A stretch of 64,000 nt of DNA from Exiguobacterium marinum DSM 16307 (GTDB taxonomy: Bacteria; Bacillota; Bacilli; Exiguobacteriales; Exiguobacteriaceae): NCBI RefSeq assembly GCF_000620845.1, contig NZ_KK211189.1:2501-66500 (forward strand), read 5' to 3'. Shown here one piece after another: positions 1-64,000 of this stretch (positions within the stretch are counted from its first letter, which is position 1; the number at the start of each line of letters is the position of its first letter). Below the pieces are notes generated by a model. It was given only the letters and a program-made list of their open reading frames with translations, made no database searches and had not been told where the DNA came from. The position numbers were made by a program, and so were the translations under genes.

Positions 1-306
1 GATCTGCAAATCACCAATCAAACCGCACAAACGTATCAACTTCTTCTATATATAGAAGGAGATTATCTCGTCGGGGAATGGCGTTCGAACATCCCGAATA
101 AAGAACAGTATTAAATATATGAAGAAAATCATCATTTCACCCGTGAATGGTGGGGCGGGACGATACGACATAACCAAATATTTAAAGAAGTCACTTCAAT
201 GAATGGCACACACCTTCGAAACGAATTCATCACAGAAAATCACGCCATCACCATGTACGACCCATTCCTTCCCGAGAATACTGCATACAAAAAAGCCGAC
301 TCTTAA
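1..306 (+). pseudogene. 3' end of an unknown gene with an in-frame stop
   Basis: Frame 1 is open from the window edge to a TAA at 112-114. The same frame then stays open for another 63 codons to a TAA at 304-306, which lies inside the terminator hairpin. The residues on both sides look protein-like, for example LLYIEGDYLVGEW before the stop and REWWGGTIRHNQIF after it. A single CAA-to-TAA change would explain the interruption. The alternative is that the gene really ends at 114 and the rest is chance open frame. I do not recognise the product. Confidence 0.4.
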
Positions 307-323
307 TAAAAGAGCCGGCTTTT
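291..323. terminator. bidirectional terminator
   Basis: An AAAAGCCGACTCTT / AAGAGCCGGCTTTT hairpin with A and T runs on both sides lies between the converging 5'-edge gene and pbuG. It can serve both. Confidence 0.8.
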
Positions 324-332
324 CAAATGAAC

Positions 333-1691
333 TTATGCGTGTGGCAAGAACATGAAGTATGCCAAGAAGATGATTAACATCCCATACATGATTGGATGAA
401 TTTCTTTTGTCTTTCCTTTCGCAATCATCATGAGTGGGTAAAGGATGAACCCAAGCCCAATTCCTGTTGCGATTGAAGATGTCAAAGGCATCATAATGAT
501 CGTCAAGAAAGCTGGTACGGCGATTTCGATTTTCTTCCAATCAATATCAAGAAGAGCCGAAGCCATGAGTACACCGACAATGATGAGCGCCGGAGCCGTG
601 ACTGGTGCCGTAACAACTGCCAAGAGAGGCGAGAAGAACAACGCCAAACCGAAGAACAATCCTGCAAAGACTGCAGTCAACCCTGTACGTCCGCCTGCCG
701 CGACACCTGCTGACGACTCAACATATGAAGTCGCTGTAGATGTTCCAAAAATCGCACCCGCTACCGTTGCTGTCGAATCAGCCATTAACGCCTTACTCGC
801 ACGTGGTACTTTGTTTTCTTTCATGATTCCCGCTTGACGCGCTACCGCGACGAGCGTTCCAGCCGTATCAAAGAAGTCGATAAAGAAGAACGTCAAGATA
901 ACAACGAGCATTTGAAGCGTGAACACATCACCGAAGTTGATGAATGCTTGACCGAATGTAGATGACATACTCGGCGGCATCGATACAACGTCTGAAATCG
1001 CTGTCGGAGTCGGCACAAGACCGAAAATCATACCGACGATTGCCGTCAACAACATCCCGATGAAAATACCACCTTTTACGTCGCGCGCCATAAGCAAGGC
1101 ACTGACGACAAGTCCGAATACCGCGAGAAGCGTCGTTCCCGTTCCAAGCGAACCAAGACCTACGAGTGTTGCTTCATTCGCAACAACGATGCCTGCATTT
1201 TTCAAACCGATGAAAGCGATGAAGAAACCAATCCCTGCAGCGACCGCCATTTTGAGCGGAGCCGGAATTGCGTTAACAATCGTTTCGCGAATCCCTGAGA
1301 GCGTCAATACGATAAAGAAGAGACCTGATACGAGTACACCTGACAAAGCCGTTTGCCATGGTATACCCATCCCGATGACGACACTGTATGCGAAGAACGC
1401 GTTGAGGCCCATGCCCGGCGCAATCGCAATTGGGTAGTTTGCGAGAAGTCCCATCGTCAACGAACCGACTACTGCGACAAGACCCGTCGCCACGAAGACC
1501 GCTCCTGTATCCATCCCTGCTGCTCCAAGAACGTTCGGGTTAACGAAGAGGATGTACGCCATCGCAAGGAACGTTGTGAAGCCTGCGACAAGTTCCGTGC
1601 GAACGCTCGTCCCGAGTGCTGTGAGTTGGAAATAGCGATCGATCCGACTCGTTGTCGTTTGTTGTTGGTCTTGCTTGAGCTGTGTGCTCAT
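333..1691 (-). CDS. pbuG: guanine/hypoxanthine permease, NCS2 family (PbuG-like)
   Basis: This is a membrane importer for guanine and hypoxanthine (452 residues). It belongs to the AzgA-like branch of the NCS2 nucleobase transporters. Visible family landmarks are AMAYILFVNP near residue 42, GMGLNAFFAYS near 92, DFFDTAGTLVAVARQAG near 273 and a GTSTATSYVESSAG segment near 313, within roughly 12-14 hydrophobic helices. The start is the ATG at 1691, which follows a clear AAGGAGG. An upstream in-frame extension would run into the riboswitch and is rejected. Position next to guaA and a guanine-type riboswitch supports purine salvage. The preference for guanine/hypoxanthine over adenine is inferred from family and riboswitch class. 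Confidence 0.92.
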   Translation of the reverse strand: MSTQLKQDQQQTTTSRIDRYFQLTALGTSVRTELVAGFTTFLAMAYILFVNPNVLGAAGMDTGAVFVATGLVAVVGSLTMGLLANYPIAIAPGMGLNAFFAYSVVIGMGIPWQTALSGVLVSGLFFIVLTLSGIRETIVNAIPAPLKMAVAAGIGFFIAFIGLKNAGIVVANEATLVGLGSLGTGTTLLAVFGLVVSALLMARDVKGGIFIGMLLTAIVGMIFGLVPTPTAISDVVSMPPSMSSTFGQAFINFGDVFTLQMLVVILTFFFIDFFDTAGTLVAVARQAGIMKENKVPRASKALMADSTATVAGAIFGTSTATSYVESSAGVAAGGRTGLTAVFAGLFFGLALFFSPLLAVVTAPVTAPALIIVGVLMASALLDIDWKKIEIAVPAFLTIIMMPLTSSIATGIGLGFILYPLMMIAKGKTKEIHPIMYGMLIIFLAYFMFLPHA

Positions 1692-1716
1692 TTGTTTTCC
1701 TCCTTGTACTCGCCGT

Positions 1717-1756
1717 AAAACGAGAAAAGGTCCCCGGCAAATGACCGAGGACCCCA
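1717..1756 (-). terminator. riboswitch expression-platform terminator of pbuG
   Basis: On the minus strand a GGTCCTCGG / CCGGGGACC hairpin is followed by TTTTCTCGTTTT. It sits between the purine aptamer and the pbuG ribosome-binding site, so ligand binding should favour premature termination. Confidence 0.75.
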
Positions 1757-1794
1757 CGCGAAACATACGAGGGCATACACCCTCATCTATGTCT

Positions 1795-1863
1795 CGCCGT
1801 AGTGAAATCATTTAAGGTGATTTCGTAGAGACTCTCGGGCCATATCCCCGATATTATACGGCA
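1795..1863 (-). promoter_or_regulatory. guanine riboswitch (purine aptamer) of pbuG
   Basis: Read on the minus strand, the region holds the purine aptamer core: a TATAAT...GGATATGG P1/J1-2/P2 segment, the AGTCTCTAC J2-3 element, a P3 hairpin with loop TTAAAT, and CACTACGG closing P1. The ligand-pairing base that corresponds to position 74 is C (in ACTACG), which marks the guanine/hypoxanthine class rather than the adenine class. It should repress pbuG when guanine is abundant. Confidence 0.93.
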
Positions 1864-2013
1864 AATTATTTTATAATTGTTCGGTTATAATAAGAACGTT
1901 CTTATCGTATCAGCGCGAAAATAGAATGTCAACTAAATTCACGGATTTTATATCTAAAAAAAACGTTAATGTTCGGTTTTAAGACAAAACAGAGGGATTC
2001 CCCTCTGTTCCGC

Positions 2014-3555
2014 TTATTCCCATTCGATTGTTGCAGGTGGCTTAGACGTAATGTCATACAGCACACGGTTGACGTGGCTGACTTCGTTGACAATCCGGAC
2101 AGAGATTTTCTCAAGTACATCCCATGGAATACGTGCCCAATCTGACGTCATCCCATCGATTGAAGTGACCGCACGAACACCGACAGCATAGTCGTACGTA
2201 CGCTCGTCACCCATGACTCCGACCGAGCGGATTGGTGTGAGCACCGTGAAGTATTGCCAGATGTCTCGTTCAAGACCTGCTTTCTTCACTTCGTCACGCA
2301 AAATAGCATCCGATTCACGGACGATTTCTAACTTCTCTTCCGTGATCTCACCGAGGACACGGATTCCGAGGCCTGGACCCGGGAACGGTTGGCGCCAAAC
2401 GATATAGTCAGGAAGACCGAGCTCGGTACCGAGCGCACGGACTTCGTCTTTAAAGAGCGTGTTGAGCGGTTCGATCAACGTGAAATTCATGTCTTCCGGT
2501 AATCCACCGACGTTATGGTGTGATTTGATCGTTTGCGCTGTATCTGTTCCGCTCTCGATGATGTCTGTATAGAGCGTCCCTTGCGCAAGGAAGTCCATAT
2601 CGACAAGTTTCGAAGCTTCTTCATCAAACACATAGATGAACTCGTTTCCGATAATCTTACGTTTTTGCTCAGGGTCTGACACACCAGCCAATTTCGTCAA
2701 GAAACGTTCTTGCGCATCGATTTTAATGACTTTCATATTAAATCCGTCTGCGAACGTCTTCATGACGCTATCCGCTTCCCCTTTACGAAGAAGACCATGG
2801 TCAACAAACATACATGTCAACTGATCACCGATTGCGCGATGAACGAGTGCCGCAACGACAGATGAATCGACTCCACCTGAAAGGGCACAAAGCACTTGTT
2901 TGTTGCCAACGATTTCACGGATTTTCTCCACTTCGATATCGATAAAGTTCTCCATCGACCATTCGCCTTTAGCACCACACACTTCATAGATGAAGTTTTT
3001 CAAGATGTCGTTTCCGTATTCTGAGTGACGGACCTCTGGGTGGTATTGTACACCATACATTTTCAGCTCATCATTTTTGATTGAAGCGACCGGACAAGAT
3101 GGGTTCGTCCCATCAACGATGAATCCTTCTGGTGCTTCCATGACGAGGTCACCGTGGCTCATCCATACTGTATGTTCGACTGGAAGACCGCTGTAAATCG
3201 CTGATGCTTCCGGCGTTGAGAACAATGTCGCTTTCCCGTATTCACGATGTGCGGCACGTTCGACACGACCACCGAAATGATGCGTCATGAGTTGCATGCC
3301 GTAACAAATTCCGAAAATCGGAATGCCGAGTTCAAAGATTTCCGGGTCGCAGCGATATGCGCCTTCCGCGTATACGCTGTTCGGTCCACCTGAGAAGATG
3401 ATGCCGACTGGGTTCAATTCGCGAATCTCGTCTGCCGTCATCTTATGCGAATGCAATTCACTGTATACGCCAAGGTCACGGACACGACGCGTGATCAACT
3501 GGTTGTACTGTCCACCAAAATCGAGCACCAAAATCATTTCTTGTTCTACTTTCAC
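2014..3555 (-). CDS. guaA: GMP synthase (glutamine-hydrolysing)
   Basis: The enzyme converts XMP, glutamine and ATP to GMP, the last step of guanine nucleotide synthesis. The N-terminal class I glutamine amidotransferase has its catalytic cysteine in GICYGMQ (Cys84) and the His-Glu pair in YHPE near residue 171. The ATP-pyrophosphatase P-loop SGGVDSS lies near residue 231. The dimerisation domain ends in the usual KPPATIEWE. Starting at the GTG at 3555, preceded by AAGGTGGAG, gives 513 residues, the length known for B. subtilis GuaA. A longer ATG start at 3585 would overlap the terminator and is rejected. The gene has its own promoter and guanine riboswitch, separate from yebA upstream. Confidence 0.97.
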
Positions 3556-3584
3556 GAAATCTCCACCTTTCTGCCTTCTCCTCA

Positions 3585-3641
3585 AAAAAGGACGCGCCTC
3601 TCCCCCAGATTAATCCAAACCGAAGAAGAAGCACGCCCTTT
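3585..3641 (-). terminator. riboswitch expression-platform terminator of guaA
   Basis: On the minus strand GGGCGTGCTTCTTC can pair, with several G-U pairs, with GGAGAGGCGCGTCC, and this is followed by TTTTTT. It ends just before the guaA ribosome-binding site. The upstream GAGCACG segment could form the competing antiterminator. Confidence 0.65.
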
Positions 3642-3660
3642 TCTTTGTATACGAAACGTG

Positions 3661-3734
3661 CTCCTTCATAGTCGGTCCATTTAAGGTGGTCCGGTAGAGA
3701 CTCTCGCGCCAATTCACGAGTATATACGAAGGAA
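3661..3734 (-). promoter_or_regulatory. guanine riboswitch (purine aptamer) of guaA
   Basis: The minus strand shows TCCTTCGTATA opening P1, the J2-3 element AGTCTCTACC, a P3 loop TTAAAT, and GACTATGAAGGA closing P1. The specificity base is C (GACTATG), so the ligand class is guanine/hypoxanthine. It is a second, separate copy of the element found at pbuG, so purine synthesis and uptake respond to the same ligand. Confidence 0.93.
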
Positions 3735-3790
3735 TGCCATGTTCAATTATCTAACTAATGCGTCTATCTTACTTGATGCATCCCGTCACT

Positions 3791-5890
3791 TCAACTCATA
3801 ATTCGACGAATCATGATTTTCCAATATTCTTTATATTTTGAATTCGGCTCTTGTTCCGCATAGACTGCTTGCTCAAACAAAGCTGTTAAGCGGGTCATGT
3901 CATTCGTTTCATAGTAGGCATCAACTTCTTTGGCAAGTTCCGAAGGCGTCCGACCATCGATTTTAAATCCATTTGCTCGAAGTCGCTTCATCAAGTATCG
4001 ATGCATCGAAACAAGACTTCCGTCTGTGAGCGGACGACTCATCCACCAGACGTACATAATTTGCCGCTCGATGATCTTCCGGTTCCAAATGAGGACGGCC
4101 ACGACGAAGAGAATGATCACCCATCCCCATATCGGAATACTGCGCCCCTCTTCTTGAACGTCACCTGTCGTCACATCATCGATTAATAAATCTTCTTGTG
4201 GACGATTTTGCGGATTGTTGTCTTGAGACGCTTGTGGATCGTTCGTAACCGGGGTCGAATCATTCGTATCCGTCTCTTGCTCCATTTGTAGTAAGTTAGC
4301 GTCCGAGAAACTGATTGTCGCCTCTAGCGGAACCCAGCCCGCACCTTCAATGAAATACTCAACCCATGAATGAGCATGACGATTACGAATCGTATGTTCT
4401 TCTTCCCCTTGAATGACCCCCCGCGTATCTCCCATCGTAAATCCTTTTACCCAACGTGTCGGAATGCCATTTGCTCGCAACAAGACGGCTGCTGATGTCG
4501 AGAAGTTATCACAATAGCCGATTTGTGTATCAAATAAGAACTGGTCGACGTAGTCCGTGTCGTCTTGCGGTTGGGCCACGTTTTCCGTATCATATTGAAA
4601 TTCTCCATTCCGGAAGTAAGCTTCAACCGCCTCTGCTTTTTCGTTCGGAGTTTCACTCTCCGCCGTGATTTCAGCAGCTAAATCTCTCACTCGATCCGGT
4701 AACGAGGTTGGAAGTTGTAAATAAACCTGCGTTTCTTCTTCAGTAAGCGAAGTTACGTCTTCGTTTAAATCGAGCTGTTCTTCAGAGAAAGCGGGGACAC
4801 TGTAACGGAGTTGAATCGTTCGTGGCGTCGCTTGTCCCTCGTTCTCAAATACAATTTTCCCGGAAGGTTGAATGTTGATTGTCTCGTTCGGGAAATCCCG
4901 CTCTATATCACCGACCAAAAACTCTGTACCAGATTCCGTTTCCGCCGCTTGTGGATATTCACCACCGTATGGAACGAACGATTGTCGACGATCAAAACGC
5001 AGAATCGCCTGTTCCGGTGTCGTATCCACTTCCGCGTCCACTAACTGTCCACGATTGTAGTTGGAATCGAGTACCGGTGCCGCAATCCAACCTTTCCCTG
5101 TATAAATCGCTTTTGATTCAATACGCCAATAGCGAGCCGGTGCACCGCGTGCAATAAAGACGATTCCGTCATCTTGTTCGAACGGGCCACCTAACGCCTC
5201 ATCGCTAACACCATATCCGACACGCCCCGGTCCGTTCCCATCGCCTTCTGTTGTCGCATTTCGGAAACTCGTGGTGATTCGATCGGACCAATCCCCCTCG
5301 AGCGTCGGCGACGCACTCGCAAGGGCCACAACGACACTGAGCAACAAACCGATACTGACAAACCGAACGAGTGATTGACTCGGTCGTTTCGCCAAATCCG
5401 TGACGAATAACAGGAGCAGCGATGTGATGATAGCATAAAGGATGTCACCTTCACCGTCATATAGTGTCCACGTGTCGAAGTAAGCCATGACACCAAGTGT
5501 GGATACAATCATCCCAAGCACAAATCCGTAACTTGGATACGTTCGTCCGACAAGAACGGCGAACAGAAGCCCGATGAGCGCCATCGCAGAGAAAAAGATG
5601 GCCTCGTTTGGTAACTCTCCGCTTATGACACCTGTGAAGTCTTCCATCCAAATCCCGAACCAGTCGAAAATACTTCCGTGATAGACGTATAGGACGACTA
5701 GAAAATTGAGAAATGAAATACTAAGAAAAGCAGTCCACGGGAGAAGACTTGCGAACATCGGCACGATGAGAAGGAAATAAAACGGCCAATTCACATCAAA
5801 CGTTGTACTTCCAACAATCGGTTCAATCCAGAACGACAACAAATAGGCGGCAAGTATCGTATAAACAATGCGGGTCACCCAAGTTCTCAT
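3791..5890 (-). CDS. yebA: transglutaminase-like membrane protein (YebA/TgpA type)
   Basis: The 699-residue protein has several membrane helices in its first 200 residues, a long extracytoplasmic region, a transglutaminase-like domain, and a final helix near 590-605 (WGWVIILFVVAVLIW) before a cytoplasmic tail with a DUF4129-like segment. The cysteine-protease-fold triad is visible: Cys in GYCDNFS near 459, His in HAHSWVEY near 507, and an acidic residue in WVPLEAT. Glutamate replaces the more usual aspartate here. It is the last gene of a yeaC-yeaD-yebA operon and overlaps yeaD by 4 bp. Its substrate is not known. By analogy with MoxR/DUF58/transglutaminase clusters, a role in envelope protein processing or assembly is inferred. 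Confidence 0.85.
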   Translation of the reverse strand: MRTWVTRIVYTILAAYLLSFWIEPIVGSTTFDVNWPFYFLLIVPMFASLLPWTAFLSISFLNFLVVLYVYHGSIFDWFGIWMEDFTGVISGELPNEAIFFSAMALIGLLFAVLVGRTYPSYGFVLGMIVSTLGVMAYFDTWTLYDGEGDILYAIITSLLLLFVTDLAKRPSQSLVRFVSIGLLLSVVVALASASPTLEGDWSDRITTSFRNATTEGDGNGPGRVGYGVSDEALGGPFEQDDGIVFIARGAPARYWRIESKAIYTGKGWIAAPVLDSNYNRGQLVDAEVDTTPEQAILRFDRRQSFVPYGGEYPQAAETESGTEFLVGDIERDFPNETINIQPSGKIVFENEGQATPRTIQLRYSVPAFSEEQLDLNEDVTSLTEEETQVYLQLPTSLPDRVRDLAAEITAESETPNEKAEAVEAYFRNGEFQYDTENVAQPQDDTDYVDQFLFDTQIGYCDNFSTSAAVLLRANGIPTRWVKGFTMGDTRGVIQGEEEHTIRNRHAHSWVEYFIEGAGWVPLEATISFSDANLLQMEQETDTNDSTPVTNDPQASQDNNPQNRPQEDLLIDDVTTGDVQEEGRSIPIWGWVIILFVVAVLIWNRKIIERQIMYVWWMSRPLTDGSLVSMHRYLMKRLRANGFKIDGRTPSELAKEVDAYYETNDMTRLTALFEQAVYAEQEPNSKYKEYWKIMIRRIMS

Positions 5891-6957
5891 GTCATCACCT
5901 CACTTACCGCAGTGTATAGATGATAGCTTCCTTGTGTTTCATGCATGAGTTCCCGGATTGACGCGGTCTCGAACGGGCTGATTAAAATCAGATCCCCCGT
6001 TTGTTGGGGCAGATTCTGCTTCACCCTCTCGACGAGACGCCCCTCCGCTTCCGGAGTCGCAGTCAGCAAGTAATGACCGACCTCAGCGCTTTGGTCCGGA
6101 AGATGAAACAACCTCACCTGGTCTTCAATCACATATAGTTCAAACGGCAAATTTTTACGTTCTAACTGGCGAATCGCACCAACGAGTAGCGACAAAGAGC
6201 GTTCAAACGCCTCCTCGTAACCAGCAGAGACCGAAGGGACAAACACGAGCGAGAGCTTCTTTTCTTGTTCCTGGTCAAACGTTTTAGTCATCAAGTTGCC
6301 TCGACGTGCAGATGCCTTCCAATCAATCCGTCCGATTCGGTCTCCTGCCGCATATTCACGCACTCCGCTTGTCGTATTGGCCACTTCTGTATACGTACGC
6401 GTTTGGCGATATTGCTCACCACGTCCTCCGACGTGCTCATCTCGTGGCAAATCAAACGGCAGCTCAGCAGGAGATACTTCAACGACTGTCTCGATTCGTA
6501 TCGTCCGTCTACGGTCGAATAACCCAAACACGTCACGAACATGGAGAATCGTTCGATCAAAGACATGAATTCCTCGTTTGATTGCATCGATTTTATACTC
6601 GACAACTTCAGCACGCCGGAAGAAACGGTCTACCGGCACGATAATAGTCTTATCCTCATCAATTAAGCGTTGTGGCATTCGCTCTTCTAACGTCACCATC
6701 CCAATCAAGAAAGGATACTTCCGTTCGATTTTCAGTTCGACATCCATCACCTGACCGGAGACGAGACGTTTCGTCGTCACACGTCGCGAGACGTTCGCCG
6801 CAGTGACTGGATAGATCATGAAAAGCGTCCAATAGACGGTCAACACCGCGAACGACCACCATAACGTCGAAGCGACAATACTTCCTTCGATGCGGGCAAA
6901 TGAATACAATCCGAATGCCGCCGCCCATACAACGAACAGCTTCATCCAGTTTTTCAT
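5887..6957 (-). CDS. yeaD: DUF58 domain protein (YeaD-like)
   Basis: This 356-residue protein has two N-terminal membrane helices (about 8-50) and then a soluble DUF58 domain. The DUF58 signature VREYAAGDRIGRIDWKASAR is near residue 200-220. The C-terminal half has a von Willebrand A-like arrangement (LSLVFVPS, then LILISPF). It overlaps yeaC upstream and yebA downstream by 4 bp each, so the three genes are translationally coupled. DUF58 proteins usually accompany MoxR ATPases, which are thought to act as chaperones for vWA-type partners. The exact target here is unknown. Confidence 0.85.
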   Translation of the reverse strand: MKNWMKLFVVWAAAFGLYSFARIEGSIVASTLWWSFAVLTVYWTLFMIYPVTAANVSRRVTTKRLVSGQVMDVELKIERKYPFLIGMVTLEERMPQRLIDEDKTIIVPVDRFFRRAEVVEYKIDAIKRGIHVFDRTILHVRDVFGLFDRRRTIRIETVVEVSPAELPFDLPRDEHVGGRGEQYRQTRTYTEVANTTSGVREYAAGDRIGRIDWKASARRGNLMTKTFDQEQEKKLSLVFVPSVSAGYEEAFERSLSLLVGAIRQLERKNLPFELYVIEDQVRLFHLPDQSAEVGHYLLTATPEAEGRLVERVKQNLPQQTGDLILISPFETASIRELMHETQGSYHLYTAVSEVMT

Positions 6958-7904
6958 ACCTCGTTGACCTCACGATCCATCGGGACAGGTAACGTATCGA
7001 GCCAGTCTTGAATCAACTGATTCGACGTTTTTCCTTTATAACGCGCTTCCGCCGTCAACAAGACACGATGTCCGAGAACACTCGTCGCCAGTGCTTTGAC
7101 ATCATCTGGCAACACGAAATCACGATTATGAATATATGCCCACGCTTGTGATGCTTTCATCAAGGCAAGGGTGGACCGCGGACTTCCGCCTAAATACGTA
7201 TGCGGATCTTTCCGAGACTCATGTACCAATCGCACGATGTATTGTTTGACTGCACTCGATACGTGGACATCTCTCACTTCACGCTGCATACGTTCGACTT
7301 CTTGCTTCGTGATTACGCTATGAAGGGTTTCGAGCGGCTCGTCTTTTTCAAAACGTGATAACAGTGCAATTTCTTCATTGAATGTCGGGTAGCCCATTTC
7401 AATTTTGAGCAAGAAACGATCCAATTGCGCTTCAGGTAATGGGTACGTCCCCTCATGTTCAATCGGATTTTGTGTCGCCATGACGAAAAATGGTGAAGGT
7501 AGTACTTTTAATTCCCCATCCACTGTCACACTTCGCTCCGCCATCGCCTCAAGAAGAGCCGACTGCGTCTTCGGAGAAGTCCGGTTGATTTCATCCGCCA
7601 AAATAATATTCCCCATGAGCGGACCAGGACGATATTCGAATTCTCTCGTTTTTTGGTTATACATCGAAATACCGGTCAAATCGGATGGCAACATGTCAGG
7701 TGTGAATTGAATGCGTTTAAACTCTAAGTCGATCGCTCGGCTAAACGTACGAACGAGCATCGTCTTTCCGACACCTGGTACATCTTCTAAAAGGACATGT
7801 CCCCCTGCTAGCAACGCAGTTAAGCTTTTAGCGATGACTTCTTCTTTTCCGACAATAACGGTTTCAATGGCAGTAATAATCGATTGGACAGTTGGACGGT
7901 ACAT
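6954..7904 (-). CDS. yeaC: MoxR-family AAA+ ATPase (YeaC-like)
   Basis: This is a 316-residue AAA+ ATPase of the MoxR/RavA group. Walker A is DVPGVGKTMLV near residue 38, Walker B is IILADEINR near 100, sensor-1 is MATQNP near 140, and the C-terminal lid contains GGSPRSTLALMKASQAWA with the sensor-2 arginine. The ATG at 7904 follows AAAAGGGGAG. It is the first gene of the three-gene operon ending in yebA, the same order as in B. subtilis. It probably acts as a chaperone or activator for the DUF58 and transglutaminase partners; this is family-based inference. Confidence 0.92.
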   Translation of the reverse strand: MYRPTVQSIITAIETVIVGKEEVIAKSLTALLAGGHVLLEDVPGVGKTMLVRTFSRAIDLEFKRIQFTPDMLPSDLTGISMYNQKTREFEYRPGPLMGNIILADEINRTSPKTQSALLEAMAERSVTVDGELKVLPSPFFVMATQNPIEHEGTYPLPEAQLDRFLLKIEMGYPTFNEEIALLSRFEKDEPLETLHSVITKQEVERMQREVRDVHVSSAVKQYIVRLVHESRKDPHTYLGGSPRSTLALMKASQAWAYIHNRDFVLPDDVKALATSVLGHRVLLTAEARYKGKTSNQLIQDWLDTLPVPMDREVNEV

Positions 7905-8032
7905 GACGGACTCCCCTTTTTTCTCTAATCTAGGATGACTGAAAGTTAGAATGTTCTGACTTTATTGTGACATAAGCAAGGTTCGGAATGAAAGAAATAC
8001 CGTACGCAAATACGCTTCCTACTTCTTTACCC

Positions 8033-8071
8033 AAAAAACGTGTCCGTTCTTTAGAAAAAACGGACACGTTT
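8033..8071 (-). terminator. terminator of the flavin reductase gene
   Basis: An AACGTGTCCG / CGGACACGTT stem flanked by A and T runs follows the stop codon of the gene at 8077-8682 on the minus strand. Confidence 0.8.
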
Positions 8072-8076
8072 ATCAA

Positions 8077-8682
8077 TTATTCCGGACGTTTCAAATCGAA
8101 AAATTCACCGAGTGTCGCATAACCATTCCCCGCCATTCGACTGACCGGAGCCAGTTGTTTTGCATCGATACGTCCGTGTTTATATAAATCACGGTCGATA
8201 TGAAAACGGACAATTCGTGCAATCAACAAATCCGCAGTCGTCTGTCCGTCATATTCAATCGGGAGGTGGTGATGTAATACGCACTCAAATCGGATTTTTG
8301 CTTCCTTGATCCCAGGTGTCGAAACAACTTCGCTTTGTTGAATCGTGAAGTTCGTGCGAGACAGTTCACTCTCATCGGCTGCAAGGTTTGCAGCCGTCTC
8401 ATTCACATGGGCGACATTCGTTTCATCTACGATATGAATCACCAATTCATTCGTGCGCAGCGCGTTTCGTGCTGTATCCTTCATCACTCCATCCTTTCGT
8501 TGGACAGAGACCGACACGAGCGGAGGAACGGAAGAAACCACGTTGAAATAACTAAATGGAGCCGCGTTGATCACATCCTCATGTCGTGTTGTGACAAAGG
8601 CAATCGGTCTCGGCACAATGCTGCCAATCAAAAACTTATACGTGTCGATTTCAGTCAAAGCAGACGGTTCAATCGATAACAT
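8077..8682 (-). CDS. flavin reductase-like FMN-binding protein
   Basis: The 201-residue protein has the flavin-reductase-like domain: IGSIVPRPIAFVTT at residues 17-30, NAAPFSYFNVVSSVPP at 39-54, and VSVSVQRKDG after it. These segments bind FMN in the flavoredoxin/PNPOx-like fold. It probably transfers electrons from a reduced nicotinamide to flavin or a quinone/nitro compound. It is monocistronic between a terminator and a well-formed promoter. An inverted repeat over that promoter resembles operators of the quinone-responsive regulator MhqR, which would suit a role in electrophile or quinone stress. That link is inference. Confidence 0.82.
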   Translation of the reverse strand: MLSIEPSALTEIDTYKFLIGSIVPRPIAFVTTRHEDVINAAPFSYFNVVSSVPPLVSVSVQRKDGVMKDTARNALRTNELVIHIVDETNVAHVNETAANLAADESELSRTNFTIQQSEVVSTPGIKEAKIRFECVLHHHLPIEYDGQTTADLLIARIVRFHIDRDLYKHGRIDAKQLAPVSRMAGNGYATLGEFFDLKRPE

Positions 8683-8706
8683 CCACTCACACTCCTCATT
8701 CTTTTT

Positions 8707-8747
8707 TATCTTAAATTCAAGATAATAGTTTATGTGAATGATGTCAA
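8707..8747 (-). promoter_or_regulatory. promoter of the flavin reductase gene with MhqR-like palindrome
   Basis: On the minus strand TTGACA (8742-8747) and TATCTT (8719-8724) are 17 bp apart, a near-consensus sigma-A promoter. The -10 box starts an 18-bp inverted repeat at 8707-8724, TATCTTGAATTTAAGATA. This resembles MhqR boxes of the form TATCTCGAATTCGAGATA as I recall them. A repressor bound here would block the promoter. Confidence 0.65.
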
Positions 8748-8931
8748 TGGTGAGAAAGTAGACATGTGTATCTTTTAATCATTTTGGGTAAATGCGTGTA
8801 TGTGAAAGCAACATAGACAATAGACACATCGCATAAGCAAATTAGTTTCATTTTCCTTTTCCCGTTTCGTAGAATGCAGGGCAAGGAAAGGATGACCCCC
8901 GTTTTTATGTTCAAGGAAGGAAGTAAAACGA

Positions 8932-10773
8932 ATGATCAGTAAGTGGATTGAACAACTCAACAGTCGTCAAATACTCAGTATTTTATATAGCGTATGTGGA
9001 TTTAGTATCATTTTGACCGCGATTGGCGCTTGGTTTGTGCGAGATGGGGATGTCTCTACTCTCGAACTCACAGCCCTTCGATGGATTTGGATGATCGGGT
9101 TAGTTATGTTCATTAGTGCCATCTTACTCATCGGGCGTCCGCTCATCAAACGGATGACTGAACAAAACCATAGATTGAAGACCAAGAAAGCAAAGCTCGA
9201 GAGTGTACTAAACGAATCCAAGATAAATCAAATGAACCTTCAATATCGTAATGAATTAATCGGAGTATTGGCCTCAAAAGAATCGCTATTTGATTATTCA
9301 TCTGTCATCGGAAAAATCGTGTTACTCACAAAATCCGAGTTTGGTGCGCTCCTACTCGCCAAAGACGGAGAAATTACGTCTGTCGTACCAAAAGAAATGA
9401 CCGAAGAACAACAAGAAAGTCTCAAAAAAGATTCACTTTTACTCAAACGCGTCATGATTTCAAAGTTACCCGCCGCAACGTCGAAACGGGTCGTCGATGC
9501 GTTACACACGTATCCGTATTATATTTATGAATCAGTTATCCCGATCATGGACCCGTCCGAGAATAGTCTGATTGGTTGCCTCTATTTGGCACGGTATGAT
9601 GAACAGTATGATGCAAGTGAAAAGTCCGAACTGAACGCGTTCGCAAGCCAGCTCGCCATCTCACTTCTTCGGATGCAACTCTATCTTCAGATGCAACAGG
9701 ATCGGAAAGAAACAGCCCAACTGATTAATTCGGTGCGTGAAGCTATTCTATATGTAAACTATGAAGATGACACTGTCGTCGGAAATCGTGCCTTCATCCG
9801 CATGTTTGATGATCTTCACTTTGACTATAAAGGGTACGAAGAGTTGTCCGCCATCAACATCGATATCGAGCAATTAGCAAAACGCGTCGACCAACACGAG
9901 CAATTCGTTCGGTACTTCGAGCGAGTCTTCTCCCAAGACCCACCGGAAGACGGGCTCACGATTTCGATTGATCAAGGTGATTGCTTTATCCAACTCTATG
10001 CCGAAAGTATTTATCGTGATCGTCGACTCCGTGGGACAATGCTCGTCCTACGTGACGTTACCGCCGAGACTGAGGTTGACCGGATGAAATCTGAACTCGT
10101 AACGACTGTGTCGCACGAATTAAGAACGCCCCTTTCATCGATTTATGGGTTTACCGAACTCATGTTGTCGCGCGACTTGAATGAAAGCCGTCGAGAACTG
10201 TATTTGCATACGATCTATGATGAGGCGAAGCGACTCTCATATCTCGTCAGCGATTTCTTAGACTTGCAGAAGATGGAATCCGGAAAACAGACGTTTGAAT
10301 GGGAGCCGGTCGACCTATATGAACTCGTGTCAAATAGCGTCGCATTTTATCAAGAAACAACGGACCTTCATGAGCTATTCATCGACGTTGATATCGAACA
10401 AAATTTCGTCATCGATGCCGACTTAGAAGGGATGCGACAGCTGTTCGGCAACCTGTTAAGTAACGCCATCAAATATTCACCGGACGGCGGGAATATTCTT
10501 GTATCACTCGAGCGCATAGATGAAGAGGTTGTGATCAAAGTAAAAGACCATGGAATGGGCATACCGACTGCCTCTCTTCCTCATCTCTTCGGAAAATTTT
10601 ATCGCGTTGACAACTCGGATCGACGCAAAATCGGGGGGACCGGGCTCGGGCTCGCTATCTGTAAAGAGATTGCTAAAGCTCATGACGGACAACTCCATGT
10701 CGAATCAGTTTATGGGGAAGGAAGTACTTTCATCTGTGAACTTCCCGCATCGAAAGAACATATCATGCAATAA
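8932..10773 (+). CDS. membrane-bound sensor histidine kinase (GAF/PAS-HisKA-HATPase)
   Basis: The 613-residue kinase starts with two membrane helices (about 13-35 and 47-68), followed by a short coiled coil, a GAF-like region (about 95-250) and a PAS-like region (about 265-375). The HisKA box VSHELRTPLSSIYGF carries the phospho-accepting histidine near residue 396. The HATPase domain has the N box NLLSNAIKYSP near 506, the G1 box KDHGMGIP and the G2 box GTGLGLAICKE. No response regulator gene lies on either side, so it is an orphan kinase whose partner must be elsewhere. The arrangement resembles the WalK/PhoR class. The signal is unknown. AAGGAAGG precedes the ATG. Confidence 0.9.
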   Translation: MISKWIEQLNSRQILSILYSVCGFSIILTAIGAWFVRDGDVSTLELTALRWIWMIGLVMFISAILLIGRPLIKRMTEQNHRLKTKKAKLESVLNESKINQMNLQYRNELIGVLASKESLFDYSSVIGKIVLLTKSEFGALLLAKDGEITSVVPKEMTEEQQESLKKDSLLLKRVMISKLPAATSKRVVDALHTYPYYIYESVIPIMDPSENSLIGCLYLARYDEQYDASEKSELNAFASQLAISLLRMQLYLQMQQDRKETAQLINSVREAILYVNYEDDTVVGNRAFIRMFDDLHFDYKGYEELSAINIDIEQLAKRVDQHEQFVRYFERVFSQDPPEDGLTISIDQGDCFIQLYAESIYRDRRLRGTMLVLRDVTAETEVDRMKSELVTTVSHELRTPLSSIYGFTELMLSRDLNESRRELYLHTIYDEAKRLSYLVSDFLDLQKMESGKQTFEWEPVDLYELVSNSVAFYQETTDLHELFIDVDIEQNFVIDADLEGMRQLFGNLLSNAIKYSPDGGNILVSLERIDEEVVIKVKDHGMGIPTASLPHLFGKFYRVDNSDRRKIGGTGLGLAICKEIAKAHDGQLHVESVYGEGSTFICELPASKEHIMQ

Positions 10774-10800
10774 CACGGTCTTCTTAACCGTGTTATTTTT
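10772..10800 (+). terminator. terminator of the histidine kinase gene
   Basis: An AACACGGT / ACCGTGTT hairpin followed by ATTTTT starts at the kinase stop codon. Confidence 0.85.
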
Positions 10801-10970
10801 GACTCATTTTTGCCTAATTCGGAAGGATTCCTTTTACAAAATATAGAAAGGAAAGAAACCGATTCATTTACGTGGATGTGGAATACCCTATCCATTTATT
10901 TTTACACGTTTTAAGCCGAAAACAAGATATACTGATTATAAAGAAATTGCTAGGATCGGAGGTCCTGCCA

Positions 10971-11288
10971 TTGAATCATCGTGACCCACCTTTTTCAGAA
11001 ATTGGAGATTTGAAACAATGGGGACGTTTTGAAGTCGAAGTGCCTCATACAGGCGAACAAACGAAGTATCAAATCGCTACGGCTTTGGTTCGAAAGCATA
11101 TTCCTTTGCGGATTGGTGGATTTTATATCATTGCGAGCGAAGAGCAAATTTTGCATAGTGGCTCACATGACGGAAATTTCCAGAAGCACTTGATTCATTT
11201 ATTACAGCAAGTCCTTAACGGTCATATCAAAGACGAACGCCTCGCTCAGGAACAGGTGTGGACGGTGCACTATTTTACGACACCATAA
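10971..11288 (+). CDS. hypothetical protein, 105 residues
   Basis: The start is a TTG at 10971, 7 nt after GGAGGT. A longer in-frame ATG at 10872 has no ribosome-binding site and its first 33 codons cover the likely promoter region, so it is rejected. The product is soluble, with alternating beta and helix segments (RFEVEVPHTG, KHIPLRIGGFYIIASEEQ, HLIHLLQQVL). I recognise no family. It is alone between two terminators. Confidence 0.6.
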   Translation: MNHRDPPFSEIGDLKQWGRFEVEVPHTGEQTKYQIATALVRKHIPLRIGGFYIIASEEQILHSGSHDGNFQKHLIHLLQQVLNGHIKDERLAQEQVWTVHYFTTP

Positions 11289-11318
11289 GACGTCTGACTA
11301 AAGAAGCTTAAAGGTCAT

Positions 11319-11347
11319 AAAAAATGACGCTCCAAAAGGGCGTCATT
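11319..11347. terminator. bidirectional terminator
   Basis: An AAATGACGC / GCGTCATT hairpin with A-rich and T-rich flanks lies between the converging genes at 10971 and 11343. Confidence 0.75.
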
Positions 11348-12605
11348 CTGCTTGTGACATGATTGAAATCACTTTTTCATAGTAGTCTGTTGCTAGTTTG
11401 TATTTTCCTGAAGCTTTTAATTCTTGAGCTAACCATAAAGCATATTTTTTAGCATACATATACTCATCATGCTCTTCAAAATAAATAACTGCGCTTTTTA
11501 GACTGTTCATCACGCTTTGACGATTCTTTTCTTTGAAATGGTTCCAGTAGATATCAAAGTGCTGATTAAACTCTTCAATCGACTCGTGTTGTTGCATCAA
11601 TTCGTGTCCAGTCTCTAACCAATCAAGGACACCCTTTTCATTTTTCTGTTTTGCATTTACCTCTACCAATGATAAAACACTGAATAATTTGCTTCTAATA
11701 TCCACTTTATATTCAAAGCTTTCCATAAAGTACGTAAGTGCCTTATCTTGTTCACCTAACAACGAATAGATTTCTCCTATGTTGTTATAAAGCATGCCGT
11801 AATAATTTCTTAGATCAGTCGCATTCGCAACCTTTAGTGCCTTTTGATTGTAGGAAAGTGCATCTGCATATCGTTTTCGACGTTTATAAGTCAATCCAAT
11901 TATCATGTGACACTCAATCATTCTTTCTAAACAAAAATTCTCTTGAAAATACCTTAACGAAGACTGAAGATTTTCAAGCGCTTGTATATTGTCTGTGAAA
12001 CGGTAATATAAAGCACCCGTTACATAACGAATATCCGCTGTCTCCCAATCAGGAATTCCTGAATGGGGTAACTTTTCAGTCACTTCTTCTATTAATTTAT
12101 ATGAAAGTTCTTTTTCATTCTCCTGAAAGTACTGAAGTGCTTTCAACATGTTATACCGAATGCGATCGTCAGTGGATAGTTGATCTTCAATCCAGCCTAC
12201 TTCTGTGAGGTACTTTGGGTCGCCTCCTGGCATCACGCCAAGACGAGCCAATGTGATCATAAGCGTAGTGTAAACTGATTTTGACTGTTTGACCGCTGGA
12301 TGGTTCATATATTTTCTAACTTTCTCCTGCTCATCACCATTTTTCCGCGTCAAAATCGCTTCTTTCAAAATCTCTCTAATTTCTTTAATTACTTTCTCTG
12401 CTTGATACCTAAAGTCATGATACAGGGGTACTTCAATTTCAAGTCGCTCAAACAACAGTTCAAGAACTTCCTCACTAGCAGATGTTTGATTGTTTTCAAT
12501 TTTACTTAAGTACGAAATCGAACAAATCCCCCTGGCTAAGACTGATTGTTTCATATTTTGCCGCAAGCGCTCTACTCTAATTAAATTCCCATAATTGTAT
12601 TCCAT
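11343..12605 (-). CDS. RRNPP-type (NprR/PlcR-like) peptide-responsive regulator
   Basis: The 420-residue protein has an N-terminal XRE-type helix-turn-helix (about 6-60; the recognition region is ISYLSKIENNQTSASEEVLELL). About 300 residues of tetratricopeptide-like helical repeats follow, for example YNQKALKVANATDLRNYYG, YNNIGEIYSLLGEQDKALTY and YALWLAQELKASGKYKLA. This is the domain plan of RRNPP quorum-sensing receptors, in which a re-imported peptide binds the TPR domain and alters DNA binding. The length is close to NprR (about 420) and longer than PlcR (about 285). The gene is divergent from the unknown gene at 12847, behind which lies a pro-peptide gene with PRIV repeats, the obvious candidate ligand. 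The base composition is more AT-rich than most neighbours. Confidence 0.82.
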   Translation of the reverse strand: MEYNYGNLIRVERLRQNMKQSVLARGICSISYLSKIENNQTSASEEVLELLFERLEIEVPLYHDFRYQAEKVIKEIREILKEAILTRKNGDEQEKVRKYMNHPAVKQSKSVYTTLMITLARLGVMPGGDPKYLTEVGWIEDQLSTDDRIRYNMLKALQYFQENEKELSYKLIEEVTEKLPHSGIPDWETADIRYVTGALYYRFTDNIQALENLQSSLRYFQENFCLERMIECHMIIGLTYKRRKRYADALSYNQKALKVANATDLRNYYGMLYNNIGEIYSLLGEQDKALTYFMESFEYKVDIRSKLFSVLSLVEVNAKQKNEKGVLDWLETGHELMQQHESIEEFNQHFDIYWNHFKEKNRQSVMNSLKSAVIYFEEHDEYMYAKKYALWLAQELKASGKYKLATDYYEKVISIMSQAE

Positions 12606-12846
12606 TATTAGTAGTAGCCCCTTTGCCCTATTTTCTGAACTTCTTTTAATATTTCTTCATAATTATATACTTTCAGGAAATTTAGCCTATAATTCTTATT
12701 TTAATTCATCTTTTTACAAGAAACTTTCCCAACTTAAACATGTCCATTACCATAAAAAAACATGATAAGATTTAACTAGTCAACAAGCAATGATTTGGGC
12801 TTTAGTTCTATTATTTAGAAAACAATGAACATTTCGTAGGAGGTAG
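12606..12846. promoter_or_regulatory. divergent intergenic region of the peptide-signalling locus
   Basis: This AT-rich stretch must hold the promoters of both the regulator (minus) and the 12847 gene (plus). On the minus strand a TATAAT lies near 12665-12670. On the plus strand an inverted repeat, CATGT...ACATG (about 12738-12764), overlaps a TAAGAT that could be a -10 box, making it a candidate operator for the regulator. No riboswitch or terminator is seen. Confidence 0.4.
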
Positions 12847-13539
12847 ATGGTGCAAATGGGGAAGCTTAGCTTTTTACTTGCTGAAGATTATATTAAACCA
12901 AAAATCTACTTTAAATCGAAATTTTCTACACCGTCTACAATCGTAGACCATTCATATTCGAAAGAAGATTTAAATCATTTCGAAGGATTAGAGAATTTGA
13001 CAGAGTTATTATCTTCTAATAAGGGTTTCATTGTAAGTGCATTTCAAATCGACTACTACCAGCGTCTCCCCAAATTAATTTCAAAGACGTTGAAAGTAAA
13101 TCGCTCTTTCAAAAAACTTTATATTTTGGGTCCGGAATTATCCTTATCAATTTTGAAAAGAAGCACTAAGACTGCTTATGAAGCACAACTTCAAGATTAC
13201 GAGTTTATCAACATTGAACAGGACTCAACTTCATTATCTAAACAATGTGAAACGCTATTGAGCGAAGGTCACATTTTGTACATTCTTCCTGAGGCATCCG
13301 TGTGCTGGCAACCTAATTCATTAGAGCAACTGCAGAAAGTTTGTACTCCACTTTGTAGTACTTTATTAAGTCAAACTATGAAAGTACCGATCTTGGCTAC
13401 TTTAGCGAAGAATGACTCTAATAAAGTCACCATCTATGAGCCAAGTTTACCTGAAACCTATTCAGGAGACTTATTCAATTCAGTTAAAGAACAGTCTGAG
13501 GATATCTATAAGCTTTTGAAATCCACAGATGACTTGTAA
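12847..13539 (+). CDS. unknown protein beside the pro-peptide, remote LABLAT-acyltransferase-like pattern
   Basis: The product is up to 230 residues. Three possible starts lie close together (ATG 12847, GTG 12850, ATG 12856) after AGGAGG; GTG 12850 has the best spacing. It is soluble, with no signal peptide or membrane helix. The layout GFIVSAFQIDYYQRLPKLI, then LSEGHILYILPEASVCW and KVPILATLA, faintly recalls lysophospholipid acyltransferases of the LpxL type, but no HX4D/E motif is present, so I do not assign an activity. The gene is AT-rich. It stands between the divergent RRNPP-type regulator and the pro-peptide gene, 66 nt before the latter, so it may be co-transcribed with it. A role in peptide maturation, or as a regulated target, is speculation. 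Confidence 0.6.
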   Translation: MVQMGKLSFLLAEDYIKPKIYFKSKFSTPSTIVDHSYSKEDLNHFEGLENLTELLSSNKGFIVSAFQIDYYQRLPKLISKTLKVNRSFKKLYILGPELSLSILKRSTKTAYEAQLQDYEFINIEQDSTSLSKQCETLLSEGHILYILPEASVCWQPNSLEQLQKVCTPLCSTLLSQTMKVPILATLAKNDSNKVTIYEPSLPETYSGDLFNSVKEQSEDIYKLLKSTDDL

Positions 13540-13605
13540 CTCATTTTATTTTCGTTGGTATTAAGAGTTTTCTATATAAATCATTATACAACGGAGGAAT
13601 TAAAC

Positions 13606-13806
13606 ATGAAAAAGTTAGCTGGATTTTTCTTTATCGCAACTGCAGTTATTTTACTCGGAAGTTCTTTTAAACCATTTGCAGAAGAAAGACCACGCATTGT
13701 TAAAATCGAAGAACCGATTATTATTAATGCTGAGGAAAGACCACGCATTGTTCAAGTTGAAATTCCAGAAAAAATCAATAATGAGAGCATGCCACGCATC
13801 GTATAA
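13606..13806 (+). CDS. secreted pro-peptide with three PRIV repeats, candidate quorum-sensing pheromone
   Basis: The 66-residue product starts at the ATG after ACGGAGGAATTAAAC. Residues 1-25 are a signal peptide: MKK, then a hydrophobic core AGFFFIATAVILLGSS, then a likely cleavage after KPFA. The rest is built of units with an exact 17-residue period: ERPRIV at 27-32, ERPRIV at 44-49 and SMPRIV at 61-66, the last ending the protein. The first two units are also nearly identical as DNA. A signal peptide, short C-terminal peptide units and an RRNPP-type receptor nearby are the hallmarks of PapR/NprX-type pheromones. As I recall it, mature NprX is SKPDIVG, which shares S-x-P-x-I-V with SMPRIV. 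Function is inferred. Confidence 0.8.
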   Translation: MKKLAGFFFIATAVILLGSSFKPFAEERPRIVKIEEPIIINAEERPRIVQVEIPEKINNESMPRIV

Positions 13807-13817
13807 TCATATTTTTC

Positions 13818-13842
13818 AAAGACGCCTCGTGCGTCTTTTTTA
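13818..13842 (+). terminator. terminator of the pro-peptide gene
   Basis: An AAAGACGC / GCGTCTTTTTT hairpin lies 12 nt after the pro-peptide stop. Confidence 0.85.
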
Positions 13843-13979
13843 TTTTAAGAAAAAAGGTAAATGAATTATATATTTCTCTCCATTTTTTACTTTTTACTTA
13901 TATAATAAACAAAGACAACTCAGATGTACTCTCATATGCCGTCATTGTCGCTAGTTTATTGAATAGAGGAGTTTGAACA

Positions 13980-15485
13980 TTGAATGGATTAAAATCATCA
14001 TGGAGCTTAAAGCTATTATTAAGTTCTTCACTTGCACTAACCGGGGCAGTCATCGCCCCATTCCAACTCGATTCTTCTGGAATCAAATCGACTGTCGCCG
14101 AGGCCGCCTCGACTTACACCACAACTGCCAACTTAAATCTTCGTTTAAGTGCTGCAACGTGGAGTCCTGTTCTTTTAACAATCCCGTCCGGTTCGAGTGT
14201 CACTTACATCAGTACATACGGTTCGTGGTATAAAGTCAGTTATGGAGGCAAAACAGGTTATGTTTCTTCTCAATACGTTACGACGGTATCCAATACTGCT
14301 TCTTATTATAAGACGACAGATCGATTAAACATGCGCCTCACCGCTGCCTCTTGGAGCGCTGTCGTCACCGTGATCCCGGCTGACGCAACCGTTAAATATG
14401 TCAGTCGCTACGGTTCGTGGTATAAAGTAACGTTTAATGGCAAAATCGGTTACGTCGCCTCTGCTTACTTAACACCTACAAGTGCTCCTATTCCGCCGTC
14501 GGACTATTATAAAACGACAGCTAATTTGAACATGCGCCTCACCGCTGCTTCTTGGAGTGACGTCGTTACCACGATCCCATCTGGCGCAACCGTCAAATAC
14601 GTCAGCCGCTATGGTTCTTGGTATAAAGTGACGTTCAATGGCAAAACCGGATACGTTGCCTCTGACTATTTAACGACGACAACAACTCCGGTGACACCCT
14701 CTTCATATTACGAAACAACAGTGAATTTGAATATGCGACTTAGCGCAGCTTCTTGGAGCGATGTCTTGACCGTAATTCCTGCCGGATCGGTCGTCAAATA
14801 CGTGAGTCGATACGACTCGTGGTATAAAGTGACGTATAACGGTAAAACGGGCTATGTGGCATCCGAGTATCTAAAACCGACGACTGTCACGACACCAACC
14901 GATACAGATGGAACCGGAAAAACCGTTGTCATCGATGCAGGACATGGTGGAAATGACCCCGGAGCCGTTTACGGATCCGTTTATGAAAAAGTGATTGCAC
15001 TTGATATCGCAAAACGCCTTGCGGGCGTCTTGTCGAGCACATATGACTACAACGTCAAATTCACACGTTCAACTGATACGTATCTCTCACTGGAGCAACG
15101 TGTGTCACTAAATAAGTCCTATAAAGGGGACATCTTTGTCAGTCTTCATGCGAATTCTTCTGTTTACAACACGGCCCACGGACACGAAGTACTCGTACCG
15201 ACGTCAGACAGTTATACGACCAATCCTTACATCTCAGCGAGTCGTAGCCTAGGGTCCTCTATCAACAAAGAGATTGCATCGCGTATCTCCACAATCCAAA
15301 ACCGCGGAGTCAAGTATCAGAACGTTTACGTGGTCGGACGAAATGTTTCGCCTTCTACCCTTGTGGAATACGGATTTATCAGTAACTCAAGCGACCGTTC
15401 TTATTTGACGAATACGACGTATCGTCAACGGATGGCCGAAGCGACCGCATCCGGCATTCATCAATTTATGCGTTCGTACTACTAA
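13980..15485 (+). CDS. secreted N-acetylmuramoyl-L-alanine amidase with four SH3b repeats
   Basis: The 501-residue autolysin starts at a TTG after AGAGGAG. A signal peptide occupies about residues 1-42 (ending near VAEAAS). Four bacterial SH3 domains of about 73 residues follow; each has an LNxRL...W motif, a YGSWYKV or YDSWYKV motif and GYVAS or GYVSS. The C-terminal Amidase_3 domain begins at VVIDAGHGGNDPG. Zinc ligands are visible: His in GHGG, Glu in VYEKVIALD, and His in SLHANSS. The catalytic Glu is in LVEYGFISN. It should cleave the amide between MurNAc and the stem peptide, anchored to the wall by its SH3b domains. The repeats are also similar at DNA level and could recombine. It is monocistronic. 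Confidence 0.93.
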   Translation: MNGLKSSWSLKLLLSSSLALTGAVIAPFQLDSSGIKSTVAEAASTYTTTANLNLRLSAATWSPVLLTIPSGSSVTYISTYGSWYKVSYGGKTGYVSSQYVTTVSNTASYYKTTDRLNMRLTAASWSAVVTVIPADATVKYVSRYGSWYKVTFNGKIGYVASAYLTPTSAPIPPSDYYKTTANLNMRLTAASWSDVVTTIPSGATVKYVSRYGSWYKVTFNGKTGYVASDYLTTTTTPVTPSSYYETTVNLNMRLSAASWSDVLTVIPAGSVVKYVSRYDSWYKVTYNGKTGYVASEYLKPTTVTTPTDTDGTGKTVVIDAGHGGNDPGAVYGSVYEKVIALDIAKRLAGVLSSTYDYNVKFTRSTDTYLSLEQRVSLNKSYKGDIFVSLHANSSVYNTAHGHEVLVPTSDSYTTNPYISASRSLGSSINKEIASRISTIQNRGVKYQNVYVVGRNVSPSTLVEYGFISNSSDRSYLTNTTYRQRMAEATASGIHQFMRSYY

Positions 15486-15521
15486 AAAGAGAACTTAGCC
15501 TGAGCGCTAAGTTCTCTTTTT
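15484..15521. terminator. bidirectional terminator
   Basis: An AAAAAGAGAACTTAG / CTAAGTTCTCTTTTT hairpin separates the converging amidase and GNAT genes. Confidence 0.9.
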
Positions 15522-16028
15522 GATGTCCACTCGCCAAATCATGTGTGATGCGTCCGGTCCCCAATAATGTTCGAGAATGAGAGAGGGTGCGCCTAATCGT
15601 TTTTGCCAATACGCTTGCGCGCTCGGAAAACCCGCATCTAAATAAAAGACGTGTTGCTTTCTAGCGAGGATCTCTCGTTTCATCGCTTCTAGCAAAAATT
15701 GCCCGACGCCAAGTCGCTGCATATGCGGTGATATATAGACACTACCTAGTTCAATGGCATCGCGCTCGACCTCGAGATGTCCCGAAATGATATCGTTGGG
15801 TGGCAATAATGCCCCTACGCCCACAATCACACCATCTTGATCGACAACATACAGTTGCACGAAATCGTCATCAAAGTGATCTTGAATGGTCGTATTCAGA
15901 CGCGCCACTTCTTCATCAAGCAAATCGGCATCTTCAAAACGCTCTCGTCGCATCAAATCACTCAAACTATCCATCAATAAGCGTTGCAAGGGCTTTACGT
16001 CTGATTGTTCGAGTGCGCGGAGTTTCAA
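15507..16028 (-). CDS. GNAT-family N-acetyltransferase
   Basis: The start at TTG 16028, 8 nt after AAGGAAG, gives 173 residues and removes the overlap that longer starts would have with the upstream protease gene. The GNAT fold is recognisable from VVDQDGVIVGVGAL (beta strands 2-4), ELGSVYISPHMQRLGVGQFLLEA (acetyl-CoA-binding motif A, with QRLGVG) and the late FYLDAGFPSAQAYWQKRLG strand-helix. The substrate cannot be told. It probably forms an operon with the CPBP protease gene upstream (28 nt gap). Confidence 0.85.
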   Translation of the reverse strand: MKLRALEQSDVKPLQRLLMDSLSDLMRRERFEDADLLDEEVARLNTTIQDHFDDDFVQLYVVDQDGVIVGVGALLPPNDIISGHLEVERDAIELGSVYISPHMQRLGVGQFLLEAMKREILARKQHVFYLDAGFPSAQAYWQKRLGAPSLILEHYWGPDASHMIWRVDIKKRT

Positions 16029-16056
16029 GACGTCCACTTCCTTTTCTATTTTTGTT

Positions 16057-16884
16057 CTACTCTTTACCCTCGCGAATCCGATGCGTAACACTCGGGTAAG
16101 TTGGAATCATTTCTTCGAGCGGTTCATAATTCAATTTTCCGTACGTTTTCCAAATGACTAAAATCACAACGGTCCATAATGTAATCGTCAAATGAATAAA
16201 TCCAATTGGATAGCCATCTTCCACATCGAACCCGACCATGACGAGCATAACGTTAAACATCGTATGCATAAGAAAGGCAGACCACAGATTGCGTGACGAA
16301 CCATTGTATACCCACGTGATGAGAATCGTGTAGGCGATCACGGCTAATCCATATGCCCAAAATGACAAGTTCATCTGCCCAGTTCCAGCCATGAAGAAAA
16401 GAGGGGTGTGCCAAAGCGTCCAAATGACTCCTAGTGTCAGACTGGCCAAAAGCGGAGACAGCCTTGACTGCAACGCGTCAAGCAAATAGCCGCGCCATCC
16501 ATACTCTTCCTGCAGTGTCCCACCTAGAAACAACATATATAGAAAATAAGGGACAATCCACCACGGTTCGCGAACGATTAACGCACCGCTCCGGTCCGTC
16601 CACCAATAGGCAACGAGAAATAAAAACGGTACTAATAAAAGTGGAATCATATACGTTTTCCAACTCATCTTGAACTGGATACTATTTCGAAGGAGATGCT
16701 TCACCCCCGCACCACCACGAAGTCGATACATCGTGAGAAAGCCTGAAATACTCGGCCCGAATGCTCCTAAGATGACGATGAACGTAATCGATAAATCCGT
16801 CCACCAATACAGTGTCGTCCATATAACCCATGAATAGCCGAATGCGATGAACAAGAAAAAGTTGATATATTTATTTTTATACAT
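16057..16884 (-). CDS. CPBP-family intramembrane metalloprotease
   Basis: The 275-residue membrane protein starts at the ATG after AAGGGGGGG. It has about seven to eight hydrophobic helices and the CPBP (CAAX protease and bacteriocin-processing) motifs: EEYGWRG near residue 130 (EExxxR), WHTPLFF about 30 residues later, and FLMHTMFN in a late helix. These carry the glutamate and histidine residues of the proposed active site. Family members act in prenyl-protein processing, peptide maturation or immunity. Its distance from the pro-peptide locus at 13.6 kb is only about 2.3 kb, but no operon connects them. Confidence 0.88.
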   Translation of the reverse strand: MYKNKYINFFLFIAFGYSWVIWTTLYWWTDLSITFIVILGAFGPSISGFLTMYRLRGGAGVKHLLRNSIQFKMSWKTYMIPLLLVPFLFLVAYWWTDRSGALIVREPWWIVPYFLYMLFLGGTLQEEYGWRGYLLDALQSRLSPLLASLTLGVIWTLWHTPLFFMAGTGQMNLSFWAYGLAVIAYTILITWVYNGSSRNLWSAFLMHTMFNVMLVMVGFDVEDGYPIGFIHLTITLWTVVILVIWKTYGKLNYEPLEEMIPTYPSVTHRIREGKE

Positions 16885-17009
16885 AGTCGGCCCCCCCTTC
16901 AGCAACTTAATACCCGTTATTTAATTTAAATAATTTTATATGTAATCTGTGTTGTTCCGCATATAATGAAGTGAACATACAATAAATAATCCTACGAGGT
17001 ATCGATATT

Positions 17010-19358
17010 ATGGAACAAATCAGCACTCAGACAATGAGTCATAATGGTTTTTTGATGTTTCTCGCCTTCATTATTGCCAGTGTTTCTGCCTTTATGGCAC
17101 TCGAATTGGCGAAACGAGTCACAGGAGAATCTACCTCGTCCCATCGCGTTTGGCTTTTATTTGGCGGCACTACCTTAGGTCTCGGGATCTGGTCCATGCA
17201 TTTTGTGGCCATGCTTGGGCATGCTTCTCTACACGATAGCACGTATTCCACCTGGGTCATTATCGGGTCGATGGTTCCGGCGATTGCCGGGTGCATTCTG
17301 TCGTTCGGCTTGGTTTCCCGCAACAAGACATGGATGACACTACTGCAGTCATCCGGTCTGATGGGATTCGGGATTGTCAGCATGCATTACATCGGAATGG
17401 CTGCCATACAAGGTGTTCAATTGGAGCTCGACCCCTCATGGGTTTTATTATCCATCGGAATTGCATGGAGCGCTTCCTACCTCTCCCTGTGGGTAGGTTT
17501 CTTTTCTTCATACTCCACAAAGCGCACGACCTTTCCTGTGAAGCTAATGTTCTCACTCATGATGGGAACAGCCATTTTCAGTATGCATATCGCTGGGATG
17601 AGGGCAACAATCATTACCCCCGATGCTTCACCTGTGAGTCGAATCCCGATTGACCCCACTTTGCTAGCGTGGCTCGTCACAAGCATCGTGTTTCTCTTAT
17701 TCGGGACATATTTTATTGCTTATACGTTAGACCGACAAATTCAAAAGCGTGACCTTTTTCAAAAAACGATTTTAGAGTCGACGACGGATGCCGTAGTAAC
17801 GACGACGAGTGACGGTGAAATCCGCTATCAAAATCAAGCGTTCGCTCACTTATTCGAAGGATGCGCCCCTGAACCCTTTTTTCAGGATTACCATCCTCTA
17901 TTATCGGCTCAACAACATTTTTATCAGCCGGTACAAATTGAGACGAATCACCGCACGTTAGAAGTGACGTCTTACCCACTTCAAGATGGTACGAACAATC
18001 AAGTACTTTGGTTTATACGCGATGTGACCAAAACGGTCGCTTCACAGCGCATGATTGAACATATGGCGTTCCATGATGCGTTGACCGATTTACCGAATCG
18101 CTACAAACTCGACTCGCTCCTTCAGGAGAGCATCTTACAAGAGCGTTCGGTCTCCTGCTTATACATCGACGTCAACCGCTGGCGTTTTTTGAGTGACATT
18201 CTCGGTCATCATGGAGCTGAAGAATTAATCCTTCAAGTCGCCAATCGTCTGAAACATACGATTCACCCGGATGATGTACTGACGCGAATCGGGCCATCCG
18301 AATTTATCATATTGCTATTCGCGCAACGAAGCTCACTCGCTCATCAAAAAGCAGAAAAGTGTATAAAGGCGATCTCATCTACTTTTGACGTAGATGGAAC
18401 GACACTTGAATTGACGATGAGTGCGGGAATCAGTCATTTCCCTAAGGATAGCTCTTCTCCAGAAGAATTAATTCAATTTGCTCGTCTTGCCGCTGACGAA
18501 TCAAGACGGGATGGAGAGAACAATATCAAGTCGTTTGAAGAGTCCTCGCGACCTCAAATCTTATACAATATCGAGATTGAAAAAGCGCTTGTCACCGCAT
18601 TAAATCAAGATGAACTCACACTCGTCTATCAACCAAAAATCGATTTAAAACAGAATCGACTAGAAGGTGTGGAAGCGTTACTCCGATGGCAACATCCACA
18701 AATCGGGACGATTGCGCCATCTGACTTCATCCCGATTGCAGAAAACACGGGGTTGATTCATTCGATTGGTCACTGGGTGATTCGAGAAGGATGTCGCACC
18801 TGGGTGCGCTGGCAACGAACCGGAATTCGTCCATTTACGTTATCCCTCAACGTCTCACCGCTTCAATTTGCGCGTGAAGACTTTGTCGATACACTTCAGT
18901 CTATTTTGTTAGAAACGGGGATGGACCCGATGTTTCTCGAGTTGGAAGTGACAGAGTCGTCGATGCTCTCATACGAGGCCTCGACCCGTGAGAAATTGAC
19001 ACAGTTACATCAACTCGGAATTCTCATCTCACTTGACGATTTTGGTACTGGCCATTCCTCGTTCAGTCAACTTCGAGAACTGCCCGTGCAAGTGCTGAAA
19101 ATTGATCGGTCGTTCATCGTGAATCTGTTTACCGATCGGAACCAAGAGGCTATCGTGCGCTCGATGATTCAACTCGGTCATAATCTTGGAATGAAGGTTT
19201 TGATGGAGGGCGTTGAAACATCCGCTCAACTCGAATGGTTACTGAAGGAATCATGCGATTATGTGCAAGGGTACTATTTCAGTCGTCCGTTGTCTGAGAC
19301 AGACGTTCCGTTTCACGTAAAAGAAACGACCACATATCTCGAGTTCGGGAAACGCTAA
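17010..19358 (+). CDS. MHYT-PAS-GGDEF-EAL cyclic-di-GMP protein, GGDEF degenerate (YkoW-like)
   Basis: The 782-residue protein has seven N-terminal membrane helices with three MHYT-type motifs (IWSMHFVAML, IVSMHYIGMA and IFSMHIAGMR) and then a PAS-like region (about 250-345). Next comes a GGDEF domain whose active-site motif reads GPSEF instead of GG(D/E)EF, so diguanylate cyclase activity is probably lost. The EAL domain from about residue 530 keeps VEALLRW, the NVSP segment, LDDFGTGHSS, KIDRSF and EGVET, so c-di-GMP hydrolysis is likely. The architecture matches B. subtilis YkoW/DgcW. MHYT domains are proposed to sense oxygen, CO or NO through copper. The net effect would be lowering c-di-GMP, inferred from motif integrity. 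Confidence 0.9.
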   Translation: MEQISTQTMSHNGFLMFLAFIIASVSAFMALELAKRVTGESTSSHRVWLLFGGTTLGLGIWSMHFVAMLGHASLHDSTYSTWVIIGSMVPAIAGCILSFGLVSRNKTWMTLLQSSGLMGFGIVSMHYIGMAAIQGVQLELDPSWVLLSIGIAWSASYLSLWVGFFSSYSTKRTTFPVKLMFSLMMGTAIFSMHIAGMRATIITPDASPVSRIPIDPTLLAWLVTSIVFLLFGTYFIAYTLDRQIQKRDLFQKTILESTTDAVVTTTSDGEIRYQNQAFAHLFEGCAPEPFFQDYHPLLSAQQHFYQPVQIETNHRTLEVTSYPLQDGTNNQVLWFIRDVTKTVASQRMIEHMAFHDALTDLPNRYKLDSLLQESILQERSVSCLYIDVNRWRFLSDILGHHGAEELILQVANRLKHTIHPDDVLTRIGPSEFIILLFAQRSSLAHQKAEKCIKAISSTFDVDGTTLELTMSAGISHFPKDSSSPEELIQFARLAADESRRDGENNIKSFEESSRPQILYNIEIEKALVTALNQDELTLVYQPKIDLKQNRLEGVEALLRWQHPQIGTIAPSDFIPIAENTGLIHSIGHWVIREGCRTWVRWQRTGIRPFTLSLNVSPLQFAREDFVDTLQSILLETGMDPMFLELEVTESSMLSYEASTREKLTQLHQLGILISLDDFGTGHSSFSQLRELPVQVLKIDRSFIVNLFTDRNQEAIVRSMIQLGHNLGMKVLMEGVETSAQLEWLLKESCDYVQGYYFSRPLSETDVPFHVKETTTYLEFGKR

Positions 19359-19395
19359 AAAACTGCCCCTGTCAAATCGACAGGGGCAGTTTTTG
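19358..19395. terminator. bidirectional terminator
   Basis: A perfect ACTGCCCCTGTC / GACAGGGGCAGT stem with A and T runs separates the converging c-di-GMP gene and mtlD. Confidence 0.92.
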
Positions 19396-19396
19396 G

Positions 19397-20545
19397 TTAC
19401 GAAACGCGTTCTTTTTCTTCTTCCCGAATCAAATGGTATTGATCGAGAATCAATTGTGTCAGTGTATCTCCTTCATGGAGTTGAAGGTATTTTTCAATCG
19501 TTGAGGAGATACCGTGCTCCTCGATCGACAAATTCAGCTCAGACGATTCCGAATCCTCCGGGTTATAGTAATGAAGGGCCGCTGCAATCCCATAAGCGAG
19601 TTCGTTCGGTTCAATTCCGTTATCCATCAACTCACGCGCTGGCTTGACGAGGCGGTCGCTCGGTCCAAGTTTACGAATCGGCGAACGGGCCACCCGTGAC
19701 ACTTCATCCTTCAATTTCGGGTTTTCAAAACGCTTGATGATCTTTTGAATATATTGGCTATGCTCTTTGGCCTCGAACCCGTATTTCTCAAGCAATAACC
19801 AGCCTGTCTCATACAAAGCACCTTGAACGACTTGACGGACGCGACGATCTTGTAGCGCCTCGTCAATCGTCGCCTTCCCGAACAACGAGCCGATATAAGA
19901 GGCGATGGCGTGTCCCGTATTGACCGTGAAGAGCTTCCGTTCGATATACGGTCCGATCTCCTCGACCCATGTCACTCCGTTGATTGGCAATTTTTCATTG
20001 AGCCCTTGTGTCTCGATGACCCATTCATGGAATGTTTCCACTTCCACGTAAAGCGGGTCCTTATGTTGTTGAAGGGGAACGATGCGGTCGACAGCCGCGT
20101 TCGGGAAGAAGACATTCGCTTCCCCGACACCGCCACATGTCTCTACTTCTTGACGGAGAATGGCGCTACCGCCAATCATGTTCTCACATGCGATGACATA
20201 AACCGGTGCATCCTCGACTTCACGAGCACGAAGTCCTTCACTGATCAAGGGTGCCACTTTTGAGAGGAGTGACGGTCCGACAGCCGTCGTCACGAGATCC
20301 GCTTCTGCGATCAAAGCCGCGACACGAGCCGGTTCTTTCAAACTGTTGACACCGCGAACCCGATCGACGACGATACGCTCGACGCCATCTTCTGCGAATC
20401 CGACCTCATAGTGACGTTTTGCTTCAAGCGCTTCGATGACCGTATCATTAATGTCGACAAACGTTACGTCGTAACCACTTTGATTGAGCAACAATCCGAT
20501 AAAACCTCGTCCGATATTCCCTGCTCCAAAATGAACAGCTTTCAT
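19397..20545 (-). CDS. mtlD: mannitol-1-phosphate 5-dehydrogenase
   Basis: The 382-residue enzyme oxidises mannitol-1-phosphate to fructose-6-phosphate with NAD. The N-terminal nucleotide-binding motif is HFGAGNIGRGFIG (residues 5-17). Other family landmarks are VTTAVGPSLL near 90, CENMIGGSAIL near 125, FPNAAVDRIVP near 147 and the catalytic-region NTGHAIASYIG near 210. It is the last gene of mtlA-mtlF-mtlD and starts directly after the mtlF stop codon. It shares the mtlA promoter, with a terminator right after it. Confidence 0.96.
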   Translation of the reverse strand: MKAVHFGAGNIGRGFIGLLLNQSGYDVTFVDINDTVIEALEAKRHYEVGFAEDGVERIVVDRVRGVNSLKEPARVAALIAEADLVTTAVGPSLLSKVAPLISEGLRAREVEDAPVYVIACENMIGGSAILRQEVETCGGVGEANVFFPNAAVDRIVPLQQHKDPLYVEVETFHEWVIETQGLNEKLPINGVTWVEEIGPYIERKLFTVNTGHAIASYIGSLFGKATIDEALQDRRVRQVVQGALYETGWLLLEKYGFEAKEHSQYIQKIIKRFENPKLKDEVSRVARSPIRKLGPSDRLVKPARELMDNGIEPNELAYGIAAALHYYNPEDSESSELNLSIEEHGISSTIEKYLQLHEGDTLTQLILDQYHLIREEEKERVS

Positions 20546-20977
20546 TTACGCCACCTCTTCCATAAAGAGAGCCAAGATTTCTTCTTTTGTTTTTGCCTGA
20601 ACAAGGCGCTCCACATTGCTTTCGTCCGAGCAGAGAATCGCGATTTGCGAAAGGAGCTCTAAATGTTCATCATTCACGCCTGCAATCCCGATGACGAGTT
20701 TGGCCGTTTGACCACCAAAGTCGACACCGTCCGGCACTTGCAGGAACGAAATTCCCGTCTTCTGAACCGCTGATTTCGCTGCTTCTGTACCATGTGGAAT
20801 GGCGACATGATTTCCGATATAGACGTTGGCGATCGCTTGACGTTCATGCATCGCTTCTACATACTCCGGTGTCACACAACCGGCGTCTTGTAAGACGGCT
20901 CCGGCTGCTGTGATCGCTTCCTCTGTCGTTGCGAATGTTTGGTTAAGTCGAATCATCTCTGTTTGAATGAATGGCAT
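20546..20977 (-). CDS. mtlF: PTS mannitol-specific enzyme IIA
   Basis: The 143-residue EIIA receives phosphate from HPr on its histidine in NHVAIPHGTEAAK (near residue 62) and passes it to the EIIB domain of MtlA. The family pattern RLNQTFATTEEAITAAGAVL near the N-terminus and GIAGVNDEHLELLSQIA near 105 is typical of the fructose/mannitol IIA family. It lies 47 nt after mtlA and directly before mtlD. In Bacillales this split form (EIICB plus separate EIIA) is usual. Confidence 0.96.
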   Translation of the reverse strand: MPFIQTEMIRLNQTFATTEEAITAAGAVLQDAGCVTPEYVEAMHERQAIANVYIGNHVAIPHGTEAAKSAVQKTGISFLQVPDGVDFGGQTAKLVIGIAGVNDEHLELLSQIAILCSDESNVERLVQAKTKEEILALFMEEVA

Positions 20978-21024
20978 TTTGATTTCCTCCTAATGGCTAA
21001 ACCGTTTCTCTATCTGTTCTGATT

Positions 21025-22446
21025 TCAAGAAATTTTGCTACGTTCCGCTTTAATTTCTTCTACCAATTGGTCGTAGTAATCGGCGTTCAAGAAGTTCGTG
21101 ACCGAACGATGAATCGCATTCGGTGCTTGCGCTTCCGCACGCTCCGTCAAATCTTCATGTGTGATGACAAACTGAGCATCTTTCGGCAAGTTGCTGATCG
21201 ACGTGTTCGTCACTTTGATCGGCAAGTTCGCTTTGTTCACCTTGTTCCGGAGAACCGAGGCCCCCATCGCACTTGATCCCATCCCAGCGTCACATGCGAA
21301 GATGATGTGGTCGACTTTATCAAGGCGATCTGTCACGAGAGCAGATGCGTAAGACTGCTTGCCTTTCATCGTACTCACGTTTTGTGTCGCTTCTTCGAGT
21401 GATACTTCCTCAGCTGCGCTTGATTTCAAGATGACGCTCGCCACAGCGAATGTGACCGCTGCCGATAAGAGAATCCCTGCCACGAGTCCGACGTACGAAC
21501 CGCGTGACGCCATCGCAAGAATCGCGAAGATACTACCTGGTGAAGCAGGTGCGACGAGACCGACATCAAAGAGTACGAACGTGAAGATCCCTGTTGCGCC
21601 CCCTGCAATCATCGCAAGGATCAAGACTGGCTTCATCAACACGTATGGGAAGTAAATTTCGTGAATCCCACCAAGGAAGTGAATGATCGCTGCCCCCGGT
21701 GCTGTACGTTTCGCTGCACCTTTGGCGAAGAACATATAGGCGAGAAGTAATCCAAGACCCGGTCCTGGGTTAGCTTCAAGTAAGAAGAGAACTGACTTTC
21801 CAGCGTCTGCGACTTGATCGACACCGAGCGGGCTCAAGATTCCGTGGTTGATGGCGTTGTTCAAGAAGAGCACTTTTGCTGGTTCGATGAACAGACTCGC
21901 GACCGGAAGCAATTTCGCTCCAACGATCCAGTCAACACCTGCCGCCATCACTTTATCAAGGCCGCTCATAATCGGACCGAAGATTTCAAAACCTCCAAGC
22001 ATGAGAAGTCCACCGATGATTCCCACTGAGAAGTTGTTGACGAGCATTTCAAATCCTGCTTTAACTTTGCCTTCAAGGGCACGGTCGACTTGGCGGATGA
22101 CATAACCACCGAGTGGACCCATGATCATCGCACCGAGGAACATCGGAATGTCTGTCCCGACGATGACCCCCATTGTGGCGAGTGCCCCGACGACACCGCC
22201 TCGTACGTCGTGAAGTAATTTACCACCAGTGAAACCGATGAGTAATGGTAAGAGATATGTGATTGTTGGACCAACGAGTTCTGCTAAGTTTTCGTTTGGC
22301 CACCATCCTGTCGGAATGAAAAGTGCTGTGATAATCCCCCAGGCAATGAAGGCACCGATGTTCGGCATGACCATCCCACTGAGGAAACTACCGAATCGTT
22401 GTACTTTGACTCGGACCCCGCCCGAGCTCGCTTGCGTATTCGCCAT
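21025..22446 (-). CDS. mtlA: PTS mannitol-specific enzyme IICB
   Basis: The 473-residue permease has an N-terminal membrane IIC domain (residues about 15-335) and a C-terminal cytoplasmic IIB domain (about 380-473). The IIB phosphocysteine is in FACDAGMGSSAMGAS near residue 384. IIC hallmarks include the NNAINHGILSPLG segment near 198 and GGIHEIYFPYVLMKP near 255. It imports and phosphorylates mannitol. It is the first gene of mtlA-mtlF-mtlD, behind a promoter with cre and MtlR-like sites. No EIIA domain is attached; mtlF supplies it. Confidence 0.97.
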   Translation of the reverse strand: MANTQASSGGVRVKVQRFGSFLSGMVMPNIGAFIAWGIITALFIPTGWWPNENLAELVGPTITYLLPLLIGFTGGKLLHDVRGGVVGALATMGVIVGTDIPMFLGAMIMGPLGGYVIRQVDRALEGKVKAGFEMLVNNFSVGIIGGLLMLGGFEIFGPIMSGLDKVMAAGVDWIVGAKLLPVASLFIEPAKVLFLNNAINHGILSPLGVDQVADAGKSVLFLLEANPGPGLGLLLAYMFFAKGAAKRTAPGAAIIHFLGGIHEIYFPYVLMKPVLILAMIAGGATGIFTFVLFDVGLVAPASPGSIFAILAMASRGSYVGLVAGILLSAAVTFAVASVILKSSAAEEVSLEEATQNVSTMKGKQSYASALVTDRLDKVDHIIFACDAGMGSSAMGASVLRNKVNKANLPIKVTNTSISNLPKDAQFVITHEDLTERAEAQAPNAIHRSVTNFLNADYYDQLVEEIKAERSKIS

Positions 22447-22522
22447 GTATAAAACCTCCAGTCGTTTAAATGTGAAAGGTTGAATGTGTAGTGTAGCTAA
22501 CCGGTTTGTGCTCTACACCTGT

Positions 22523-22590
22523 ATTGTATGCCTTGAGTAAGCGCTTTCTCAATTCAATCCAGTTCACACTTTGGCAACATTTTGTGCCAA
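22523..22590 (-). promoter_or_regulatory. mtlA promoter with cre and MtlR operator
   Basis: On the minus strand TTGAGA (22547-22552) and TACAAT (22523-22528) are 18 bp apart. A cre-like palindrome, TGAGAAAGCGCTTACTCA (22534-22551), overlaps the -35 box and spacer, so CcpA should repress. A 20-bp near-palindrome, TTGGCACAAAATGTTGCCAA (22571-22590), sits 18 bp upstream of the -35 box, the place for an activator. It resembles MtlR sites of Geobacillus as I recall them. Confidence 0.8.
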
Positions 22591-22592
22591 AC

Positions 22593-22621
22593 AAAAAAAT
22601 GACCATGGTTCGGTCATTTTT
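22593..22621. terminator. terminator at the mtlR stop codon
   Basis: An AAAATGACC / GGTCATTTTT hairpin includes the mtlR stop codon. It has T runs on both strands. Confidence 0.75.
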
Positions 22622-24650
22622 CATACAATGTCTCGTGAATCATTTTCTTCATGCATTCGTGCAGGAGCAAACGAAGGTCTTCTTTCGTCCCTTTGCTGTA
22701 TAGACGCATATGCTCCTCACTCTCAATAAGCGACCCGCTGATCGCACTTAGGAACTGAAGCTCGACGTCATGGGCTTCTTCCGGCGCAAGCAAGACAAGC
22801 AGACGTGTCACGGGTTCGGTCGACTGATCCATCATCAGGAGCGGGATCGATGTCGTTAAATCGAATGCAAATACACTCGCTTTCTCAATCGAGGCATGTC
22901 GTCCATGAAACAGTGCCAGTTTTGTACCCGGCACCCCAAGACCCGCGACTTCATGACGTCGAAGCAATTGCGCAGATAACTGAATACCGCTTTGCACGAG
23001 GTCCCGTTCCTCGAGATGTGTCCCGATGTCGACTAAAATATCCTCTAAACGGTCCGTATTGTTGAGTGTGACCAAATCAAACTGATGATCCATCCGCTCG
23101 AACGTTTCGACAAGTTCGCCGAGCTCGGTAAAATCAAGCATCGTTGACCTCGGCTTCGTCGCGAGTGTCTGAAAGGATTGCGGTAAGGACAGTAAGAGAT
23201 GACGGACGCGTTGCACTTCTTCACTCGTCAAAAGCGGATTGACGATTAGCGTCGGTACCGAGAGTGGCGGTAACGGAACTGTCGACAAGATGACATCATA
23301 CTCTTCAAGTCGATGCTGTTCGAGTCCGAAAAGTGATGAGTTGACGACATCTTGCATCTCTGGGAACTCTTGACGTAGCCGATTGACGAGCATCTTCGAC
23401 GAACCGAGTCCAGCCGAACAGACGACGAGTGCCCGATATTCGCGACGACGCACCGGTTTGACAAGTGCTGCCGCAAAGTGCATCGCCCAAAAGACCGTTT
23501 CTTCTTCGGAGAACGTATTCGTCCCAAAGACGATATCGGCGGCCTGTTGAATCGCCGAACGAAGTCCCGGATAGTCGCGGTCGATGTGGGGCTTGACCGT
23601 ACTCGTCTCTGGTAGCGCCTGCGTATTCATACTCGACAAGATATGCGCGAGCAGTCCTCGTTCGAGAGCCACGTCATCCGTAAACGTGAACCCATAGATG
23701 AGTGAGACGTGGTGAATCAGTTTATGCACCCGAATCTGCATGATCCAACGTTCTTCCTCGTCTTCTTTCATTTGATCTTTAATTGAGCGCAGACGGTTCG
23801 CCTCTTCCGCGAACCAGACGCGTTCCGCCATCGAGTAGGTGATCCCGAGTGCCTCTTCCATATCGGTGGCGACTTTCAGATAGTCCTCGGACCGTCCTTT
23901 CGTATACATCTCTAAAAAGAATCCAGACGCTAACCGTTCCTGTTGCACCCCGTAGGCGAACGTGACCCGCATGATGGTACGGTCATCCATCCGCTCAAAC
24001 GCGCGAGACTTCAAATAATCATAGCCGTCTCGAAGACCTTCAAGCATCTCCTCACATGGAACGGTCTTCAAAAAAGCAGGAATGTAGTCGTCTTCCCCGC
24101 GGACGAAGCGGTAAAATGCGAGCGTGTCCCAGTGGGCAAGCAGAGCGTTGATGAGTAGCTTACGCTTCTCGGACTCGTAACCGAGCACTCTAGCCCCAAC
24201 ACCTTTTTTCCGTTCAACTTCTAAATGGTACTCTTCGAACCATCTGTCCAATTTCTCTAAATCTTGCGTCAACGTGCTCGGAGAGACGTGCATCTGCTTG
24301 GCGACTGCCTGTAATTTGAGCGTATCGTTCTCGAACAAGAGACGCCACGCCAGTTCAAATAAGCGGTCCTCGCTCGTCGGAATCGCTTCTGCAGATAAGA
24401 TCAGGTCTTCTCGTAATTGTTGTTTCGCAGACGGCTTGCCGACAAGGCTCAATCCATGACCACGTTGCCAAGCGAGTTCGAGTTCGAATTCTTTTAAGAT
24501 GCCTTCAAGTAATTGTCGTTCTCGTTGAACCGTGCGCTCAGACAGATTCACTGCCTGCGCGATTTCGGCGAGCGGTGTCGATGTCTCGGTTGCCAATAAG
24601 TGTAACAAGATCGACCGTTCTCTCGCGGTCCACTCATGTCTCATGCTCAT
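22614..24650 (-). CDS. mtlR: PRD-type transcriptional activator of mannitol genes (MtlR)
   Basis: The protein (about 678 residues) has two N-terminal helix-turn-helix segments (LAEIAQAVNLSERTVQRERQ and LQAVAKQMHVSPSTLTQDLEK) and two PTS-regulation domains in the middle (about 190-400). A IIB-like domain follows, with Cys in VVCSAGLGSSKMLVNRL near 420. The C-terminal IIA-like domain has the His in GLGVPGTKLALFHGRHAS. Phosphorylation at these sites by PTS proteins sets its activity, as known for B. subtilis MtlR. ATG 24650 and ATG 24644 are both possible starts. It overlaps the small EIIB-like gene upstream. The likely target is the operator at 22571-22590. Confidence 0.92.
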   Translation of the reverse strand: MSMRHEWTARERSILLHLLATETSTPLAEIAQAVNLSERTVQRERQLLEGILKEFELELAWQRGHGLSLVGKPSAKQQLREDLILSAEAIPTSEDRLFELAWRLLFENDTLKLQAVAKQMHVSPSTLTQDLEKLDRWFEEYHLEVERKKGVGARVLGYESEKRKLLINALLAHWDTLAFYRFVRGEDDYIPAFLKTVPCEEMLEGLRDGYDYLKSRAFERMDDRTIMRVTFAYGVQQERLASGFFLEMYTKGRSEDYLKVATDMEEALGITYSMAERVWFAEEANRLRSIKDQMKEDEEERWIMQIRVHKLIHHVSLIYGFTFTDDVALERGLLAHILSSMNTQALPETSTVKPHIDRDYPGLRSAIQQAADIVFGTNTFSEEETVFWAMHFAAALVKPVRRREYRALVVCSAGLGSSKMLVNRLRQEFPEMQDVVNSSLFGLEQHRLEEYDVILSTVPLPPLSVPTLIVNPLLTSEEVQRVRHLLLSLPQSFQTLATKPRSTMLDFTELGELVETFERMDHQFDLVTLNNTDRLEDILVDIGTHLEERDLVQSGIQLSAQLLRRHEVAGLGVPGTKLALFHGRHASIEKASVFAFDLTTSIPLLMMDQSTEPVTRLLVLLAPEEAHDVELQFLSAISGSLIESEEHMRLYSKGTKEDLRLLLHECMKKMIHETLYEK

Positions 24651-24903
24651 CCATCCATTCTTCGACAAGTAGTCGGTATTCCTCGAGCGACAGGAGTTGT
24701 CGGACTGACCGGACACGTGCTGTCGGATGGGTGACCGGGGTCGCCCCTTCCTGATAGAGAATCAAATCCACCTCGTTCGGGATGTTTTGAATCGTTCCGT
24801 GCGTAATCGTACAAGGCAAGCGTCCCTCGCTCGCCTGTGCGAACAACTTCGCTGCCATCGCACTCGTTACAAACCCACTATGGCAAGCAATGTATACGTT
24901 CAT
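24634..24903 (-). CDS. stand-alone PTS IIB-like protein preceding mtlR
   Basis: The 89-residue protein begins MNVYIACHSGFVTSAMAAKL. A cysteine at residue 7 lies where IIB domains of the mannitol/galactitol type carry the phosphocysteine (compare ACDAGMGSSAMGAS in MtlA). The DVSN-like later part reads NIPNEVDLILYQEG. It overlaps the 5' end of mtlR by about 17 nt, so the two are co-translated. It might be phosphorylated by MtlF and act as a signal relay to MtlR, or be a spare IIB. The GMGSS loop is changed to GFVTS, which weakens the assignment of catalytic activity. Confidence 0.7.
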   Translation of the reverse strand: MNVYIACHSGFVTSAMAAKLFAQASEGRLPCTITHGTIQNIPNEVDLILYQEGATPVTHPTARVRSVRQLLSLEEYRLLVEEWMDEHET

Positions 24904-24978
24904 GTCAGCCCTTCTTTCGTCGCATATCTTTATCTAATCATAAGTTGGAACCGCTTACTTCTCCTACTATTTTGCTTG

Positions 24979-24997
24979 TTGGCAAAGATATCGGCAA
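24979..24997. promoter_or_regulatory. candidate second MtlR site upstream of the EIIB-like/mtlR operon
   Basis: TTGGCAAAGATATCGGCAA partly matches the 20-bp palindrome upstream of mtlA (TTGGCA half-site conserved, second half imperfect). It lies 76 nt before the EIIB-like start and could mediate autoregulation. Confidence 0.3.
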
Positions 24998-25002
24998 GCA
25001 GT

Positions 25003-25033
25003 AAAAAGCACCTCTCACAAGGAAAGGTGCCTT
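25003..25033 (-). terminator. glmS terminator
   Basis: On the minus strand GGCACCTTTCC pairs with AGAGGTGC and is followed by TTTTT, 15 nt after the glmS stop. Confidence 0.85.
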
Positions 25034-25047
25034 ACGCTATAACCAGT

Positions 25048-26844
25048 TTATTCCACCGTCACCGATTTCGCCAAGTTACGTGGCTTGTCGACGTCACAAC
25101 CACGGGCGAGCGCCGCATAATATGCCATCAACTGAACCGGTAAGACGTTGATGAGCGGTGCCAAGAGTGGCTCGACGTGCGGCAAGATGAAGTCATCATT
25201 CTCATGTTCGACGCCTTGCATCGAAATGATACAGGCATTCGCGCCACGGGCGACGACTTCTTTGACATTCCCGCGAATGTTCAAGTTCGTCTTCGGTTGC
25301 GAGATGAGCGCGATGACCGGTGTCCCGTCTTCAATCAAGGCGATCGATCCGTGCTTCAGTTCCCCACCTGGGTACCCCTCCGCTTGGATGTACGAGATCT
25401 CTTTTACTTTGAGCGCCCCTTCGAGACAGACGGACGCATCGAGCCCACGCCCGATGAAGAACGTGTTCGGTGTCGTTTTCAAATAACGTTCCGCGAGGTC
25501 TTCGAACAATTCTTTTTGCGCCATGACCGAGTCCATAATGGTCGCGACACGGGCGAGCTCTGGCATGAGATCAAACGGTAACTCTTTACCTGTTGCACGG
25601 GCGATGTCGTACGCGAGAATCGCGAGGACGGCAATCTGTGCCGTGTATGCTTTCGTCGACGCGACGGCAATCTCCGGTCCGGCATGAAGGAGCATCGTCT
25701 CGTTCGCTTCGCGTGAGAGCGTCGATCCCGGTACATTCGTCATGGTAAGTGCTTTGTATCCGCGTTTCTTCACTTCGACGAGGACGGCACGGCTGTCCGC
25801 TGTCTCACCGGATTGTGATAAGAAGACGAATAACGGACGTTCACTTAAGAGCGGCATATTGTAGCCGAATTCAGAAGAAACGTGCACTTCTGTCGGAATG
25901 CCGGCGATGCGTTCTAAAATGTCTTTCCCGACGAGTCCGGCGTTATAGCTCGTCCCACATGCGACGATATAGACACGGTCCGCTTCTGAGACGAGTTCAC
26001 GCACGCCTTCCGTGAGTTCGATGTCGCCGTTCTCGTTCTGGTAGTGCTGGATGATGTTGCGGATGACGGCCGGTTGCTCATCCATCTCCTTCAACATGTA
26101 GTGCGCGTACGTGCCCTTCTCGATGTCTGATGCGTCGATCTCGGCCGTGTATGGCGCACGTTCGAGCACGTCACCGTCGAGCGTCTTGATCGTCGCCGAC
26201 TCACGTGTGAGGATGACGATCTCGCCGTCGTGGAGCTCGAGGTACTGGTCTGTCACCTGGAGCATCGCCATCGCGTCCGATGCGACGACGTTGAATGTGC
26301 CGTCACCGAGTCCGACGAGGAGTGGTGACTTGTTCTTCCCGATATAGATGCGCTCTTTGTCCTCTGAGTCGATCATCGCGATCGCGTATGAGCCGTGGAG
26401 GTTCGAGAGCGTCTTGCGGAACGCCGCCTCGACGTCACCGAGCTCGACGAAGTGCTTCTCCATGAGCTGAACGATGACTTCCGTATCCGTCTCTGAAAGG
26501 AACGGGACGTCGAGTGTGGCTTTCAATTGCTCGTCGTTCTCGATCACGCCGTTATGCACAAGCGTGAAGCGTCCTGTCGTACTTTGGTGCGGGTGGGCGT
26601 TCGGCACGCTCGGTACCCCGTGTGTCGCCCAACGCGTATGACCGATTCCAATCGTCCCTTCAGCGTCAGCCGGTACGATGTCACGGAGTGCTTGGATTCG
26701 CCCCACTTCTTTGAACGTACGAACGTCCTCGCCGACTAAGGCAATCCCTGCCGAGTCGTAGCCGCGATACTCGAGCTTTTCGAGCCCTTTCAATAAAATC
26801 TCTTTCGTTCCAACTTGTCCGATCATCCCTACGATTCCACACAT
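25048..26844 (-). CDS. glmS: glutamine-fructose-6-phosphate aminotransferase
   Basis: The enzyme makes glucosamine-6-phosphate from fructose-6-phosphate and glutamine, the entry step to amino sugars for the wall. Starting at ATG 26844 puts the catalytic cysteine at residue 2 (MCGIVGMIG), as required after removal of Met. Two upstream in-frame codons are therefore rejected. The N-terminal glutaminase has [11 protein letters not shown] near 70 and NGVIEN near 98. Two SIS isomerase domains follow, with ACGTSYNAG near 298, SQSGETADS near 345 and the C-terminal [12 protein letters not shown]. The length (598) matches the family. Expression is controlled by the ribozyme in its leader. Confidence 0.97.
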
Positions 26845-26899
26845 AAACAAATCTCCTCTATTCTTCGATTTCTCGAAAAAGGAAACGGGCTTTTTTGAG

Positions 26900-27045
26900 T
26901 GATGTCATCAAGTCTCGTTTTGTCCGCCCGGTCACCCGAACGTTTTATCAAGACTCTCTCAGTCGTGACACGCGACTGGAAGGCATCCGCCGAAATCTCG
27001 ATCACCTTCGTCCTCGTCAACTCCGCAGAGTTCTGGCGCTTTCAC
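26900..27045 (-). ncRNA. glmS ribozyme (glucosamine-6-phosphate-activated self-cleaving riboswitch)
   Basis: The minus-strand leader of glmS contains the ribozyme core: the cleavage-site segment AGCGCCAGAAC (cut expected between 27040 and 27039), GTTGACGAGGACGAAGG, a TTTCGGCGGATGCC segment, and the P3/P4 region ending near 26900. These match the conserved glmS element known in Bacillales. Glucosamine-6-phosphate would trigger cleavage, and the mRNA is then degraded. The 3' boundary is approximate. Short open frames on either strand across this element are not real genes. Confidence 0.93.
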
Positions 27046-27256
27046 TTCATATCTAGCCGTTTCTCCAGATACGCTTTCATGCTATCGAGTACACGGCGTC
27101 TTGGATAGAGAAATTGTTAAAGTAGTCGCTGAATACTTTTTTACCGTTCATGTAAAAGTCACCACTTTCACTAAAATGCCATCAATGTATCAGGTTTTCG
27201 AGTAGGGAGAGAACGGGCATGATACAAGTAACGAGTAAAGAAACGAGGGGAAACAC

Positions 27257-27592
27257 ATGGGTGGAATCTTCCTATTGATTGGAATCCTATTATCCGTCTT
27301 ATCCAGATGGCTCGAATTTGAAGGGAATAGCACGTTAGGGGATGTCATGTTGTTTCCTGCGATTTTCTTTATGGCTATGGCTTTTCTCTGCAGTTTCCCT
27401 TATTTCAAGGAATGGTGGGATGACCGCTCCACCCGTAAGAAAGCATTCTTATTCGTGATGTTTGCCGCAGTCGGCATCCTATGTCTGCAAGCCGCTTTTT
27501 GGTTTGTCGTGTGGCGAGATCAATGGCTCGGGCTCCTTCTCGTCCTTCCCTTTGTTGCATGTGCAACGTTCATTGCTCGTCTATTCAAATAA
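27257..27592 (+). CDS. small membrane protein, 111 residues
   Basis: The ATG follows GAGGGGAAACAC. Four hydrophobic helices are visible (about 3-17, 27-47, 62-80 and 85-107), with a charged loop EWWDDRSTRKK between the second and third. It lies on the plus strand, converging with the first paralog array, but lacks that family's NK-x-E-R start and C-terminal signature, so I do not count it as a member. No family recognised. Confidence 0.65.
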   Translation: MGGIFLLIGILLSVLSRWLEFEGNSTLGDVMLFPAIFFMAMAFLCSFPYFKEWWDDRSTRKKAFLFVMFAAVGILCLQAAFWFVVWRDQWLGLLLVLPFVACATFIARLFK

Positions 27593-27624
27593 AATGGGAG
27601 AGACGCTCACGCGCTCCCCCATTT
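27590..27624. terminator. bidirectional terminator
   Basis: An AAATGGGAGAG.../...CTCCCCCATTT hairpin lies between the converging 27257 gene and the first paralog array. Confidence 0.8.
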
Positions 27625-28077
27625 CTGTTCTTCCTTTAACTCTCGTTCCGTGACATAGTTCTCATCAAGCCGAACCATATGACATTCATACAATCGATGC
27701 AACATCATAGAACTCGGGATGAGCACTGCAATCGTTACAAAGAAAGCAAGCGTCGAAATCTGCCCTGAAACTGTGAAATATAAAAAGACAATGACAAACG
27801 GATACCCAATCAAACCGGTGACTGAGTTCCAATGCGCGAGTCGTTTCGCCTCTCTCGACTTCAAATAACGCTTCTTAATCGATTCTCGGTCCCACGCGCT
27901 TTTCCATGCAGGTAACGCTGCGATTTCCGAAATCAACAATACACCCGCTAACGAAATCCAGCCCTTCTCCACAGCGAAGAAAAGCATGAGTGCGAGAGCA
28001 CCGCTCATCATACTCACAGTCCATTTCCCCGATTCATCAAATGCCGTCAACTCTCTCATCTGATCACGTTTGTTCAC
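27607..28077 (-). CDS. four-helix membrane protein, array 1 member 6
   Basis: The GTG at 28077, after GGAGCAACGTC, gives 156 residues starting MNKRDQMREL. This matches the NK-x-E-R-type start of family members elsewhere in the window, so a longer upstream start is rejected. Helix pairs lie near 22-55 and 85-125 with a basic loop (KKRYLKSREAKRLAHWN) between them. The C-terminal tail LDENYVTERELKEEQ carries the family signature D-x-(E/N)-x-V-T-x-R-E-L. It is the last gene of a six-gene same-strand array. Function unknown. Confidence 0.75.
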   Translation of the reverse strand: MNKRDQMRELTAFDESGKWTVSMMSGALALMLFFAVEKGWISLAGVLLISEIAALPAWKSAWDRESIKKRYLKSREAKRLAHWNSVTGLIGYPFVIVFLYFTVSGQISTLAFFVTIAVLIPSSMMLHRLYECHMVRLDENYVTERELKEEQKWGSA

Positions 28078-28582
28078 GACGTTGCTCCTTCTCGTATTCG
28101 CGGACGTCACGAATCTCTCTTAAGTCTTGATCCGTCAAATAGTTCTCATCATAAGACTGAATGACGCGGTCAAAGCGCTTCGCCAAATATTCAATCCCGA
28201 AAAACGTAAGCTGAGAAAGGAGAAACACACGGAACGATTGTGAGCCTGTCGTTTCGCTCGTGAAGTAAAAGAGTCCGTAAATCCCAACACCCGTCAAAGC
28301 GAGCGTGTGTGCCATCATTTTGAATGATAAGAGGTTACGCGCTGTTTGATTCGTCACGAAACGTAGCCACATCCGATATTGAATAAAAATACCCGATAAG
28401 ATTGCAGCGAGCACCGCATATAATGTCCCTGTAACGATGCCATCTGAGAGTGTCCAATACGAGGCATAAATCAAAAAACTGACGACGAGTCCGATCCCGA
28501 TGATGCCGACACCCCATTTAGTCAAACGGTCTACTTTTAGAATCGTGTCGATTTGCGCTTTTACTTTTGGTGATGGTTCCAT
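28064..28582 (-). CDS. four-helix membrane protein, array 1 member 5
   Basis: The 172-residue protein starts at the ATG after CGAGGGAG. Four hydrophobic helices (about 23-42, 48-68, 90-110 and 116-135) surround a basic loop (RMWLRFVTNQTARNLLSFKM). The tail YDENYLTDQDLREIRD matches the family signature. It overlaps the genes on both sides by 14 and 22 nt, which argues for one transcript with coupled translation. Function unknown. Confidence 0.75.
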   Translation of the reverse strand: MEPSPKVKAQIDTILKVDRLTKWGVGIIGIGLVVSFLIYASYWTLSDGIVTGTLYAVLAAILSGIFIQYRMWLRFVTNQTARNLLSFKMMAHTLALTGVGIYGLFYFTSETTGSQSFRVFLLSQLTFFGIEYLAKRFDRVIQSYDENYLTDQDLREIRDVREYEKEQRREQT

Positions 28583-29031
28583 ATGGCTCCCTCGCTTTCT
28601 AGTATCGCTTCATACGTTGGTAATCCTGACTGATGCGCATGGATTCGCTCTTCCCACTTCTTCTCTCGATACGATTTCGTCAACCCCCAAAGGGCGACGA
28701 TCCCACCGGTCAGGATGAAGGCATCTTCGTTTACATACATCGGGATGAACAGCACAAATAAAGAGACGGCACTAATCCAACAATCAACGAGTCGATATCG
28801 TAACACCCGTACGACGTTTTGATGTTCGGCAAAATGGCGAATGACTCGATATTCCATGAATCCTTTATAAGCAAGCCCCATGGATATGATCAACATGACG
28901 GGAATGACCCATGTCGCCTGTGTCCGTAACATCACGATGAACGAGATCAGGAATATGACGAGTACCGGCCAGCCAAAGAACCGATCAAATTGTTTGGCAT
29001 GCGCTACTGTAAGTTCAACTTGATGATTCAT
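28561..29031 (-). CDS. four-helix membrane protein, array 1 member 4
   Basis: The ATG at 29031, after GAAGGGAGGG, gives 156 residues (MNHQVELTVAHAKQFDRF...). Helices lie near 23-40, 44-60, 83-100 and 103-120, with the loop MEYRVIRHFAEHQNVVRVLRY. The tail QSGLPTYEAILESEG is a divergent form of the signature, with P-T-Y-E in place of V-T-x-R-E, shared with member 3. It overlaps the genes on both sides. Function unknown. Confidence 0.72.
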   Translation of the reverse strand: MNHQVELTVAHAKQFDRFFGWPVLVIFLISFIVMLRTQATWVIPVMLIISMGLAYKGFMEYRVIRHFAEHQNVVRVLRYRLVDCWISAVSLFVLFIPMYVNEDAFILTGGIVALWGLTKSYREKKWEERIHAHQSGLPTYEAILESEGAIWNHHQK

Positions 29032-29464
29032 GTGAGACCCTCCCTTCAATCACTTCCTCATACGTCGGTAATTCCGGATCGATTTGTTTAAGTTGCTTTG
29101 TGAACCACTTCTGCCGAATCGGACTTAATACTCCCCATATCCCAAAAAAGAGGCCAATCATGAGACCAAAATCTTCCGCTGTCAGCAGCGTCACCATGAG
29201 TGCCGTCAACAAAACGGCATCCACCCATTCGAACACGTATTGAAAAATGAGAATTCGTTGCGCTTTCGGATGCGCGGTCACTCGCCACATGATACGCATT
29301 TCTTTATAGCCCATTACAACAATGAGTATAGAGACCGACGCCATGATGGGGATGAGCAACATTTTCTCTAATAAGAGAGCGACAATGACGGCCGTGACAT
29401 ACAGAATCAAGACAGGTACGGCATAATGTCGCATCCGTTGAATCCACTTTACGTCTTGCGCCAC
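29015..29464 (-). CDS. four-helix membrane protein, array 1 member 3
   Basis: The GTG at 29464, after AGGAGGCGATATAG, gives 149 residues (MAQDVKWIQRMRHYAVPV...). Two helix pairs flank the basic loop MRIMWRVTAHPKAQRILIF. The C-terminal tail IDPELPTYEEVIEGR keeps D-P-E-x-P-T and ends the hydrophilic tail. It abuts member 2 upstream and overlaps member 4 downstream. Function unknown. Confidence 0.72.
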   Translation of the reverse strand: MAQDVKWIQRMRHYAVPVLILYVTAVIVALLLEKMLLIPIMASVSILIVVMGYKEMRIMWRVTAHPKAQRILIFQYVFEWVDAVLLTALMVTLLTAEDFGLMIGLFFGIWGVLSPIRQKWFTKQLKQIDPELPTYEEVIEGRVSHESSS

Positions 29465-29893
29465 CTATATCGCCTCCTTGTTTAGGATGATATTCTCTAC
29501 ATCTTGTTGTTTCGTTTGTTTGTTCACGTTCAACGTCCATAGCATCGCGCCGCCGATGAATACCGTGACACCCACATATGCCATATTTGAGGTGAACAAT
29601 AATTGATGATTCAACGCGAGGAAAAAGGCGCCACTATTGATCCCGTCCCGAGCAAGTTGACGACGATATAATCCTTTCAACTCTGGTTGAAATCCCAAGC
29701 GCATCCGATAGCGCTTTACGTATAAGATGTTTAACGGAATGAGTGTACAAGCGATATACAGCACGCCCCATGTGAGGTCATCGGTCAATAAGCTAATCGG
29801 TAGCATCAGCACCACAAATGTTCCAAACAGCCCGAAGATCCATTGGTCGAATAAACGTTTCCATACTTTTTCTTGCGTCATCCGTTCACTCAT
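29465..29893 (-). CDS. four-helix membrane protein, array 1 member 2
   Basis: The 142-residue product starts at an ATG that overlaps the stop codon of member 1 (MSERMTQEKVWKRLF). Four helices surround the basic loop KRYRMRLGFQPELKGLYRRQL. The C-terminal tail is short and lacks the D-x-E-x-V-T signature. It is placed in the family by position, length and topology only. Confidence 0.65.
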   Translation of the reverse strand: MSERMTQEKVWKRLFDQWIFGLFGTFVVLMLPISLLTDDLTWGVLYIACTLIPLNILYVKRYRMRLGFQPELKGLYRRQLARDGINSGAFFLALNHQLLFTSNMAYVGVTVFIGGAMLWTLNVNKQTKQQDVENIILNKEAI

Positions 29894-30336
29894 TGATTTC
29901 GTCGCTCCAAATCTAACTGATGTAATAGTGGAACACGTTCATTTAATTTCTGTTGAAACGTTCGTGACACTTGGTCGCTTACTACTCCCCATACGAGCAA
30001 CCCAATCGCTAACGCTAAACTGTCATATTGAAAGATGAGCAGAGCCAAAATCAAGGAGACAAGCGCACCTGAACTGATCAAATCATAAAGTAGGTTCCAC
30101 TTCAGTAACCGCACGACATTTCGATTTTTCATATGCGTACGACGCATCCGATACTTCTTTACGTCTAATCCAATCATGGTGATTCCAATCAAGACAAACG
30201 GAATCGTCAACCAGACGTAACGTCCGAAAAAGGATAAAATAATAGCCGTCACAACAAATACCAATAATGCATAGCCGACCCGAAGGTGTGACCTGCGCCA
30301 TGTTGTTTCTTCCGTATACCAATGTGTCTCAGTCAA
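29890..30336 (-). CDS. four-helix membrane protein, array 1 member 1
   Basis: The first gene of the array starts at a TTG (30336) after AAAGGAAG and encodes 148 residues. Four helices surround the loop KKYRMRRTHMKNRNVVRLLKW, which resembles that of member 2. The tail NERVPLLHQLDLERRNQ is a degenerate version of the family tail. The divergent intergenic region to 30541 should hold the array promoter. Function unknown. Confidence 0.65.
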   Translation of the reverse strand: MTETHWYTEETTWRRSHLRVGYALLVFVVTAIILSFFGRYVWLTIPFVLIGITMIGLDVKKYRMRRTHMKNRNVVRLLKWNLLYDLISSGALVSLILALLIFQYDSLALAIGLLVWGVVSDQVSRTFQQKLNERVPLLHQLDLERRNQ

Positions 30337-30541
30337 CTAGAGCACTTCCTTTCCTTCCTGTGAATTACTCATATATACGTACTCTCTTTCATCATTGTTT
30401 CACATTTTCCGAATATTCTAGCATTGAATCGTTCGACTTTTTTCAACAATTGACGAACGAAACGTATCCGCTTACAAAGGTTATCTGCTATACTGTTACC
30501 AAATTCATTCCCACAAATTTTTTTGAAAGGTGTAGAACTGT

Positions 30542-31252
30542 ATGTCTCCGAAGTACAAGCAAGTTGCAAGTCAGATTGAAGCGGACATCGTCAATCACGT
30601 CTATCAACATACGAATAAATTATTGACCGAGGATGAGTATGCCAATAAATATGGCGTCAGCCGCAATACGGTCCGAAAAGCAATCGAGATCCTCGTCAAC
30701 AAAGGATACGTCTATCAAGTTCAAGGGAGCGGCGTCTTCGTCCGTGACCATTACAATAGCGATTACATCAATTTAGAAAAACTCCAAGGTCTCACAAGTG
30801 ACTTCAGCGGTCGAAAAGTCGAGACACGCGTCTTACACTTCGAACAGACGGTCGCGAACGATGAGGTCGCCGAACGGATGAAGTGCCCAATCGGGACACC
30901 CGTCTACTTCGTGAAACGGCTACGTCTCGTCGATGATCACCCGTTCTCAGTGGAGGATTCGTACTTCCGAAAAGAGCTCGTCATCTATCTGGATGAGAAT
31001 ATCGTCCAAAAGTCGATCTATACGTACTTACGAAGCGACCAAAAACTCGCCATCGGATTTGCCGATCGTGTCATTTATGCAGATTTTTTAGATTCAGAAT
31101 CTGCCGACCTGCTCGACTTGAACGAGAACGATCCGGCCTTGATTGTCGATAATACCGTCTATTTAACGAACGGACAAATCTTCGACGTCTCTCGTTCCAT
31201 CCACCATTTTAAACATGTCAAAATGCTCAAAGTCTCGAACATCAAGTCCTAA
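30542..31252 (+). CDS. GntR-family regulator with UTRA domain, likely of the beta-glucoside PTS operon
   Basis: The 236-residue protein has an N-terminal winged helix (about 1-70, with KYGVSRNTVRKAIEILVNKGYVY) and a C-terminal UTRA ligand-binding domain (about 90-230, with PIGTPVYFVKRLRLVDDHPFSVED). This is the HutC/TreR branch of GntR regulators, whose effectors are often phosphosugars. It lies immediately upstream of, and in the same direction as, a cellobiose-type PTS operon, separated by a terminator and a promoter. It probably represses that operon until a 6-phospho-beta-glucoside is present; this is inferred from context. Confidence 0.87.
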   Translation: MSPKYKQVASQIEADIVNHVYQHTNKLLTEDEYANKYGVSRNTVRKAIEILVNKGYVYQVQGSGVFVRDHYNSDYINLEKLQGLTSDFSGRKVETRVLHFEQTVANDEVAERMKCPIGTPVYFVKRLRLVDDHPFSVEDSYFRKELVIYLDENIVQKSIYTYLRSDQKLAIGFADRVIYADFLDSESADLLDLNENDPALIVDNTVYLTNGQIFDVSRSIHHFKHVKMLKVSNIKS

Positions 31253-31290
31253 ACGCGCCCGAGAGATGCTTTTTCTCGTGCGTGTTTTTT
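31251..31290 (+). terminator. terminator of the GntR gene
   Basis: A CGCGCCCGAGA / TTCTCGTGCG stem followed by TGTTTTTTT starts at the stop codon. Confidence 0.85.
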
Positions 31291-31314
31291 TATGTATTTT
31301 TTCAAAAGTAAGGG

Positions 31315-31343
31315 TTTACACGAAAACGCTTTCGTGCTACTAT
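31315..31343 (+). promoter_or_regulatory. PTS operon promoter with cre in the spacer
   Basis: TTTACA (31315-31320) and TACTAT (31338-31343) are 17 bp apart. The spacer begins with CGAAAACGCTTTCG (31321-31334), a cre-like palindrome, so CcpA should repress directly. Confidence 0.8.
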
Positions 31344-31404
31344 CATCTTGTAGAAAATATTTGTACCTATGAATTTAAGTCATCCATACAAAAGGAGAGA
31401 TATT

Positions 31405-31752
31405 ATGGTTTCGGAAACAATTGACATCTCACCGGAAGATATTTTCGGTCTCATCGCCCTCTCGGGTGACGCCAAAGCGAGCTATCATCAAGCGATGCTC
31501 CTCATGCAAGAAGGAAAAAAAGAAGAAGCCGAGGCAGCGGTTGTTGCTGGTGACGCGACATTAAAAGAAGCACATGCGATTCAAACGAAATTCGTCACGC
31601 TCGAAGCACAAGGTAAATCGGCAACAGTCGGTGTCCTCATGGTGCACGCGCAAGATCACTTGATGAACACGATTCTCGTCAAAGAAATGCTTGGATATAT
31701 GATGAACATGCAAAACGAAATCAACGAATTGAAAGGAATGGATCAACAATGA
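31405..31752 (+). CDS. PTS lactose/cellobiose-type enzyme IIA
   Basis: The 115-residue protein starts at the ATG after AAAGGAGAG. It is an all-helical IIA of the lactose/N,N'-diacetylchitobiose family, which forms trimers. The phospho-accepting histidine is in VLMVHAQDHLMN near residue 79. Other family features are GDAKASYHQAMLLMQEG near 20 and the acidic KEAHAIQT helix. It is the first gene of the operon IIA-IIB-6-phospho-beta-glucosidase-IIC and overlaps IIB by 4 bp. Confidence 0.93.
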   Translation: MVSETIDISPEDIFGLIALSGDAKASYHQAMLLMQEGKKEEAEAAVVAGDATLKEAHAIQTKFVTLEAQGKSATVGVLMVHAQDHLMNTILVKEMLGYMMNMQNEINELKGMDQQ

Positions 31753-32057
31753 TTAAAATCGGACTCTTCTGTGCGGCAGGTATGTCAACAAGTATGTTAG
31801 TAGAAAAAATGAAAGCGGTTGCCTCTGAACGTGGCATCGAAGCTGAAATCGCAGCTTACCCAGAATCAGAGATGGAAACTTACGTCGACAACATCGACGT
31901 CGCGCTTCTTGGACCACAAGTGAAGTATCTTCTTTCAAAAGGGAAGCAAATCTGCGAACCAAAAGGTGTTCCAATCGACGTCATCAACACAGTTGACTAC
32001 GGCATGATGAACGGCGCAAAAGTATTAGACCACTCATTAAAACTTGTAAATAAATAA
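31749..32057 (+). CDS. PTS cellobiose-type enzyme IIB
   Basis: This is a 102-residue IIB of the lactose/cellobiose family. The phosphocysteine is Cys8 in LFCAAGMSTSMLVEKM. The later VALLGPQVKYLL and GVPIDVINTVDYGMM segments are typical of cellobiose/chitobiose IIB. It takes phosphate from the IIA upstream and transfers it to sugar bound to IIC. It is translationally coupled to the IIA gene (ATGA overlap). Confidence 0.94.
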   Translation: MIKIGLFCAAGMSTSMLVEKMKAVASERGIEAEIAAYPESEMETYVDNIDVALLGPQVKYLLSKGKQICEPKGVPIDVINTVDYGMMNGAKVLDHSLKLVNK

Positions 32058-32072
32058 ACCGAGGTGATGACT

Positions 32073-33479
32073 TTGAAAATGCCTAAAGATTTCTTGTTCG
32101 GCGCTGCTTCGGCCTCTTATCAGGTCGAAGGCGCATGGAACGAGGACGGGAAAGGCCTCTCGAACTGGGACGTCTTCTCGAAAATTCCTGGTAAGACATT
32201 TGAAAACACAAACGGCGACGTCGCAGTCGACCATTACCATCGTTATAAAGAAGACATCGCGCTCATGGCGGAGATGGGACTCGAATCATATCGCTTCTCG
32301 ATTTCATGGCCACGCGTCTTCCCGAACGGTACGGGTGAAGTGAACGAAAAAGGACTCGAGTTTTACAACAACTTGATCGATGAGTGTTTGAAACATGACA
32401 TCGTCCCATTCGTCACGCTCTACCATTGGGACCTCCCACAAGCACTTGAAGAAAAAGGCGGCTGGAAGAACAAAGAGACAGTTGACGCATTCGTCCGGTT
32501 CGCGGATACTTGCTTCCAATCGTTCGGTGACCGTGTCAATCACTGGATCACGTTCAACGAAGCGGTCATCTTCTGCTCACTTGGATACTTAACAGGCGCA
32601 CACCCGCCAGGCATCGAAGGCGACGTCAAAGGTTATTTCCAAACGACACATAACGTCTTCGTCGCCCACGCCCGTGCCGTCGAACTCTTCAAACAAAGCG
32701 GTCACACTGGCGAAATCGGAATCACACACGTGTTCAACCCGGCGTTCAGTATCGATGACGCAGAAGAGAACAAGTTTGCTGAAATGCACGCGAACGCTTA
32801 CGCGACACATTGGTTTTATGACCCAATCTTAAAAGGTGAATACCCAGAGTACGTCGTGAACGCTCTAAGCGAACAAGGTCTTCTCCCTGACATGACGGAG
32901 GAAGAACTCGACGTCTTGAAACGGACCGCTCCGATGAACGACTTTATCGGTCTCAACTACTACAGCCCGCAGCGCGTCATGAAAAATGACTCGGTGCTCG
33001 TCATGGCTGGTGGACGTGAGAACTCGACAGGTCGCCCGGGTAATCCGTCATTCGATGGCGTCTACAAGACGGTCAAGATGGATGACAAAGTGTATACGAA
33101 GTGGGATTGGGAAATCTCACCGGAAGCGTTCCTCGCTGGGATGCATATGCTGAAAGATCGTTACGGCGACGTCAAGATCTATATCACAGAGAACGGTCTC
33201 GGTGATGTCGACCCGATCGTCGATGGTGAGATCATGGACACGCCACGTATCGAATACATCGAAGGACACCTTCGTGCAGTCAAACACGCTGTTCAACAAG
33301 GCATCAACGTTGCCGGTTACTATGCTTGGTCCGCAATCGACCTGCTCAGTTGGTTGAACGGTTATAAGAAACAATACGGCTTCATCTACGTCGACCACAA
33401 CAACGGTCTCGCACGGAAGAAGAAACAGTCGTTCCACTGGTATAAAGAGATCATCGCCACGCGCGCTGAAGACCTATAA
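32073..33479 (+). CDS. 6-phospho-beta-glucosidase, GH1
   Basis: The enzyme hydrolyses phosphorylated cellobiose or other beta-glucosides from the PTS. The TTG at 32073 has the right distance to GAGGTG; the GTG/ATG just before it overlap that site, so the product is 468 residues. GH1 hallmarks are the acid/base Glu in TFNEAV (near 165) and the nucleophile Glu in ITENGLGD (near 372). The C-terminal LLSWLNGYKKQYGFIYVD segment has the Lys and Tyr that bind the 6-phosphate, unlike the W-S-F-G-Y-E-K pattern of the other GH1 in this window. Phospho-substrate specificity is therefore well supported. Confidence 0.93.
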   Translation: MKMPKDFLFGAASASYQVEGAWNEDGKGLSNWDVFSKIPGKTFENTNGDVAVDHYHRYKEDIALMAEMGLESYRFSISWPRVFPNGTGEVNEKGLEFYNNLIDECLKHDIVPFVTLYHWDLPQALEEKGGWKNKETVDAFVRFADTCFQSFGDRVNHWITFNEAVIFCSLGYLTGAHPPGIEGDVKGYFQTTHNVFVAHARAVELFKQSGHTGEIGITHVFNPAFSIDDAEENKFAEMHANAYATHWFYDPILKGEYPEYVVNALSEQGLLPDMTEEELDVLKRTAPMNDFIGLNYYSPQRVMKNDSVLVMAGGRENSTGRPGNPSFDGVYKTVKMDDKVYTKWDWEISPEAFLAGMHMLKDRYGDVKIYITENGLGDVDPIVDGEIMDTPRIEYIEGHLRAVKHAVQQGINVAGYYAWSAIDLLSWLNGYKKQYGFIYVDHNNGLARKKKQSFHWYKEIIATRAEDL

Positions 33480-33491
33480 GGAGGTTCCCCT

Positions 33492-34820
33492 ATGAGCCGC
33501 TTAGAAAGAGTATTTGAAAAGTTCACCCCTGCTTTTGTTCGCTTCGCGAATGCCAAGCCCGTCCTTGCGATTAAGGACGGGTTCATCCTCACGATGCCGA
33601 TGACCATCATCGGATCGCTGTTCCTTCTCATCCTGGCGTTACCGATTCCAGGTTGGGCCGACTTCATGTCAGGTCTATTCGGAGCAGACTGGTCACTCCC
33701 GCTCACGCAAGTCGTCGGCGCGACGTTTGACATTCTTGCTTTGATCGGTGTTTTTGGAATCGCTTACTCATACGTCAAGAACGAAAAGATCGAAGGAGTG
33801 CCTGCCGGTATTCTCGGGATCATCTCATTCCTCATCATCACGCAAGCTTCTGTCTTGTCTGAGTCTGGCGAATTCGTCGGTGGCGTCATTCCAAAAGTAT
33901 GGACAGGTGGACAAGGTGTCCTCGCTGCTATCATCGTCGGACTAGCAGTCGGGTTTATCTACTCGCAGTTCATCAAACGCGGAATCAGCATTAAAATGCC
34001 AGACGGTGTCCCACCAGGCGTATCGAACTCATTCTCTGCCCTTGTTCCTGGTTTGGCGATCATCTCGCTCGCCGTTGCGACGTTCGCGATTTTCCAAGCG
34101 GTTGCAGAGCGTACGTTTACAGAAGTCATCTATGATGTTCTTCAAGCACCACTTCAAAACTTGACAGATACACTTGCTGGAGCCGTCATCATCATGGTGC
34201 TCATGTCCGTCATGTGGTGGTGTGGGATTCACGGTGCCGCGATCCTCATGGGAATTATGGGACCGCTTCTCACAGCGAACGCACTTCAAAACCAAGCCAT
34301 CCTCGATGCAGGCGGTACGCTTGTCGCTGGCGAGAACGCAAAAATCGTTACAATCCAGTTCCTCGATGTGTTCACGAAACTCGGTGGTTCAGGAATCACA
34401 ATCGGCTTCATCATTGCCGTCTTAATCGTTGCACGATCGGCACACTTAAAGCAGCTTGGGAAGTTGTCACTTGCCCCGAGTATCTTCAACATCAATGAGC
34501 CGGTCATCTTCGGGATGCCAATCGTCTTCAACCCGATTATGTTCGTCCCATTCGTCGTCGTGCCAGCCATCGCTTCATTCATGGTCTACTTCGCCATCCT
34601 TTGGGGTTGGGTCGAGCCGTTCAACGCACTTCAAGTACCATGGACGACACCTCCAGTCATCTCTGGATTCTTGATCGGCGGATGGCGCGCTGCTCTCTTA
34701 CAGATTGCAACAATTGCCATGGCCGTTGCTGTCTACCTCCCGTTCGTTCGCATTCAAGACCGCGTCTCTTACGGTGAAGAGTTGAAAGCACAAGAAGGCT
34801 CTGATCAAGCATCAGCCTGA
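33492..34820 (+). CDS. PTS cellobiose-type enzyme IIC
   Basis: The 442-residue membrane permease is the sugar channel of the PTS. It starts at the ATG after GGAGGTTCCCC. Family features are GFILTMPMTIIGSLFLL near 30, the KMPDGVPPGVSNSF segment near 165, WWCGIHGAAILMGIMGP near 240 and NINEPVIFGMPIVFNP near 333. These are typical of lactose/cellobiose IIC. It is the last gene of the operon, with a terminator after it. Confidence 0.94.
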   Translation: MSRLERVFEKFTPAFVRFANAKPVLAIKDGFILTMPMTIIGSLFLLILALPIPGWADFMSGLFGADWSLPLTQVVGATFDILALIGVFGIAYSYVKNEKIEGVPAGILGIISFLIITQASVLSESGEFVGGVIPKVWTGGQGVLAAIIVGLAVGFIYSQFIKRGISIKMPDGVPPGVSNSFSALVPGLAIISLAVATFAIFQAVAERTFTEVIYDVLQAPLQNLTDTLAGAVIIMVLMSVMWWCGIHGAAILMGIMGPLLTANALQNQAILDAGGTLVAGENAKIVTIQFLDVFTKLGGSGITIGFIIAVLIVARSAHLKQLGKLSLAPSIFNINEPVIFGMPIVFNPIMFVPFVVVPAIASFMVYFAILWGWVEPFNALQVPWTTPPVISGFLIGGWRAALLQIATIAMAVAVYLPFVRIQDRVSYGEELKAQEGSDQASA

Positions 34821-34830
34821 AACAAAAACG

Positions 34831-34867
34831 ACAGCCCTTCTCAGTAATGAGGAGGGCTGTTATATTT
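34831..34867 (+). terminator. terminator of the PTS operon
   Basis: An ACAGCCCTTCTC / GAGGAGGGCTGT hairpin followed by TATATTT. Confidence 0.82.
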
Positions 34868-34894
34868 AGGGAAAAGAGTTAAGGAGTTGGAAAT

Positions 34895-35221
34895 TTGAAA
34901 TCATACTACCCTTCTATATTCGCTGTCCTTGCGGGGCTGACCGGATTACTCGGACTTGCGCTTCAATCGGTCTACCCGATCATGTTGTTTCCCATCTTTT
35001 TACTCATTGCGGGATACTCTGTGTTACATGCGAAGAAGCAGAAAACAACCGTCCGAAATTATACAGCGAGCTTTATGATCTTATCAAGCGCCGCCCTCGC
35101 ATTCGGTCTTGGCTTCCAGTCCATCATCCCGTACGCCATGCTCATCGGAGTCGTGATCCATACAGTCTGTCTCTTCTGTGCCATCATCGCACTCGGACGA
35201 TATCGTGCACACGTCTCATGA
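34895..35221 (+). CDS. small membrane protein, 108 residues
   Basis: It starts at a TTG (34895) after AAGGAG. It has four hydrophobic helices in two similar halves, with GLLGLALQSVYPIMLFPIFLL and LAFGLGFQSIIPYAMLIGVV occupying equivalent places, which suggests internal duplication. Its stop overlaps the start of the next gene (ATGA), so the two form a coupled pair. No family recognised. Confidence 0.6.
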   Translation: MKSYYPSIFAVLAGLTGLLGLALQSVYPIMLFPIFLLIAGYSVLHAKKQKTTVRNYTASFMILSSAALAFGLGFQSIIPYAMLIGVVIHTVCLFCAIIALGRYRAHVS

Positions 35222-35796
35222 AGGCTGTGACTGGACTCGGTTGGGGCGCATTGATTCTAACACTCATCCTCGCCCCGCTACTTGCCGTCGATTTGATTCT
35301 CATCTATCTGCTTGAAGACACACCGTTCCGAATCTTATCGACGCTCGCTATGCTCGGTTGTTTCTATCTGTTATCGACCATCTTGAGCTTCTTTGTCGAT
35401 GGCTTAACGGGAGCGTTACGCTCGTTTGGTCATGTGAACGTGCCACGTCTACTCGATACCATCCTTCACGGAATCGTGAGCGGAATCAGTCTATACGTCG
35501 TGCTTACCTTCTTTCCGTCAATCGATTTATCTACGTTCACCGTCATGGCAATCCTATTCGTTCACTTATTCAGTGCATCGTTGTGGCTAAATCGGGAGCA
35601 TTCGAAAGAAGACGCACCTCTCGAACTCGATTCGATCGATCAACAGATCGTTCACCTGTTACGTACGGAAACAACCGTCTCTTGTGTCGAACGAATACAA
35701 GAGGAATACCCAGATTTACCGAAACGGGACGTCTTGAAGCGCGTTAAAAAAATCAGTCAATCCACCGAAGTCACCGAACCGTTTCATGGTCGGTGA
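35218..35796 (+). CDS. membrane protein with helical cytoplasmic tail, 192 residues
   Basis: Four hydrophobic helices occupy about residues 7-30, 40-65, 83-100 and 107-128. A charged cytoplasmic domain of about 60 residues follows (DSIDQQIVHLLRTETTVSC...). The membrane part faintly recalls YrvL-type proteins, but I cannot confirm this. It is translationally coupled to the 108-residue gene upstream. The terminator covers its last codons. Confidence 0.6.
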   Translation: MKAVTGLGWGALILTLILAPLLAVDLILIYLLEDTPFRILSTLAMLGCFYLLSTILSFFVDGLTGALRSFGHVNVPRLLDTILHGIVSGISLYVVLTFFPSIDLSTFTVMAILFVHLFSASLWLNREHSKEDAPLELDSIDQQIVHLLRTETTVSCVERIQEEYPDLPKRDVLKRVKKISQSTEVTEPFHGR

Positions 35797-35801
35797 CTTT
35801 T
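35768..35801 (+). terminator. terminator of the two-gene membrane operon
   Basis: An AAGTCACCGAACC / GGTCGGTGACTTTT hairpin overlaps the stop codon of the 192-residue gene. Confidence 0.8.
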
Positions 35802-35884
35802 GTGCGTCATCACGAGCGAATCGTGAGCCGTATGCTATGTATTCCAAAGTCTAACTAGGGGAACATGATACAAATTACATAAAC

Positions 35885-35917
35885 AAACGCCAGCCCGTTT
35901 TTCGGTGCTGGCGTTTT
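35885..35917 (-). terminator. terminator of the helicase gene
   Basis: An AACGCCAGCCCG / CGGTGCTGGCGTT hairpin lies downstream of the helicase stop on the minus strand. Confidence 0.78.
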
Positions 35918-35933
35918 ATGTGTCTTCTTTAAT

Positions 35934-38900
35934 TTATACTTTCTGAGGATGGATGACTTTAGCATGTTTCGCTATTGTTGCGTAGTTTTTCATTGGTGAT
36001 AACAAGCTATAGTCACCAATAATATGAAACTCTTTCTTTGCTCTCGTTACTGCAACGTTGATTAAATTTGGCTGTTTACATGACCATTCAGCGGATGATT
36101 TTGTATTTTTATCTGTCCCGACTACAAAATAGACGATATCCGCTTCCTTACCTTGGAACGTATGAACTGTGCCGACACTTTGTTTTATCCATTCAATCGA
36201 AAACCCTTTATTCTTCAGCATTTTCGTCAATTCTTCTTTTACCGCTGAAAAAGGTGTAATGACGTAATGATTGGGCACCTCACCCTTTTCATTCTTTTGG
36301 TTCAATAAGAGATGGACTAATAACTCTCCTTGCTCTTTTACAAACTGACGCTTCGTCACACTACCTTTACAGTCATACCATTTACAGTTATCAGTATTTA
36401 TTGATGATTCGCTAGCTAACACCATTTTGTTTCCATATGCAATTTCATTCGCAATTGAAAACATTGGATTGCTACACCGTCGATGAACCCATAGCGGAAT
36501 GCCCATCCATATAGTGTCCGTTGTGTTCATCCCTCTCGGGTTCGCTCGATCCGCAAGTGACTGGACTGAAGCACTCATGCCGACATGTTCTTCGGAAACA
36601 TTATAGTACTTCCTCACATCACTCAAAATGGTTTGATCAATCGTGACAACGGGTTCAACCTGCAACGGGTCTCCTACAGCAAGAACCCGTTTAGCTCTCC
36701 ATATAGCACCAGCAGCTTGTTGAGGAGTGGCTTGTCCAGCTTCGTCAATGAATAAATAATCGATAAAATCTTCGCCTACGCCCTCATACATGGCGCTAAA
36801 ACTAGCGAATGTTGTACTAACCAAAGGGGTAATCAAATGTACCGTTTTCAATACTTCTTTTTTTACTTTGCGATGCTCTTGATTATTTAAGTCCAAACCT
36901 TTACGAAAGCGTAATAAACGCATCGCCGCATTAATTTTGTCGGCATTACAAACCAGTGCAAGTTTATGGAGTTTCATCGCTTTTAGAAACAGCAAGCCTC
37001 GATCATAATTCAATGAATCCGTTACCCACGGTGTATTGATTTGTCTACGTGCGTACGCCTCCTCATCATCATTCCAATACTGTTCATTTGGGATAATTAA
37101 ACTCTCTGACGCATATTGCTTAATTAGTTGGTCATACTTCGCTAACTCTTCCTCTAGATTTTTCACTTCTGTTATGAATTGATTCTTTTTATTTCTCACT
37201 TTAGTTGTTTCTGCTTCACGTTCCTTTAGAGCATCTAAAATATGGAATAACTCTTCCTTTAAGCTCATCTCACGTTCATCTTTAGTAAAGAGACGTGAAA
37301 TGAATGAGCGTTTCGGTAAAAGAGAAATTTGCTCGTCTACTATACCTCTTTTTTTAGATAACTCTTCCTTATCCTTATCCGCATCTTTCAATTGGGACTC
37401 ATAATTTGTAATTGACTCTTTAAGGTTCATTAGTTTGTTCGTCATCACCGGAACTTTATTAGATTCTTCATATATTTTTTGAAGATGTAATTTCTTGCTT
37501 TCGATTTGTCTGCTCAACTCATTAAACTCTTCAACAGCGCTATGCCACTCTTTTTCAACCTCACTCTTCTTGTATTGAAGAAGATGTGCAGACAATGTTT
37601 TTTTATCCTCGTCGAGTTTTTTATTCTCTTCCTCAGATGCAAACATATGCTGTGCAAATTTATCGATATTCTTTGATTTTCCGAGTGGGACTGAAAACAA
37701 GCCCCATGTATCAACTTTCTCCTTATTAGATATCAGCATTGATGATACATCTGGAAATAAGTCGAGTACTTTTGCTTCTTCAGCGTACTGCTGATCGAAT
37801 TCAGAAGAGTTGTCACGAATCACTTCGTTCTTTTTCGGTAAATCCTTCGAAATGTTTTCTACAGCCCCGTTATTGCTTGATGCAACTACCATGCTAAAAG
37901 AGCTAATCGCCGGATTCAACTTCGTAATTGGATATGAATATCCTCCTAATTTGATTGATTCAACTGTGTCGTCAAACATTTTGTACGGACTTTCAAGTTT
38001 TGCTAGTTCCCTAGCTCGCTCGACCACAACATTTGCGAATATATCTTTTAATAAAGTGGTTTTTCCCGTTCCAGGTGGTCCATTTACGGAACTGACATCC
38101 TGATTCTCTACAAAAAACTGATTGACGGCTACTTGTTGCATGAGAGACAGACGATGCTTAACCGGTGATGGCCAACGTGCAGAAGGGAGATTTAATGGTT
38201 GAAGCATACCTTCAATATATGTACGGTTTTCGTCGATATGTGTGCGTTGCTCAAAGTTCATACCCGAGATATAAGTTAATAACGTTTGATTGATACTGTC
38301 TTTTGATAATATGTTTTGTAAATCACCCATATAAAAATTCGGTAACGGTTTTCGGTTTTCGGTTCCATTTTTTGTTTTCTCAAAGAATACCAAGTTCAAT
38401 TCACGGTAATTTTTTAACTTCTCTTCTTCCTCTTCATCTTCTATTTTGATTCCTTCGCTTTCTTCTTTTTGAATTCTATAGAAATAACGAATATATTCGT
38501 CTCGAAGTTTTTTTACTGATGATTTAGTTATCCCGTTCAAAAGTATTTCTTGCGCCTTCAACTCTAAGGAGTCAAGAGCACTCTTGAACCTTTCTTCAAG
38601 ATACCTATAATTGATTTGATCTTTCCCCTTTATTTCTTTCATAACGTACATTATAAATGGAACGACCAATGAATCCTTTATGTACTTTCCGGTTTGGTCA
38701 ACCGAGAAAGAAAAACTATATGATTCCTGCCTCAACCTATTCACTAACTCATCTTCTATACTAAAGAGCTTTCGTAACACCTCAACTAATTGATATTGTT
38801 TATAGCAATCACAATAGTAAATATAATAGTACGAAGCTTTTTTTAATTCGACTGCTTGAAATAGTTGTTCATTATCAACCGATTTCAAATCAAATGCAGC

Positions 38901-39029
38901 CATTGTCATTTGTTTTTGATTATCTTTAAACTTTTCTCCCTCTACTTCTTTATTATTCGGAAGATTGTGTGGGGATAACGCTTCGATTAAATGCCATGCC
39001 TCTAATACTGACTTCTCAGCTTCTTTCAC
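35934..39029 (-). CDS. large SF1 (DNA2/NAM7-like) helicase with coiled-coil insert
   Basis: The 1031-residue protein starts at the GTG (39029) after AAGGAGG. Walker A (VNGPPGTGKTTLL) is near residue 315. Walker B/motif II (FIDEAGQATPQQ) and motif III (AVGDPLQVEPV) come only near 760-790. The 400-residue insert between them is rich in Lys/Glu and predicted coiled coil (about 480-640). Late motifs are TVHTFQGKEADIVYFVVG and NVAVTRAKKEFHIIGD. This is the AAA_11/AAA_12 domain order of Upf1-like SF1 helicases. The first 300 residues match nothing I recognise. The gene is AT-rich compared with its neighbours and stands alone except for the small gene upstream, as accessory or defence genes often do. 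A defence role is only a hypothesis. Confidence 0.82.
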   Translation of the reverse strand: MKEAEKSVLEAWHLIEALSPHNLPNNKEVEGEKFKDNQKQMTMAAFDLKSVDNEQLFQAVELKKASYYYIYYCDCYKQYQLVEVLRKLFSIEDELVNRLRQESYSFSFSVDQTGKYIKDSLVVPFIMYVMKEIKGKDQINYRYLEERFKSALDSLELKAQEILLNGITKSSVKKLRDEYIRYFYRIQKEESEGIKIEDEEEEEKLKNYRELNLVFFEKTKNGTENRKPLPNFYMGDLQNILSKDSINQTLLTYISGMNFEQRTHIDENRTYIEGMLQPLNLPSARWPSPVKHRLSLMQQVAVNQFFVENQDVSSVNGPPGTGKTTLLKDIFANVVVERARELAKLESPYKMFDDTVESIKLGGYSYPITKLNPAISSFSMVVASSNNGAVENISKDLPKKNEVIRDNSSEFDQQYAEEAKVLDLFPDVSSMLISNKEKVDTWGLFSVPLGKSKNIDKFAQHMFASEEENKKLDEDKKTLSAHLLQYKKSEVEKEWHSAVEEFNELSRQIESKKLHLQKIYEESNKVPVMTNKLMNLKESITNYESQLKDADKDKEELSKKRGIVDEQISLLPKRSFISRLFTKDEREMSLKEELFHILDALKEREAETTKVRNKKNQFITEVKNLEEELAKYDQLIKQYASESLIIPNEQYWNDDEEAYARRQINTPWVTDSLNYDRGLLFLKAMKLHKLALVCNADKINAAMRLLRFRKGLDLNNQEHRKVKKEVLKTVHLITPLVSTTFASFSAMYEGVGEDFIDYLFIDEAGQATPQQAAGAIWRAKRVLAVGDPLQVEPVVTIDQTILSDVRKYYNVSEEHVGMSASVQSLADRANPRGMNTTDTIWMGIPLWVHRRCSNPMFSIANEIAYGNKMVLASESSINTDNCKWYDCKGSVTKRQFVKEQGELLVHLLLNQKNEKGEVPNHYVITPFSAVKEELTKMLKNKGFSIEWIKQSVGTVHTFQGKEADIVYFVVGTDKNTKSSAEWSCKQPNLINVAVTRAKKEFHIIGDYSLLSPMKNYATIAKHAKVIHPQKV

Positions 39030-39067
39030 TATTTTTCCTCCTTCAAAATATATACATCTTTATCCTA

Positions 39068-39307
39068 TCACTCTTTTCGAAGCGAGTACCCATCTACTTC
39101 GAGCAACCGCATCCGTCTCTGGTCAATCGCCGCATGAATAATCACGGTCACACCCGGATTGAGCTCCATCATCTTCTTGATTTTTCGTAAGTCGTCTCCC
39201 TTGATCTCGACAGGCAAGACGAATTCACCTTCTCTCAAATGAACGAATTTAATTTTTCCTTGGTCGTCATATCCCGTCACTTCGTACGTTTCGAACTCAC
39301 GTTTCAT
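39068..39307 (-). CDS. small unknown protein upstream of the helicase, 79 residues
   Basis: The ATG at 39307 follows GGGAGGG. The product is a small soluble alpha/beta protein (KREFETYEVTGYDDQGKIKFVHL, then KKMMELNPGVTVIIHA and RRMRLLEVDGYSLRKE). A longer in-frame extension to 39490 would run through the beta-glucosidase terminator and is rejected. It lies 38 nt upstream of the helicase on the same strand and may share its transcript. No family recognised. Confidence 0.6.
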   Translation of the reverse strand: MKREFETYEVTGYDDQGKIKFVHLREGEFVLPVEIKGDDLRKIKKMMELNPGVTVIIHAAIDQRRMRLLEVDGYSLRKE

Positions 39308-39355
39308 AGAACATCCCTCCCCTATCCTCGTTCCCAAATCAGAAGCATTCCACAC

Positions 39356-39389
39356 AAAAATCCATCCCCGTAGCGGCAGGGATGGATGC
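39356..39389 (-). terminator. terminator of the beta-glucosidase operon
   Basis: On the minus strand ATCCATCCC...GGGGATGGAT is followed by TTTTTG, just after the beta-glucosidase stop. Confidence 0.85.
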
Positions 39390-39392
39390 ATG

Positions 39393-40745
39393 TTACGCCT
39401 CGACGCTATCCGCGTGTTTGGCCTTATGGTCGGCGATGACACCGGCATACCACTTCGCGCTGTCTTTCCAGATGCGCTCTTGCGTCTCAAAGTCGATATA
39501 GAGGATGCCGAAGCGCTTCTCGTATCCGAAGCTCCATTCGAAATTATCCATGAGCGACCAGAGGTAGTAGCCTTGAATGTTCATGCCTTCATCGTTCAAG
39601 TCAGAGACGGCTTCGAGGTGCTGGCGGACGTAGTCGATCCGGTTATCGTCATGGACTTCGCCATTTTCTAGCACGTCGTCAAATGCGGCGCCGTTCTCTG
39701 TAATGTAGATGGGAAGGTCAGTATACTCGGCGCGTAAACGACGGATCAGGTCTTTGAATTCGTTCGGGGCGATATCCCAGCCCATGCCCGTCTTCTCGTA
39801 GTCCGAGTAAGCGTCTGCCTTCAAAAAATCATTTGCTGCGTTGAACTCGACAATGCCACGGCTATAGAAGTTGATGCCGAAGAAATCACAAGCTGTCGAG
39901 ATGGTCTCCATATCACCCGATTGGATGAAATCGAAGTTATGCACATATTTGGAGAACAAGTTCATCATGTCGACCGGATACTCACCTTTGAAGACCGGAT
40001 CGAGGAACCAGCGATTCGAATACCCGTCGGCATTGTTCATCGCAAGGCGGTCATTCGCCGAATCCGTCTTCGCGTACATCGGTGACAAGTTGAGCGTGAT
40101 ACCGATCGGGGTCGTGGACTTCATCTCTCGCTTCAACAATTCGACCGCTTTTCCGTGCGACAACAACATGTGGTGCACGGCGCGTACCGCTTCGTTCATG
40201 TCACGATGACCCGGTGCGTGAACACCGACGTGGTAGCCAAGGAAGCCGGCACACCAAGGCTCATTATGAGTGATCCAAGAGTCGACGATGTCATCGAGCT
40301 CTTCAAAACAGACTTTCGCATAATCGAGGAACCAGTCGACCGATTCACGGTTGACCCAACCACCTTCTTCGTGAGCCCACATCGGAAGGTCCCAATGATA
40401 AATGGTGACGGCTGGTTTGATTCCTTCTTCACGGAGACGCAGCGCCAAGTTTTTGTAGAACGCCATACCTTCTGGGTTATACTCTCCCTTGGCAGGGAAG
40501 ATGCGTGGCCACGCGATGGAGAATCGATACGTATCGACACCTAGTTTTTTGATGTGCTGAATGTCTTCTTCGTAACGATGGTAGTGGTCACATGCGACAT
40601 CGCCGTTATGCTTTTCAAACACGCGCCCGTCGATGTCACAAAACATATCCCAGATGGAAGGAGTACGGCCTCCTTCATTGTGTGCGCCTTCAATTTGGTA
40701 CGAGGACGTGGCTGTTCCGAATACGAAGTCTTTCTTAAAATGCAT
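39393..40745 (-). CDS. beta-glucosidase, GH1
   Basis: The 450-residue enzyme should release glucose from unphosphorylated beta-glucosides. The acid/base Glu is in THNEPWC (near 164), the nucleophile Glu is in YITENGAAFDD (near 350), and the aglycone/glycone-site motif DNFEWSFGYEKRFG is near 398. The last motif is that of non-phosphorylated substrates, in contrast to the PTS-linked GH1 at 32073-33479. It is the last gene of the sugar ABC operon and should act on the oligosaccharide that the transporter brings in. The N-terminus is cytoplasmic; no signal peptide is seen. Confidence 0.93.
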   Translation of the reverse strand: MHFKKDFVFGTATSSYQIEGAHNEGGRTPSIWDMFCDIDGRVFEKHNGDVACDHYHRYEEDIQHIKKLGVDTYRFSIAWPRIFPAKGEYNPEGMAFYKNLALRLREEGIKPAVTIYHWDLPMWAHEEGGWVNRESVDWFLDYAKVCFEELDDIVDSWITHNEPWCAGFLGYHVGVHAPGHRDMNEAVRAVHHMLLSHGKAVELLKREMKSTTPIGITLNLSPMYAKTDSANDRLAMNNADGYSNRWFLDPVFKGEYPVDMMNLFSKYVHNFDFIQSGDMETISTACDFFGINFYSRGIVEFNAANDFLKADAYSDYEKTGMGWDIAPNEFKDLIRRLRAEYTDLPIYITENGAAFDDVLENGEVHDDNRIDYVRQHLEAVSDLNDEGMNIQGYYLWSLMDNFEWSFGYEKRFGILYIDFETQERIWKDSAKWYAGVIADHKAKHADSVEA

Positions 40746-40769
40746 AGTGTTTTCCTCTTTTCTCTATAT

Positions 40770-41699
40770 TTATTCTTTGACAGCACCTGCCGAAATACTG
40801 CTGACGATGTACTTCGAGAGGAACAAGAAGGCAATCATGATCGGGACGACCGAGATCGCGATGCCTAGGTAAAGCGAGCCAAGGTTCTCTGCGACTTGTG
40901 ATCCTTTCAAGAAGCCCATCAAGACAGGCAACGTGTATTTCTCAGGAGAGAACAAGAGGACAAGTGGCATCAAGTAGTTGTTCCACGAGCCGATGAACGT
41001 AAAGATCGACATCGTCGCAATCGCCGGCATCATCATCGGAAGTGCGATGGTGTGGAAAATACGCAGCTCGCTCGCACCGTCAATCCGTGCCGCTTCAATC
41101 AAGCTGATGTGAAGCGTCGCTTGCGTGTACTGACGGATGAAGAAGACGGTGAATGGTGTCGCAATCGCCGGGACGATCAATGGGATGAACGTATCGAGAA
41201 TGCCGAGCGTCTTCGAGATCTCGTAAAATCCGATGAGTCCAAGTTGTGCCGGCACCATCATCATGACGAGCATGAAGATGAACATCGCATTCTTCCCTTT
41301 GAAATTGTAGAACGAGAAGCCGTACGCCGTGAGGGCTGAGAAGTAACCAGACAGCACCGTCACCGATACCGAGATGATCAAACTGTTCTTGAAGCCGTTC
41401 CAGATGTTAATGTATTCGCTGAGCGTCGCATAGTTCTCTGCGAGCGCCGTCCCCGGGAGAAGTGAGAAACCAGCCATGATTTCTCCGTTCGTCCGTGTCG
41501 CGTTGACGATCATCATGAGGAACGGGATGAAGCAGACGATGGCGAGGAGGATCAGTGCTGTATAGATCAACCCTCGCGCAAAGCGTTTGTTTGTTTTTTT
41601 CTTCGAAGGTGGCGCCATTTTGAGTGGACGGTCTTCTTTACGTTTCGGCTGCGCTTCGCTATCAGGAAGCATACGCCGTGTTTCTGCATTTTGTTCCAT
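40770..41699 (-). CDS. sugar ABC transporter permease, MalG type
   Basis: The 309-residue permease has a charged cytoplasmic N-terminus of about 35 residues (RKEDRPLKMAPPSKKKTNKR) and six membrane helices. The EAA loop reads EAARIDGASELRIFHTIALPM near residue 210, the site of contact with the ATPase. It belongs to the carbohydrate CUT1 class and pairs with the MalF-type permease immediately upstream (3-nt gap). Transport of a beta-linked oligosaccharide is inferred from the adjoining beta-glucosidase. Confidence 0.92.
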   Translation of the reverse strand: MEQNAETRRMLPDSEAQPKRKEDRPLKMAPPSKKKTNKRFARGLIYTALILLAIVCFIPFLMMIVNATRTNGEIMAGFSLLPGTALAENYATLSEYINIWNGFKNSLIISVSVTVLSGYFSALTAYGFSFYNFKGKNAMFIFMLVMMMVPAQLGLIGFYEISKTLGILDTFIPLIVPAIATPFTVFFIRQYTQATLHISLIEAARIDGASELRIFHTIALPMMMPAIATMSIFTFIGSWNNYLMPLVLLFSPEKYTLPVLMGFLKGSQVAENLGSLYLGIAISVVPIMIAFLFLSKYIVSSISAGAVKE

Positions 41700-41702
41700 C
41701 GC

Positions 41703-42605
41703 TTACGCCCCCTTCTTCTGTGCTGTGCGTTCATTGCGGAACATACCTTTGAAGACGATCGCCGAGAAGATGAGCGTAATCAAGAATAGGCCGTAAGCGA
41801 CCGCAGATGCGTAGCCGTAGTTGTTGTACTTGAAGGCTTGGTTGTACAAATAAAGTACCATCGTGTTCAATGAACCGTCTGGTGAACCAATTCCATCGGT
41901 AATCAACATCGGAAGGTCGAACAACTGAAGTCCACCGATGAGTGACGTAATCATGATGTAGAGAAGAATCGGCTTTAAGAGTGGCAACGTCACTTTCGTG
42001 AACATCTGCCAGCGGTTCGCACCGTCGATGTGAGCGGCTTCAAAGTAATCTGTCGAGATGCCCGATACTCCAGCCATGACGATGATGAAGGAGTGACCGA
42101 ACCACATCCATGTCAAGATGAGTGAAACGGATAACTGTGCCGTCACCGGTTCTGCCAACCAGTTGATTGGATCTGAAATCAAGCCGATTTTCATCAACAC
42201 CATGTTGAGTGAACCGTGCTGCCAGTCGAGCAAAATACCGAACAAGAGCGCGACCGAACTGATCGTGATCAAGTTAGGAAGATAGAAGAACGAACGGAAG
42301 AACGAGAGTCCTTTTAACTTCAAACGGAGATCCGAGAAGATGAGTGCTAATAGAAGTGCTACCCCGATCTGCAAGACGAAGTTGATTCCCCAAATCTTGA
42401 TGGTGTTGAAAAACGCCTCGATAAAGTACGTATCCGTCAACAACCGTGCATAGTTCGCAAACCCGACGACCTCTTCACCTGGGCTTCCCGTATAGTTCGT
42501 AAAGCTATAGTAAAGCGTTAAGAGGACCGGATAGATGCTGAACGTCAAGAAGACGACCCAGAACGGGGCGATGAACAGATAGCCGTAACGATCTAGTTTT
42601 TTCAC
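41703..42605 (-). CDS. sugar ABC transporter permease, MalF type
   Basis: The GTG at 42605, after AAGGAG, gives 300 residues (MKKLDRYGYLFIAPFW...). Six helices are visible. The EAA loop reads EAAHIDGANRWQMFTKVTLPL near residue 200. CUT1 family, partner of the MalG-type permease downstream. A stem-loop without T-run in the 57-nt gap to the binding-protein gene may lower its expression relative to that gene. Confidence 0.92.
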   Translation of the reverse strand: MKKLDRYGYLFIAPFWVVFLTFSIYPVLLTLYYSFTNYTGSPGEEVVGFANYARLLTDTYFIEAFFNTIKIWGINFVLQIGVALLLALIFSDLRLKLKGLSFFRSFFYLPNLITISSVALLFGILLDWQHGSLNMVLMKIGLISDPINWLAEPVTAQLSVSLILTWMWFGHSFIIVMAGVSGISTDYFEAAHIDGANRWQMFTKVTLPLLKPILLYIMITSLIGGLQLFDLPMLITDGIGSPDGSLNTMVLYLYNQAFKYNNYGYASAVAYGLFLITLIFSAIVFKGMFRNERTAQKKGA

Positions 42606-42628
42606 GTGTATTTCTCCTTCCATAAGAA

Positions 42629-42651
42629 CCGAGGGGGGGATCCCCCCTCGT
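42629..42651 (-). other. intercistronic stem-loop between binding protein and permease genes
   Basis: CGAGGGGGG / CCCCCCTCG forms a strong hairpin but no T-run follows, so it is not a normal terminator. Such hairpins after solute-binding-protein genes commonly protect the upstream mRNA and reduce read-through, giving more binding protein than permease. Confidence 0.6.
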
Positions 42652-42662
42652 GTTGGTCATCG

Positions 42663-43964
42663 TCAGTCTACAACGATGTCTGGGTAAGCGTTTTTCGCTT
42701 GTTTCTTGAACTCCTCAATCGCTTCTTCTTTCGACTTCTTACCTTCTACATATTGAAGGACCGATGCACCATAAAGCGTGTCGAGCTGTTGGTCGTATTT
42801 CGTGACGATTCCTGGAGTAATCTCATCTGCTTCGTCGAGGAAGAACTCATAGTTGTTCTGTCCGCCGAGGAACTCTTCACTGAAATCGTCTTTGATTTTG
42901 TCTGTAACCGGGTTGAAGGCAAGTACGTCGCCTGTTTCTTGTGCCCACTCTGTCAAGAACTCTTCATCTTGCGTCATGAGTTTGACGAAGTCGTAAGCTG
43001 CTTCTTTGTTTTTAGAATCTTTGTAAACGCCAAGCCACGTGCCGCCCCAGAAGTATGGGCTTGGTCCGCTAGTTACAGCCCAGTCACCTGCAGTATCCTT
43101 CGCGTTCTCTTTTAATACAGAGTGGAGACCCCAAGTTGGAAGGACATACGAGAAGACTTGTGTTTCTGTCTCTTTTCCGTTCTCTTTCACTTTGATCGGC
43201 TTATCCATTCCTTCGAACCAAGATGGTGACCATTCCGGTGCGAGAGCCGTGTATTGCTTCTCACGAAGTTCCTTCGCATAATCCATGTAGTTGATCTTAT
43301 CTTCCGTCAAGACGAGTTCGTTCTTGTCGTTAACCCACGCTTCTGGGTTTGCCCCTTGTGAGAACCAACGAATTGAACCTTCATCCGGGAACATCTTGTA
43401 TCCTTTTTGTTTCATTTTTTCAGCAACTTCGAAGACGCCGTCCATCGAGCTCATCATGTCACCGATTTCAGTCGGGTCATCTGTACCGAGCACTTCTTTT
43501 GCTAGGCTACGTTTGTAGTAAACGCCACCTGGTGTCGTTTGCCATGAGAGAGCGCGAACGTTTCCGTCTTTGTCTTTCCCGAGGTCAAAGACGTAAGGGA
43601 CATAGTTGTCTGCGATCTCATCGACACTGTACGGCTCGTCTGAAAGGTTTTCCCAATATCCAGCGTCGACCCATTGTTTGAGGAAGGCGATTTCTCCTGT
43701 GAAGACGTCTGGTGCGCCGACGCCGCTTTCAAGAGCTGGCTTCAACTTCGTTGGATAGTCTGCGATTGGAACGATTGTCAATTCAACTTTGACACCGTTT
43801 TTCTCTTCATATGTTTTAATTGGTTCTTTTAACTCGTCCGTAAATGACCAAACTTTTAAAACGTCATCTTTTGATTCTGAAGCTCCGCCTTCACTGTCTG
43901 AGCAGCCGCTCAAGACGCCAACTGAAAGTGCTCCGAGTGTAAGTAAGCTGACTAATTTACGCAT
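42663..43964 (-). CDS. sugar-binding lipoprotein of the ABC transporter
   Basis: The ATG at 43964 follows AAGGATGGGA and gives 433 residues. The lipoprotein signal peptide ends in the lipobox LSGCS (Cys near 21), so the mature protein is anchored outside the membrane. The remainder is a family 1 solute-binding protein with VWSFTDELKEPIKTYEEKNG near 45 and ALESGVGAPDVFTGEIAFLKQW near 80, plus a late GGTWLGVYKDSKNKEAAYDFVKLM. It is the first gene of the operon binding protein-permease-permease-beta-glucosidase. No ATPase gene is present, so a shared MsmX-type ATPase is presumably used. Confidence 0.92.
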   Translation of the reverse strand: MRKLVSLLTLGALSVGVLSGCSDSEGGASESKDDVLKVWSFTDELKEPIKTYEEKNGVKVELTIVPIADYPTKLKPALESGVGAPDVFTGEIAFLKQWVDAGYWENLSDEPYSVDEIADNYVPYVFDLGKDKDGNVRALSWQTTPGGVYYKRSLAKEVLGTDDPTEIGDMMSSMDGVFEVAEKMKQKGYKMFPDEGSIRWFSQGANPEAWVNDKNELVLTEDKINYMDYAKELREKQYTALAPEWSPSWFEGMDKPIKVKENGKETETQVFSYVLPTWGLHSVLKENAKDTAGDWAVTSGPSPYFWGGTWLGVYKDSKNKEAAYDFVKLMTQDEEFLTEWAQETGDVLAFNPVTDKIKDDFSEEFLGGQNNYEFFLDEADEITPGIVTKYDQQLDTLYGASVLQYVEGKKSKEEAIEEFKKQAKNAYPDIVVD

Positions 43965-43997
43965 GTGTTGTTCCCATCCTTTTTTATAAGTAATGTT

Positions 43998-44081
43998 AGA
44001 AAGCGCTTGCAAGAAGAGTTTTAAAATTATCGAAAGCGCTTTCGGTTTAGCCAAAAATAAAATATCGAAAGCGGTTTCGAT
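43998..44081 (-). promoter_or_regulatory. promoter of the sugar ABC operon with three LacI-type/cre-like operators
   Basis: On the minus strand TTGGCT (44049-44054) and GATAAT (44026-44031) are 17 bp apart. A palindrome CCGAAAGCGCTTTCG (44031-44045) fills the spacer. A second, ATCGAAACCGCTTTCGAT (44064-44081), lies upstream, and a third, TTGCAAGCGCTTTCT (43998-44012), downstream. The central CGAAAGCGCTTTCG resembles both cre and the LacI regulator's own operator at 45197, so dual control is likely. Confidence 0.75.
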
Positions 44082-44167
44082 TTCTTTCAAAATGACTTTC
44101 GAAATCGCGCTCCTCTCTCCATCCGCTGAAGAAAAGAGAGCGACTTCGAAATATCATTCACTATAGG

Positions 44168-45181
44168 TTACTGTTTAACTGGCGCACAAGACGCCCGTTC
44201 GACTAAGCGTACCGGAATGATGCGACGTTCTGTAAGTCGCTCTTTCACGGTCATCTGTTCAAGTAAGAGTTCTGCTGCCGCTTCCCCGATTTCGTCCGTA
44301 TCTTGGCGAATCGTGGTCAGTTTCGGCGTGATGTATTGGATCATTTCAATATCGTCGTATCCGATGACCGAGATGTCATTCGGAACGTGAAGACCATGTT
44401 CGTGAATCGCATCGATGACACCGATCGCCATTTGATCCCCGGCCACAAAGACTGCAGTCGGTCGATCGTCTAGTTCAAGCAATCGTTCCATCGCTTGCTT
44501 CCCTTCCTCGACTGAGAAGAAACCGGCGTTGACGAGGTAGCCTGGTCGAATCGGAAGGTTCAGTTCTTGCATCGCAAGTTCATATCCTTTGATTCGCGCC
44601 GCTCCGGCGTCAATTGTTTCATCCCCAGCGATGTGGGCAATTTTTTGGTGACCGAGTTCATGGAGGTAATTCACAGCGAGGCGCGCCCCTTCGATGTTAT
44701 CGGAATAGACGACGCTACAATTGGCGCTGTCCATATCGACGACGACGATTGGGATGTCGCTTCGCATGAGCTCCTGAACTTGCTCATCCATTCGGTCCGA
44801 GCAGATGACGACGATGCCGTCGACCGCACGGTGTTTGAAGTGTTCGAGATAACTCATGTCACGATTGCGCAGATTCCGCGAGGCGAAAATCAAATCGTAG
44901 CCTTGCTCCTCTGTCGCGTGACGAAAACTTTCGATGATTCCGTTGAAGAACGGGTGTTTCATCCCGACTTCGTTCGCCTCTGAGAACATGACCCCGATCG
45001 CCCATGATTTTTTCGTCGATAACGACTGGGCATGTGCGTTCGGCAAGTAGTCCATCTCAGCAGCGGCTTGAAGAATTTTCGCTCTCGTCTTGTCGCTCAC
45101 GTCTTTGTAATTGTTCAACGCTTTGGACACTGTCGTGATTGAGAATCCTGTTTTTTTGGCTAAATCATAAATCGTACCCAT
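44168..45181 (-). CDS. LacI-family repressor, likely of the beta-glucoside ABC operon
   Basis: The 337-residue protein has the LacI helix-turn-helix at its N-terminus (TIYDLAKKTGFSITTVSKALNNY) and the hinge region (PNAHAQSLSTKKS). The ligand domain is of the periplasmic-binding type (IGVMFSEANEVGMKHPFFNGI, VVVDMDSANCSVVYSDN, IGYDDIEMIQYITPKLTT). It lies directly upstream of the sugar ABC operon on the same strand. Palindromes with the same CGAAAGCGCTTTCG core stand before both its own gene and the operon, suggesting autoregulation. The inducer is unknown but may be a beta-glucoside. Confidence 0.9.
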   Translation of the reverse strand: MGTIYDLAKKTGFSITTVSKALNNYKDVSDKTRAKILQAAAEMDYLPNAHAQSLSTKKSWAIGVMFSEANEVGMKHPFFNGIIESFRHATEEQGYDLIFASRNLRNRDMSYLEHFKHRAVDGIVVICSDRMDEQVQELMRSDIPIVVVDMDSANCSVVYSDNIEGARLAVNYLHELGHQKIAHIAGDETIDAGAARIKGYELAMQELNLPIRPGYLVNAGFFSVEEGKQAMERLLELDDRPTAVFVAGDQMAIGVIDAIHEHGLHVPNDISVIGYDDIEMIQYITPKLTTIRQDTDEIGEAAAELLLEQMTVKERLTERRIIPVRLVERASCAPVKQ

Positions 45182-45196
45182 GTCATTCTCCTCTTC

Positions 45197-45212
45197 CCGA
45201 AAGCGCTTTCGG
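45197..45212. promoter_or_regulatory. operator before the LacI-type gene
   Basis: A perfect 16-bp palindrome, CCGAAAGCGCTTTCGG, lies 15 nt upstream of the LacI-type ATG. It shares its core with the operators at 44031 and 44064. Confidence 0.75.
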
Positions 45213-45327
45213 TAATTTGATTGTAGCGTATGGATTTGTAGGAATCAATTCTTTTTCGAGGAAACTTTTTAATTCTTTTTTCCATTCCTTGTTTCTTCTA
45301 TATTACTGTATCGAGAAATTTTTGTCC

Positions 45328-46200
45328 TTAATGTGTCCGCGTATACAACCAGACGAGATTCGTAAACTTTTGTACTTCTGTCTCGCCTGTCACGCCTTTA
45401 AATAGACGCTGGAACGGCTTCAACAACTGCTCTAAGATAATTTTCCGAAGGCGTTCCTGTTTCAGTTCATGTGAGATTGCATCAAACAAATCTCGTTGTT
45501 CTTCCGTCATCTCGACATGCTCTTCGATGCGAGCAGCCATCTCGTTCAATTCTTCGATTGTGACAAGATGTTTATCTGTCGTCCCACGCATTTGCTCGAC
45601 CGTGACCGGATTTAAGACATGCTCCCCTGTCTCCATCATTCGTGCGGCAATCAATTCGACATACGTATATAAACTGCGCACGACCTTTTGAGGAGAGTAA
45701 GCGGCATTCGTGATTCGGTTCGTAAACAAGATATGTTGCAACATCCCATTGAAGAGCACCGTCAATTCCATCGAATATGGTCTCACGGATTCTCCAATGA
45801 TTTCCGTCAAACGCATCGCAATCCACTCAATTTCATAAATGCGATGTTGGAGTACGAGTTTCTTCAATTCATTCTCGTTTGACGACATGATCGATTCAAA
45901 TAACGCATGCAAGTTCCGTTCTTCGTTCAATTGAATCAATATCGAGATTTGCTCGATAAATACGTCACGATCTCGTTTATCCCGCCCCATCTGCATCTCA
46001 ATCCGGCGCTGCCCTGCATCATATCGTAAGTTCTCGAGGATACTGGCGACACAATCCGTCTTCGATGAGAAATAGTTATAAAACGTCCCTTTGGAGATAT
46101 TGGCACGATCAATAATCTCTTGCACCGATGTGTGTTGCACTCCATTTTCAATGAAGAGAGACATGGCAATGTCTGCGACTTTTCTCTTTTTCTCTTTCAT
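45328..46200 (-). CDS. TetR-family regulator of the adjacent MFS pump
   Basis: The 290-residue protein has an N-terminal TetR helix-turn-helix (VADIAMSLFIENGVQHTSVQEIIDRANISKGTFYNYFSSKTD). The C-terminal ligand domain is unusually long for the family (typically about 190-210 residues in all), with the extra part at the C-terminal end (about 220-290). It is divergent from an MFS exporter gene, with an inverted repeat between them, the standard arrangement for a local repressor. The inducer is unknown. Confidence 0.87.
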   Translation of the reverse strand: MKEKKRKVADIAMSLFIENGVQHTSVQEIIDRANISKGTFYNYFSSKTDCVASILENLRYDAGQRRIEMQMGRDKRDRDVFIEQISILIQLNEERNLHALFESIMSSNENELKKLVLQHRIYEIEWIAMRLTEIIGESVRPYSMELTVLFNGMLQHILFTNRITNAAYSPQKVVRSLYTYVELIAARMMETGEHVLNPVTVEQMRGTTDKHLVTIEELNEMAARIEEHVEMTEEQRDLFDAISHELKQERLRKIILEQLLKPFQRLFKGVTGETEVQKFTNLVWLYTRTH

Positions 46201-46250
46201 TCTTTTATGACTCCGTTCTGTCTAATATGTACCTTTACTATAGCACCGAA

Positions 46251-46281
46251 AACCATTTTAGACTAATAGTACAAAATGGTT
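46251..46281. promoter_or_regulatory. inverted repeat between TetR and MFS genes, candidate operator
   Basis: AACCATTTT (46251-46259) and AAAATGGTT (46273-46281) form a perfect 9-bp inverted repeat with a 13-bp spacer, in the divergent intergenic region. A TATAGT that could be the TetR-gene -10 box lies nearby. Confidence 0.65.
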
Positions 46282-46364
46282 GCTTTATTTATACAACGGG
46301 TATAAAATCATTTCATCGACACTTACCAACACATAACTATTTAGAAAATAAAGGAGCAATCCAT

Positions 46365-47861
46365 ATGAAACCAGAATTCCAAAAGAAACCGCCTTACGTT
46401 ATGTTGGCGGTCCTCTTTGCGGGTGCGTTCATCGCATTTTTAAACAACTCATTACTCAACGTCGCACTCCCATCGATCATGGTCGATCTCGAGATTGCAG
46501 ACTACTCGACCGTACAATGGCTTGCGACAGGCTTTATGCTCGTGACAGGTGTACTCGTCCCGGCATCCGCCTATTTAATCACTCGTTTTTCTAACCGAAG
46601 CTTGTTCATCACCTCGATGAGTATATTCGCCATCGGTACGGCTATCGCCGCATTTTCACCAAGCTTCGGCTGGCTGTTGAGCGGTCGGATGATTCAAGCC
46701 GTCGGCGCATCGACAATGGGGCCACTCTTGATGAACGTCATGCTCGTCAGCTTCCCACGTGAAAAACGTGGAATGGCGATGGGAATCTTCGGGCTCGTCA
46801 TGATCTCGGCACCTGCGATCGGGCCGACACTCTCAGGTTATATCGTCGAGTACTATGATTGGCGCGTCTTATTCGAAATGATTTTACCGCTCGCCATCAT
46901 CGGTCTCGCGCTCGCTTTTTGGAAAGCGGAAAACGTCATGGTCCAAAACAAAGACCAGTCACTCGACTACTTGTCGCTCGTCTTATCTACACTCGGATTT
47001 GGTGGAATTTTGTACGGAGTCAGCTCGGCAAGCTCGGACGGTTGGGATAACCCAATCGTCTTAACGACGATGATTGTCGGTGCCATCTCATTGATCGCCT
47101 TCATCTACCGTCAGCTCCATATGGAAAAACCATTGCTCGACTTGCGTGCTTACAAACATCCGATGTTTGCTCTCGCGTCAGTCATTGCGATGGTCAACGC
47201 GGTCGCCATGTTCTCCGGTATGATTTTGACGCCGGCTTACGTCCAAAGCGTACGTGGTATCTCACCACTCGATTCAGGGCTCATGCTTCTTCCTGGTGCG
47301 ATCATCATGGGAATCATGTCGCCGATCACAGGTAAACTGTTTGACCGATTCGGGCCAAAATTTTTGGCACTTACCGGATTGACAATCACCGCCGTATCGA
47401 CGTACATGCTTGCAAACGTCCAGCTCGATTCAACGTATACGTACATCGTCTTAACGTACACGTTGCGTATGTTTGGGATGTCGATGGTCATGATGCCGAT
47501 CATGACTAATGGACTGAATCAGTTACCGACTCGCCTCAACCCGCACGGAACGGCTATCAACAACACGGCCCAACAAGTATCCGGTGCGATTGGTACGGCA
47601 GTACTCGTGACCATCATGAACTCAGTGACACGCACAGAAGCTGAATCACTGATGACAGGAATCGATCCTGCGACACTCACAGAAAGTTCGATGGGTGCTA
47701 TCACTCAGCAAGCCCTCTTGTCTGGGATTCAATATTCATTTTACGTCGCACTCGGGATGAACCTCTTGGCGCTCGTCCTTGCGTTCTTCGTGAAGCGCGT
47801 AGATGTTCGTAAGTTTGATGACCAAGTAGAAACTGTGGAAGAATTAAAACAAGCGAATTAA
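46365..47861 (+). CDS. MFS drug efflux transporter, DHA2 (14-helix) type
   Basis: The ATG at 46365, after AAAGGAG, gives 498 residues; longer frames upstream cross the operator and are rejected. The protein has about 14 membrane helices. The DHA2 pattern FLNNSLLNVALPSIMVDL is near residue 25, WLATGFMLVTGVLVPASAYL is near 50, and motif C-like GPTLSGYIVEYYDWRVLF is near 150. It should export drugs or other hydrophobic compounds using the proton gradient (EmrB/LmrB-type). It is controlled by the divergent TetR regulator by inference. Confidence 0.9.
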   Translation: MKPEFQKKPPYVMLAVLFAGAFIAFLNNSLLNVALPSIMVDLEIADYSTVQWLATGFMLVTGVLVPASAYLITRFSNRSLFITSMSIFAIGTAIAAFSPSFGWLLSGRMIQAVGASTMGPLLMNVMLVSFPREKRGMAMGIFGLVMISAPAIGPTLSGYIVEYYDWRVLFEMILPLAIIGLALAFWKAENVMVQNKDQSLDYLSLVLSTLGFGGILYGVSSASSDGWDNPIVLTTMIVGAISLIAFIYRQLHMEKPLLDLRAYKHPMFALASVIAMVNAVAMFSGMILTPAYVQSVRGISPLDSGLMLLPGAIIMGIMSPITGKLFDRFGPKFLALTGLTITAVSTYMLANVQLDSTYTYIVLTYTLRMFGMSMVMMPIMTNGLNQLPTRLNPHGTAINNTAQQVSGAIGTAVLVTIMNSVTRTEAESLMTGIDPATLTESSMGAITQQALLSGIQYSFYVALGMNLLALVLAFFVKRVDVRKFDDQVETVEELKQAN

Positions 47862-47866
47862 TATGG

Positions 47867-47905
47867 AAAAGTCGTTCTGAACTCATCATTCAGAACGACT
47901 TTTTT
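47867..47905 (+). terminator. terminator of the MFS gene
   Basis: An AAAAGTCGTTCTGA / TCAGAACGACTTTTTT hairpin follows the stop codon. Confidence 0.9.
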
Positions 47906-47982
47906 CAAATTGAAATTTCAGATCATTCACCAACGTTAGGCGCAAACTTTGTTTTCTTCTGTTCTACAAATACATAAGTCTA

Positions 47983-48079
47983 ATTTCAATCCACGCACCT
48001 ATGCGAGGTGCGATACATAAGCTTGACTCTCGTTCTTTACTTTCATAATTTCAATCCACGCACCTGCATGAGGTGCGAT
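47983..48079 (-). CRISPR. relic CRISPR array, two type I-C-like repeats and one spacer
   Basis: Two 32-nt repeats (47983-48014 and 48048-48079) flank a 33-nt spacer. On the minus strand each starts ATCGCACC, has the hairpin stem GCACCT / AGGTGC, and ends GTGGATTGAAAT, the hallmark 3' end of type I-C repeats. They differ at the loop (CGCAT against CATGC). The upstream repeat abuts the stop codon of the Cas3 fragment; no leader is left. Confidence 0.85.
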
Positions 48080-48607
48080 TCAAGTCTGTCCTACTTTTTT
48101 AAAGTATTCCAACATTTCTAAATGAGCTGATTCAACATATCGATTTAAATCAGACTCAGACATCACTTCATCAAAGAAGCGATATTTACAGAGTTCATAT
48201 TCTTCAAGCGCTCTCATTTCGACTCGTTTTAAAAACGGAGACTCTTCTCCTGATACATAGTCATGGAGATTCCCATGATGTGAGATAATTGCATTGCTAA
48301 CTATCTCTGCCAGTAATTGCTTCGTTTCACTCGTACCTTTCAGCATGTCAAAAAGCAAACGGCCTCCGGCAGTTGCGTGATCGACTTCCCCACGAGTCGC
48401 TTTTTCTCCTGAGGTAGCTCTACGTATATAGTCCTGAAAAGCATCGCTATACTTTCCTAGGTCATGCAGTAAAGCAGCCAGACCACACACTTTAGAAATG
48501 TTTAAAGCAATCCCCCACTTTTCGGCAAGTTCTTGGGCATCTAACAGGTGTTCTTTGACAGTTTGAATCGCATGGTCAGATGATCGAACATGTGCAATGT
48601 AATCCAC
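48080..48607 (-). pseudogene. cas3: truncated cas3, HD nuclease domain only
   Basis: The 175-residue open frame is the N-terminal HD domain of Cas3. Metal-binding motifs are all visible: His in KEHLLDAQELAEKWG, HD in ALLHDLGKYSDAFQDYI near 48-50, His in EVDHATAGGRLL, and HH in ISHHGNLHDYV. Full Cas3 of type I-C is about 700-800 residues with a helicase domain, which is missing. The stop TGA at 48080 directly abuts the first CRISPR repeat, so the rest of cas3 and the cas5-cas8c-cas7-cas4-cas1-cas2 genes expected between them are gone. The frame has no internal damage and could still make a free HD domain, but interference is impossible without the other genes. Confidence 0.85.
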
Positions 48608-48749
48608 TCTCTCACCCTTTCTTTAGACCTATTATTTTTTCAACACGTTAATGCTTAACACCTCCTTATTTTATTACATTATTTTACTTAAGGTGGGTAC
48701 TTTTTCTTTTTAGGTCCCGAGTTGCTAGCCTATGAAAATCTACTAAAAT

Positions 48750-48781
48750 TAAAAAAACCGAATCGCATCGCAACTCGGTCT
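48750..48781 (-). terminator. terminator of the pRiA4b ORF3-like gene
   Basis: On the minus strand ACCGAGTTGC...GCGATTCGGT is followed by TTTTTTT. Confidence 0.8.
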
Positions 48782-48794
48782 CTTCACGCGCTAT

Positions 48795-49433
48795 TTATTT
48801 TTTTAACGTCACATACACTTCCAGCATGTGATTGATTTTATCGACATCAAACGCCTGAACACCTTTTGACGCTTCTCTATATTCTTCATGCTCTGGATGT
48901 GTCGGGTCGTCCGAAATTTTCCGAATCATCTGATTTCCTTCCCAACCTCCAACGCCTTCGTGAGGTGTCTCTCCAACCCACTCCGTCACAGTTGGGTATG
49001 GATTAGGATAGTCTTCAATCACTCCCTCAAACGCTAGCTCATGCGTCCAGTCTTCTCCGTAATCGTACGTGTAGTAAAGAACCGGATGCTTCTCAATAAT
49101 TGTTGGAAGTTTAACATTTTTCATGTGCCTTACTTTCACTCGCTGTAAACGGCTCAACATAAGACGCTCAAACTCGCTCAATTCTGATTTACTCTTTAGA
49201 TAGGCGAGATGTTCTTTGTGATCATAGGCCTCATCAGGGAAAAGGACGAAGCGAAACGTCGGCTCTCGAAGATCGTCTTCAAATTTTGCCAAATGTTCAT
49301 CATCCCACCACATCACTAGTTGTATCGCATCATGGAGTCGCTTGAAATTCGTTTCGGCCGGAATGACAAAACGACGCCATATCGGTTCATCTCCATCCAT
49401 TAAGCTCAATTTAAACTGGTAGGCTCTGTACAC
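48795..49433 (-). CDS. plasmid pRiA4b ORF-3 family protein
   Basis: The 212-residue protein shows the PRiA4_ORF3 pattern: an N-terminal YQFKLSLMDGDEPIWRRFVIP, the LHDAIQLVMWWDDEHLAKF segment near 33-50, YYTYDYGEDWTHEL near 120, and the VGGWEGNQ motif near 162. The family occurs on plasmids and next to mobile elements, and its biochemical role is not established. Its presence beside a CRISPR relic suits an accessory segment. It is monocistronic. Confidence 0.88.
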   Translation of the reverse strand: MYRAYQFKLSLMDGDEPIWRRFVIPAETNFKRLHDAIQLVMWWDDEHLAKFEDDLREPTFRFVLFPDEAYDHKEHLAYLKSKSELSEFERLMLSRLQRVKVRHMKNVKLPTIIEKHPVLYYTYDYGEDWTHELAFEGVIEDYPNPYPTVTEWVGETPHEGVGGWEGNQMIRKISDDPTHPEHEEYREASKGVQAFDVDKINHMLEVYVTLKK

Positions 49434-49579
49434 ATTATTTCCTCCTATTTCTTTATACGTTTACTATAAACAAGAATGAATGTATTCGGTACACAATAAT
49501 CATTACAATAATGGGTCAATCTTACTTTTTAATGGTATTATTTCTCAATGGATAGGATTCGTTTAGGAGGGTACATACG

Positions 49580-50203
49580 ATGAAAAAAGTGTTTTGCTTG
49601 ATGATCGCATTTCTGCTGATCACATCTTCTCTTCTCTCGACCGCATCAATCGTTGAGGCGGCCCCGAAGAAGCAGAATCGTGCTATTATGGGAGTATCGG
49701 CTTTGACTCCGCAACAAATGGCGGATTACGTAAAAAAGAAGAATCCTCGTGATGTCCGGCTCGCGAAAACGTCTGTCGAAGATTTGGCGAAACTCTTCTT
49801 CATCATCGGCGCTAAGGAAGGCGTTCGTGGGGATGTCGCCTTCGCACAAGCATTGAAAGAGACCGGCTATTTCCGTTATGGCGGCGATGTCCTTCCGAAG
49901 CAGCACAACTACTCCGGAATCGGGACGACTGGAAATGGCGTAAAAGGTCACTTTTTCCGTTCTCCACTTCAAGGAGTGACTGCTCAAATTCAACATCTAA
50001 AAGCATACGCTTCAAACGATGCATTGAATACGAAACAAGTCGACCCACGCTTCCATCTCGTCAAGCGAGGCTCTGCGAAGACGTGGCCATCTCTTCACCA
50101 AAAGTGGGCCATGCAGCCGAAAGGAAATTACGGGGATGAGATTCTTTCGATTTATCAAGAAATGTCGAAAACACCAAAACGTGTCGCTAAAACAAAAAGA
50201 TGA
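49580..50203 (+). CDS. secreted endo-beta-N-acetylglucosaminidase domain protein
   Basis: The 207-residue product starts at the ATG after TTTAGGAGGG. Residues 1-28 are a signal peptide ending near VEAA. The glucosaminidase-type domain (GH73/Pfam glucosaminidase) shows FIIGAKEGVRGDVAFAQALKETGYFRYGGD with the catalytic Glu near 95, then NYSGIGTTGNGVKGHFF and SPLQGVTAQIQHLKAYAS. It should cleave GlcNAc-MurNAc bonds in peptidoglycan. It has no wall-anchoring repeat domains. Confidence 0.88.
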   Translation: MKKVFCLMIAFLLITSSLLSTASIVEAAPKKQNRAIMGVSALTPQQMADYVKKKNPRDVRLAKTSVEDLAKLFFIIGAKEGVRGDVAFAQALKETGYFRYGGDVLPKQHNYSGIGTTGNGVKGHFFRSPLQGVTAQIQHLKAYASNDALNTKQVDPRFHLVKRGSAKTWPSLHQKWAMQPKGNYGDEILSIYQEMSKTPKRVAKTKR

Positions 50204-50225
50204 AGAAATATAGGGGTGAAAGAAC

Positions 50226-50303
50226 GTGACGTGCAAACAAGTCAGACTCGCGAGCGGAATCGCATTATTCGTGACCGGCGTGATGTTGTTACTCAAACGC
50301 TAA
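50226..50303 (+). CDS. candidate 25-residue membrane microprotein
   Basis: A GTG start after AGGGGTGAAAGAAC encodes MTCKQVRLASGIALFVTGVM and then LLLKR, one membrane helix flanked by Lys/Arg. It starts 23 nt after the glucosaminidase stop and ends just before a terminator, so it is probably in the same transcript. Too short for a confident call. Confidence 0.45.
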   Translation: MTCKQVRLASGIALFVTGVMLLLKR

Positions 50304-50304
50304 T

Positions 50305-50338
50305 GAGCATTTCGGACAATCGTCCGAGTGCTTTTTTT
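50305..50338 (+). terminator. terminator of the glucosaminidase operon
   Basis: An AGCATTTCGGAC / GTCCGAGTGCT hairpin followed by TTTTTTT. Confidence 0.82.
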
Positions 50339-50348
50339 ATCGACCAAC

Positions 50349-50385
50349 AAAAAAAGCCGTCATACTCTAATAGCATCACGACTTT
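50349..50385 (-). terminator. terminator of the ABC-2 exporter operon
   Basis: On the minus strand AAAGTCGTGATGC pairs with GAGTATGACGGCTTT and is followed by TTTT. It lies 20 nt after the permease stop. Confidence 0.65.
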
Positions 50386-50404
50386 CGTTTAAGGTTTATC
50401 TAGT

Positions 50405-51418
50405 TCAATGTCCTCTGTATTTCCCGAGCGCTCGCATGTTCAAAAGATACAAGACACCTGCATATAAAATCAGCCCGAGTAAATACATCCAAATCCCTGA
50501 GAAACCACTCCCGTAAATCATGACTTCCTTGATCGCTGTTGCCCCGTAAAAGATTGGCATGATGTAACTCAAGTTCCCGAGACCATATGGAATCAAATCG
50601 AGTGGGATGAGTCCCGAGAAGAACACTTGCGGGATGATCGTGAACGGGATCATCTGTACGACTTGCAGTTCCGACCGGGCAAACACCGAGATGGTCGCCC
50701 CGAAGAGTACCGCGGTCCCCGCCATGAGTAGCATCGTCAACATGACCCACGCCATATTCCCGAGCGAAGACAGACCGAGCACATAAATCGAATAGAGTAC
50801 GATGAAAATTGACTGAATCACCGCAAACGTTCCGTACCCGAGCGTATATCCTAAAATGACCTGTCCTCGTTTGATTGGGGTCATCAAGAGTCGTTCGAGT
50901 GTGCCCCCACTCCGTTCTTTGACGAGTGCCATCGCAGATAGGATGAACACGAAGAAGAACGAGAAGAGGGATAGGAAGACGAAGCCGAACGAATCGAACG
51001 TCGACTGTCCTTCTTCTCCATAGACGAATGACGTATCGATTTCAGCTGCAGGATTGAGCGTCGTCAACGCATCTTGAATCTCACCAACCGCCTTCGACGA
51101 CTTCGTCGACGGTTCACGTAACGTGATGGTCGTTCCTTCCTGATCCATTTCAAAGACGGCATCGACGTGTTCATTGTCTTCGATATATGCTTTTGGATCA
51201 TCGAACAATGCCTGTTCCACTTCGAGCGTCTCGTCTTTAAACGCATCGACGAGCTGTTCGGGTGCGTTGTCGTCGAGGACGACAGTCGGCACGTAATCCG
51301 AGTCACCGAGTAGGAAGTAGACGAGTGTCAAAATGAGAAGTGGCGCAATCAAAATCAAGGCGACGCTTCGCTTATCATTTAACGTCTGAAAGATAACACG
51401 TTTCGCTAAGTTACGCAT
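50405..51418 (-). CDS. ABC-2 type exporter permease
   Basis: The ATG at 51418 overlaps the ATPase stop (ATG inside the last codons), giving 337 residues. It has a first helix near 22-40, a large extracytoplasmic domain (about 45-155), and five C-terminal helices. This is the ABC2_membrane_3 layout of YhgE/DrrB-type exporters. The GGTLERLLMTPIKRGQVILGY motif near 188 is the conserved cytoplasmic coupling segment. It works with the ATPase upstream. Substrate unknown; drug or lipid export is likely for this class. Confidence 0.88.
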   Translation of the reverse strand: MRNLAKRVIFQTLNDKRSVALILIAPLLILTLVYFLLGDSDYVPTVVLDDNAPEQLVDAFKDETLEVEQALFDDPKAYIEDNEHVDAVFEMDQEGTTITLREPSTKSSKAVGEIQDALTTLNPAAEIDTSFVYGEEGQSTFDSFGFVFLSLFSFFFVFILSAMALVKERSGGTLERLLMTPIKRGQVILGYTLGYGTFAVIQSIFIVLYSIYVLGLSSLGNMAWVMLTMLLMAGTAVLFGATISVFARSELQVVQMIPFTIIPQVFFSGLIPLDLIPYGLGNLSYIMPIFYGATAIKEVMIYGSGFSGIWMYLLGLILYAGVLYLLNMRALGKYRGH

Positions 51419-52139
51419 GGTCACCCACCTCCTCTTTCCCGGCAATCAAGAACAGTTCTTCGACGCGACCGTTTTCGGTCTGGTCGAGCAAGGCTTGCAC
51501 GTGGTCGTACGCAATCAATCGTCCATTGTAGACGAGTGCGGCCCGGTCACACTCGAGCACTTCGTCCATGACGTGCGTCGAGACGATGATGGTCGTCCCT
51601 TCCGCTCGAATCGTTTGAAACTGATCCCAAATCTGGCGGCGTAAAATCGGGTCAATTCCGACCGTCGGTTCATCAAGAAACAACACATCTGGCTTATGCA
51701 AAATGGCGATAGCCAAGGAAAGACGTTTCTTCATCCCGCCTGAAAAATTACGGACGAGCTTATGCCGGTCGTTCGCTAAATCGACAAGGTCGAGCACTTC
51801 GGTGATGCGTTCTTGGAGCGCCTTTTTCCCTAACTTATAGATTGATCCGAAGAAGGCGAGGTTCGCCTCGGCCGACAAGTCTTCGTACAAGCCATCGTTC
51901 TGCGGCATAAATCCGATTTGTTGGAGCATGTCCATGTTTGGCATTTTCGTTTCACCGATATGGACACTTCCTTTGTCCGGTGCGAGGGCACCGATCATGA
52001 GTCGGATGAGGGTCGTCTTCCCCGATCCAGATGGTCCGAGTAAGCAACAAATCTCACCGGATGGAATGGTAAAGTCGATGTTGTCGATGGCGAGCTGGTC
52101 GCCGAACGACTTCTCAACGTGTTGCAGTTGAATGTTCAT
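51411..52139 (-). CDS. ABC-2 exporter ATP-binding protein
   Basis: The ATG at 52139, after AAAAGGAG, gives 242 residues. Walker A is LLGPSGSGKTTLI near residue 35, the Q loop is IGFMPQNDGLYEDL, the signature is NFSGGMKKRLSLA, Walker B is DVLFLDEPTVGIDP, and the H loop is VSTHVMDE. It is the DrrA/CcmA-type ATPase of the following permease. A divergent TetR regulator lies upstream, with an inverted repeat between them. Confidence 0.93.
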   Translation of the reverse strand: MNIQLQHVEKSFGDQLAIDNIDFTIPSGEICCLLGPSGSGKTTLIRLMIGALAPDKGSVHIGETKMPNMDMLQQIGFMPQNDGLYEDLSAEANLAFFGSIYKLGKKALQERITEVLDLVDLANDRHKLVRNFSGGMKKRLSLAIAILHKPDVLFLDEPTVGIDPILRRQIWDQFQTIRAEGTTIIVSTHVMDEVLECDRAALVYNGRLIAYDHVQALLDQTENGRVEELFLIAGKEEVGDHA

Positions 52140-52258
52140 TTCTGTCACTCCTTTTCGGCGCCTCATCGTGTATACTCAAGATAATCGACACCGTGTTGGT
52201 TTATATGTTCAGTATAGACCCCGTTCATGGTGGCAACAATCGTCAATATCGGTCATCG

Positions 52259-52274
52259 TGTCGGTTTTCCGACA
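52259..52274. promoter_or_regulatory. inverted repeat before the TetR gene, candidate operator
   Basis: TGTCGG TTTT CCGACA is a perfect 6-bp inverted repeat in the divergent region between the exporter operon and the TetR gene. Weaker TGTCGATTA-like segments occur nearby. Confidence 0.5.
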
Positions 52275-52310
52275 GATGGAATGAATGTGTTGAGGAAAAG
52301 GAGAAAAAGG

Positions 52311-52919
52311 ATGGAACAAACTGACTTACGCGTGATTCGAACGAAAAAACTGATCAAAGATGCCTTCTTCAGTCTCATTGAAGAACAGGGATTTGAAGGC
52401 GTCACCGTCAAGCAATTGACTGAACGAGCCGGCATCAATCGGGGCACCTTTTATAGCCACTATGTGGATAAGTTCGAGTTGATGGAGAAATGCGTCAACG
52501 AAATCTTTGAAGAGGCTGAACAAAAGTTGATTCATCATCTCCCTCACATCTTTGGAGACGAGCGAACTGACAAGTCGTATTATTATCTCGTTCCGTTTAT
52601 TCGTTTCATCGAAGACAACCAAATCATCATGAAGCCGCTCCTCGGACCGAACGGAGATCCGACGTTCCAGGCAAAACTTCGAAAGTTCATGCAGGCGGCC
52701 CTCTTTCAGCGCTCCCCGGTAACCTTATTTGATCCGGACAAGATGATGGTCCCGCCTCCATATCTCGTCGCCTATCTGTCTTCGGCTCACATGGGCGTCA
52801 TCTACGAGTGGTTGAACAATCCGTCCGCAGAAGAGACAGCGGAAGACATCGCCCGGATTATCTATACGATCACCTATGAAGGACCGCTCGTCGCCGGCGG
52901 TGTGAAGTCACACGAATGA
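52311..52919 (+). CDS. TetR-family regulator of the ABC-2 exporter
   Basis: The ATG at 52311, after AAAAGGAGAAAAAGG, gives 202 residues. The TetR helix-turn-helix is VRTKK-like at the start and continues IEEQGFEGVTVKQLTERAGINRGTFYSHYVDKFEL. The C-terminal part (TetR_C_7-like, with SSAHMGVIYEWLNNPSAEETAED) is typical of YhgE-associated regulators. It is divergent from the exporter operon and likely represses it and itself. A longer start at 52227 crosses the candidate operator and is rejected. Confidence 0.87.
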   Translation: MEQTDLRVIRTKKLIKDAFFSLIEEQGFEGVTVKQLTERAGINRGTFYSHYVDKFELMEKCVNEIFEEAEQKLIHHLPHIFGDERTDKSYYYLVPFIRFIEDNQIIMKPLLGPNGDPTFQAKLRKFMQAALFQRSPVTLFDPDKMMVPPPYLVAYLSSAHMGVIYEWLNNPSAEETAEDIARIIYTITYEGPLVAGGVKSHE

Positions 52920-52952
52920 AGCCTCTCGCTACTTTTGCGAGAGGCTTTGTTT
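52918..52952. terminator. bidirectional terminator
   Basis: An AAGCCTCTCGC / GCGAGAGGCTT hairpin lies between the converging TetR gene and the 127-residue gene. Confidence 0.85.
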
Positions 52953-53334
52953 ATGAGACGCGAACATGCACATGCAAGTTCCCATTGTCTTCCGTTGTCG
53001 TCTGGTAAGCGTTCTGTACCGCCTCCAGATCATGCCAGGCGATGCGGTATGACTTGCCTCGCATCCCTTCAAACTCGAAGGCGAGATGTTGTAAATCCGA
53101 CATACCTAAGATACGGTCAAACGCTCTACCTTGACCGTCCCACTCGATTTGATTCACTGAGTCTTTTAACACGAGGTCGAGCCCATGCATCACTTTTTCT
53201 TTAATCAAATGACCATCCGCCGCAACACGCATCCCGTCTTGAATATCATGCATCCGACACGATTCAATATCATCAAACGGGATGGTGATTTCATCGCCGT
53301 TCGCAAAGTGAAGTGTGATTGTTTTTACGATCAT
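52951..53334 (-). CDS. hypothetical protein, 127 residues
   Basis: The product is soluble and rich in beta strands (MIVKTITLHFANGDEITIPFD, then VNQIEWDGQGRAFDRILG, and LHVHVRVS at the end). A signal peptide and membrane helices are absent. I recognise no family. It is a single gene; its promoter region should lie in 53335-53500 with that of crtP. Confidence 0.6.
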   Translation of the reverse strand: MIVKTITLHFANGDEITIPFDDIESCRMHDIQDGMRVAADGHLIKEKVMHGLDLVLKDSVNQIEWDGQGRAFDRILGMSDLQHLAFEFEGMRGKSYRIAWHDLEAVQNAYQTTTEDNGNLHVHVRVS

Positions 53335-53531
53335 CTTATATTCCTACCTTCATCTAGACTCCGTCCTATGCTTCTAGCCTAACTATACAAAACTTTCCCC
53401 GGTTCAGGGATGACATCTTTGTGGATGTGGCAAATCCGTAAAAGCATGTTCATTTCATTTAGAAACGGGAATAGAAGAGGTAGCAATCATTCTGTTTTTT
53501 GAAAATAACACTTCGGAAAGGCGGAGAATAT

Positions 53532-55028
53532 ATGCCATCAGTGGATAAGTCGGTCATCGTCATCGGCGGTGGCCTCGGCGGCTTGTCAGCGGCCATCTCA
53601 CTCGCTCAAAAAGGTTACGACGTCTCACTTTACGAAAAGAACGACCATATCGGGGGAAAAGTGAATCGGCTCGAACAGGACGGATTCGGCTTCGACCTCG
53701 GACCGTCGATTTTAACGATGCCCCACATCTTCGACAAGCTGTTCCGCGGAAGCAACAAACGCATGGAAGACTATGTGTCCATCAAACGGTTAGAGCTCGA
53801 ATGGCGCTCATTCTTCCCGGACGAGACCGTCCTCGATCTCTATCATGACCTCGAACAGATGCAACGGGCGAATCCTTCCCTCTCTCGAAAAGACATGCAA
53901 GAATATCGTGAACTGTTGAATTATGCAGCGCGCATCTATAAGACGACGGAGAAGGGATACTTGGCGGAAGGGTTTGAGTCACCTTTAGAAGCGGTCATGA
54001 AGACAGGTATTTTCCCGACGCTCTTCGGATTCGATTTGACGTCGACGATGTATAGCGCCATCAAGAAACGGATCAGTAATCCACATCTTCGGGATATGCT
54101 GTCGTATTACGTCAAATATGTCGGATCGTCTCCGTATAATGCACCAGCCGTCCTCAACATGATGATTTACATGCAGTATGCCCAAGGTTGTTGGTACGTC
54201 GAAGGCGGGACCCATAAGCTTGCGGAAGGCTTGACGAAGCTCGCCGAAGAGATCGGTGTGAAGCTACATATCGGCGAAGGCGTGGTTCGTGCCTATACGG
54301 TGAATGAAAAAATTTCAGCGATCGAGCTTGAGGATGGACGTCTCCGTTCAGCCGACTATTTCGTCTCGAACATGGAAGTCATTCCGTTCTATCAGAAGAT
54401 GGTCGATGCGGACGAACAGTACGTCGACAAACTCGTTGATAAATACGAACCGGCGAGCTCCGGATTCGTCCTTCATCTCGGCGTGAAGAAAGCCTATCCA
54501 CAACTGGCCCATCATAACTTTTTCTTCTCTGAGAACTTACATGAACAGATGAATAAAATTTTTGAGAAACATGAACTTCCAGACGATCCGACGATTTACC
54601 TCGTGAACGTCAACAAGACCGACCCGACCCAGGCACCGCCAGGACATGAGAATATCAAAATCTTGCCACACATCCCGTATATCCAAGATGTGCCGTTCAC
54701 CGAAGAAGAGTACGCCGCTTTTGAAGAGCGTGTGCTCGATAAGTTGGAACGAATGGGTCTCGATGGTCTGCGTGAACATACCGTGACACGCGACGTGTGG
54801 ACGCCTCACGATATCGAGCGGACGTATGGATCGGACCGCGGAGCCATTTACGGAACGGTCGCCGACAAGAATCGAAACGGTGGCTTCAAGCATAAAAAAC
54901 AGAGCGAACTCTATCACAACCTCTATTTCGTCGGCGGGACCGTCAACCCGGGCGGTGGCATGCCGATGGTCACGTTGAGCGGTCAGCAGGTGAGCGACAA
55001 GATCGCGAAACGCGACAAAGTGAAATGA
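53532..55028 (+). CDS. crtP: diapolycopene oxygenase/carotenoid desaturase-type oxidoreductase (CrtP-like)
   Basis: The ATG at 53532, after AAAGGCGGAG, gives 498 residues. The FAD-binding motif VIVIGGGLGGLSAAISLAQKG opens the protein, followed by HIGGKVNRLEQDGFGFDLGPS. The C-terminal motif is FVGGTVNPGGGMPMVTLSGQ. The sequence is very close in pattern to Staphylococcus aureus CrtP (KRISNPHLRDMLSYYVKYVGSS and AHHNFFFSENL segments), which oxidises terminal methyl groups of a C30 carotenoid, rather than to the desaturase CrtN. No crtM or crtN is in the window, so the rest of the pathway must be elsewhere. Substrate C30 is inferred. Confidence 0.88.
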   Translation: MPSVDKSVIVIGGGLGGLSAAISLAQKGYDVSLYEKNDHIGGKVNRLEQDGFGFDLGPSILTMPHIFDKLFRGSNKRMEDYVSIKRLELEWRSFFPDETVLDLYHDLEQMQRANPSLSRKDMQEYRELLNYAARIYKTTEKGYLAEGFESPLEAVMKTGIFPTLFGFDLTSTMYSAIKKRISNPHLRDMLSYYVKYVGSSPYNAPAVLNMMIYMQYAQGCWYVEGGTHKLAEGLTKLAEEIGVKLHIGEGVVRAYTVNEKISAIELEDGRLRSADYFVSNMEVIPFYQKMVDADEQYVDKLVDKYEPASSGFVLHLGVKKAYPQLAHHNFFFSENLHEQMNKIFEKHELPDDPTIYLVNVNKTDPTQAPPGHENIKILPHIPYIQDVPFTEEEYAAFEERVLDKLERMGLDGLREHTVTRDVWTPHDIERTYGSDRGAIYGTVADKNRNGGFKHKKQSELYHNLYFVGGTVNPGGGMPMVTLSGQQVSDKIAKRDKVK

Positions 55029-55141
55029 TTTTCTTCTATCCCTCATTCGCTATGAGGGATTATTTTTTGAAACTTTTTCCAATCAACTTCCGTATATTGT
55101 GCTACGATACAAACAATCAAACATACAAGCGGAGGAACAGG

Positions 55142-55867
55142 ATGTATCAAATCACAAGCTATTTCTTTATGTATGCCAAAGTTGTCGTCACCGATAAGAT
55201 TCCATTCATTTGGACGCTCGGGATCCCACTCATAATCGCCTTGACGCAGTCGTTTTCAGATATTCGCCAAGCAACGACAGCGGAATACTACCCAGGGCTC
55301 TCTTATTTCTGGGTGTATATCATTCTTGCTACATATGTGAACGGTGTCGGCATCGAACTCGCTCGCATGCGTGAATACGGACTGATGAAAACGTACGTGA
55401 TGATTTCAGGCAACAAACTGACATATGTCATCGCCGTCATCTTGGCGCAACTCTTATTCGCCTCGATCAGCTTACTCTTATTCACAACGGTCGTTACGCT
55501 CGTTCATGGCTTTTTCTCGTTCAAGTTGATTGCAACGTCTCTACTCGTATTGATCGGGAGTATCCCGTTCGCGGTTGCCAGTGTCGCCATCACGGCACTG
55601 CCGGTGAAAGTGTCGAGTCTCGGGACGTTCGCGAACATTCTGATGTTTCCGCTCTTTTTATTGGCAATCAACTCACCCGATTACTGGTTCAGCTTCTTCA
55701 ACCCGTTCTACGCGCTTCATGAATTCGCGCTCGGGTTGCTGCACCTGACGACTCAAGTCGAGTTCTCGTTCGGAGTATGGGCGACAGGCCTCTCCGTACT
55801 TGGGTATTTCATCATCGGAGCGATTGCGTTGAAACGCTTCAGTCTCGTCTCACTCATGACACGCTAG
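55142..55867 (+). CDS. ABC exporter membrane protein
   Basis: The ATG at 55142, after AAGCGGAGGAACAGG, gives 241 residues with six hydrophobic helices. The layout (YPGLSYFWVYIILATYVNGVG, then EYGLMKTYVMISGNKLTYVIAVILAQ) is that of ABC-2 permeases with no large outer domain. It lies 9 nt upstream of an ATPase gene. Substrate unknown. Its position after crtP may be coincidence, since a 113-nt gap separates them. Confidence 0.8.
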   Translation: MYQITSYFFMYAKVVVTDKIPFIWTLGIPLIIALTQSFSDIRQATTAEYYPGLSYFWVYIILATYVNGVGIELARMREYGLMKTYVMISGNKLTYVIAVILAQLLFASISLLLFTTVVTLVHGFFSFKLIATSLLVLIGSIPFAVASVAITALPVKVSSLGTFANILMFPLFLLAINSPDYWFSFFNPFYALHEFALGLLHLTTQVEFSFGVWATGLSVLGYFIIGAIALKRFSLVSLMTR

Positions 55868-55876
55868 GAGGTTCTT

Positions 55877-56605
55877 ATGCACGTAAACCAACTCACTTAT
55901 CGCTACCCGAAAGCGACACGTCCTGTTCTCGACGGCGTCTCGTTCACACTACAGCCGAATAAGCTGAACGTTTTGATCGGACAAAACGGTGCCGGGAAAA
56001 CGACACTGTTTGATTGTATGACCGGGGCACTTCCGGTCGACAAAGCATCACTCGAACTCGTTCCGACGACGGATATGCTCTATTTAACGCAACTCATGTA
56101 TAACCATCACGAATTGACAGGCAAAGACTTCGCCTATTTCATCGGACGTCTGTCGCAGCGCCCCGACTTCAAGAAACTCGAGTCTTATGTGAACAACCTC
56201 TCAACGTCCCGAGAACAAGAACTGTTCGAACATCTATGGACGATGAAACTCGGGAAGATGTCGGTCGGGGAGAAGAAATGGCTCTTCGTGACGCTCTTAT
56301 CTTCCATCAAACGTTCTCTCTATTTATTTGACGAGCCGACGAGCGGGGTAGACCCGGCGTCCCGCATTCAAATCATGCGTCGCCTACAGCGACTCGTCGA
56401 CGAGGGCAAGATATGTCTCATCTCAACACATCAGTTACACGACTTGGCTCAACTCGATGCCCATGTCATCTTCCTGCATGGCGGATGCATTTTATATGAA
56501 GGGGACTTCCAGGACTGGCTCAAAGAATCTGGAACGACCGACCCGGACGAAGCGTTCGTTCGCATGGTCGACACGCCGCTCGATGATGTGGCGGTGACAC
56601 GATGA
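55877..56605 (+). CDS. ABC exporter ATP-binding protein
   Basis: The 242-residue ATPase has Walker A (LIGQNGAGKTTLFD), Walker B (SLYLFDEPTSGVDP) and H loop (ISTHQLHDL). The signature LGKMSVGEKKWL departs from LSGGQ, in which the second and third residues are altered, but Gly is kept. It pairs with the permease gene upstream, after AGGAGG. The downstream microprotein start overlaps its stop codon (ATGA). Confidence 0.9.
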   Translation: MHVNQLTYRYPKATRPVLDGVSFTLQPNKLNVLIGQNGAGKTTLFDCMTGALPVDKASLELVPTTDMLYLTQLMYNHHELTGKDFAYFIGRLSQRPDFKKLESYVNNLSTSREQELFEHLWTMKLGKMSVGEKKWLFVTLLSSIKRSLYLFDEPTSGVDPASRIQIMRRLQRLVDEGKICLISTHQLHDLAQLDAHVIFLHGGCILYEGDFQDWLKESGTTDPDEAFVRMVDTPLDDVAVTR

Positions 56606-56721
56606 ATGACTCGTTTTGGGAACGACACCGGTTTATATTCTATACAATCGGTATGGTCGTCTGCGGCATTCTCATTTCCATGAACTCAAAAAAAATCAGC
56701 TCTGACGTGTGTCAGGGCTGA
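56602..56721 (+). CDS. candidate 39-residue membrane microprotein coupled to the ABC exporter
   Basis: The ATG overlaps the ATPase stop (ATGA), so it is coupled to it. The product has one hydrophobic helix, FIFYTIGMVVCGILISM, flanked by MNDSFWERHR and a tail whose codons fall inside the terminator. It could be a small accessory subunit of the exporter, but it is too short for certainty. Confidence 0.55.
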   Translation: MNDSFWERHRFIFYTIGMVVCGILISMNSKKISSDVCQG

Positions 56722-56729
56722 CTTTTATT
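56691..56729. terminator. bidirectional terminator
   Basis: An AAATCAGCTCTGAC / GTCAGGGCTGACTTTT hairpin with A and T runs on both sides ends the ABC operon (plus) and the second paralog array (minus). Confidence 0.88.
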
Positions 56730-57189
56730 GTTCACGATGTGCGCGTCGTAACTCTCGATTCGTCACATGCTCTGGATCCGCTTCACGTAGTTTACGGTCC
56801 ATCGACACGTACAAGATGAGAAGCGGAATGATGCCAATCAATACGACACCGAGTAGTTCCTGCATCGAATCCAACACGAACCACGTGAGGAAAGTAAATA
56901 CACCAAGTGATCCAAACATGGCGACGATAATGAGAAATTCCCGACGAACGAGGCGTTGGTATTCCTCGTCTTCATTAAATGTACGTAACAACTTCATCCG
57001 TCGCCATGCTTGATAGAGCATCGGCAGTTGGGCCACGAGCAAAGACAAGGCAACCGTCGTCACCGTGACACCTTTTATGACTGAAACAACGAGAAAGAGA
57101 AACAGACCGATGGTGCCAAATAGTGTGCTGATTCCTCGTGCGTCGAGATCCTGTTCCACCATTTTGGGGAGGCGTTCTTGTTTATTCAT
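56725..57189 (-). CDS. four-helix membrane protein, array 2 member 3
   Basis: The ATG at 57189 overlaps the previous stop (TGATG) and gives 154 residues starting MNKQERLPKM. Helices lie in two pairs (about 22-58 and 85-130) around the loop KLLRTFNEDEEYQRLVRREF, which carries the F-N-E-D-x-x-Y-Q-R-L-V motif. The tail DPEHVTNRELRRAHREQ is the clearest form of the C-terminal signature. It is the last gene of a three-gene array. Function unknown. Confidence 0.8.
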   Translation of the reverse strand: MNKQERLPKMVEQDLDARGISTLFGTIGLFLFLVVSVIKGVTVTTVALSLLVAQLPMLYQAWRRMKLLRTFNEDEEYQRLVRREFLIIVAMFGSLGVFTFLTWFVLDSMQELLGVVLIGIIPLLILYVSMDRKLREADPEHVTNRELRRAHREQ

Positions 57190-57671
57190 CACGCTTCACT
57201 TTTTCGTTTTTTCCGTTGCAACTGGACATGACCGAGTTCGACTCCCGTCACGTGTAACGGATCGATTTCTTTTAGCTTGCGGTCGATTGGAAAACTGAGA
57301 ATCAACAGAACCATGATTCCGATTAATGCAACGATGACGAACGTGAACAATGAAATCCACTCAAGCTCCACACTGGCAATCAGTATGAGAACAAGTAACG
57401 GCGAGGTAAGACCCAATAAAAATTCGGATCGCACGAGTTGTTGATACCGTTTGTCCTCGTTAAATGAAAGTAATAACTTCTTGCGGTGCCATGATTTATA
57501 TAGGGCAGGAAATTGTCCGAAAAAAATCATGGCATACAACAAGAAGACGTTCGTCGTCCATATATAGAAGAAAGTCAAGATGATGGCCCCAACCAATGGA
57601 AGGGTCAATTGCTTCTTTCGCTTCTCATCATCCTTCAACATCCGTTCTAATCTAACTTCATGGTCTACCAT
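57189..57671 (-). CDS. four-helix membrane protein, array 2 member 2
   Basis: The 160-residue product starts MVDHEVRLERML. Two helix pairs surround the loop KLLLSFNEDKRYQQLVRSEF with the F-N-E-D-x-x-Y-Q-x-L-V motif. The tail DPLHVTGVELGHVQL matches the signature D-P-x-H-V-T-x-x-E-L. It overlaps the next gene. Function unknown. Confidence 0.8.
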   Translation of the reverse strand: MVDHEVRLERMLKDDEKRKKQLTLPLVGAIILTFFYIWTTNVFLLYAMIFFGQFPALYKSWHRKKLLLSFNEDKRYQQLVRSEFLLGLTSPLLVLILIASVELEWISLFTFVIVALIGIMVLLILSFPIDRKLKEIDPLHVTGVELGHVQLQRKKRKSEA

Positions 57672-57729
57672 CGAATCCCCCTCATGTGTTTTCGTTATTT
57701 TGATTTATGAAACCTGCTCTCGATTAGTT

Positions 57730-58200
57730 TCATTTCCTACGCTTCTCACGATTCATCAATCCCAACAAACTTTCGACCACGTGCTCGTCATCAATCTTTA
57801 GAATCTTCCAATCGACCCACGACTCGAGAATAAGGCAACTCGCAATCAGCGTCGCACAGCCAAGGCTTAACGTATCAAGCGATATGTACTTCAGTGCATA
57901 GAGCGCCATCATCGATATGACACCAATCAAAAGAATAAACTGAAGCATACCCTTCAGATAAATAAAGCGCTGGTACGTGGATGAGTCATTAAATTGTAAA
58001 AACAACTGGATTTTATGCCACGTCGCTACCAGAAGCGGCATGAGCATCGCCGCACAAAAGATGAACAGGGATAGGCTCATTCTTGAATCATTGAACAATA
58101 ACCAAAGCGCTGTCACTACCCCGATGATAATCACTAGTAGCGGACCCTTTTTAGTCCATGATTTGTCGTACAAGTATTCCATTCGTTCTTCACGTAACAT
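57730..58200 (-). CDS. four-helix membrane protein, array 2 member 1
   Basis: The ATG at 58200, after GGAGGGGTGCTGG, gives 156 residues starting MLREERMEYLYD. Two helix pairs surround the loop QLFLQFNDSSTYQRFIYLKG, an F-N-D-S-x-x-Y-Q-R variant of the motif. The tail IDDEHVVESLLGLMNREK keeps D-x-E-H-V. It is the first gene of the second array. Function unknown. Confidence 0.75.
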   Translation of the reverse strand: MLREERMEYLYDKSWTKKGPLLVIIIGVVTALWLLFNDSRMSLSLFIFCAAMLMPLLVATWHKIQLFLQFNDSSTYQRFIYLKGMLQFILLIGVISMMALYALKYISLDTLSLGCATLIASCLILESWVDWKILKIDDEHVVESLLGLMNREKRRK

Positions 58201-58297
58201 CCAGCACCCCTCCAAAAGTAAAAAAAATCCAATTTACCGATATCTATATCTTATCAATCTATAAGCAAACTTTCGAGGTTTTTCCATTAAAAAGGAA

Positions 58298-58323
58298 AAA
58301 GCACCTGACGATTGTCAGATGCT
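58298..58323 (-). terminator. terminator after the 33-residue gene
   Basis: On the minus strand GCATCTGAC / GTCAGGTGC is followed by TTTTTCC directly after the stop codon at 58326. Confidence 0.82.
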
Positions 58324-58325
58324 AA

Positions 58326-58427
58326 TCAATTTAAGTCTCGGCGAATGAATCGGAATAAAAAGACTCCAATCATCGTCAACAATCCTAGATTCAAGATTGC
58401 CCATGCCATGTCCATCACTTGTAGCAT
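58326..58427 (-). CDS. candidate 33-residue membrane microprotein
   Basis: The ATG at 58427, after GGAAGGGGTAATCAT, encodes a short N-terminus (MLQVMDMAWA), one helix (ILNLGLLTMIGVFLF) and a basic end (RFIRRDLN). A terminator follows at once. It stands alone between array 2 and the YdcZ operon, and its gene structure (RBS, start, stop, terminator) is complete. Function unknown. Confidence 0.65.
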   Translation of the reverse strand: MLQVMDMAWAILNLGLLTMIGVFLFRFIRRDLN

Positions 58428-58515
58428 ATGATTACCCCTTCCATCCTGTTTTTCTAAATTATACGTGTCTTTATTAAAAAAGATTCGTTCAAAATGTGGT
58501 ACTTCTTTTTAAGAT

Positions 58516-58989
58516 TTAACTCGCACGGTTAATCGACTTGCGAGTTTGTTGTACCTTTCCGCTCAACTGAAACACGAGTACCCCACCGACGATCAACACA
58601 ATCCCGACGACCGTCTTCCATGTGAACGGGACGGCCGTCAATCCGAACCACCCTAACGTATCCCAGAGGAGCGCGAATAAGATTTGAGACACCATAACGA
58701 TTGAGATCGCGTAACTCGGCCCGAGGCGCTCAACCCCTTGCGTCACACTCATGACGACCCCGACGCCGAGTATTCCGCTGAACCAGTACCATGTCTCCAT
58801 CTCCTCTACTCGGAACAAGCCACCACCTTCTTGAAACAACCCAATGAGTAGCGATGCTAAAAATCCAAGACAGAGAACGAGCGTCGTCGTCGCCCATGCG
58901 CCGACACGCTTCTTGACGTTGGCGTTAAAGGTGTTTTGCACACAGACGAGCATCCCGCCGAAGATGGCAAGCATCATTCCAATCGCCAT
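58516..58989 (-). CDS. YdcZ-family (DMT superfamily) membrane transporter, single unit
   Basis: This 157-residue protein has five hydrophobic helices of the YdcZ (DUF606) type. Family landmarks are GGMLVCVQNTFNANVKKRVG near 12-32 and LGPSYAISIVMVSQILFALLWDTLGWFG near 90-118. Such single units usually pair as inverted dimers. It is the last gene of a four-gene operon with uniform 12-nt gaps, which also contains a Crp-type regulator and two other YdcZ proteins. Substrate unknown. Confidence 0.85.
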   Translation of the reverse strand: MAIGMMLAIFGGMLVCVQNTFNANVKKRVGAWATTTLVLCLGFLASLLIGLFQEGGGLFRVEEMETWYWFSGILGVGVVMSVTQGVERLGPSYAISIVMVSQILFALLWDTLGWFGLTAVPFTWKTVVGIVLIVGGVLVFQLSGKVQQTRKSINRAS

Positions 58990-59001
58990 GATTCTTCCCT
59001 C

Positions 59002-59661
59002 CTATTCATAAATACTCTCCCCGACAATCTCCAACAAGCCCTCCCGATCAACGAGCGTAATCACCCGACGATTTCGTTCAATCAAGCCTGCTTCGACGAA
59101 ACGCCGGAGCGTCCGATTCACATGACGATAACTCGTCCCAATCAAATCAGCGATATCCGTCAATTGGTAGACAGTCGAGCCGAGTGTTTGGTCATTCGGC
59201 GTCATCGATAACAGATAACTCGCTAAGCGTACTTCAACGGGATAGAACAAATTGAAGCTGAGTGATTGTGATTTCCGTTCAAATTTTCTTGTGATCTCTT
59301 CTAATAAATAGTGTAACCACGCAACATCGTGGTGGGCATGTCGAACCAAATCCTCGAAGCGAATGACAAGCATCTCGACTGACGTGACCGCCTCGACCGT
59401 ATTCAAAAACGGGGTACGTTGAATATATTCGATGTCCCCGATCAAGTCGAGCGGATATTTGAAGGAGAGGACGAGGCGCTTGCCGGTAGCCGAAGTATGG
59501 GAGACGCGAATCTTCCCCTTCACTAAGAAGCGGAGATGCCCTGCTTCATCACCTTGCGTACAGATGACGTCTCCAGGCTCGTATCGGACGAGCTGCAATT
59601 CGTTTTGCGCTGCTTCTGGTAAGACAGTCAATTCAAATTGCTTCACATACGCATCAACCAT
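59002..59661 (-). CDS. Crp/Fnr-family transcriptional regulator
   Basis: The 219-residue protein has an N-terminal cyclic-nucleotide-binding-like beta barrel (about 20-125, with GDVICTQGDEAGHLRFLVKGKI) and a C-terminal HTH_Crp domain (about 150-215, with LTDIADLIGTSYRHVNRTLRRFVEAGLIE). The barrel lacks the cysteines of Fnr and the full cAMP-binding arginine motif. It resembles YeiL-type members. It lies between YdcZ genes in the same operon and probably regulates them. The effector is unknown. Confidence 0.88.
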   Translation of the reverse strand: MVDAYVKQFELTVLPEAAQNELQLVRYEPGDVICTQGDEAGHLRFLVKGKIRVSHTSATGKRLVLSFKYPLDLIGDIEYIQRTPFLNTVEAVTSVEMLVIRFEDLVRHAHHDVAWLHYLLEEITRKFERKSQSLSFNLFYPVEVRLASYLLSMTPNDQTLGSTVYQLTDIADLIGTSYRHVNRTLRRFVEAGLIERNRRVITLVDREGLLEIVGESIYE

Positions 59662-59673
59662 GCACGTTTCCTC

Positions 59674-60099
59674 CTACCATTTTAATAAAATGACACCCGC
59701 AATCATCATGAACACACCGAATAACTGCATCCCGTTCAAGTTCCGACGCACCATCCCGAACCAGCCGCGCCAATCGATGACGAGCGCGAGCGCCAACTGC
59801 GCGATGAGGAACAAGGAAATGGTGAGCGTGACCCCGAGTTCATGAACGGCCGTCATATTACTGAACAAGATGATTGCCGCGAACGCCCCACCGGATAAAT
59901 AGAGCGGGTTCACGTGACGCATCTCGATATACGTGCGGTCGCGTAATGCCAACATGACGAGGAGCGCGACGACAAATCCCGTGAATTGTGTCAACGTCGC
60001 CGCTTGCCACGTCCCAATCTGTGAACTGATTCGAGCGTTAGCGACACTTTGCAACGTGAGAAAGAATCCCCCACTCATGGCGAACAACACTCCTCGCAT
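59674..60099 (-). CDS. YdcZ-family (DMT superfamily) membrane transporter, single unit
   Basis: The 141-residue protein has four to five hydrophobic helices and the YdcZ landmarks GGFFLTLQSVANARISSQIG near 10-30 and LGVTLTISLFLIAQLALALVIDWRGWFG near 87-115. It is the second gene of the YdcZ/Crp operon. With the other single unit (58516) it may form an antiparallel heterodimer, as is known for small DMT pairs. Substrate unknown. Confidence 0.85.
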   Translation of the reverse strand: MRGVLFAMSGGFFLTLQSVANARISSQIGTWQAATLTQFTGFVVALLVMLALRDRTYIEMRHVNPLYLSGGAFAAIILFSNMTAVHELGVTLTISLFLIAQLALALVIDWRGWFGMVRRNLNGMQLFGVFMMIAGVILLKW

Positions 60100-60111
60100 C
60101 GTTCTCCCCCC

Positions 60112-61086
60112 TTAAGATAAACGAATCAATACAATTCCAATGACCATGACCACCAGACTGACGAGTTGCACCCCGGTGATTGGGTTCTTCTTCGCTCCGA
60201 ACCAACCGAAGCGGTCGATGAGCAGACTTCCACATAACAGGCCGACAATGACGATGATGACAGCAATCCCCGTCCCGACGATCGGTACGATGAGGACGTT
60301 TCCTCCGATGAAGAGCGCCCCGATAATTCCACCGAGCCAAATCCACCACGGTTGACCTTTCAGTTGACCAAGCGGAACGGGTTGGCGTGAGACGAGTAGA
60401 ATGAGCAAGAGCGCCATCGTTCCGACTACGAAAGAGACCAATGCCCCTTTCAGTGACGATTCGAGCACTGTTCCCAAATAGCCGTTAATGGCCGTTTGCG
60501 TAGCACTCATCATCCCGGTAAAAATCCCGAACAATCTCCAAAGGTTCAGATTCCCGGTGTCCGTTTCCATCGAGACGACCAGCTTGCCTCTTCGGCGGTT
60601 GAGCCAGTCGGATAAGGCGACCGTTCCGATGACTCCTAACAAGACGAGCACGACCCCGAACAAACGAAGCGCCGTAATTGGATGTTCGACAGAATTGAAC
60701 CAGCCAAAATGGTCAATCAATAATCCCATCAAAATCTGCCCAAAAATCGGCATGATGACCGTCTGAACACTCCCGAGTCTTGGGAACAGCAGGATATTTC
60801 CCGTTAAGAACAAGACTCCTAACAGTCCGCCAATCCACATCCAACCCGGACCTTCCTGAATCACCGAGCCGTCAAATCCGAATGACTGTCCGGTCAATAA
60901 GAGCAATAGGGACAAAAAAATCGTCCCGACCGTAAACGATAAAAAGGATGCGACGAACGGCGAACCGACCACCTGACGCAAACGTGAGTTGACACTCGTC
61001 TGCATTGGCAGCAAAATCCCAATCGTCAATCCAATCAAAATAGCTAACATGAATGTCTTCCTCGATTCTTCTAGTTCTGTATACAT
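60112..61086 (-). CDS. YdcZ-family transporter, fused double unit
   Basis: The 324-residue protein contains two YdcZ units. The first (about 13-160) has GILLPMQTSVNSRLRQVVG and QTVIMPIFGQILMGLLIDHFGWFN. The second (about 185-324) has GMMSATQTAINGYLGTVLE and GTGIAVIIVIVGLLCGSLLIDRFGWFG. It has ten hydrophobic helices, the form expected after gene fusion of an inverted-repeat DMT transporter. It is the first gene of the operon. Substrate unknown. Confidence 0.87.
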   Translation of the reverse strand: MYTELEESRKTFMLAILIGLTIGILLPMQTSVNSRLRQVVGSPFVASFLSFTVGTIFLSLLLLLTGQSFGFDGSVIQEGPGWMWIGGLLGVLFLTGNILLFPRLGSVQTVIMPIFGQILMGLLIDHFGWFNSVEHPITALRLFGVVLVLLGVIGTVALSDWLNRRRGKLVVSMETDTGNLNLWRLFGIFTGMMSATQTAINGYLGTVLESSLKGALVSFVVGTMALLLILLVSRQPVPLGQLKGQPWWIWLGGIIGALFIGGNVLIVPIVGTGIAVIIVIVGLLCGSLLIDRFGWFGAKKNPITGVQLVSLVVMVIGIVLIRLS

Positions 61087-61136
61087 TGTCAGCTTACGCC
61101 TCCGTACCGAAGAAGAAAAGGACCGATGTCCTCAAA

Positions 61137-61169
61137 CAAAAAACGAACCCTTCTCAGGTGTTCGTTTTG
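61137..61169 (-). terminator. terminator of the third paralog array
   Basis: On the minus strand AAACGAACAC...GTTCGTTT followed by TTTG overlaps the last codons of the 61154 gene. Confidence 0.8.
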
Positions 61170-61636
61170 GACTCATGGAAGCGTCGATCGCGCGCTTCGC
61201 GCAATTCTTTCCCACGTACATGATGCGCATCGAGCGTATGCAAGTGTCGATTGATGACATACGGTGCCAGAATCGACATCACACCGATCCCAAACAACCC
61301 AGCAATCGCGACGACGGGCGACAACGAGTCGGCATAATAGGCAGCCAACAAGCAGATGGTTAACACGAAGCAGAGCCACTGGATCCCAAAGTCTGTATAC
61401 ACTAGACGTTGATAACGCGCATCCTCGTTAAAGGTCAGGAGAAGCTTTGTCTTCCGCCACTCGAAACAGAGATATGGGAAAAAACTGATGAAGACGAGGA
61501 GCGGAGGATAGAGTTTAGACTGCGTGGCAATCACGAGCGTCATCACGACGGTTGCGATGGCGACGCCCCACCCCCAACGCCAATGACTGTCATCCTGCTC
61601 CAGCAACTGCTCAATTCGCTTTTCTTTCGTCAGCAT
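61154..61636 (-). CDS. four-helix membrane protein, array 3 member 5
   Basis: The ATG at 61636, after GAAAGGAGTACAT, gives 160 residues starting MLTKEKRIEQLLEQ. Two helix pairs surround the loop KLLLTFNEDARYQRLVYTDF with the F-N-E-D-x-x-Y-Q-R-L-V motif. The tail LDAHHVRGKELREARD keeps D-x-H-H-V. It overlaps member 4 by 26 nt. Function unknown. Confidence 0.8.
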   Translation of the reverse strand: MLTKEKRIEQLLEQDDSHWRWGWGVAIATVVMTLVIATQSKLYPPLLVFISFFPYLCFEWRKTKLLLTFNEDARYQRLVYTDFGIQWLCFVLTICLLAAYYADSLSPVVAIAGLFGIGVMSILAPYVINRHLHTLDAHHVRGKELREARDRRFHESKTNT

Positions 61637-62096
61637 ATGTACTCCTTTCATACGAGCGGTAGTGCTTCGTCACCTCATCTCGTGTCGGTTGCTCCGGGTC
61701 GGCTTGTCGCAATTGTTGGACGGTCTGATAGTGCGTCCATGCTAACATGACGATGCTTAGACCGAAAATGATCCATGCGACGGGTGCAATTTGCAGACGA
61801 CTGAAGAGAACTGCTGCTGTGACCGCTCCAATCCAGTAAGAATAGAGACGATACAAACGATTTGTCAGCAAGATGCCTCGACCTGCCGTGAAAATCTGTA
61901 AGACACGTCCTTCTTTGATCGTCAGTCCTATGAGTAGGACAGCCGTGAGGACCGAACCGATTCCCCATATCCACCACGTGTCAAAACCGAGCACAAAACT
62001 GTTACAAAAAATAAGGGCTCCTGTGAGCCAAAGGTGGAGGGTTTCTCGTGACTGCCGATATCCTCCGATTACCTGAATCCGTTCTTTCTTTGTCAT
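61611..62096 (-). CDS. four-helix membrane protein, array 3 member 4
   Basis: The 161-residue product starts MTKKERIQVIGGYRQSR, with the same K-x-E-R start as other members. Two helix pairs surround a basic loop (KEGRVLQIFTAGRGILLTNR) that has lost the F-N-E-D motif. The tail DPEQPTRDEVTKHYRS has the D-P-E-Q-P-T form of the signature. Overlaps on both sides suggest coupled translation. Function unknown. Confidence 0.78.
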   Translation of the reverse strand: MTKKERIQVIGGYRQSRETLHLWLTGALIFCNSFVLGFDTWWIWGIGSVLTAVLLIGLTIKEGRVLQIFTAGRGILLTNRLYRLYSYWIGAVTAAVLFSRLQIAPVAWIIFGLSIVMLAWTHYQTVQQLRQADPEQPTRDEVTKHYRSYERSTYADERKAN

Positions 62097-62596
62097 GACT
62101 GCTTACGACCTTTCCTTGAAATATCATCTAACGTATGTTTCAAACGTTCCCGGTTTGACCGAGCCCACTCGCCCGATGTGACGTGGTGTTCATCAAGCGC
62201 GGACTGTTTTCGGTCAATCCAAAGCGGAATTAATATGAGACACGGTCCGCCAATAAGGAGCGTCCAACTCATCCACGGTAAGATATCGACTCCGTTGAAA
62301 TGCAACCCAATCAAAATCACAAACCAGATCAAACTGCTCAACATGACAGTAAAATCAATCCGCAACAATCGATGATAGCGTGTCGATTCGTTGAAGGATT
62401 GCTGCAGTTTCATCTTGTTCCATTCAAGCCATGTCGTATAGAGAAGTGCGACACCAGGTAAAAGAATACTATACGGACTCCATGTCGAAAGAAAATAGAT
62501 GGATACTCCTAGCATGACTACGCTCACGATGATGTTGAGACGAGTATATCGTTTCTCAAACTGTTCAATCTGTTGAAGTCGCTCTGCTTTGTCCAC
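62093..62596 (-). CDS. four-helix membrane protein, array 3 member 3
   Basis: The 167-residue product starts MDKAERLQQIEQFEKRY. Two helix pairs surround the loop MKLQQSFNESTRYHRLLRID, a close form of the F-N-E-x-x-x-Y motif. The tail LDEHHVTSGEWARSNRER has D-E-H-H-V-T. It overlaps member 4 by 4 nt (ATGA). Function unknown. Confidence 0.8.
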   Translation of the reverse strand: MDKAERLQQIEQFEKRYTRLNIIVSVVMLGVSIYFLSTWSPYSILLPGVALLYTTWLEWNKMKLQQSFNESTRYHRLLRIDFTVMLSSLIWFVILIGLHFNGVDILPWMSWTLLIGGPCLILIPLWIDRKQSALDEHHVTSGEWARSNRERLKHTLDDISRKGRKQS

Positions 62597-62605
62597 GGCA
62601 TCACC

Positions 62606-63064
62606 TCAGTCTTTTACAAAGTCGAGTTTGATTTCACGACGCATCGGCTGTTCTTCGTCATACTGCGGCATCTGTCGGTCGAGCATTTTCTGTGCGACTT
62701 GCAATAAGATGACCCCGCCTAAGAAGACAACGAAAAGCGACCATGCCGGCCAATTGATTAGGACGATTAATGGGAAGAGAATCGCCAACAAGACGAGGAG
62801 TCCCATTTCCGATACATATTGCCAATCGATGATGCGCTTGGCTTGTTCCACATTCGTCAACTTTCTGACGAAGCGACGCTCTCGTCCGATGGCGAACAAC
62901 ATGCCTGCTAATGTGACCCCTAATGGAATAATATACTTTGACGCACCGTCAGACTGAAGTGCAAGAAAGACAAACATCCCAGTCAGAGCTGCCAGTCCCA
63001 TTCTCCAAAAGAACCAACGCTGTTGATAATGATAAATCGTATTGATTCGTTCTTGTTTGTTCAT
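62606..63064 (-). CDS. four-helix membrane protein, array 3 member 2
   Basis: The ATG at 63064, 8 nt after AAAGGA, gives 152 residues starting MNKQERINTIYHYQQRW. Longer starts overlap member 1 and are rejected. Two helix pairs surround the loop ERRFVRKLTNVEQAKRIIDW. The tail YDEEQPMRREIKLDF keeps D-E-E-Q-P-x-R-R-E-I, like member 1. Function unknown. Confidence 0.78.
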   Translation of the reverse strand: MNKQERINTIYHYQQRWFFWRMGLAALTGMFVFLALQSDGASKYIIPLGVTLAGMLFAIGRERRFVRKLTNVEQAKRIIDWQYVSEMGLLVLLAILFPLIVLINWPAWSLFVVFLGGVILLQVAQKMLDRQMPQYDEEQPMRREIKLDFVKD

Positions 63065-63077
63065 CTCATTCATCCTT

Positions 63078-63527
63078 TCAGAATCGTCGAATCTCGCGAC
63101 GTGTCGGTTGTTCTGGGTCGAGCCAGCGAATTTGTTGATCGAGCTTCTCTTGAGCCCATAAGATATAAAGCAATGCCCCACCGATGAGAACCGCAGGAAT
63201 CCAAGACCATTCCATGATTCGAATGGCTAGCGGATTGACGAGTCCGAGCAACGCGATGAAGAGGAAGTCCAGGTGATACTGCAGTGTCACGACACGTTTC
63301 ACCTGTTCTTGCTCCGACAATTGACTGATCGCGTCTGCTTCATTCGAAAAGAAGTAACGTGTCGCAAGCAACACCCCGCCGATGATAGCGAATCCGATCC
63401 AGATGTTCCCGTCCGTCCGCATTAAGAAGTAGACCGCGAGACCTGCCGGAAGCGCTAAGAGTAGGCGTTGCAAGAGTCGCTTTCGATTTGATTGTTTGAT
63501 TGTATGTAGTCGTTCTTGCTTGTTCAT
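63078..63527 (-). CDS. four-helix membrane protein, array 3 member 1
   Basis: The first gene of the third array encodes 149 residues starting MNKQERLHTIKQSNRKR, nearly the same first six residues as members at 62606 and 56725. Two helix pairs surround a loop with LSEQEQVKRVVTLQ. The tail LDPEQPTRREIRRF ends the protein exactly at the signature. The promoter should lie in 63528-63600. Function unknown. Confidence 0.78.
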   Translation of the reverse strand: MNKQERLHTIKQSNRKRLLQRLLLALPAGLAVYFLMRTDGNIWIGFAIIGGVLLATRYFFSNEADAISQLSEQEQVKRVVTLQYHLDFLFIALLGLVNPLAIRIMEWSWIPAVLIGGALLYILWAQEKLDQQIRWLDPEQPTRREIRRF

Positions 63528-63611
63528 TTTGTTTCACCTCTTATTCCACTATACGGGATGAACATGAGAAAAGTTCCGTTATTTTACATTTTCGTACCAA
63601 AGTCATGTTTC

Positions 63612-63657
63612 TTGACGATACGAACTTCTCGCCTTATAGTTTAGTTAACTTAACTAT
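63612..63657 (+). promoter_or_regulatory. promoter and palindromic operator of the MFS gene
   Basis: TTGACG (63612-63617) and TATAGT (63635-63640) are 17 bp apart. A 22-bp near-palindrome, ATAGTTTAGTTAACTTAAC and then TAT (63636-63657), overlaps the -10 box and start site. It is probably a repressor site of MarR or a similar dimeric regulator, whose gene is not in view. Confidence 0.72.
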
Positions 63658-63689
63658 ATGTTGAAGAATGAAAGTAAGAGGTTATAAAA

Positions 63690-64000
63690 ATGAGTTTATT
63701 GAAGAATTCTCGGTTTGTGTTCACTTGGTTATCCGGGATGACGCTCACGCTCGGGTTTTCGATTTTCTTCTTGAGCGTCTCGTGGTTGACGATCGATGTG
63801 TTGAAGCAACCAACGCTTCTCGGGATTATCTTGACTGCGGTCTCGTTGCCGCGTGTCGTCATGATGGTGTTCGGCGGTGTGTTCGCCGACCGATTTCAAA
63901 AGAGTCGCTTGTTATGCTTAACAAATATCGGACAAGGCGTGTTGATGTTAATTGTCGTTGCGCTCCATTTCGCTGACGCGTATTCGGTGACAGCCCTCTT
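63690..64000 (+). CDS. MFS exporter, 5' part (runs off the window)
   Basis: The ATG at 63690 follows AAGTAAGAGG. The 103 visible residues start MSLLKNSRFVFTWLSGMTL and contain three membrane helices. The MFS motif A-like loop GGVFADRFQKSRLL is near residue 66, where the A motif G-x-x-x-D-R is expected between helices 2 and 3. Members of this MFS_3 type export drugs or siderophores. A short open frame in another phase over the same region is a shadow. The rest lies beyond the window. Confidence 0.82.
   Translation, partial: MSLLKNSRFVFTWLSGMTLTLGFSIFFLSVSWLTIDVLKQPTLLGIILTAVSLPRVVMMVFGGVFADRFQKSRLLCLTNIGQGVLMLIVVALHFADAYSVTAL

Follow-up and report, generated by a model that had tools for sequence, protein, structure and literature searches.

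The window analysed here, a stretch of 64,000 nucleotides from Exiguobacterium marinum DSM 16307, carries two divergently oriented transcription units. On one strand lies the gene for a 420-amino-acid regulator (11343..12605, minus strand) which Pfam matches, profile comparison and predicted fold describe as an NprR-like receptor with an HTH and nine TPRs; its length, domains and orientation opposite to the precursor gene are as the earlier note had claimed. On the other lies an apparent operon of two genes, the second of which (13606..13806, plus strand; ATG at 13606, stop codon ending at 13806) encodes a 66-residue putative pheromone precursor with a signal-like N-terminus and is preceded by an RBS-like GGAGGA (13593-13598). 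The gene between regulator and precursor is present as had been noted (ORF 12847-13539, plus strand), but its product, referred to below as the middle protein, is more likely to have 227 than 230 residues (12856..13539, plus strand), since all 18 loci share the MGKL start at 12856. The precursor gene lies about 1 kb from the receptor start. A terminator-like hairpin (13818..13838, plus strand) stands at the operon end; judged by eye, hairpin and T-run follow the precursor in the 17-locus alignment, with a different hairpin in locus L027.

Coordinates bear out the three PRIV units attributed to the precursor, EERPRIV (13681..13701), EERPRIV (13732..13752) and ESMPRIV (13783..13803), all on the plus strand, with spacings of 17 and 17 residues and the last unit forming the C-terminus. 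Unit 3 differs from the other two by SM in place of ER and by NN instead of A ahead of it, and units 1 and 2 are identical at 20 of 21 bases, so that this pair may be recent. Of 100,000 shuffles, 101 gave a 4-mer three times over in the 46 residues that follow position 20; conservation is the stronger evidence for the repeats. Tandem units are found in all 17 readable precursors of the genus, always with the last one at the C-terminus, in two copies (one precursor), three (one), four (12) or five (three) and mostly with spacers of 10 residues; locus L030 has two clear units spaced by 23 and one decayed unit. All 17 have the form of a short precursor with the signal at the C-terminus and, as judged from the sequence, are likely to be secreted. 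The shared ending proposed earlier holds within the genus as PR[IL]x, while PRIV itself is not invariant: the pattern is [DE][DES]xPR[IL]x, in 14 versions that differ by lineage, 10 of which are the commonest unit of some precursor. In 11 of the 17 precursors the 7-mer is uniform throughout, though codons often differ. Unit pairs are not independent and approach saturation at synonymous sites; with these limits, core positions 3 and 7 (free in the pattern) share their residue in 185 of 212 pairs and their codon in 107, residues in the spacers are identical in 297 of 550 comparisons, and dN/dS is 0.03 in the core, part of which the unit pattern itself fixes, versus 0.30 in the spacer. The precursor matched no Pfam or NCBIfam family with E up to 1, and a search of its own genome for the PRI-type codon pattern gave 9 matches (two of them known units) versus 11 with the reversed pattern.

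The arrangement is conserved across Exiguobacterium. The regulator is kept in 18 of 19 genomes, as is the middle protein, which was found in none of 19 genomes of the sister genus, and in each of 17 loci the precursor gene occupies the second place of the divergent operon. Regulator loci devoid of a peptide, which the earlier note had suggested looking for as a counterexample to its proposal, were not found in the genus; the precursor is present in all 17 loci whose contig covers the place. E. profundum PHM 11 has an intact precursor and a broken regulator frame. The one Exiguobacterium genome that lacks the system shows no empty site, since its matches to the flanking amidase and kinase reach only 41-42%. 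The genome under study also encodes a 406-amino-acid HTH-TPR paralogue, with no convincing precursor within about 1.5 kb on each side. Neither the middle protein nor the precursor was found on plasmids by tblastn, and a viral-contig scan with the middle protein only left none of 64 candidates confirmed.

Conserved elements between the divergent genes are suggestive of a control region. All 18 loci contain the sequence TTTCCCAA at a constant 41 nt ahead of a -10-like hexamer, with GGAAA, AGAAA or TGAAA located 48-50 nt upstream of TTTCCCAA in every one of them. In the window, the corresponding boxes are CAGGAAA near the regulator promoter (12674..12680, no strand assigned) and TTTCCCAAC ahead of the middle gene (12725..12733, plus strand), whose 9-mer has one exact copy in the window versus 0.45 expected by chance; both boxes are candidate operator half-sites. 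The extended -10-like element TGATAAGAT (12763..12771, plus strand) holds its position in 18 of 18 loci and may be the promoter of the operon; a consensus promoter scan requiring a -35 did not report it.

The regulator matches Pfam HTH_3 (31.8 bits, cut-off 23) and TPR_12 (52.6 bits, cut-off 30.1), and its AF2 model (pLDDT 93) has four short helices followed by 19 helices which, judged by eye and counting 92-101 and 103-107 as one, form nine pairs, that is, an HTH followed by a nine-repeat TPR superhelix. As to its closest solved relative, profiles favour NprR, the single sequence finds Rap but no NprR, and fold scores tie. A family profile gave 3.9e-46 for NprR versus 3.4e-37 for Rap3T, and a genus-only profile, which aligns to NprR from residue 192 onward only, gave 2.3e-10 versus 3.4e-9. 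Engineered TPR proteins score higher than both NprR and Rap, and NprR 4gpk is the best non-engineered solved protein by profile. With the window regulator alone and E up to 1, phmmer found Rap proteins and not NprR, and comparison of the TPR-domain fold returned Rap (Z 29.6) and NprR 5dbk (Z 28.9, rmsd 3.4 over 343 residues). By profile and predicted fold, the receptor belongs with NprR and Rap. Its N275, invariant (67 of 67), aligns to the Asn of NprR SNMG and of RappLS20 HNLG, and may be the equivalent of RapF Asn227, reported to be strictly conserved in RNPP proteins and to hold the peptide backbone (PMC3601957). Within the regulator, the HTH has diverged less than the TPR domain (mean distance 0.13 versus 0.37).

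Peptide and receptor vary together. In 15 genomes, peptide distance follows TPR distance with a partial r of 0.68 (0 of 2000 permutations) after correction for the distances of the middle protein, the HTH and two flanking genes (amidase and histidine kinase), the other four distances keeping a partial r of -0.26 to 0.19 only once the TPR domain is included; the genomes are related, so that these permutation counts, and the shuffle counts that follow, overstate certainty. Beyond the genus, a short ORF that looks secreted follows closely on the receptor gene in 54 of 64 distant full-length relatives, and 10 have no qualifying ORF nearby. When the motifs were derived from genus sequences only, [DE][DES]xP was found in 26 of the 54 ORFs (shuffled mean 4.9, maximum 12) and [DE][DES]xPR in 10 (mean 0.06, maximum 1), most ORFs with the related core being single-copy; PR[IL] shows no enrichment beyond the genus (2 of 54, compared with 0.4 and at most 3 in shuffles). 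An initial motif, present in 37 of the 54 (14.4 on average and at most 22 in shuffles), was circular, having been written after the distant ORFs were seen, and was replaced by these genus-only motifs. The reading put forward in the earlier note appears largely right, being supported by co-diversification of peptide and TPR domain, by the distant adjacent ORFs and by the NprR/Rap profile and fold; the peptide may bind this receptor.

Pfam, NCBIfam and PDB sequence searches with the middle protein yielded chance-level matches only and no family. Residues 32-227 are predicted to adopt an LPLAT (lysophospholipid acyltransferase-like) fold (model pLDDT 78), with PatA (Z 12.4), PlsC (10.2) and LpxM (10.1) among the matches; the top 13 rows of the fold comparison, at Z 12.4 to 8.0, are PatA, LpxM, PlsC or GPAT, followed by an unrelated row (7.5), and PatA accounts for all 12 Foldseek matches below 0.001 (TM 0.41-0.49). 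With eight PF03279 proteins of the same class, hhalign gave a weak match (probability 8%, pairwise E 0.004); with three others it aligned 30 columns only (probability 1.3%). No receptor-pheromone pair was seen among the six longest ORFs of each PF03279 locus. LPLAT acyltransferases share a catalytic HX4D/E motif. The 18 middle-protein orthologues have invariant A62 F63 Q64 and D66 Y67 Y68 Q69 and, with column equivalence to solved enzymes being approximate, no His after the first strand and hence no such motif, for which reason the middle protein is probably not an acyltransferase.

We consider it highly probable that this locus is an RRNPPA-type quorum-sensing system of the nine-TPR (NprR/Rap) branch whose peptide-loaded regulator activates its own precursor operon. 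From the gene anatomy, conservation, repeat structure, peptide/TPR co-diversification and folds computed here, we infer export, cleavage, uptake, binding, direction of regulation and a role for the middle protein as follows. The precursor would be exported by Sec and trimmed by signal peptidase and extracellular proteases to several peptides of about seven residues (acid-acid-x-PR[IL]-x), which an oligopeptide permease would bring back in; the genome has five matches to SBP_bac_5 (peptide-binding proteins). Held in the TPR superhelix, the peptide would allow the regulator to switch on the divergent promoter of the middle and precursor genes in a positive feedback loop, and the acyltransferase-like middle protein, made alongside, would be an output or a partner. 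Against the proposal, the precursor gene lies apart from the receptor gene, unlike in the described Bacillales systems. More tentatively, and with the balance leaning somewhat against it, the locus may be a three-part module in which a dead LPLAT-fold protein has come to serve as a conserved partner under pheromone control, and pocket and pheromone have co-diversified into about 10 lineage dialects within one genus, the copies moving in concert.

Other readings account for part of these data. The regulator might act mainly through protein-protein contact, like NprR on Spo0F, the peptide switching that contact and not operon transcription, as the good fit of the TPR fold to Rap as well as NprR and the reported bifunctionality of NprR (PMC4970707) would allow; the better conservation of the HTH, the fixed boxes in the divergent control region and the description of Exiguobacterium as non-spore-forming (PMC5521131) make this unlikely. 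Less probable still is an effector role, in which the tandem units would be a secreted bacteriocin-like or surface-binding repeat peptide whose gene the TPR regulator merely controls while sensing something else. The non-adjacent receptor gene and the apparent operon with a second protein are compatible with such an effector, but peptide variation follows the receptor TPR domain and not the neighbouring genes, distant receptors adjoin short secreted-like ORFs with a related core, and the precursor matches no Pfam or NCBIfam family. It seems very improbable that the repeats are mere products of slippage that persist without a function: copy number does differ among genomes (2 to 5) and in the window the DNA of the first two units is almost the same, but in the 17 precursors the copies vary at synonymous sites and hold their amino acids, unlike the spacers. 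The pheromone reading is of wider interest because it bears on how, in RRNPPA systems, a signal present in several copies and its receptor change specificity together. Exiguobacterium, with 14 unit versions, constant synteny, a receptor that can be identified, and copies differing mostly in codons and not residues, offers a ready series in which such change is testable. The locus provides a candidate peptide signal for this genus, for which none was described in the literature searched, and the middle protein represents an unnamed protein family. A precursor about 1 kb away would be expected to be missed by RRNPP_detector, whose default, as given in PMC10075063, is an adjacent precursor within -60 to 400 bp.

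Among known systems, NprR-NprX of the Bacillus cereus group likewise combines an HTH and nine-TPR receptor of similar length with a short secreted precursor, and NprX, given as SKPDIVG in PMC5641580 in agreement with the earlier note, shares an x-P-x-I-V core with the peptide of this locus. The NprX precursor gene is directly downstream of the receptor gene, whereas here it is second in a divergent operon with an extra middle gene, for which reason the locus is classed as an NprR-like variant and not as NprR-NprX. Multiple copies, which had been thought unusual, are so in RRNPPA systems overall (6.7% of atypically long propeptides) but common in long NprR propeptides, where repeats are reported in 17 of 17 atypically long ones (PMC9765709); multi-copy precursors are thus already known for NprR systems. 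Phr3T and Phr105 of Rap systems also carry several pheromone copies in one Sec-exported propeptide, and these duplicated pheromones were shown to be produced and active (PMC11343458). The Rap proteins of those systems lack the HTH present here, and in Phr105 a spacer of 4 residues separates two copies, compared to 2-5 copies with mostly 10-residue spacers in Exiguobacterium. The middle protein shares its predicted fold with the PatA, PlsC and LpxM acyltransferases and differs from them in having no His after the first strand. As far as our searches extended, what is new is Exiguobacterium as host genus, the relocated precursor gene and an LPLAT-fold middle protein without HX4D/E.

Re-reading of the region bore out the earlier description of a regulator, a divergent middle ORF and a three-unit precursor. 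The regulator (11343-12605, minus strand; 420 aa) is separated from the precursor (13606-13806; 66 aa) by the middle gene, which encodes 227 aa from a start at 12856 chosen by conservation; both of the latter genes are divergent from the regulator, and a terminator-like hairpin follows the precursor at 13818-13838. The precursor has a basic N-terminus, then a hydrophobic stretch, then the units EERPRIV, EERPRIV and ESMPRIV at 17-residue spacing, the third forming the C-terminus. The genome harbouring the locus is 2.8 Mb in size. A 97-aa ORF at 10995-11288 (plus strand), convergent with the regulator, had no match in Pfam or NCBIfam at E values of up to 1. A block AATTAxATATT..CTCCATTTTTT at about 13855-13905, common to most of 17 aligned loci, lies 3' of the operon terminator and 5' of an SH3-amidase gene, and is apparently separate from the pheromone operon.

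Pfam finds HTH_3 and TPR in the regulator. With a 67-row family profile, NprR (4gpk) was the best non-engineered solved protein (3.9e-46), followed by Rap (3.4e-37); a genus-only profile likewise placed NprR before Rap with weaker scores, and the window regulator alone picked up Rap proteins, the best at 3.3e-6, but missed NprR. Its AF2 model (pLDDT 93) fits the TPR domains of Rap (Z 29.6) and NprR (Z 28.9) equally. N275, invariant in all 67 family rows, shares an alignment column with the Asn in the SNMG of NprR. The profile and fold matches thus place the regulator in the nine-TPR branch holding NprR, QssR and Rap, termed clan B in a section of PMC12700828.

The regulator is encoded in 18 of 19 same-genus genomes (own genome counted; 57-100% identity) and was not found in the remaining one, G011; 15 of the 18 carriers correspond to named Exiguobacterium records, including E. 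aurantiacum, alkaliphilum, algae, chiriqhucha, qingdaonense, aestuarii and profundum. The middle protein is encoded by exactly these 18 genomes, and by 0/19 genomes of the sister genus. A search for genus homologues keeping the regulator without a peptide turned up a precursor in 17/17 loci whose contig extends to its place, G002 being left out as its contig stops 146 bp past the middle gene. In E. profundum PHM 11 (L042, 2131-3258) the regulator frame is broken near the C-terminus and the five-copy precursor is intact; either sequencing error or decay may be the cause.

Repeats as such are already known; what makes these interesting is how uniform they are as protein sequence. The 17 precursors carry two (one precursor), three (that of the window), four (twelve) or five copies (three), at a period of 17 except in L028 (18, 18, 17) and L030 (23), the first unit of the latter having decayed to lack the P and R that the unit pattern demands. 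Fourteen distinct 7-mers occur, several of them in two or three genomes, and ten serve as the commonest unit of some precursor (EERPRIV, EEAPRIT, DEMPRLT, DERPRLF, EELPRLG, DDFPRLT, DEMPRIG, EDLPRLT, EDFPRLA, DDMPRIV). Positions 3 and 7, which the pattern leaves free, vary most between lineages; between copies within a precursor their residue is identical in 185/212 comparisons, their codon in only 107/212, and spacer residues agree in 297/550. Pooled pN/pS is 0.046/0.653 in the core vs 0.266/0.579 in spacers. These comparisons carry three caveats: non-independent pairs, synonymous sites close to saturation, and a core that is partly conditioned by the pattern. Residues kept while codons differ, together with this core-spacer difference, argue that most copies are not fresh duplications and that selection keeps them alike. 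Against old copies counts the window itself, where units 1 and 2 share 20/21 bases and may be a recent pair.

Divergence between lineages appears to involve the receptor. The distance between commonest 7-mers follows TPR-domain distance (partial r 0.68, 15 genomes; 0/2000 permutations, an optimistic count as the genomes are related) once distances of the middle protein, the flanking amidase, the histidine kinase fragment and the HTH are removed; with TPR included, these four gave partial r values of -0.26, -0.11, 0.19 and -0.02, permutations being run for the TPR correlation only. Mean distance is 0.37 for TPR vs 0.13 for HTH (16 genomes). Joint transfer alone should have carried the middle gene along, since it separates the precursor from the TPR coding region. 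We consider co-diversification with the receptor one of the interesting parts of the locus.

Another is the third, apparently LPLAT-like protein. The middle protein had no family match in Pfam, NCBIfam or PDB sequence searches. The top thirteen VIA rows for its AF2 model (pLDDT 78; first 28 residues below 50, residues 1-19 being nearly invariant despite this) are LPLAT-fold acyltransferases (PatA Z 12.4, PlsC 10.2, LpxM 10.1, GPAT 8.0-8.2), and all 12 Foldseek matches below 0.001 are PatA (TM 0.41-0.49). LPLATs carry HX4D/E after the first strand; the 18 orthologues have A-F-Q-x-D-Y-Y-Q there, with no His. Fold and missing His suggest a non-catalytic relative, which may be an output or partner of the signalling system. 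Literature searches combining RRNPP and acyltransferase returned nothing related, judged by titles.

In 18/18 loci, TTTCCCAA lies exactly 41 nt 5' of an extended -10-like TGaTAnnATt, and a putative GGAAA-like half-site lies 48-50 nt upstream of TTTCCCAA. This arrangement would suit a putative activator at a promoter that lacks a good -35. A consensus promoter scan found promoter-like sites no commoner than in shuffles, and none at the TTTCCCAA/TGaTAnnATt place.

The best 80 of 311 relatives comprise 15 from Exiguobacterium and 65 others, mostly Bacillales by name (24-32% identity). Among these 80, a secreted-like ORF (30-140 aa, start at -30 to +320 nt relative to the receptor's stop codon) adjoins 54/64 full-length distant receptors. 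Motifs fixed from genus units alone were scored after the signal region against 500 shuffles in these 54 ORFs, which include close relatives and hence are not independent: [DE][DES]xP occurs in 26 (shuffled mean 4.9, maximum 12), [DE][DES]xPR in 10 (mean 0.06, maximum 1), and PR[IL], not enriched, in two (mean 0.4, maximum 3). The expectation of a nearby secreted-like ORF held in all readable loci of the genus (17/17), with PR[IL]x as the constant part of the unit; outside it, the acid-acid-x-P core is enriched and PR[IL] is not. With these pairs, the pairing of receptor family and peptide rests on more than the window. Repeated pheromone-like units were seen by eye in six of the 54 (L074, L087, L102, L103, L105, L111). 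In these six loci, which belong to Bacillus pinisoli, Rummeliibacillus suwonensis, Mesobacillus foraminis, Metabacillus indicus, Salimicrobium halophilum and an uncultured Bacillaceae, the units lie close behind an NprR-like receptor.

In the sister genus, G032 encodes a receptor of similar length and kind (6.3e-64), G037 gives a partial match, and most remaining matches are regulators of about 290-320 aa. At L186 in G032, the NprR-like receptor (1450-2763, plus strand) faces a convergent 125-aa secreted-like ORF (2893-3270, minus strand) with five tandem units, four SEQDYPGAGK and one SEQDPGAGK, and so is a further candidate for a multi-copy precursor, one that uses another code. L188, L189, L190 and L194 hold paired neighbouring HTH-TPR regulators of PlcR size (about 291-316 aa), and inspection of these four loci revealed no convincing precursor beside them.

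The literature searched, partly by title and abstract start, yielded no RRNPP or peptide-pheromone system of Exiguobacterium; large surveys may list these receptors in supplementary tables, which lay outside the search. NprR is annotated automatically in Exiguobacterium A1b/GX59, and the passage of PMC5521131 concerned mentions no peptide. Passages in two papers describe RRNPPA precursors as 50-120 aa long with Sec exit (PMC11343458) and multi-copy propeptides with up to six (PMC9765709) or eight copies (PMC11343458), duplicated Phr pheromones being produced and active (PMC11343458). The earlier note had called repeated copies unusual, which fits long propeptides as a whole (6.7% multi-copy) but not the atypically long NprR propeptides (17/17), as far as that part of PMC9765709 goes. 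In the genus the precursor lies behind a divergent middle gene, whereas in most of the distant relatives (54/64) a secreted-like ORF lies close behind the receptor, and we therefore describe the locus as a predicted NprR-like RRNPPA quorum-sensing system of variant three-gene architecture.
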